Source of the DNA: JBFMHD01 sp040752395 [NCBI: Candidatus Hydrogenedentota bacterium]
GTDB taxonomy: Bacteria > JBFMHD01
NCBI GenBank assembly: GCA_040752395.1
Contig: JBFMHD010000062.1
Location: 1 to 13,333, forward strand
Direction of reading: 5' to 3'
Length of the DNA stretch: 13,333 bases
Position 1 is the first letter of the stretch, and each line of letters starts with the position of its first letter. The notes beneath the pieces were generated by a model. That model saw nothing but the letters and a program-made list of their open reading frames with translations, searched no databases and was not told where the DNA came from. Shown one piece after another: positions 1-13,333 of this stretch. The position numbers were made by a program, and so were the translations under genes.

Positions 1-110
1 GATACAGGATAACAGGCTGACCACAATCTGTCAAGTTGTTTTTCTTGACCAATTGGAGATGTTTTATAGTTTTTCAAAAATTGCGAATTTTTGATTTTTT
101 TATTTGACAT
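1..110 (-). CDS. Partial hypothetical protein, N-terminus only
   Basis: An open frame begins with the ATG at 108-110 and runs off the left edge without a stop, giving 36 codons. The product starts MSNKKIKNSQF and continues through KTSPIGQEKQ and RLWSACYPV. A good Shine-Dalgarno sequence (AAGGAG, complement of about 122-127) precedes it, but the spacing of about 12 bases is long. An ATG lying closer to the SD is followed at once by a stop, so the downstream ATG is the likely start. I do not recognise the family. The residue mix looks coding (charged N-terminus, then Trp, Cys, Tyr, Pro), but 36 residues are too few to assign a role. It lies in the same direction as cinA, more than 200 bases away and separated by a dispersed repeat, so it is probably transcribed separately. 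Confidence 0.5.
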   Translation of the reverse strand, partial: MSNKKIKNSQFLKNYKTSPIGQEKQLDRLWSACYPV

Positions 111-182
111 CTATTATTACATCTCCTTAAGAAGTTAAAAGTTAAAAGTAAAGAAAGCAAAAATATACACTTCCTTGCCGTA

Positions 183-255
183 TCTTTCAATCTTTCAATC
201 TTTGTGCCTTTGTGCCTCTATGCTTCTTGCCTCTTGCTTCTAATATATCATCTCT
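183..255. repeat. Dispersed intergenic repeat, copy 1
   Basis: This stretch carries TCTTTCAATCTTTGTGCC followed by a second TTTGTGCCTC unit, then TGCTTCTTGCCTCTTGCTTC. The same words recur at 3251-3316, 6614-6662 and 8577-8608. The TTGCCTCTTGCTT part is the reverse complement of words at 6643-6656. It is non-coding and lies only in spacers. Its function is unknown. Confidence 0.6.
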
Positions 256-269
256 TTTAATATTCTAAG

Positions 270-282
270 GTGGCAGTGCCAC
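270..282. repeat. Short perfect palindrome GTGGCA-G-TGCCAC
   Basis: Six-base arms are separated by one base, in the spacer downstream of cinA. No T-run follows on the minus strand, so it is not a convincing terminator for cinA. The GTGGCA/TGCCAC words also occur, in the opposite arrangement, in the hairpin before the HU gene (4065-4084). Confidence 0.35.
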
Positions 283-326
283 AAACCAAACTTCTATATG
301 ATGGTTTTTGACGCAATGTAGTTAAG

Positions 327-839
327 TTAAAATTCTGCACGAATTGCACAGATCTCACGATATAAGAACCTAATCGCTTCTTTTACTGCGCTATATCTGA
401 TATACTCTCTATCTCCCTGGAATCGGAATCTTAGAGTTTTTACATTATCTGGTCCTGATACAGCTATCCATACTGTTCCGACAGGTTTAGTTTTAGTTCC
501 ACCCTTGGGTCCTGCGATACCTGTTATAGCAATACCCCAATCAGTATCAAGTATCTTTCTTACGTTACAAACCATCTGTTTTACAATTTCACAGGATACC
601 GCACCATAGGTTTTTAAATCTCTTTCTCTAACCTTAAGTATTTTTACCTTGATATCATCTGCATAAGAAATTATAGAGCCTTTAAAAACTTTAGAGGCAC
701 CTGGTATATCAGTAATGAGTTTACTTACATAACCACCTGTGCAGGATTCTGCTATACTTAAAGTCTGTTTTCTTCTTTTTAATAAAGATAATATCTTTCT
801 ACAAAATATTTCTATCTCTTTTTTCTTTGATCTTCTCAT
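327..839 (-). CDS. pncC: CinA C-terminal domain protein (PncC-type nicotinamide-nucleotide amidohydrolase)
   Basis: Enzymes of this family deamidate nicotinamide mononucleotide to nicotinate mononucleotide in the pyridine nucleotide salvage cycle, in the cytoplasm. The 170 residues are the usual length of a stand-alone CinA C-terminal domain; the N-terminal MoaB-like (COG1058) domain of full CinA is absent. The signature AESCTGG lies at residues 30-36 (Ser32 being the probable nucleophile), SYADDIKVK at 58-66 holds the Tyr and Lys expected in the site, and TGIAGPKGG at 106-114 followed by KPVGTVWIA is the conserved glycine loop. A GGA about six bases before the ATG serves as a modest SD. The ATG overlaps, as ATGA, the stop of a short upstream frame (see 836-895), which suggests it was once translationally coupled to a gene now lost. 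The family call is firm. The exact substrate is inferred from the family. Confidence 0.92.
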   Translation of the reverse strand: MRRSKKKEIEIFCRKILSLLKRRKQTLSIAESCTGGYVSKLITDIPGASKVFKGSIISYADDIKVKILKVRERDLKTYGAVSCEIVKQMVCNVRKILDTDWGIAITGIAGPKGGTKTKPVGTVWIAVSGPDNVKTLRFRFQGDREYIRYSAVKEAIRFLYREICAIRAEF

Positions 840-895
840 TTTTTATCCAGATTTTTTAGTAAACGCTGGCCATCATAAAGGCTGTCATCCCTGTA
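836..895 (-). pseudogene. Possible C-terminal scrap of a lost gene formerly coupled to cinA
   Basis: The frame ending in a TGA that overlaps the cinA start (ATGA) reads YRDDSLYDGQRLLKNLDKK. This looks like a real protein C-terminus and has the stop/start overlap typical of operon partners. Reading upstream, the frame runs within a few codons into the YgiT-like remnant and then a stop, so no full gene exists. I infer that a deletion fused a toxin-antitoxin remnant to the tail of cinA's former neighbour. The family is not identified and the evidence is short. Confidence 0.3.
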
Positions 896-933
896 TGAAC
901 GGCTTCGCCATATTTACAAATAACGCATTTCAT
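856..933 (-). pseudogene. Truncated YgiT/MqsA-type zinc-finger antitoxin
   Basis: A 25-codon frame starts at the ATG at 931-933 behind a strong SD (GAGAGG, five bases before the ATG). Its first residues, MKCVICKYGE, match the start of YgiT-type zinc-finger proteins, with the CxxC that forms half of the zinc site. After residue 10 the expected continuation and the second CxxC are missing, and the frame ends after ASVY. Full members have roughly 70 or more residues, so this is a 5' fragment. The start overlaps the end of a DUF4258-like frame (914-1039), the usual toxin-then-antitoxin order of that family. The zinc-finger call rests on ten residues plus context. Confidence 0.6.
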
Positions 934-1039
934 TTTTTCCTCTCACTCTGAATCCCTTGTCTAATTTTATAAAATCAGGTTTATAGACCGTAATAATTAT
1001 AGTTTGCCGTTCTTCCTTGTTTAACGCGGTAGTTTTATA
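914..1039 (-). pseudogene. C-terminal remnant of a DUF4258-type toxin
   Basis: An open frame without a start codon encodes about 41 residues, including TIIITVYKPDFIKLDKGF followed by RVRGK. This closely resembles the C-terminal strand of DUF4258 proteins (pattern IITVY-x-PD followed by an Arg/Lys-rich tail). These proteins are normally encoded just upstream of, and overlapping, a YgiT-type zinc-finger gene. That overlap is present here with the fragment at 856-933. The upstream two thirds of the toxin, which should hold the conserved His and Arg residues, cannot be found in any minus-strand frame between 1040 and 1275. The gene is therefore a remnant and cannot make a working protein. The family call is moderately strong because domain tail and partner agree. 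Confidence 0.6.
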
Positions 1040-1143
1040 TTATATCTCACTCATCGATTTTATGCAATATTATCCTACACCCCAATCTGGAAAGTATCCC
1101 GGACATCGTATACCCCTTAAAAAAGATAAAATGTATAAGTAAA

Positions 1144-1160
1144 AGTAACTTTAAGTTACT
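1144..1160. repeat. Perfect 8-1-8 palindrome in degraded TA region
   Basis: AGTAACTT, one T, then AAGTTACT form a perfect inverted repeat between the two toxin remnants. A longer pair of 9-base arms, TAAAAAGAG at 1206-1214 and CTCTTTTTA at 1253-1261, lies nearby. Neither has an adjacent gene that it clearly serves. The stretch 1040-1275 otherwise holds only short, unconvincing frames on both strands. Confidence 0.4.
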
Positions 1161-1275
1161 AAAGATATCTATAAGTAGAAAAGACATAGAAATAAAAGAA
1201 GAGGTTAAAAAGAGAGATGGGATCGGGCTCTTTGCTATTGCTTTCTTTATCCCTCTTTTTATTTACACAATTTTT

Positions 1276-1413
1276 CTATTGATATCCGCCGTGTGGCCGT
1301 GGATCAGATGATAATCACTCTATCTTTGAAATAGCAATATTTACTATGACGTTATCTATTCTCTCAATCTCTTTTCTTGCAGACCGGGCATAGGTGATTC
1401 TATACTTACCCAC
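1276..1413 (-). pseudogene. Broken RelE/ParE-family toxin
   Basis: A GTG at 1411-1413, overlapping the antitoxin stop by eight bases, opens a frame that reads YRITYARSARKEIERID and continues through SKIE. This is the typical N-terminus of RelE/ParE ribonuclease or gyrase toxins (strand, then an RSARKEI helix). A TGA at 1315-1317 ends it after 32 residues. Beyond the TGA the same frame continues as LSSDPRPHGGYQ, which fits the family's next segment (normally L-x-x-x-P-R-P-x-G followed by KL). A TAG at 1276-1278 follows. The catalytic C-terminal strands (the WRIRxGxYRVIY-like segment) are not recognisable downstream. Full toxins have about 85-95 residues. Since the first stop is an in-frame substitution within a continuing family alignment, this is a recent nonsense mutation plus loss of the 3' end. 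Its partner is the intact gene at 1406-1597. Confidence 0.75.
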
Positions 1414-1597
1414 TCAATTTCCCCATTTTTCTCAATCTCTCTTTGACTGATTCATGAGATTCTCGAGGCTCGTGTTTTCTCATTAATGATATCATTCCAT
1501 CGTAAAAGTCTTCCCATAAATCCCCGTATCTCTTCAAATCTATTATTACTGCTCTTTTTTTGCCTTTTTCATCTACTACAAACTCTATCCCTTTCAT
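1406..1597 (-). CDS. Small antitoxin of a RelE/ParE-type TA pair
   Basis: A 63-residue acidic/basic protein begins MKGIEFVVDEKGKKRAVIID, followed by LKRYGDLWEDFYD and a charged tail. The pattern (an N-terminal strand with DEKGxKxAVIIDL, then LWEDFYD, then a helix) is that of short antitoxins encoded directly before RelE-family toxins in many bacteria. An AGGAGT SD seven bases before the ATG and a near-consensus promoter (1628-1655) show it is probably expressed. The toxin gene begins within its last codons (GTG at 1411-1413) but is broken after 32 residues. The antitoxin therefore looks intact while its target is dead. It may repress its own promoter, which is usual for such antitoxins but not visible here. 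The call comes from the motif and the coupled toxin remnant. The subfamily name is uncertain. Confidence 0.75.
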   Translation of the reverse strand: MKGIEFVVDEKGKKRAVIIDLKRYGDLWEDFYDGMISLMRKHEPRESHESVKERLRKMGKLSG

Positions 1598-1627
1598 TTG
1601 TTATACTCCTTTCTTCTGTTTGTTAAT

Positions 1628-1655
1628 AGTATACTCTATCTATTTAAAAAATCAA
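1628..1655 (-). promoter_or_regulatory. Sigma70-like promoter of the antitoxin gene
   Basis: On the minus strand a -35 TTGATT (1650-1655) and a -10 TATACT (1628-1633) are separated by 16 bases. They lie about 30 bases upstream of the antitoxin start, leaving a leader that contains the AGGAGT SD. Confidence 0.6.
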
Positions 1656-1815
1656 TATCTTTTAATAATTTATTTTTGTAACCGTTCAGCCCAAAAGAGA
1701 GTTCTGAAAAACTCTTTTTATCGCATCTAAGCGTAAGCCTCTTAATCCACTCGTTGGTATTATCAAAATCAGTGTTGTCTCTGCACTTATACCTTGTATA
1801 TCTGTAAATCTCAAA
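1636..1815 (-). pseudogene. Start-less open frame, possible gene remnant; rest of 1598-1919 empty
   Basis: Following an in-frame TGA at 1816-1818, 59 codons stay open without a usable ATG/GTG/TTG near the front. The frame reads FEIYRYTRYKCRDNT, then NEWIKRLTLRC, then SFSELSFGLNGYKNK, and stops at 1636-1638. The mix of aromatic, charged and cysteine residues looks coding, but I recognise no family. It could be the 3' end of a decayed gene or chance. The antitoxin promoter overlaps its end. Apart from this I see no gene in 1598-1919. Confidence 0.25.
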
Positions 1816-1919
1816 TCAACCCCGTGTATCTCTATCTTATACAAAATTATTAGACATCAACTTTTTTGTGTGATTTCTGGTCATTTTCTTTCTTTAAGTC
1901 TGATGTCTGATATCTATGG

Positions 1920-3158
1920 TTATGGTCTACTGTCTGAATTGCAGAAGAGTGAACATAGAATTTCAAATTCATTTAATCTGATCTCCTCAGCTCCTTGAAG
2001 ATATATTTTTGATGGATTGATACGATATACTTTATTCTTTGTTCTGCTTATTAAATTTTCAAGAGATTTTTTAAAAGAAAGATATTTATAATCCGTATCA
2101 GTCTTTTTAAAATTTAAAAAAGAAAATTTACTACTTGCTCTTAATATCTCTTCATAATGATATGTTCCCTTAGAATGACTTAAAATATCTTCCTCAAAAT
2201 CAACACCTGCTAAAAATATATCGCCTGATGATATATATGAGGCTAACGAAAAACAAAAGTGTATAACAGACCCGAAACTTTTAAGTGCTCCTTTTAAATT
2301 TACTAACTCATTATTTTTCTGAGTATATAAATCGTCCTCAATAAAAGCAATAAACTTATCTCCTTTATGCATTCTTAGTATATTATGATTTACTCCTGGA
2401 GAAAATACCAGAGGTATACTGATATCTACCCCCTCAATCTGTTTTATCGTTTCTTTTTTAGGGTCAATGATACAGAAAAAATCAGGAATTATGCCCATTG
2501 AAATACAGGATTTTAAGGCAGTACCTGAGGAAATGATGATTAGTTTGTTATTATATTTTTTTAATATAGGTAATGATTCTATTAATGAGGGGCCAGCCCC
2601 GAGAACAGCAACTGGTTTATCTCTTCCTATTGTTTTTAATTTAACAACACCCGGGCTGCCATTAATAAATTTTGAATTTAAATCCAGATTATTCACAAAT
2701 ATATCTTTATAGCTAATCCATGCTTTTATCTGTTCATTAATGTTATTTATAATTTCAAAATATGCGGGTCTATATTTCCTGATAATTTTTAAATAATTTG
2801 GTAAAATTACTGGTGTAACACGTACATCTGAAATAAGAGATTTATCAATATCATTTAACGGTATTATACCCCTTAAGATAGCATCTTTATATTCTTTTCG
2901 GTTTTTTACTAATTCCCGTATCTCTGCTATAAGCTCTAAAACATAAACAGGAGTCTTCATTCGATTTAATATTTCCTGTGGCACGTACATTAATCCTGAA
3001 CCGATAACAAGAAATGCCGAAGTATCAGTTAGTAGTTTATCCACAATCCTTTTCGCTTCTTTCATTGGGTCATAAAGACTGTGCAGTGGGATCCTCTCAT
3101 CTCCAACAACAATCGAATATAATTCAGTTTTGGTTTTAACTATCTCGGTATATATCAT
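1920..3158 (-). CDS. DUF115 / Maf-like (6-hydroxymethylpterin pyrophosphokinase MptE-like fold) protein
   Basis: The protein has the DUF115 core. VLGAGPSLIESL (about residues 185-196 counted from the ATG) is a Rossmann-like glycine loop. IIISSGTALKSCISMGIIPD (about 208-227) followed by CIIDP is the family's second signature. LHSLYDPMKEA near residues 25-35 matches the region preceding the core in Maf (motility accessory factor) proteins. Family members transfer nonulosonic sugars to flagellin, or are of unknown role; archaeal relatives make pterin diphosphates. At 412 residues it is shorter than flagellar Maf proteins, which often exceed 600. No flagellar or sugar-synthesis genes are nearby, so the substrate is unknown. 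Start choice: the longest frame begins with TTG at 3174-3176, but ATG at 3156-3158 is more likely. Neither has a clear SD. Transcription is divergent from the nitroreductase gene. Confidence 0.8.
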   Translation of the reverse strand: MIYTEIVKTKTELYSIVVGDERIPLHSLYDPMKEAKRIVDKLLTDTSAFLVIGSGLMYVPQEILNRMKTPVYVLELIAEIRELVKNRKEYKDAILRGIIPLNDIDKSLISDVRVTPVILPNYLKIIRKYRPAYFEIINNINEQIKAWISYKDIFVNNLDLNSKFINGSPGVVKLKTIGRDKPVAVLGAGPSLIESLPILKKYNNKLIIISSGTALKSCISMGIIPDFFCIIDPKKETIKQIEGVDISIPLVFSPGVNHNILRMHKGDKFIAFIEDDLYTQKNNELVNLKGALKSFGSVIHFCFSLASYISSGDIFLAGVDFEEDILSHSKGTYHYEEILRASSKFSFLNFKKTDTDYKYLSFKKSLENLISRTKNKVYRINPSKIYLQGAEEIRLNEFEILCSLFCNSDSRP

Positions 3159-3250
3159 AGCTGATAAGTATTGCAAATTGCAAATTTATTTGCCTGCTAC
3201 GGGTCTTTTGACCCTCACTACTTAATTTTTGAATTTTTCAATTTTTTAAA

Positions 3251-3316
3251 TCTTTCAATCTTTGTGCCTCTGCCTGCCTTCCGCGGCGGAGTGCGGTGCA
3301 GGCAGGTGCCTCTTAT
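3251..3316. repeat. Dispersed intergenic repeat, copy 2, interrupted
   Basis: TCTTTCAATCTTTGTGCCTC is identical to the copy at 6614-6633. It is then interrupted by a GC-rich palindrome (see 3264-3312), after which GTGCCTC and a TTATTTA-like tail resume. The spacer between the divergent DUF115 and nitroreductase genes holds this repeat and promoter-like AT-rich sequence, and no gene. Confidence 0.6.
3264..3312. mobile_element. GC-rich palindromic mini-element with 7-base flanking duplication
   Basis: A 35-base GC-rich block (3271-3305) sits inside a dispersed repeat copy and is bracketed by GTGCCTC at 3264-3270 and 3306-3312. Its ends pair: CTGCCTGC (3270-3277) is complementary to GCAGGCAG (3298-3305), around an interior containing CCGCGGCGG. 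The copy at 6614-6640 has a single GTGCCTC at the same place and continues with a similar TTTATTTA tail, so it looks like the empty site. The base composition is very unlike the surroundings. It resembles a REP/MITE-like palindrome that inserted with target duplication. A caveat is that other repeat copies naturally carry two TTTGTGCC units, so the duplication could be older than the insertion. Confidence 0.5.
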
Positions 3317-3369
3317 TTATACAGCAATCAATAAATAGAAAGTCTAAAAGATATTATAAAAATTTTTTC

Positions 3370-3397
3370 TTTACAAATTAAATTTTTAATTAATAAT
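3370..3397 (+). promoter_or_regulatory. Probable promoter of the nitroreductase gene
   Basis: TTTACA (3370-3375), a 16-base spacer and AATAAT (3392-3397) each differ by one base from consensus. They end 16 bases before the ATG, leaving a very short leader. The strong AT background lowers confidence. Confidence 0.4.
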
Positions 3398-3413
3398 CCT
3401 GGTATGAGTTGAT

Positions 3414-4013
3414 ATGAGTGTAATAAAATTACCAGAGATAAAAGAATTTACTATAGATTTTATTCGGCTTTTAAAAAACAGAGAATCAAGAAGGGAATAT
3501 CCAAAAGAACACCTGAGCCTGGATGAGGTATCATATCTACTTTTTTCTTGTTATGGTAAAAGTAATAAGTATTATGTTGTTCCGAGTGCGGGTGCGCTCT
3601 TCCCATTAAATATTTATCTATTATCTTCAGAGGTAAAAGATTTAGATCCCTGTCTTTATTTATATGATAATAATAAACATAGTTTAATACTCAAAATAGA
3701 CAGAGATTTGAAAAATGACATCTATAATGCAGCCCTGGCTCAGGATTGTATCAAAGCATCAAAAGCAATTATCTTCATAACAGCTGTATGGCATAGAATA
3801 ACCTCGCGATATGGTCAGCGAGGTGTACGTTATACCTATATGGAAGCGGGTCACTCAGGCCAGAATATTTATTTAATGGCTGAAGCACTTGGGCTTGGCA
3901 CTGTTGCTATTGGTGCTTTTGCTGATGAAGAGATAGATAAAATATTGAATCTCGATAAAACCAGAGAAAATTGTATCTATTTCTTTCCTGTTGGCCGTAC
4001 AAAAAAAAATTAA
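3414..4013 (+). CDS. SagB-type nitroreductase-family FMN oxidoreductase
   Basis: A 199-residue member of the nitroreductase superfamily, closest in pattern to the SagB/ThcOx dehydrogenase-like group. Stand-alone homologues of this group are common in anaerobes and mostly uncharacterised. FMN and fold signatures are visible: RESRREY at 23-29 (phosphate-binding Arg cluster), PSAGALFP at 57-64, RYGQRGVRY with MEAGHSGQN across 132-151, LGLGTVAIGAF at 159-169 and FPVGR at 191-195. The protein is complete for the single-domain form. No YcaO, precursor peptide or other azoline-peptide genes are adjacent, so a peptide-maturation role is not supported here. The start ATG has only a weak GAG five bases upstream; a preceding ATG at 3403 is followed at once by TGA. 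HU follows after about 96 bases containing two hairpins. It is probably a cytoplasmic redox enzyme with unknown substrate. Confidence 0.88.
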   Translation: MSVIKLPEIKEFTIDFIRLLKNRESRREYPKEHLSLDEVSYLLFSCYGKSNKYYVVPSAGALFPLNIYLLSSEVKDLDPCLYLYDNNKHSLILKIDRDLKNDIYNAALAQDCIKASKAIIFITAVWHRITSRYGQRGVRYTYMEAGHSGQNIYLMAEALGLGTVAIGAFADEEIDKILNLDKTRENCIYFFPVGRTKKN

Positions 4014-4021
4014 AATTTTTC

Positions 4022-4038
4022 TTGCCAAAAATAGGCAA
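4022..4038 (+). promoter_or_regulatory. Inverted repeat TTGCC-7-GGCAA downstream of nitroreductase
   Basis: Five-base arms, TTGCC and GGCAA, flank AAAAATA. They use the same arm words as the longer hairpin at 4065-4084. It could be a weak terminator of the nitroreductase gene (followed by AATTTATT rather than a T-run) or one of a pair of operator-like sites before the HU gene. Confidence 0.35.
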
Positions 4039-4064
4039 ATTTATTCAATTATAGACCGATTTAA

Positions 4065-4084
4065 ATTGCCACTCTTGTGGCAAT
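4065..4084 (+). promoter_or_regulatory. Perfect hairpin in the HU leader
   Basis: ATTGCCAC, loop TCTT, GTGGCAAT: an 8-base perfect stem with a 4-base loop, ending eight bases before the AGGAGG SD of the HU gene. Both this and 4022-4038 have TTGCC...GGCAA arms. The position suggests an mRNA stem-loop in the leader or a protein-binding operator. It is not a terminator, since no T-run follows. Confidence 0.5.
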
Positions 4085-4109
4085 CACAAAATAGGAGGAT
4101 ATAAACACT

Positions 4110-4400
4110 ATGGCTAAAATGACAAAAGCAGAACTTGTGGGACTTATTCAGAAAAACCTTAAGTCAGAAACCAAGAAAGCAGCAAGAGACGCTCTTTGTG
4201 CCGTGGTCGACGCAATCACCCAGGGTGTAAAGAAAACAAAAAAAGTTTCTATCCCTGAACTTGGTATCTTTGAAATCAAAGAGAGAAAAGCAAGGGTTGG
4301 CCGTAATCCTGCAACCGGTGAACAAATCCAGATCCCGGCTAAAACAGTTGTCAAGATTCGTGCATCAAAGGCTTTCAAACTCGCTGTACTGGGTAAGTAA
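4110..4400 (+). CDS. hup: HU/IHF-family nucleoid DNA-binding protein
   Basis: The 96-residue product is full length for HU. It has the N-terminal helical dimerisation part (TKAELVGLIQKNL), the LGIFEIKERKAR strand region, and the DNA-binding arm and signature GRNPATGEQIQIPAK (64-78) with Pro at the arm tip. VKIRASKAFK follows at 81-90. It binds and bends DNA as a homodimer and helps compact the nucleoid. The SD is a perfect AGGAGG (4093-4098) 11 bases before the ATG. Codons in this gene are visibly richer in C and G at third positions than in neighbouring genes, as expected for a very highly expressed protein in an AT-rich genome. A hairpin (4065-4084) precedes the SD and may tune expression. 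HU and IHF subunits cannot be told apart with certainty from this alone. Confidence 0.93.
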   Translation: MAKMTKAELVGLIQKNLKSETKKAARDALCAVVDAITQGVKKTKKVSIPELGIFEIKERKARVGRNPATGEQIQIPAKTVVKIRASKAFKLAVLGK

Positions 4401-4424
4401 TTACTGATAGGTAAATTATCGGGG

Positions 4425-4451
4425 GGTTCTAAAAAATATCCCATCAGAACC
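4425..4451 (+). terminator. Weak candidate hairpin after HU
   Basis: GGTTCT (4425-4430) pairs with AGAACC (4446-4451) around a 15-base loop, followed by TGTGAAAAAA. The stem is short and lacks a U-tract, so termination here is only possible. The rest of 4401-4622 holds no gene. It contains GGCTCTTTTGACC plus TTACTACTTTAAT-like words (4532-4557) that recur imperfectly at 3203-3226. Confidence 0.25.
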
Positions 4452-4622
4452 TGTGAAAAAATTGTAGTAAGCGCGTTTAGGTGCGTCTTTAAGAAAAGGT
4501 ATTTATATTATTTTTAACAGATTATTGAAATGGCTCTTTTGACCATTACTACTTTAATCGTTCTCAGTTATAGATAGAGTTAAGAAACGAGATAATAGAA
4601 GAGTGGTAAAAAAAGGTATGCG

Positions 4623-5084
4623 ATGTGTGGGTGTAGATTAAATAGGCTACAAAAAAAGATTCTTCAATTACTTAATGATGAATTGGAATTAACACCCAGG
4701 CCATTTGATAGATATGCGTCTATTTTAAAGATAAAACCCGCAATATTTATAAAAAATATTAGAGAATTAGTAAAAAAGGGATATATTAGAAGAATTGGTT
4801 TTGTTATTCAACATCAAAAGTCAGGTTATAAATATAATGCTATGCTTGTTTTTAGAATATCGCAAAAAAATATTGATAAAACAGGTAAAATACTATCAAA
4901 ATATCATTTCGTAACACACTGTTACCAAAGAAGGACTACAAAAGATTGGCCGTATAACCTCTATGCGATGTTACATAGCAGGACAAAAAAAGGGTTTAGA
5001 GAAATGGTTGATATGATATTAAAAAAAATTAGCTATGAAGAATACAAACTTCTTGTCACAAAAAAGGATCTAAAAATTTTATGA
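4623..5084 (+). CDS. AhbA/AhbB-type siroheme decarboxylase subunit (Lrp/AsnC-related)
   Basis: A 153-residue protein of the NirD/G/H/L-AhbA/B family. An N-terminal Lrp-like helix-turn-helix spans about residues 5-62 (LQKKILQLLNDE, then RELVKKGYIRRIGFVI). A C-terminal ferredoxin-like (RAM-like) domain follows, with the family motif VTHCYQR at 97-103 and WPYNLYAMLH at 109-118. The Ahb enzymes remove the acetate carboxyls at C12 and C18 of siroheme, giving didecarboxysiroheme on the alternative route to heme; the related Nir proteins act in heme d1 synthesis. They normally work as a two-subunit complex, but only one is encoded here, so the partner must lie elsewhere or this is a homomeric form. 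hemL follows 193 bases later, supporting a tetrapyrrole role. The start has AAAGG six bases upstream. AhbA versus AhbB is not resolved. Confidence 0.82.
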   Translation: MCGCRLNRLQKKILQLLNDELELTPRPFDRYASILKIKPAIFIKNIRELVKKGYIRRIGFVIQHQKSGYKYNAMLVFRISQKNIDKTGKILSKYHFVTHCYQRRTTKDWPYNLYAMLHSRTKKGFREMVDMILKKISYEEYKLLVTKKDLKIL

Positions 5085-5143
5085 AGCCATCCAGACAAAA
5101 ATATGATGTAAAACAGATATTTAAAATTTCAAGAGTATTATGA
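5081..5143 (+). other. Tiny ORF overlapping the decarboxylase stop
   Basis: ATGA at 5081-5084 joins the stop of the decarboxylase gene to the start of a 20-codon frame (MKPSRQKYDVKQ, then IFKISRVL). The overlap is what one expects between operon genes. It may be the first codons of a lost downstream pathway gene, or chance. No family is recognised. Confidence 0.25.
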
Positions 5144-5209
5144 GCTCAAGTTTAACTAAGATCAAGAGTTGTAAAATGAAATTCCAAGCACTGAATCCTG
5201 AATTCTAAA

Positions 5210-5260
5210 CAAATTCAAAATTCGAATGATATAAATCAAAAACGAGTTGTTTTGAATTTG
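5210..5260. repeat. Intergenic repeat with 11-base inverted arms upstream of hemL
   Basis: CAAATTCAAAA (5210-5220) and TTTTGAATTTG (5250-5260) are perfect inverse complements around a 29-base loop that includes ATTCGAAT. The low-complexity AATTC/TTCGAA words are typical of dispersed spacer repeats in some uncultivated bacterial genomes. The arm ends 17 bases before the hemL start, so a leader stem is also possible. Confidence 0.45.
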
Positions 5261-5277
5261 GGGTAAAATCCAGTATT

Positions 5278-6588
5278 ATGAGAGAGTTAAAGAAATCTGA
5301 ACGTATTTTTGTTCAATCTACTGAATCCTTCCCTGGTGGTGTAAATTCGCCTGTTCGGTCGTTTAATGCTGTAAAATCCATGCCACCGGTTATCTATAAA
5401 GCTAAAGGACCCTATGTTTATGATGTAGATGGAAATAAATATATTGATTATGTCTGTTCATTTGGACCAATGATACTTGGGCATCTTGATAAATCAGTTG
5501 TTAAAAGTATTAATAAAATACTATTAAAAGGAATGAGTTTTGGAGCTATAACACCTTATGAACTTGAGCTTGCTAAATTAGTAAGAGAGGCTTTCCCTTC
5601 AATGGAAAGAATGAGATTCGTAAATTCAGGTACAGAAGCCACTATGTCAGCTATCAGACTTGCACGTGGTTATACAGGTAAAGACTATATAATTAAATTT
5701 GAAGGGTGTTATCATGGTCACAGTGACAGCCTTCTTGTTAAAGCAGGTTCAGGCTCGATGACTTTTAGTATACCATCGAGTCATGGTGTGCCATTTGATC
5801 TTGCCAGATACACACTCACAGCTCAGTTTAATGATATCTCAAGTGTCGAAAGATTGTTTCATCAATTTAAAAATAAAATTGCATGTATTATCGTTGAGCC
5901 GATCCCTGCTAATATGGGTGTTATTAAACCTGATATAAATTTTCTGGTATTTCTTAGACAGATTACAAAAGAGAACAAATCTTTATTAATCTTTGATGAG
6001 GTCATTACAGGTTTCAGACTCTGCTTTGGCGGCGCACAAAAATTCTATAAGATCGAGCCTGATATTACAACCCTCGGTAAAATACTTGGAGGCGGTCTAC
6101 CGATAGGATGTTATGGTGGTAAAAAATATATTATGGAAAAAATCGCGCCAGAAGGACCAGTCTATCAGGCAGGAACATTATCAGGGAACCCGATAGTAAT
6201 GGCTTCTGGTATTGCTACGCTTACAAAACTTAAAGATAAAAAAATATATAAAATTCTTGAAAGCCGGGGAAGATTACTTGAAAAAAATATTATAAAAACC
6301 TGTAAAAGATACAGGATACCTGTATCTTTTAACAGGGTTGGGTCTCTCTTTACACTATTTTTTAATGATAGACCTGTTATTGATTATAAGACAGCTTTAA
6401 AATCAGATACAAATCTTTATGCTGAATTTTTTAGAATGCTGCTTAAGAAAGGGGTTTATTTAGCTCCGAGTCAATTTGAAGCAGGGTTCATTTCCCTGGC
6501 ACATACCGACTCTATTATTAACAAAACCTGTAAAATATTCAATGAAGTTATTTTGATTCTTAATTCTAAATTACAAGTTGCCAATTAA
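5278..6588 (+). CDS. hemL: Glutamate-1-semialdehyde 2,1-aminomutase
   Basis: A PLP-dependent class III aminotransferase-fold enzyme that converts glutamate-1-semialdehyde to 5-aminolevulinate, the entry to tetrapyrroles by the C5 route. The 436 residues equal the usual length. Visible landmarks: FPGGVNSPVR at 18-27 (substrate-gating N-terminus), NSGTEA at 116-121 (PLP phosphate), CYHGHSD at 144-150, IFDEVITGFR at 238-247 (Asp contacts the PLP ring nitrogen), and TLGKILGGGLPIGCYGG, in which Lys268 is the Schiff-base lysine. AGTLSGNP is typical of HemL and separates it from other aminotransferases. No good SD is seen: GGGG lies 15 bases from the ATG. An inverted repeat precedes the gene. The neighbouring siroheme-decarboxylase-like gene suggests siroheme or heme synthesis as the destination. 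The last few codons run into AT-rich spacer-like sequence. Confidence 0.95.
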   Translation: MRELKKSERIFVQSTESFPGGVNSPVRSFNAVKSMPPVIYKAKGPYVYDVDGNKYIDYVCSFGPMILGHLDKSVVKSINKILLKGMSFGAITPYELELAKLVREAFPSMERMRFVNSGTEATMSAIRLARGYTGKDYIIKFEGCYHGHSDSLLVKAGSGSMTFSIPSSHGVPFDLARYTLTAQFNDISSVERLFHQFKNKIACIIVEPIPANMGVIKPDINFLVFLRQITKENKSLLIFDEVITGFRLCFGGAQKFYKIEPDITTLGKILGGGLPIGCYGGKKYIMEKIAPEGPVYQAGTLSGNPIVMASGIATLTKLKDKKIYKILESRGRLLEKNIIKTCKRYRIPVSFNRVGSLFTLFFNDRPVIDYKTALKSDTNLYAEFFRMLLKKGVYLAPSQFEAGFISLAHTDSIINKTCKIFNEVILILNSKLQVAN

Positions 6589-6613
6589 TAATTCTTACTT
6601 TTTGCCTCCCCAA

Positions 6614-6662
6614 TCTTTCAATCTTTGTGCCTCTTTATTTAGAAGCAAGAGGCAAGATAACG
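6614..6662. repeat. Dispersed intergenic repeat, copy 3 (uninterrupted)
   Basis: TCTTTCAATCTTTGTGCCTC, then a TTTATTTAG linker, then AAGCAAGAGGCAAGATAACG. The first block equals the one at 3251-3270. The second recurs as AAGCAAGAAGCAAGATAACA near 13196-13216 and, inverted, near 223-240. This copy serves as the empty-site reference for the palindrome inserted at 3264-3312. Confidence 0.6.
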
Positions 6663-6714
6663 AAAAACTTCACCTCAACTGCCTGAAGGAACTTTCAGCA
6701 ATAAGGAAGAAAAT

Positions 6715-6993
6715 ATGGATAGAAAAGATGAGTTAAAGGAATTGGCTTATAAGATTGCACGACTCCTTCGAGAAAAATACAAAGTTACTAAGGTTTTCCT
6801 TATTGGCTCACTGGTAACAGGACTTGTGCACGAAAGGTCAGATATAGATATTGTCGTAGAAGGGTTGGCACCTGAACTTTATATAAAGGCATTAACAGAG
6901 GCGTATGATATTCTCCCGGGCGAAGTTGAGCTAAATTTAGTCCCATTTGAAGATGCCTTCCCTTCATTGAAAGAAAAGACATTACGTGACTAA
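6715..6993 (+). CDS. MntA-like minimal nucleotidyltransferase (MNT) protein, orphan
   Basis: A 92-residue polymerase-beta-like nucleotidyltransferase domain. The MntA signature GSX10DXD is exact: Gly31-Ser32, then Asp43-Ile-Asp45 within SDIDIVVEG. NLVPFEDAFPSLKEK follows at 74-88; many relatives have Asp where Asn74 stands, which might affect the third metal ligand. In MntA-HepT modules, MntA neutralises the HEPN RNase HepT by adding AMP to it. No HepT gene exists on either side: 58 bases downstream the HD-GYP gene ends convergently, and upstream is a repeat. The protein ends LKEKTLRD and TAA. After the stop the same frame reads TEIVIK and stops again, which could be the lost last residues. 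The SD is AAGGA seven bases before the ATG. It may be a solitary antitoxin or an unrelated MNT enzyme. Confidence 0.82.
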   Translation: MDRKDELKELAYKIARLLREKYKVTKVFLIGSLVTGLVHERSDIDIVVEGLAPELYIKALTEAYDILPGEVELNLVPFEDAFPSLKEKTLRD

Positions 6994-7014
6994 ACTGAGA
7001 TTGTTATAAAATAG

Positions 7015-7030
7015 TGAATTTTACAATTCA
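7015..7030. terminator. Small hairpin between convergent genes
   Basis: TGAATT, TTAC, AATTCA: a 6-base stem and 4-base loop in the 58-base gap where the nucleotidyltransferase and HD-GYP genes meet tail to tail. It is AT-only and lacks a T-run, so it is weak as a terminator. Confidence 0.25.
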
Positions 7031-7051
7031 AGATGCGTAGAATGTCGCCTA

Positions 7052-8464
7052 TCAGTATCCTTCAGCTAATACCTGCATAAAAACGTCTACTACTTTAGGG
7101 TCGAACTGGGTACCAGAATTCTTTTGTATCTCGTATACAGCTTCTTCACGTGTCATAATAGTTGTTCTATAAGGTCTTGTAGAAATTATTGCTTGAAACG
7201 CATCACAGACCGAAAGTATCCTTGAGAGTAGCGGTATTTTCTCGCCTGCTACTTTGTTAGGATAACCGCTGCCATCAAAATGCTCATGGTGATGTTCTAC
7301 AACATCAAGAATTTTTTTACGTAACTCAGCTTTCTGAATTATCTCGATTGATAATAACGGATGTGTTTGAATGCTCTTTATTTCGATATCAGTCAATGGT
7401 GATTCTTTATGCAAAATACTATCCGGGATACCGAGTTCACCTATATCATGGAGATATGCGGCCAGTGTAAGAATATATTTATCTTCAACTGAGAGCCCGA
7501 GTCTATCAGCGATCTTTAATGCAAGTTTTTCAACACCTTCAGCATGACCACGCGTGTACGGGTGCCAGATCTCCCAGATGTCTGCCAGAGCTTTTACTGA
7601 TTTTTTATAGTGTTCCCGTAATATCTCATATTCCTGAAATAGTCTGTAACAGACCCCGATCTCTTTACCAAATGAGATAAGAAAATTTTTAATTGGAAGA
7701 GGTATCGAAGTTTCATCAACTATCAATAATGTTACAAATCCTATAAAACTTTTTTCAAAAACAACAGGTATCCAGATTGAAATATTATAATCCTTAAAAA
7801 CAGGTAAGAAATTGTGCTCTATTTTTTTTCTATAATTTATTATAATATCTTCTTTATTTGATAGCGCTTCTATGAAATCAGGTGGCGGGATAAAAGGTAA
7901 TGGTTTGTCTTTGTATGCCACCCACCATACAGGGTCTAATTTTTCTTTATCATACAGATAAATAATCAATTCATCAACCTTAAGAACAGATTCTAATTTG
8001 TGTTTAATAGTTTCGTAGAAAAGATTAATATTACAAAAGATAGCCGGGTTTTTTGATATCTCCTGGGAAAATGATAAAGTTGTTGCTTCTTTAATCTCAA
8101 AAAGAGCATCAACAAAAGTTTTGCGTTTTGTTACTATTTCTTCATCAAGACTGCGCAAATCCTTTAATCGCGAGAGAGCCTGTTTATAAGATTGCGTAAT
8201 ATTATCTGTTTCAGTTGAACCTGTATTAGCAACAGCTTCAAACTCGCCTTTCTCAATATTTTTTATGTTTTCTTCAAGTGCCCTGACAGGTTTGACAAAA
8301 TGTTTTACAATATAAATAGCTATAAAACCTGATAAAGCAACACCCACAAATATTAATCCAAGTCTCACGTAGGAATTCTCTGAAAAAGTAAGGGATAATA
8401 AAGAGAAAGAAACAGTAAAGATTGTAAATAGAAAGACTATGATAAAGATTATTTTTATCTTCAT
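7052..8464 (-). CDS. Membrane HD-GYP c-di-GMP phosphodiesterase with GAF-like sensor
   Basis: Counted from the ATG at 8462-8464 the protein has 470 residues. Two membrane helices (about 4-24 and 34-54) are followed by a HAMP-like linker (KPVRALEENIKNIEKGEFE), a GAF-like region (about 140-285) and a C-terminal HD-GYP domain. The HD-GYP landmarks are HPYTRGHAEGVEKLA, the metal-binding HD at 339-340 within LHDIGELGIPD, THPLLS, HHHEHFDGSGYP (391-402, with an intact GYP) and CDAFQAIISTRPYR. HDIGE replaces the usual HDIGK, a known kind of variation. Such enzymes hydrolyse c-di-GMP to GMP at the inner membrane in response to a signal. The longer frame from the ATG at 8494 is unlikely because it translates straight through a strong AGGAGG SD (8475-8480) that sits ten bases before the chosen ATG. 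It probably opposes the GGDEF protein encoded next upstream. Confidence 0.92.
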   Translation of the reverse strand: MKIKIIFIIVFLFTIFTVSFSLLSLTFSENSYVRLGLIFVGVALSGFIAIYIVKHFVKPVRALEENIKNIEKGEFEAVANTGSTETDNITQSYKQALSRLKDLRSLDEEIVTKRKTFVDALFEIKEATTLSFSQEISKNPAIFCNINLFYETIKHKLESVLKVDELIIYLYDKEKLDPVWWVAYKDKPLPFIPPPDFIEALSNKEDIIINYRKKIEHNFLPVFKDYNISIWIPVVFEKSFIGFVTLLIVDETSIPLPIKNFLISFGKEIGVCYRLFQEYEILREHYKKSVKALADIWEIWHPYTRGHAEGVEKLALKIADRLGLSVEDKYILTLAAYLHDIGELGIPDSILHKESPLTDIEIKSIQTHPLLSIEIIQKAELRKKILDVVEHHHEHFDGSGYPNKVAGEKIPLLSRILSVCDAFQAIISTRPYRTTIMTREEAVYEIQKNSGTQFDPKVVDVFMQVLAEGY

Positions 8465-8485
8465 ACAATGTAAACCTCCTTCCTC

Positions 8486-8510
8486 GAAAAACATTGTTAA
8501 CTTTAATAAT
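8486..8510 (-). promoter_or_regulatory. Upstream block shared with the Lys-rich protein gene
   Basis: On the minus strand ATTATTA, six variable bases and ACAATGTTTTTC precede the SD of the HD-GYP gene. Nearly the same block (ATTATTA, five bases, ACAATGTTTTTC) occurs at 13164-13187 before the SD of the 79-residue gene. Both are followed on the far side by the 34-base repeat. It could be a shared promoter/leader or an edge of the repeat. Confidence 0.45.
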
Positions 8511-8513
8511 TCG

Positions 8514-8547
8514 GGCTACAGGCTACGGACTACAGCCGGCTGGAGCC
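8514..8547. repeat. 34-base perfect direct repeat, copy A
   Basis: Thirty-four bases starting GGCTACAGGCTACGGACTAC and ending CGGCTGGAGCC are identical to 13241-13274. The sequence is GC-richer than its surroundings, contains two offset GGCTAC units, and lies in a spacer. The following bases degrade into GAAGCCTGAAGCC-type words, as at the other copy. Confidence 0.75.
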
Positions 8548-8576
8548 CGAAGCCTGAAGCCAACATATCATCTTTA

Positions 8577-8608
8577 GTTTTTCATCCTTTGTGCCTTTGT
8601 GCCTCTTT
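8577..8608. repeat. Dispersed intergenic repeat, copy 4
   Basis: CATCCTTTGTGCC followed by TTTGTGCCTCTTTT. It shares the doubled TTTGTGCC arrangement with the copy at 183-255. It sits between the 34-base repeat and the 35-residue ORF. Confidence 0.5.
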
Positions 8609-8617
8609 TCCTCCCCT

Positions 8618-8725
8618 TTAAAGTGTCTCACGTTTCAGGGGAGCAGTATATTTGGTATTCCAAAACTCTAATGCCATACGAAAGATGCTCATAAGTTTGT
8701 TCTTAAGTAATGAGTGTTTTTTCAT
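8618..8725 (-). CDS. 35-residue small protein overlapping the GGDEF gene stop
   Basis: The ATG (8723-8725) overlaps the TGA of the GGDEF gene in the classical ATGA arrangement, and the frame runs 35 codons to a TAA at 8618-8620. The product is basic with an amphipathic, aromatic centre: MKKHSLLKNKLMSIF, then RMALEFWNTKY, then TAPLKRETL. It has no Cys and no membrane helix. It has no SD of its own, so it would be translated by coupling. The sequence looks coding rather than repeat-derived, and the stop falls just before spacer repeats begin. I recognise no family. It could be a small partner of the GGDEF protein, or the 5' remainder of a longer lost gene. Confidence 0.5.
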   Translation of the reverse strand: MKKHSLLKNKLMSIFRMALEFWNTKYTAPLKRETL

Positions 8726-10221
8726 CCATATGCTTTTAATATCTCTACTCTATCCCGACCATTAATCTTTGCTTTATACAAAGCTGCATCAGTATTATCA
8801 ATCAGTCCAAGAAAACCCATTCCAGCATAATATTCTGCTATTCCCGCGCTTAGTGTCACATTAAACTCATTTGTCTTATAATTAAATTTTTCTCTTTTAA
8901 TTCTATCTCTTATAGATTCTGCTATATTTAAACTCTCTGAAATATCCTCATCCGTAATCACAGCTATCTCCTCACCGCCATATCTGCAAGGAATAGATCC
9001 TCTATCTCTGCAAACATCCTTTATCACGCAACCAACTCTTTTTAACACCTCATCACCTATGGTATGCCCCATTGTATCATTTATTTTTTTGAAATAATCT
9101 ATGTCTATTAAAATCAGTGAAAGTTTATTAATATTTTCTTTATTATCAATTTTTTCTGTTTTCTCTCTAATAATTCTGTCAAAATAGCCTCTGTTATATA
9201 ATTCTGTCAGCTGATCTTTAATAGCCTGATTATAAAGTATAGCTTTAGATATCCTTGACTTAAAATATTCTTCAATCATCTCGATCCAACCCTCTGGTAT
9301 ATCCCCTCGTTCCTCGCCCTTATTAATGCAAATTATGTTATATTCATTATCTACCTCCCAGTTATAAGCAGGGAAACGTTCTTTCATATAATCTATAAAA
9401 TATTGAATAATTGTAGCCGGCTCTTCTTCAAGTTCGCCTAATTTAATAAACAAATCTGATGATATAAGTAAACTTCTCATAGCATCTTTGTTTATACTCA
9501 TTCTTTTTAATACAGCAGGGCAACCAAACTGAATATTACATACTTCACACCATTCTGATTCATTTGTTTCGAACCTGTTCATACTAAAGCATTCATCGAG
9601 ATTCTCAATTATTCTGTTTATAGTATCTGTATCGTATAAATCATCCTTTCTGATTGATATGATACTTCTGGTGTATAAATTGTAGCGGGTAAAACTTTGT
9701 ATCTCTATACCGAGTAACAGATTAATAAGATATCTTATGAAACTCACCTCAAGTTTTAATAATTTTTCTACTTCTTTTGTTTTTCTTATTCTATGTTCAA
9801 TAACATCAAAAGTATCTGTTCGGTCCAATCTTTGAAGATAATAATACATTACATAATTATTTTTATTAATGCTCAGGTATCGGTTCTGTAAATACGCTTC
9901 TTTTTCTGTATCAATAGAATAATATAACCATTCAAGCATCTCCAGGGCTTTATTCCCAAATTCCTTCTCCATTTTAATATTATCGAAAACAGATTTATTC
10001 CAATTATTACGAAGCAATGATTTTAATCTATTAAGACTTCTATCTTCATTATCAACAGAGAAAAAATCACCGATGGTTTTAATTATGGATTTATATTGCG
10101 CCAGATAATATCCTGTTTCTTTATCTTTATCTTTAAAAAGCTTGTCCTTGCATACTATATTGAACCTGTATGGGCAGAGATAAAATATCGCCATATCGTG
10201 TGGATTAACATTTAATAACAT
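8722..10221 (-). CDS. Diguanylate cyclase with N-terminal AddB/Cas4-like iron-sulfur nuclease-fold domain
   Basis: 499 residues in two halves. The C-terminal GGDEF domain (about 335-497) looks active: DQLTELYNRGYF, LIDIDYFKKINDTMGH, GGEEI at 415-419, SAGIAEY and DAALYKAKINGRDRV. The inhibitory RxxD position reads DRGS, so the canonical product-inhibition site is absent. The N-terminal half (about 8-238) has the layout of a PD-(D/E)XK domain of the AddB/Cas4/Dna2 iron-sulfur type: FYLCPYRF with Cys16 at the start, a helical insert, QRLDRTDTFDVIEHRIRKT (130-148), a long helix, and WCEVCNIQFGCPA with Cys225-x2-Cys228-x5-Cys234. The cysteine spacing is that of the [4Fe-4S] site in those nucleases. 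The position of the catalytic lysine (iDYK) is EHR here, so nuclease activity is doubtful. A linker of about 100 residues joins the halves. The gene starts one base after the membrane coiled-coil gene. No membrane segment is seen. Confidence 0.85.
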   Translation of the reverse strand: MLLNVNPHDMAIFYLCPYRFNIVCKDKLFKDKDKETGYYLAQYKSIIKTIGDFFSVDNEDRSLNRLKSLLRNNWNKSVFDNIKMEKEFGNKALEMLEWLYYSIDTEKEAYLQNRYLSINKNNYVMYYYLQRLDRTDTFDVIEHRIRKTKEVEKLLKLEVSFIRYLINLLLGIEIQSFTRYNLYTRSIISIRKDDLYDTDTINRIIENLDECFSMNRFETNESEWCEVCNIQFGCPAVLKRMSINKDAMRSLLISSDLFIKLGELEEEPATIIQYFIDYMKERFPAYNWEVDNEYNIICINKGEERGDIPEGWIEMIEEYFKSRISKAILYNQAIKDQLTELYNRGYFDRIIREKTEKIDNKENINKLSLILIDIDYFKKINDTMGHTIGDEVLKRVGCVIKDVCRDRGSIPCRYGGEEIAVITDEDISESLNIAESIRDRIKREKFNYKTNEFNVTLSAGIAEYYAGMGFLGLIDNTDAALYKAKINGRDRVEILKAYG

Positions 10222-10222
10222 A

Positions 10223-11407
10223 TTAAAAATTTACTTTCTTTTTATCCTGCGGTTTCATAAGCCTGTGATAAAAATATCTATAGACATCATCTTTTAGACT
10301 AACAATCAGTCTTATCATTGGTTGATAACCCACGACTTTCAAAAGCGGGTTTATTTTATCCTCGTCAGACACATCATATATAATAGGTTTGTCAATACCC
10401 TGAGCTATAATATAGTAATTATCGCAATTTATTTCATTTAAGATACAATCAGAAATAAATATTCTATGCATCCCAAATTTATCTATCAATTTTCTCAAAC
10501 TGAAATCAGTTTTAACGAACAAACTCAATCCATTATCAAGACACTGTATATTCATCTCAAAATTATCTTTTATTATCAATTTCATATCAGATTCAATGTA
10601 ATACAGATTGACGTCCATTTTCAAAATCGTCTCAATATATTCATTATCTAAAAGCGAGATAATATCTTTGTAACATAATATAATTTTTTTATTATCAAGC
10701 GATATCTTTTCAAGATAAGAAAGATAATATCTATAAAACTCTGGTACTGGATTAGTTATTAATATGCTATCCTGTACACCATTTAACATCCTTTTAATTA
10801 ATATCTTATAATTATCTTCATCTATTATCTCCAGATTTTTATATTCTTTTATATCCCCAAAAATGCCATCAATTTTTTCTTTAATATTTTTTAATTCAGC
10901 AATGGTTTCGCTGTGACTTAATATTTTTTCTGTTTTTATTCTTTCTTTCTGTATCCTGTTCCATTCTTCTTCTATCAGTTCCCGTTGTTTTGATAGTTCA
11001 TACTTAAGTTTTTCTCTTGCATCTTTTTCAATGTTTAAGCGAAATTCATCGAATTTAACTCGCCATCTGTTTTCGGTCTCCTGCAGCTTATTTCTGTTTT
11101 CTTCCTGAAGATTTTTATTTTTAATCTCTAATCCCATATTTATCCCTTTCAATTTATTAACTTCTTCATATAACTCCATATTACTTTTTCGTAATCTTTT
11201 AAGGATATGTGAAAATATAATTATACCCGATAATAAGAAAACAAGTATAATAGCGAGAACAGGGATACCATACTTAACAGTAAATGTTTTAGGGTCAAGC
11301 AGCTCAAGATACAATAAAACCTCTATAACTATTACTGGGAAAGAAAGCAATATCCCAAGAATTATTATATTAAATATTCTATCAAAACTACTTAATTCCC
11401 TTTGCAT
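10223..11407 (-). CDS. Membrane-anchored coiled-coil protein with PLD/TrmB-like C-terminal domain (uncharacterised)
   Basis: A 394-residue protein not assigned to a named family. Two membrane helices (about 12-35 and 46-69) are followed by a long charged coiled coil (about 70-195, Glu/Lys/Arg-rich) and a mixed alpha/beta domain (about 198-385). The last part (DSILITNPVPEFYRYYLSYL, then NKKIILCYKD, then MDVNLYYIESDMKLIIKDN) alternates hydrophobic strands with helices. This resembles the half-domain of phospholipase-D-like or TrmB C-terminal regulatory modules, but no HxK catalytic motif is present. The GGDEF gene begins one base after its stop, so the two products probably act together. No SD precedes the ATG. 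A strong promoter ends only nine bases upstream, implying an almost leaderless transcript. The topology suggests that coil and C-terminal domain are on the cytoplasmic side. Confidence 0.6.
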   Translation of the reverse strand: MQRELSSFDRIFNIIILGILLSFPVIVIEVLLYLELLDPKTFTVKYGIPVLAIILVFLLSGIIIFSHILKRLRKSNMELYEEVNKLKGINMGLEIKNKNLQEENRNKLQETENRWRVKFDEFRLNIEKDAREKLKYELSKQRELIEEEWNRIQKERIKTEKILSHSETIAELKNIKEKIDGIFGDIKEYKNLEIIDEDNYKILIKRMLNGVQDSILITNPVPEFYRYYLSYLEKISLDNKKIILCYKDIISLLDNEYIETILKMDVNLYYIESDMKLIIKDNFEMNIQCLDNGLSLFVKTDFSLRKLIDKFGMHRIFISDCILNEINCDNYYIIAQGIDKPIIYDVSDEDKINPLLKVVGYQPMIRLIVSLKDDVYRYFYHRLMKPQDKKKVNF

Positions 11408-11416
11408 AAAATACGC

Positions 11417-11444
11417 ATTATCCGTTTTTATAAAGTAAAGTCAA
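11417..11444 (-). promoter_or_regulatory. Near-consensus promoter giving an almost leaderless transcript
   Basis: On the minus strand TTGACT (11439-11444), 16 bases, and GATAAT (11417-11422): each box has one mismatch to sigma70 consensus. Only nine bases separate the -10 from the ATG at 11407, so transcription would start about 2-4 bases before the start codon. This fits the absence of an SD for this gene. Confidence 0.6.
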
Positions 11445-11461
11445 GTTTCATGTCTTATAAA

Positions 11462-12898
11462 TCAACCTTCTTTTTCATCACTGCGCCGAAAAGATAGTAA
11501 ATCTGAAAGAAAATAACAAAACAAACCAGAGATTAAAAATACGACCCAGATTATTATCCATCGCTCATTTTTAAAATTTGAAACATCAATAATCCTTGTA
11601 AACGGGAATTCATTCAAAAATGCTATATCCAGATAAAATATCCGAACAAGACCTGAGAGTATTATCCCGCTTATGAGATTTAAATATGGTATAAAAACTA
11701 AGAGTTCAAAGATTGTGCTTAAACATAATATAATACTAAAGAATGGTACTATAATTATATTTGATATAAAAGAGCCTAAATATGTGATACTGCCAAAGTG
11801 GTATGCTATGATCGGAGTTGAGGCAAGCTGTGCAGGAATAGTAACAGAAATTATTCCTGCTAACCAGTCGGATAAAACTTTCTTCAAAATATCATTAAAT
11901 AATCTAACATATAACAAAATAAATAACGTCACTGCAAATGTTAATTGAAACCCGACAGAAAATAATTCCAGTGGTGAGAATAAAAGGATTACAAGCCCTG
12001 AGAACGATAGAGCTTGAAATTCGTCTCTTCTTTTATAAAAAATCATTCCTATCAAATAAAATATTATCATCAATCCAGCTCTTTCTGCGCTTGTGCAAAA
12101 TCCTGATTGAAATAAAAACAGAATAACACCTATTATAGAAATCACTGCTCTTTTTCTTAAATCATATACAAATCCAGATATCCCAACAAAAAGAGCACAA
12201 ATTATTATCGTAACATTCAATCCTGATAGGGCAAGAAGATGCGTCAGCCCGGTCTCTTTAAAAACAATCGTGTCATCATACACGAATTCCCTCATCCCGA
12301 AAAGTATAGCTGATACGAACCCACCTTCTTTTTCTCCAATACAGGTAATTATCTTCCCAGATAAAAATAATCTTAATCTATCATATAATAAAGGCTGTCC
12401 TATCTCTTCTGTCTTATACGTTCTTGCTTTTAAAAAACTATTGAATATCCTTTCTTTAGAAAAGACACAGTACAAATTATATTTTCTATAGGGTTTTATA
12501 CTGTGCGTTACATCTTCAATTAAAATTTTGTGAGTAAATTTTTGAGTCTTAATAAATTTATTTTTGTTATCCAGTGGTTCTGCATAACCCTGAATCAATA
12601 AATAACCTTTATCAAATAGATAATTTTTTTCATCAATCAGTCTTTGGTTATAAATATTATATAAACTATTCCCGGTAAAAAAGAGAATAATAAATAATAT
12701 AAACGAAATAATTCTCAATAAATATACTTTTTTATTTTTACTTATCAATTTTAAAAATATAAATATTAAGGTAAGAACGATAAAAGAGATGAAATAACCC
12801 CAGTATCTATTCAATAATATTCCACTGATCATTCCGATAAAAGCGAATAATAAAGGTCTGCACAAAAATTCATCAAAATGTTTAACAATTCTACTCAC
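11462..12898 (-). CDS. comEC: ComEC/Rec2-family DNA-uptake channel, short form without metallo-beta-lactamase domain
   Basis: ComEC forms the inner-membrane channel that brings single-stranded DNA into the cytosol during natural transformation. Here 478 residues cover the N-terminal DUF4131 region (helices about 15-80, then an OB-fold part with LLIQGYAEPLD at 100-110) and the polytopic Competence domain. The latter carries the hallmark GLTHLLALSGLNV (217-229) and many hydrophobic helices to about 470. The C-terminal metallo-beta-lactamase-like domain of long forms (about 750 residues) is absent: the protein ends after the last helix with SFRRSDEKEG. Short forms are known in several lineages. 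The start is GTG (12896-12898); the nearby ATG at 12898-12900 is in another frame. No clear SD is seen. The gene lies 13 bases after the Lys-rich small gene. A downstream promoter lets the next genes be expressed independently. Confidence 0.9.
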   Translation of the reverse strand: MSRIVKHFDEFLCRPLLFAFIGMISGILLNRYWGYFISFIVLTLIFIFLKLISKNKKVYLLRIISFILFIILFFTGNSLYNIYNQRLIDEKNYLFDKGYLLIQGYAEPLDNKNKFIKTQKFTHKILIEDVTHSIKPYRKYNLYCVFSKERIFNSFLKARTYKTEEIGQPLLYDRLRLFLSGKIITCIGEKEGGFVSAILFGMREFVYDDTIVFKETGLTHLLALSGLNVTIIICALFVGISGFVYDLRKRAVISIIGVILFLFQSGFCTSAERAGLMIIFYLIGMIFYKRRDEFQALSFSGLVILLFSPLELFSVGFQLTFAVTLFILLYVRLFNDILKKVLSDWLAGIISVTIPAQLASTPIIAYHFGSITYLGSFISNIIIVPFFSIILCLSTIFELLVFIPYLNLISGIILSGLVRIFYLDIAFLNEFPFTRIIDVSNFKNERWIIIWVVFLISGLFCYFLSDLLSFRRSDEKEG

Positions 12899-12911
12899 AT
12901 TTTAAAGTTAT

Positions 12912-13151
12912 TTATTCTCTTCTTTCTTTTTTTTCTTTAAGTAATTTTCTTAAGCGTCTATTAATCCCTCTTATTTCTTTTTTTATTTCTCTAACTTTCT
13001 TCTTATCAGTTTTTTTAATCTCGGTGAGAAGTGTTTTAAGGGTTCTGATTTTTCTCTTAAGTTTATCCTTATTAGTTATTTCTTTTATTTGCTTTTCTTG
13101 TTTTTGCTCAATAGTTTGCTCTTTATTTTCAATTTTAAGTTCATCGTTCAT
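12912..13151 (-). CDS. Lys-rich coiled-coil small protein of unknown function
   Basis: Counted from the ATG at 13149-13151 the product has 79 residues, beginning MNDELKIENKEQTIEQKQEK. It is dominated by Lys, Glu, Ile and Arg in a heptad-like pattern (DKLKRKIRTLKTLLTEIKK, then EIKKEIRGINRRLRKLLKEK). It is probably a long basic helix or coiled coil, and could bind nucleic acid or a partner protein. The longer frame from a TTG at 13202 is rejected because a strong GAGGAG SD (13157-13162) sits five bases before the chosen ATG and the extra residues would translate the leader. comEC starts 13 bases downstream. The leader shares a block with that of the HD-GYP gene (8486-8510). No family is recognised, and low complexity makes homology hard to judge. 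Confidence 0.65.
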   Translation of the reverse strand: MNDELKIENKEQTIEQKQEKQIKEITNKDKLKRKIRTLKTLLTEIKKTDKKKVREIKKEIRGINRRLRKLLKEKKERRE

Positions 13152-13163
13152 AATAACTCCTCT

Positions 13164-13187
13164 GAAAAACATTGTAATTATAATAAT
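13164..13187 (-). promoter_or_regulatory. Upstream block shared with the HD-GYP gene
   Basis: The minus strand reads ATTATTATAATTACAATG followed by TTTTTC. It contains a TATAAT-like -10 (within TTATAATTAC) but no well-spaced -35. Its counterpart is at 8486-8510 at a similar distance from a start codon. Confidence 0.45.
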
Positions 13188-13240
13188 ATCAAGTAGAAGC
13201 AAGAAGCAAGATAACAGAAGAAGTGAGAGGTATCAGGACA

Positions 13241-13274
13241 GGCTACAGGCTACGGACTACAGCCGGCTGGAGCC
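13241..13274. repeat. 34-base perfect direct repeat, copy B
   Basis: Identical to 8514-8547 and in the same orientation. It is followed by AAAAGCCAAAAGCC words and the heptamer array. It is preceded at 13196-13216 by AAGCAAGAAGCAAGATAACA, the second block of repeat copy 3. Confidence 0.75.
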
Positions 13275-13297
13275 AAAAGCCAAAAGCCTGCTGAAAA

Positions 13298-13324
13298 GTC
13301 TTGAGTCTTGAGTCTCGAGTCCTG
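13298..13324. repeat. Heptamer tandem repeat GTCTTGA
   Basis: GTCTTGA, GTCTTGA, GTCTCGA, GTCCTG in tandem, running toward the right edge of the window. It is a simple repeat at the end of the spacer, with no gene visible in 13203-13333. Confidence 0.6.
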
Positions 13325-13333
13325 TTTTGACTC

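What the first reader, a model, noticed from the sequence alone, without database searches (positions are those of the whole stretch)
8722..10221. c-di-GMP synthase fused to a likely dead AddB/Cas4-type iron-sulfur nuclease domain
Seen: a GGDEF domain with GGEEI is preceded by a domain carrying Cys16 and Cys225-x2-Cys228-x5-Cys234, plus the order of segments of PD-(D/E)XK iron-sulfur nucleases. Known: AddB, Cas4 and Dna2 hold a [4Fe-4S] cluster with the same C...C-x2-C-x5-C spacing. Inferred: because the catalytic D-x-K segment reads EHR, the domain may have become a DNA-end, redox or iron sensor that controls c-di-GMP synthesis. The RxxD inhibition site is also missing. I know of no described diguanylate cyclase with this input module.
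Basis: partly seen in the sequence, partly recalled or inferred. Interest (0 to 1): 0.75.

Follow-up and report, generated by a model that had tools for sequence, protein, structure and literature searches.

The report
Dead iron-sulfur nuclease fused to c-di-GMP synthase
A bacterial enzyme that probably makes the signalling molecule c-di-GMP carries, as its likely sensing half, a DNA-repair nuclease domain that kept its four iron-sulfur cysteines but lost cutting residues, so the cell may turn a DNA-end, redox or iron signal into a lifestyle decision.

Summary
Residues 1-240 are a Cas4/AddB/AdnA-type PD-(D/E)XK domain: a profile of 13 such domains without the target scores it 55.7 bits (E 7.9e-16). 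AlphaFold2 with 17 viral homologues gives a fold whose best solved match is AdnA (Z 17.7, 226 residues, rmsd 4.2), then AddB, with Cas4, Dna2 and EXO5 further down. C16, C225, C228 and C234 align with the cluster ligands of the relatives. Among 35 relatives' domains all have that Asp and Lys, 31 the His. A GGDEF domain follows (GGEEI, no RxxD site). Most likely this is an exapted, cluster-bearing, non-cutting nuclease domain that controls a diguanylate cyclase. No second fusion was found in 1,825 genome searches, so orthologue conservation is untested. A review of c-di-GMP sensors has no hit for nuclease or iron-sulfur terms. What it senses is inferred. The gene starts 1 nt after a gene of unknown family, downstream of comEC. 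A new input module on a known enzyme kind, seen once.

The parts
8722..10221 (-). Fusion protein, 499 aa: degenerate Fe-S-type PD-(D/E)XK domain - linker - GGDEF
9502..10221 (-). Residues 1-240: Cas4/AddB/AdnA-type PD-(D/E)XK domain with four cluster-type cysteines
   Evidence: Profile hit 55.7 bits E 7.9e-16; AF2 model to AdnA Z 17.7, 226 residues aligned, model range 1..237
10174..10176 (-). C16, first cluster cysteine
   Evidence: Cys in 35 of 35 cellular domain segments and 17 of 17 other A6 rows
9520..9549 (-). C225-x2-C228-x5-C234, the other three cluster cysteines
   Evidence: Cys in 35, 35 and 34 of 35 cellular segments; in 17, 16 and 6 of 17 other A6 rows
10081..10083 (-). I47, in place of the active-site His
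   Evidence: His in 31 of 35 cellular segments (the other four are degenerate repeats) and 17 of 17 other A6 rows
9832..9834 (-). Q130, in place of the catalytic Asp of the iDRiD motif
   Evidence: Asp in 35 of 35 cellular segments; 16 of 17 other A6 rows (Glu in L141)
9790..9798 (-). E142-H143-R144, in place of (D/E)-x-K
   Evidence: Lys in 35 of 35 cellular segments, Asp in 31 of 35 at the first place; Lys in 16 of 17 other A6 rows (Arg in L141)
9232..9501 (-). Residues 241-330: linker region, low-confidence helices and two short strands
   Evidence: ten-residue pLDDT means 39-71; only a sub-cut-off Pfam match, E 0.069
8749..9222 (-). Residues 334-491: GGDEF diguanylate cyclase domain
   Evidence: Pfam PF00990 E 1.3e-35; DosC, PleD and WspR among best PDB matches
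8965..8979 (-). GGEEI (415-419), the signature loop of the cyclase
   Evidence: aligned with GGEEF of PleD
10223..11407 (-). Upstream gene, 394 aa; hydrophobic start and coiled-coil-like middle by eye; stop codon 1 nt before the fusion's ATG
   Evidence: no curated family above cut-off, weak Rz-spanin-like PHROG match over 44-150, E 4.1e-4
11462..12898 (-). comEC-like gene (Competence family), 54 nt upstream of the previous gene
   Evidence: Pfam Competence E 1e-41; gap
7052..8494 (-). HD-GYP-type protein (candidate c-di-GMP phosphodiesterase), 227 nt downstream of the fusion
   Evidence: Pfam HD_5 1e-38; gap

Best explanation
The protein is a diguanylate cyclase whose input module is an exapted DNA-end nuclease domain of the Cas4/AddB/AdnA iron-sulfur type. 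Shown here by sequence and predicted fold: the PD-(D/E)XK fold, the four cluster-type cysteines, loss of the active-site His, the first Asp and the Lys, and a GGDEF domain with its nucleotide and metal site. Inferred: the cysteines hold a [4Fe-4S] cluster that pins the two ends of the domain together (as recalled for AddB and Dna2); the domain no longer cuts; it still binds single-stranded DNA or a DNA end, or loses that ability when the cluster is oxidised or missing. That change passes through the 90-residue linker to the GGDEF domains, which must pair to make c-di-GMP. In effect it would be a c-di-GMP counterpart of DisA, the diadenylate cyclase whose activity DNA structure controls. The closest rival is that the cluster state itself (redox or iron supply) is the signal.
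For: Homology: single-sequence searches, without a profile, matched Fe-S PD-(D/E)XK domains in four phyla: 21 of 149 genomes (best E 2.6e-9, residues 6-236; 15 of the 21 fetched and all 15 hold the domain; the two read by eye, L095 and L100, are helicase-nucleases, L095 also by Pfam), 6 of 39, 2 of 54 and 2 of 132. Profile without target: 55.7 bits, E 7.9e-16. A profile of 8 repeats that the target had not selected gives 17.8 bits, E 2.8e-4; apart from the nuclease relatives no other of 2,287 reading frames is below E 0.44. Fold: pLDDT 76, pTM 0.67; AdnA Z 17.7, AddB 14.8, Cas4 up to 12.8, Dna2 12.7. Cysteines kept, catalytic residues lost. Cyclase. Precedent for a DNA-controlled cyclase: DisA (PMC6547438, PMC8227628; starts of abstracts in the listing). 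The cluster shapes the DNA tunnel of DNA2 (PMC7311471, passages). Context: comEC-like upstream, HD-GYP downstream.
Against: No orthologue of the fusion in 1,825 genome searches, so conservation of the cysteines in this architecture is untested and the loss of catalytic residues rests on one sequence. Residues 1-240 are charge-neutral (36 K+R, 36 D+E, pI 6.8), not the positive make-up one would like for DNA binding. In human DNA2 the cluster is structural and the redox response does not need it (PMC7311471, passages). Pfam PDDEXK_1 and Cas4 do not list the domain. The AF2 alignment consists of PD-(D/E)XK proteins, so the model is not independent of the homology call, and Foldseek TM-scores are moderate (0.51 to AdnA by query length, rmsd 4.9). 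The last letter of GGEEI departs from the usual F (recalled). Nothing was tested at the bench.
Confidence: 0.42

Rival explanations
1. Redox or iron sensor: the cluster itself is the sensed thing; oxidation or loss of a [4Fe-4S] cluster opens the clasp between the N-terminal cysteine and the C-terminal triad and switches the cyclase. DNA plays no role.
For: All four cysteines kept while three catalytic residues are lost, the pattern expected if the cluster and not catalysis was selected. c-di-GMP networks sense redox and oxygen through heme, hemerythrin, flavin or disulfides (PMC8846402, passages). A siroheme-decarboxylase-like gene lies in the same window at 4623-5084, which may point to an anaerobe (inference).
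Against: DNA2's cluster is structural and its redox response does not need it (PMC7311471, passages). The whole PD-(D/E)XK fold was kept, which a bare cluster sensor would not need. No bench data.
Confidence: 0.28
2. Structural or docking module: the dead domain is a protein-protein interaction or dimerisation scaffold, for instance for the product of the tightly coupled upstream gene, which would bring the real signal.
For: 1-nt gap to the upstream gene, whose product looks membrane-anchored by eye; neutral charge of the domain; precedent of an inactivated Cas4 turned capsid protein in the archaeal virus TTV1 (PMC4625639, passages).
Against: The TTV1 protein lacks the cluster (PMC4625639) whereas this one keeps all four cysteines. 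Nothing directly links the two gene products.
Confidence: 0.18
3. Still a nuclease: the domain cuts DNA with an unusual active site (E142/R144 and D133), and c-di-GMP regulates it or it regulates the cyclase.
For: Glu is allowed in (D/E)xK; D133 lies three residues from the lost Asp. One viral Cas4-like protein, L141, also has Glu for Asp and Arg for Lys; whether it cuts is unknown.
Against: HMMER and three MAFFT alignments place Q130, not D133, in the catalytic Asp column; D133 falls in the column of the second Asp of iDRiD (34 of 35 Asp). The His and the Lys are gone too.
Confidence: 0.06
4. Artefact: an assembly chimera or a decaying gene.
For: No second example of the fusion found (and the genome searches).
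Against: One open 499-codon frame, base composition like the window (31% against 32% GC), an in-frame linker, conserved cysteines and motifs on both sides.
Confidence: 0.06

Closest known systems
AdnA / AddB nuclease domains (helicase-nucleases of double-strand-break repair)
   Same: Predicted fold (Z 17.7 and 14.8), motif order, four cluster-type cysteines
   Different: No helicase; catalytic His, Asp and Lys lost; fused to GGDEF
UvrD-Cas4 fusion proteins (pfam12705 branch, PMC5704561 section 8)
   Same: Closest found by sequence: 25% identity over residues 6-236, E 2.6e-9 (L095; PDDEXK_1 and UvrD by Pfam)
   Different: The fetched domains of this type keep D..D-x-K and L095 has a helicase; here a cyclase is the partner
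Cas4 and solo-Cas4
   Same: Predicted fold and cysteines (4ic1, 8d3l, 7mi4)
   Different: PMC5704561 infers all Cas4 family proteins to be active nucleases (passage); this one should not be
TTV1 TP1, inactivated Cas4-derived capsid protein (PMC4625639, passages)
   Same: Exapted dead Cas4 domain
   Different: TP1 lacks the cluster; here the cluster cysteines stay and the fusion partner is an enzyme
DisA, diadenylate cyclase controlled by DNA structure
   Same: Works-like analogue: nucleotide cyclase plus DNA-binding module
   Different: Unrelated domains (recalled), c-di-AMP instead of c-di-GMP; DNA control not shown here
Diguanylate cyclases with redox or oxygen input (hemerythrin, globin, flavin-PAS; PMC8846402 Table 3, passages)
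   Same: GGDEF output with a cofactor-binding sensor
   Different: Main text of that review has no occurrence of iron-sulfur, Fe-S or nuclease as word starts (its supplement was not seen)

Membership tests
Diguanylate cyclase (GGDEF) | GGDEF domain by profile | tested here: met
   PF00990 E 1.3e-35; TIGR00254 E 7.3e-42
Diguanylate cyclase (GGDEF) | GG(D/E)EF signature and the D-x-D..F-K-x-x-N-D nucleotide/metal site | tested here: met
   GGEEI (last letter I, not F) and DIDYFKKINDTMGH aligned to PleD DIDFFKKINDTFGH
Diguanylate cyclase (GGDEF) | RxxD product-inhibition site (common, not defining) | tested here: not met
   CRDRGSIPCRYGGEEI against PleD
Diguanylate cyclase (GGDEF) | Makes c-di-GMP | not testable with these tools
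   needs an enzyme assay
Fe-S PD-(D/E)XK nucleases (Cas4/AddB/AdnA/Dna2) | PD-(D/E)XK fold | tested here: met
   55.7 bits; AdnA Z 17.7, rmsd 4.2, 226 aligned; Foldseek E 1.4e-6
Fe-S PD-(D/E)XK nucleases (Cas4/AddB/AdnA/Dna2) | Four cysteines C...C-x2-C-x5-C at the domain's two ends | tested here: met
   aligned with 35, 35, 35 and 34 of 35 relatives
Fe-S PD-(D/E)XK nucleases (Cas4/AddB/AdnA/Dna2) | Catalytic His, Asp and (D/E)-x-K | tested here: not met
   I47, Q130, E142-H-R144
Fe-S PD-(D/E)XK nucleases (Cas4/AddB/AdnA/Dna2) | Bound [4Fe-4S] cluster | not testable with these tools
   needs spectroscopy
Fe-S PD-(D/E)XK nucleases (Cas4/AddB/AdnA/Dna2) | Passes the Pfam PDDEXK_1 (PF12705) or Cas4 (PF01930) cut-off | tested here: not met
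   neither listed at E up to 10, while L087, L091, L093 and L095 pass both and L116 passes PDDEXK_1
DisA-like DNA-controlled cyclase (works-like only) | Activity changed by DNA structure | not testable with these tools
   needs an assay

The most novel reading that the evidence does not exclude
A diguanylate cyclase gated by DNA: a cluster-bearing, non-cutting Cas4/AddB-type domain grips single-stranded DNA or DNA ends (from breaks, phage, or DNA taken up through the neighbouring ComEC) and switches c-di-GMP synthesis, so a bacterium reads DNA damage or incoming DNA as a lifestyle signal.
Probability: 0.3. Interest if true: 0.88.

Novelty: new variant of a known kind. Interest (0 to 1): 0.66.

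Why it matters
If the domain senses DNA ends, redox or iron, it would add a DNA-repair module to the list of c-di-GMP inputs and give c-di-GMP a parallel to DisA. It would also be an Fe-S nuclease fold exapted for signalling that kept the cluster ligands and lost the scissors, which would separate the cluster's role from catalysis and make the debated job of these clusters directly testable.

Tried and rejected
Close relatives by exact peptide patterns: genome contigs and viral contigs gave none; plasmids and phages by tblastn none at E 0.1. Family libraries for the N-terminal half: in Pfam only sub-cut-off matches (zf-met E 0.046 over the cysteine triad, NOP19 0.1, zf-C2H2_14 0.62), none in NCBIfam or PADLOC, one unnamed PHROG at E 0.037. 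PDB by single sequence: two VCP-like ATPase chains at E 0.2 and 0.51, taken as chance. Structure without an alignment: pLDDT 32.7, discarded.

Genome searches with residues 1-329, matches of genomes searched: 0/16 (E<=0.01), 3/193 (E<=0.01; short, two with internal stops, one an ATPase-like frame by eye: taken as chance), 6/39 (E<=0.01), 1/247 (E<=0.001; an ArgC-like frame by eye, chance), 0/246, 2/132, 0/249, 2/54, 21/149, 0/57 each (the same phylum searched twice by mistake), 0/386 (E<=1e-4). These add to 1,825 genome searches, fewer distinct genomes. The tool names no phylum; I named groups from the titles of the loci used as centres. Six of the 21 matches were not fetched as loci. A GGDEF search of the reading frames of all loci held up to L143 hit only the window, L029 and L047, the last two loci brought in by hemL; loci from genome searches reach only about 1.5 kb past the match.

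Placing the organism by a tree of the glutamate-semialdehyde-aminotransferase-like gene (named hemL by eye) failed: no supported group holds the window. The register that would keep D133 as the catalytic Asp was rejected. Treating the catalytic set as universal in relatives was rejected: in 4 of 35 domain segments (one repeat each in L085-L088) the His and the Asp of D-x-K are gone while the cysteines, the first Asp and the Lys stay.

Choices that shaped counts: A2 used 13 chosen of the 35 segments, so its 13 of 13 for His, Asp, Asp and Lys is of chosen rows; one search gives the count for all 35 (34 distinct, one with unknown residues). The 13 seeds were cut by a pattern that contains the cysteines; the segments were cut by the profile made from them. 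A6 used 17 of the 24 non-redundant viral domains; left out were five similar short ones, L142 (partial) and L135 (full length, left out without need). A6 rows were trimmed near the end of the profile. The PDB profile searches used alignments that include the target. VIA-align shows 50 entries; families not listed are not excluded.

Full report
What is there. The reading frame 8722-10221 on the minus strand encodes 499 residues. Residues 334-491 are a GGDEF domain (Pfam E 1.3e-35; DosC, PleD and WspR among the best solved relatives). The metal and nucleotide site DIDYFKKINDTMGH lines up with PleD's DIDFFKKINDTFGH, the signature is GGEEI, and the RxxD inhibition site is missing.

The N-terminal half. 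No curated family of Pfam, NCBIfam or PADLOC lists it above its cut-off. But a single-sequence search of whole genomes found relatives that are Fe-S PD-(D/E)XK domains: in 21 of 149 genomes of the phylum of G009 (best E 2.6e-9, 25% identity over residues 6-236), where the 15 fetched frames all hold the domain and L095 is a UvrD-type helicase-nuclease by Pfam; in tandem nuclease repeats in 6 of 39 genomes of the phylum of G003; and in short RecB/Cas4-like proteins in 2 of 54 and 2 of 132 genomes of two other phyla. Four of these (L087, L091, L093, L095) and one viral relative (L116) were put to Pfam; all five match PDDEXK_1, E 7.6e-26 to 7.6e-96.

Is it more than chance? A profile of 13 such domains, target left out, hits residues 11-235 with 38.4 bits, E 1.5e-10 among 2,287 reading frames. 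Because several seeds had been picked by the target, I built a second profile from the 8 repeats that had not been. It ranks the target directly after the nuclease relatives themselves (17.8 bits, E 2.8e-4); the next frame is at E 0.44. A wider profile (13 rows of A2) gives 55.7 bits, E 7.9e-16. With the four cysteines masked the N-terminal 329 residues score 37.4 bits instead of 58.2; shuffles that keep the cysteines reach at most 12.6.

Fold. AlphaFold2 on the protein alone failed (pLDDT 32.7). With 17 viral nuclease relatives it gave pLDDT 76 and pTM 0.67; 19 of the 24 ten-residue blocks of residues 1-240 have means of 80-96, the other five 60-78. VIA-align matches residues 1-237 to AdnA (Z 17.7, rmsd 4.2, 226 residues), and the model to AddB (14.8), RecE (13.6), the Argonaute-associated Cas4 protein ACE1 (13.3), Cas4 chains (7.5-12.8), Dna2 (12.7) and EXO5 (12.5). 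Foldseek also puts AdnA first but with moderate TM-scores (0.51 by query length, E 1.4e-6). The alignment rows are themselves nucleases, so this is strong support rather than independent proof. Profile searches of solved chains agree (AdnAB, ACE1, Cas4 4ic1; those profiles include the target).

The active site. In all 35 domain segments of cellular relatives (34 distinct) the cysteines at the C16, C225 and C228 columns are present, the C234 column in 34 (one row ends early). The Asp opposite Q130 and the Lys opposite R144 are present in 35 of 35, the His opposite I47 in 31 and the Asp opposite E142 in 31; the four exceptions are the same repeats of L085-L088. In the viral alignment A6 the other 17 rows read His 17, Asp 16 (one Glu), D or E 17, Lys 16 (one Arg), and the four cysteines 17, 17, 16 and 6 (rows trimmed). 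The four degenerate repeats show that partial loss with cysteines kept has happened elsewhere too.

Neighbourhood. On the same strand lie a comEC-like gene, then 54 nt, then a 394-aa protein with a hydrophobic start and coiled-coil look, then 1 nt, then the fusion, then 227 nt and an HD-GYP-type protein. A promoter-like site lies in the comEC gap, but such sites are only somewhat above chance here (39 found, 28.2 expected, sd 4.7), so transcription with comEC is a guess; coupling to the 394-aa gene is likely from the 1-nt gap.

How it probably works. GGDEF domains act as pairs (start of the abstract of PMC7825114 in the listing). A cluster-clasped domain at the N-terminus could hold or release that pairing. 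In DNA2 the cluster shapes the DNA tunnel and its loss lowers DNA binding (PMC7311471, passages). A non-cutting DNA-end binder fused to a cyclase would work like DisA, whose c-di-AMP synthesis is suppressed at sites of DNA damage or on bound DNA structures (starts of abstracts of PMC6547438 and PMC8227628 in the listing). A redox or iron reading is nearly as likely, given that cysteines were kept and catalysis was not. Neutral charge (pI 6.8) speaks mildly against DNA binding.

Known or new. Full-text searches listed no title or abstract start about a cyclase with this input; two searches listed 10 of 80 and 10 of 21 papers. I looked at passages of the two that seemed nearest: PMC3150331 speaks of the Cas10 palm domain and GGDEF kinship, PMC10910872 of a GGDEF gene beside a repeat array; neither passage describes this fusion. 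Most other listed papers I did not open. A review census of c-di-GMP sensors (PMC8846402) has zero main-text occurrences of iron-sulfur, Fe-S, nuclease and DNA damage as word starts. The Cas4 phylogenomics paper (PMC5704561, passages and section 8) describes fusions to helicases and to Cas1 and infers all Cas4 proteins to be active. So, as far as these searches reach, this is a new input module on a known enzyme class, seen once.

Limits. One sequence; no orthologue of the fusion; the organism is unplaced; no genome is held for the window.

Noticed in passing
L084-L089 (genomes of the phylum of G003, Riflebacteria-type by my naming): Proteins made of head-to-tail Fe-S PD-(D/E)XK domains, up to four whole repeats in the fetched stretch of one frame; one repeat each in L085-L088 keeps the cysteines but lacks the His and the Asp of D-x-K.
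   Followed up: partly
L141:1495-2238: Cas4-like protein on a 137-kb viral contig with Glu at the catalytic Asp and Arg at the Lys, four cysteines kept: another possible dead Fe-S nuclease.
   Followed up: no
window 10223-11407 (-): 394-aa protein with a hydrophobic N-terminus and coiled-coil look, no curated family above cut-off, a weak Rz-spanin-like PHROG match (E 4.1e-4); 1 nt before the fusion gene.
   Followed up: partly
window 4623-6588 (+): Siroheme-decarboxylase-like gene directly before a hemL-like gene (named by eye); similar genes lie just before the hemL-like gene in L007, L030 and L050.
   Followed up: partly
window 8514-8561 and 13241-13288; also 178-234, 3238-3286, 6609-6649, 8573-8613: A 48-nt direct repeat (92% identical) between genes, and a recurring 'CTTTGTGCC' word in four intergenic places; kind unknown.
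   Followed up: no
window 6715-6993 (+): Small nucleotidyltransferase-like protein weakly like MntA antitoxins (E 8.6e-5, below cut-off); no partner was looked for.
   Followed up: no
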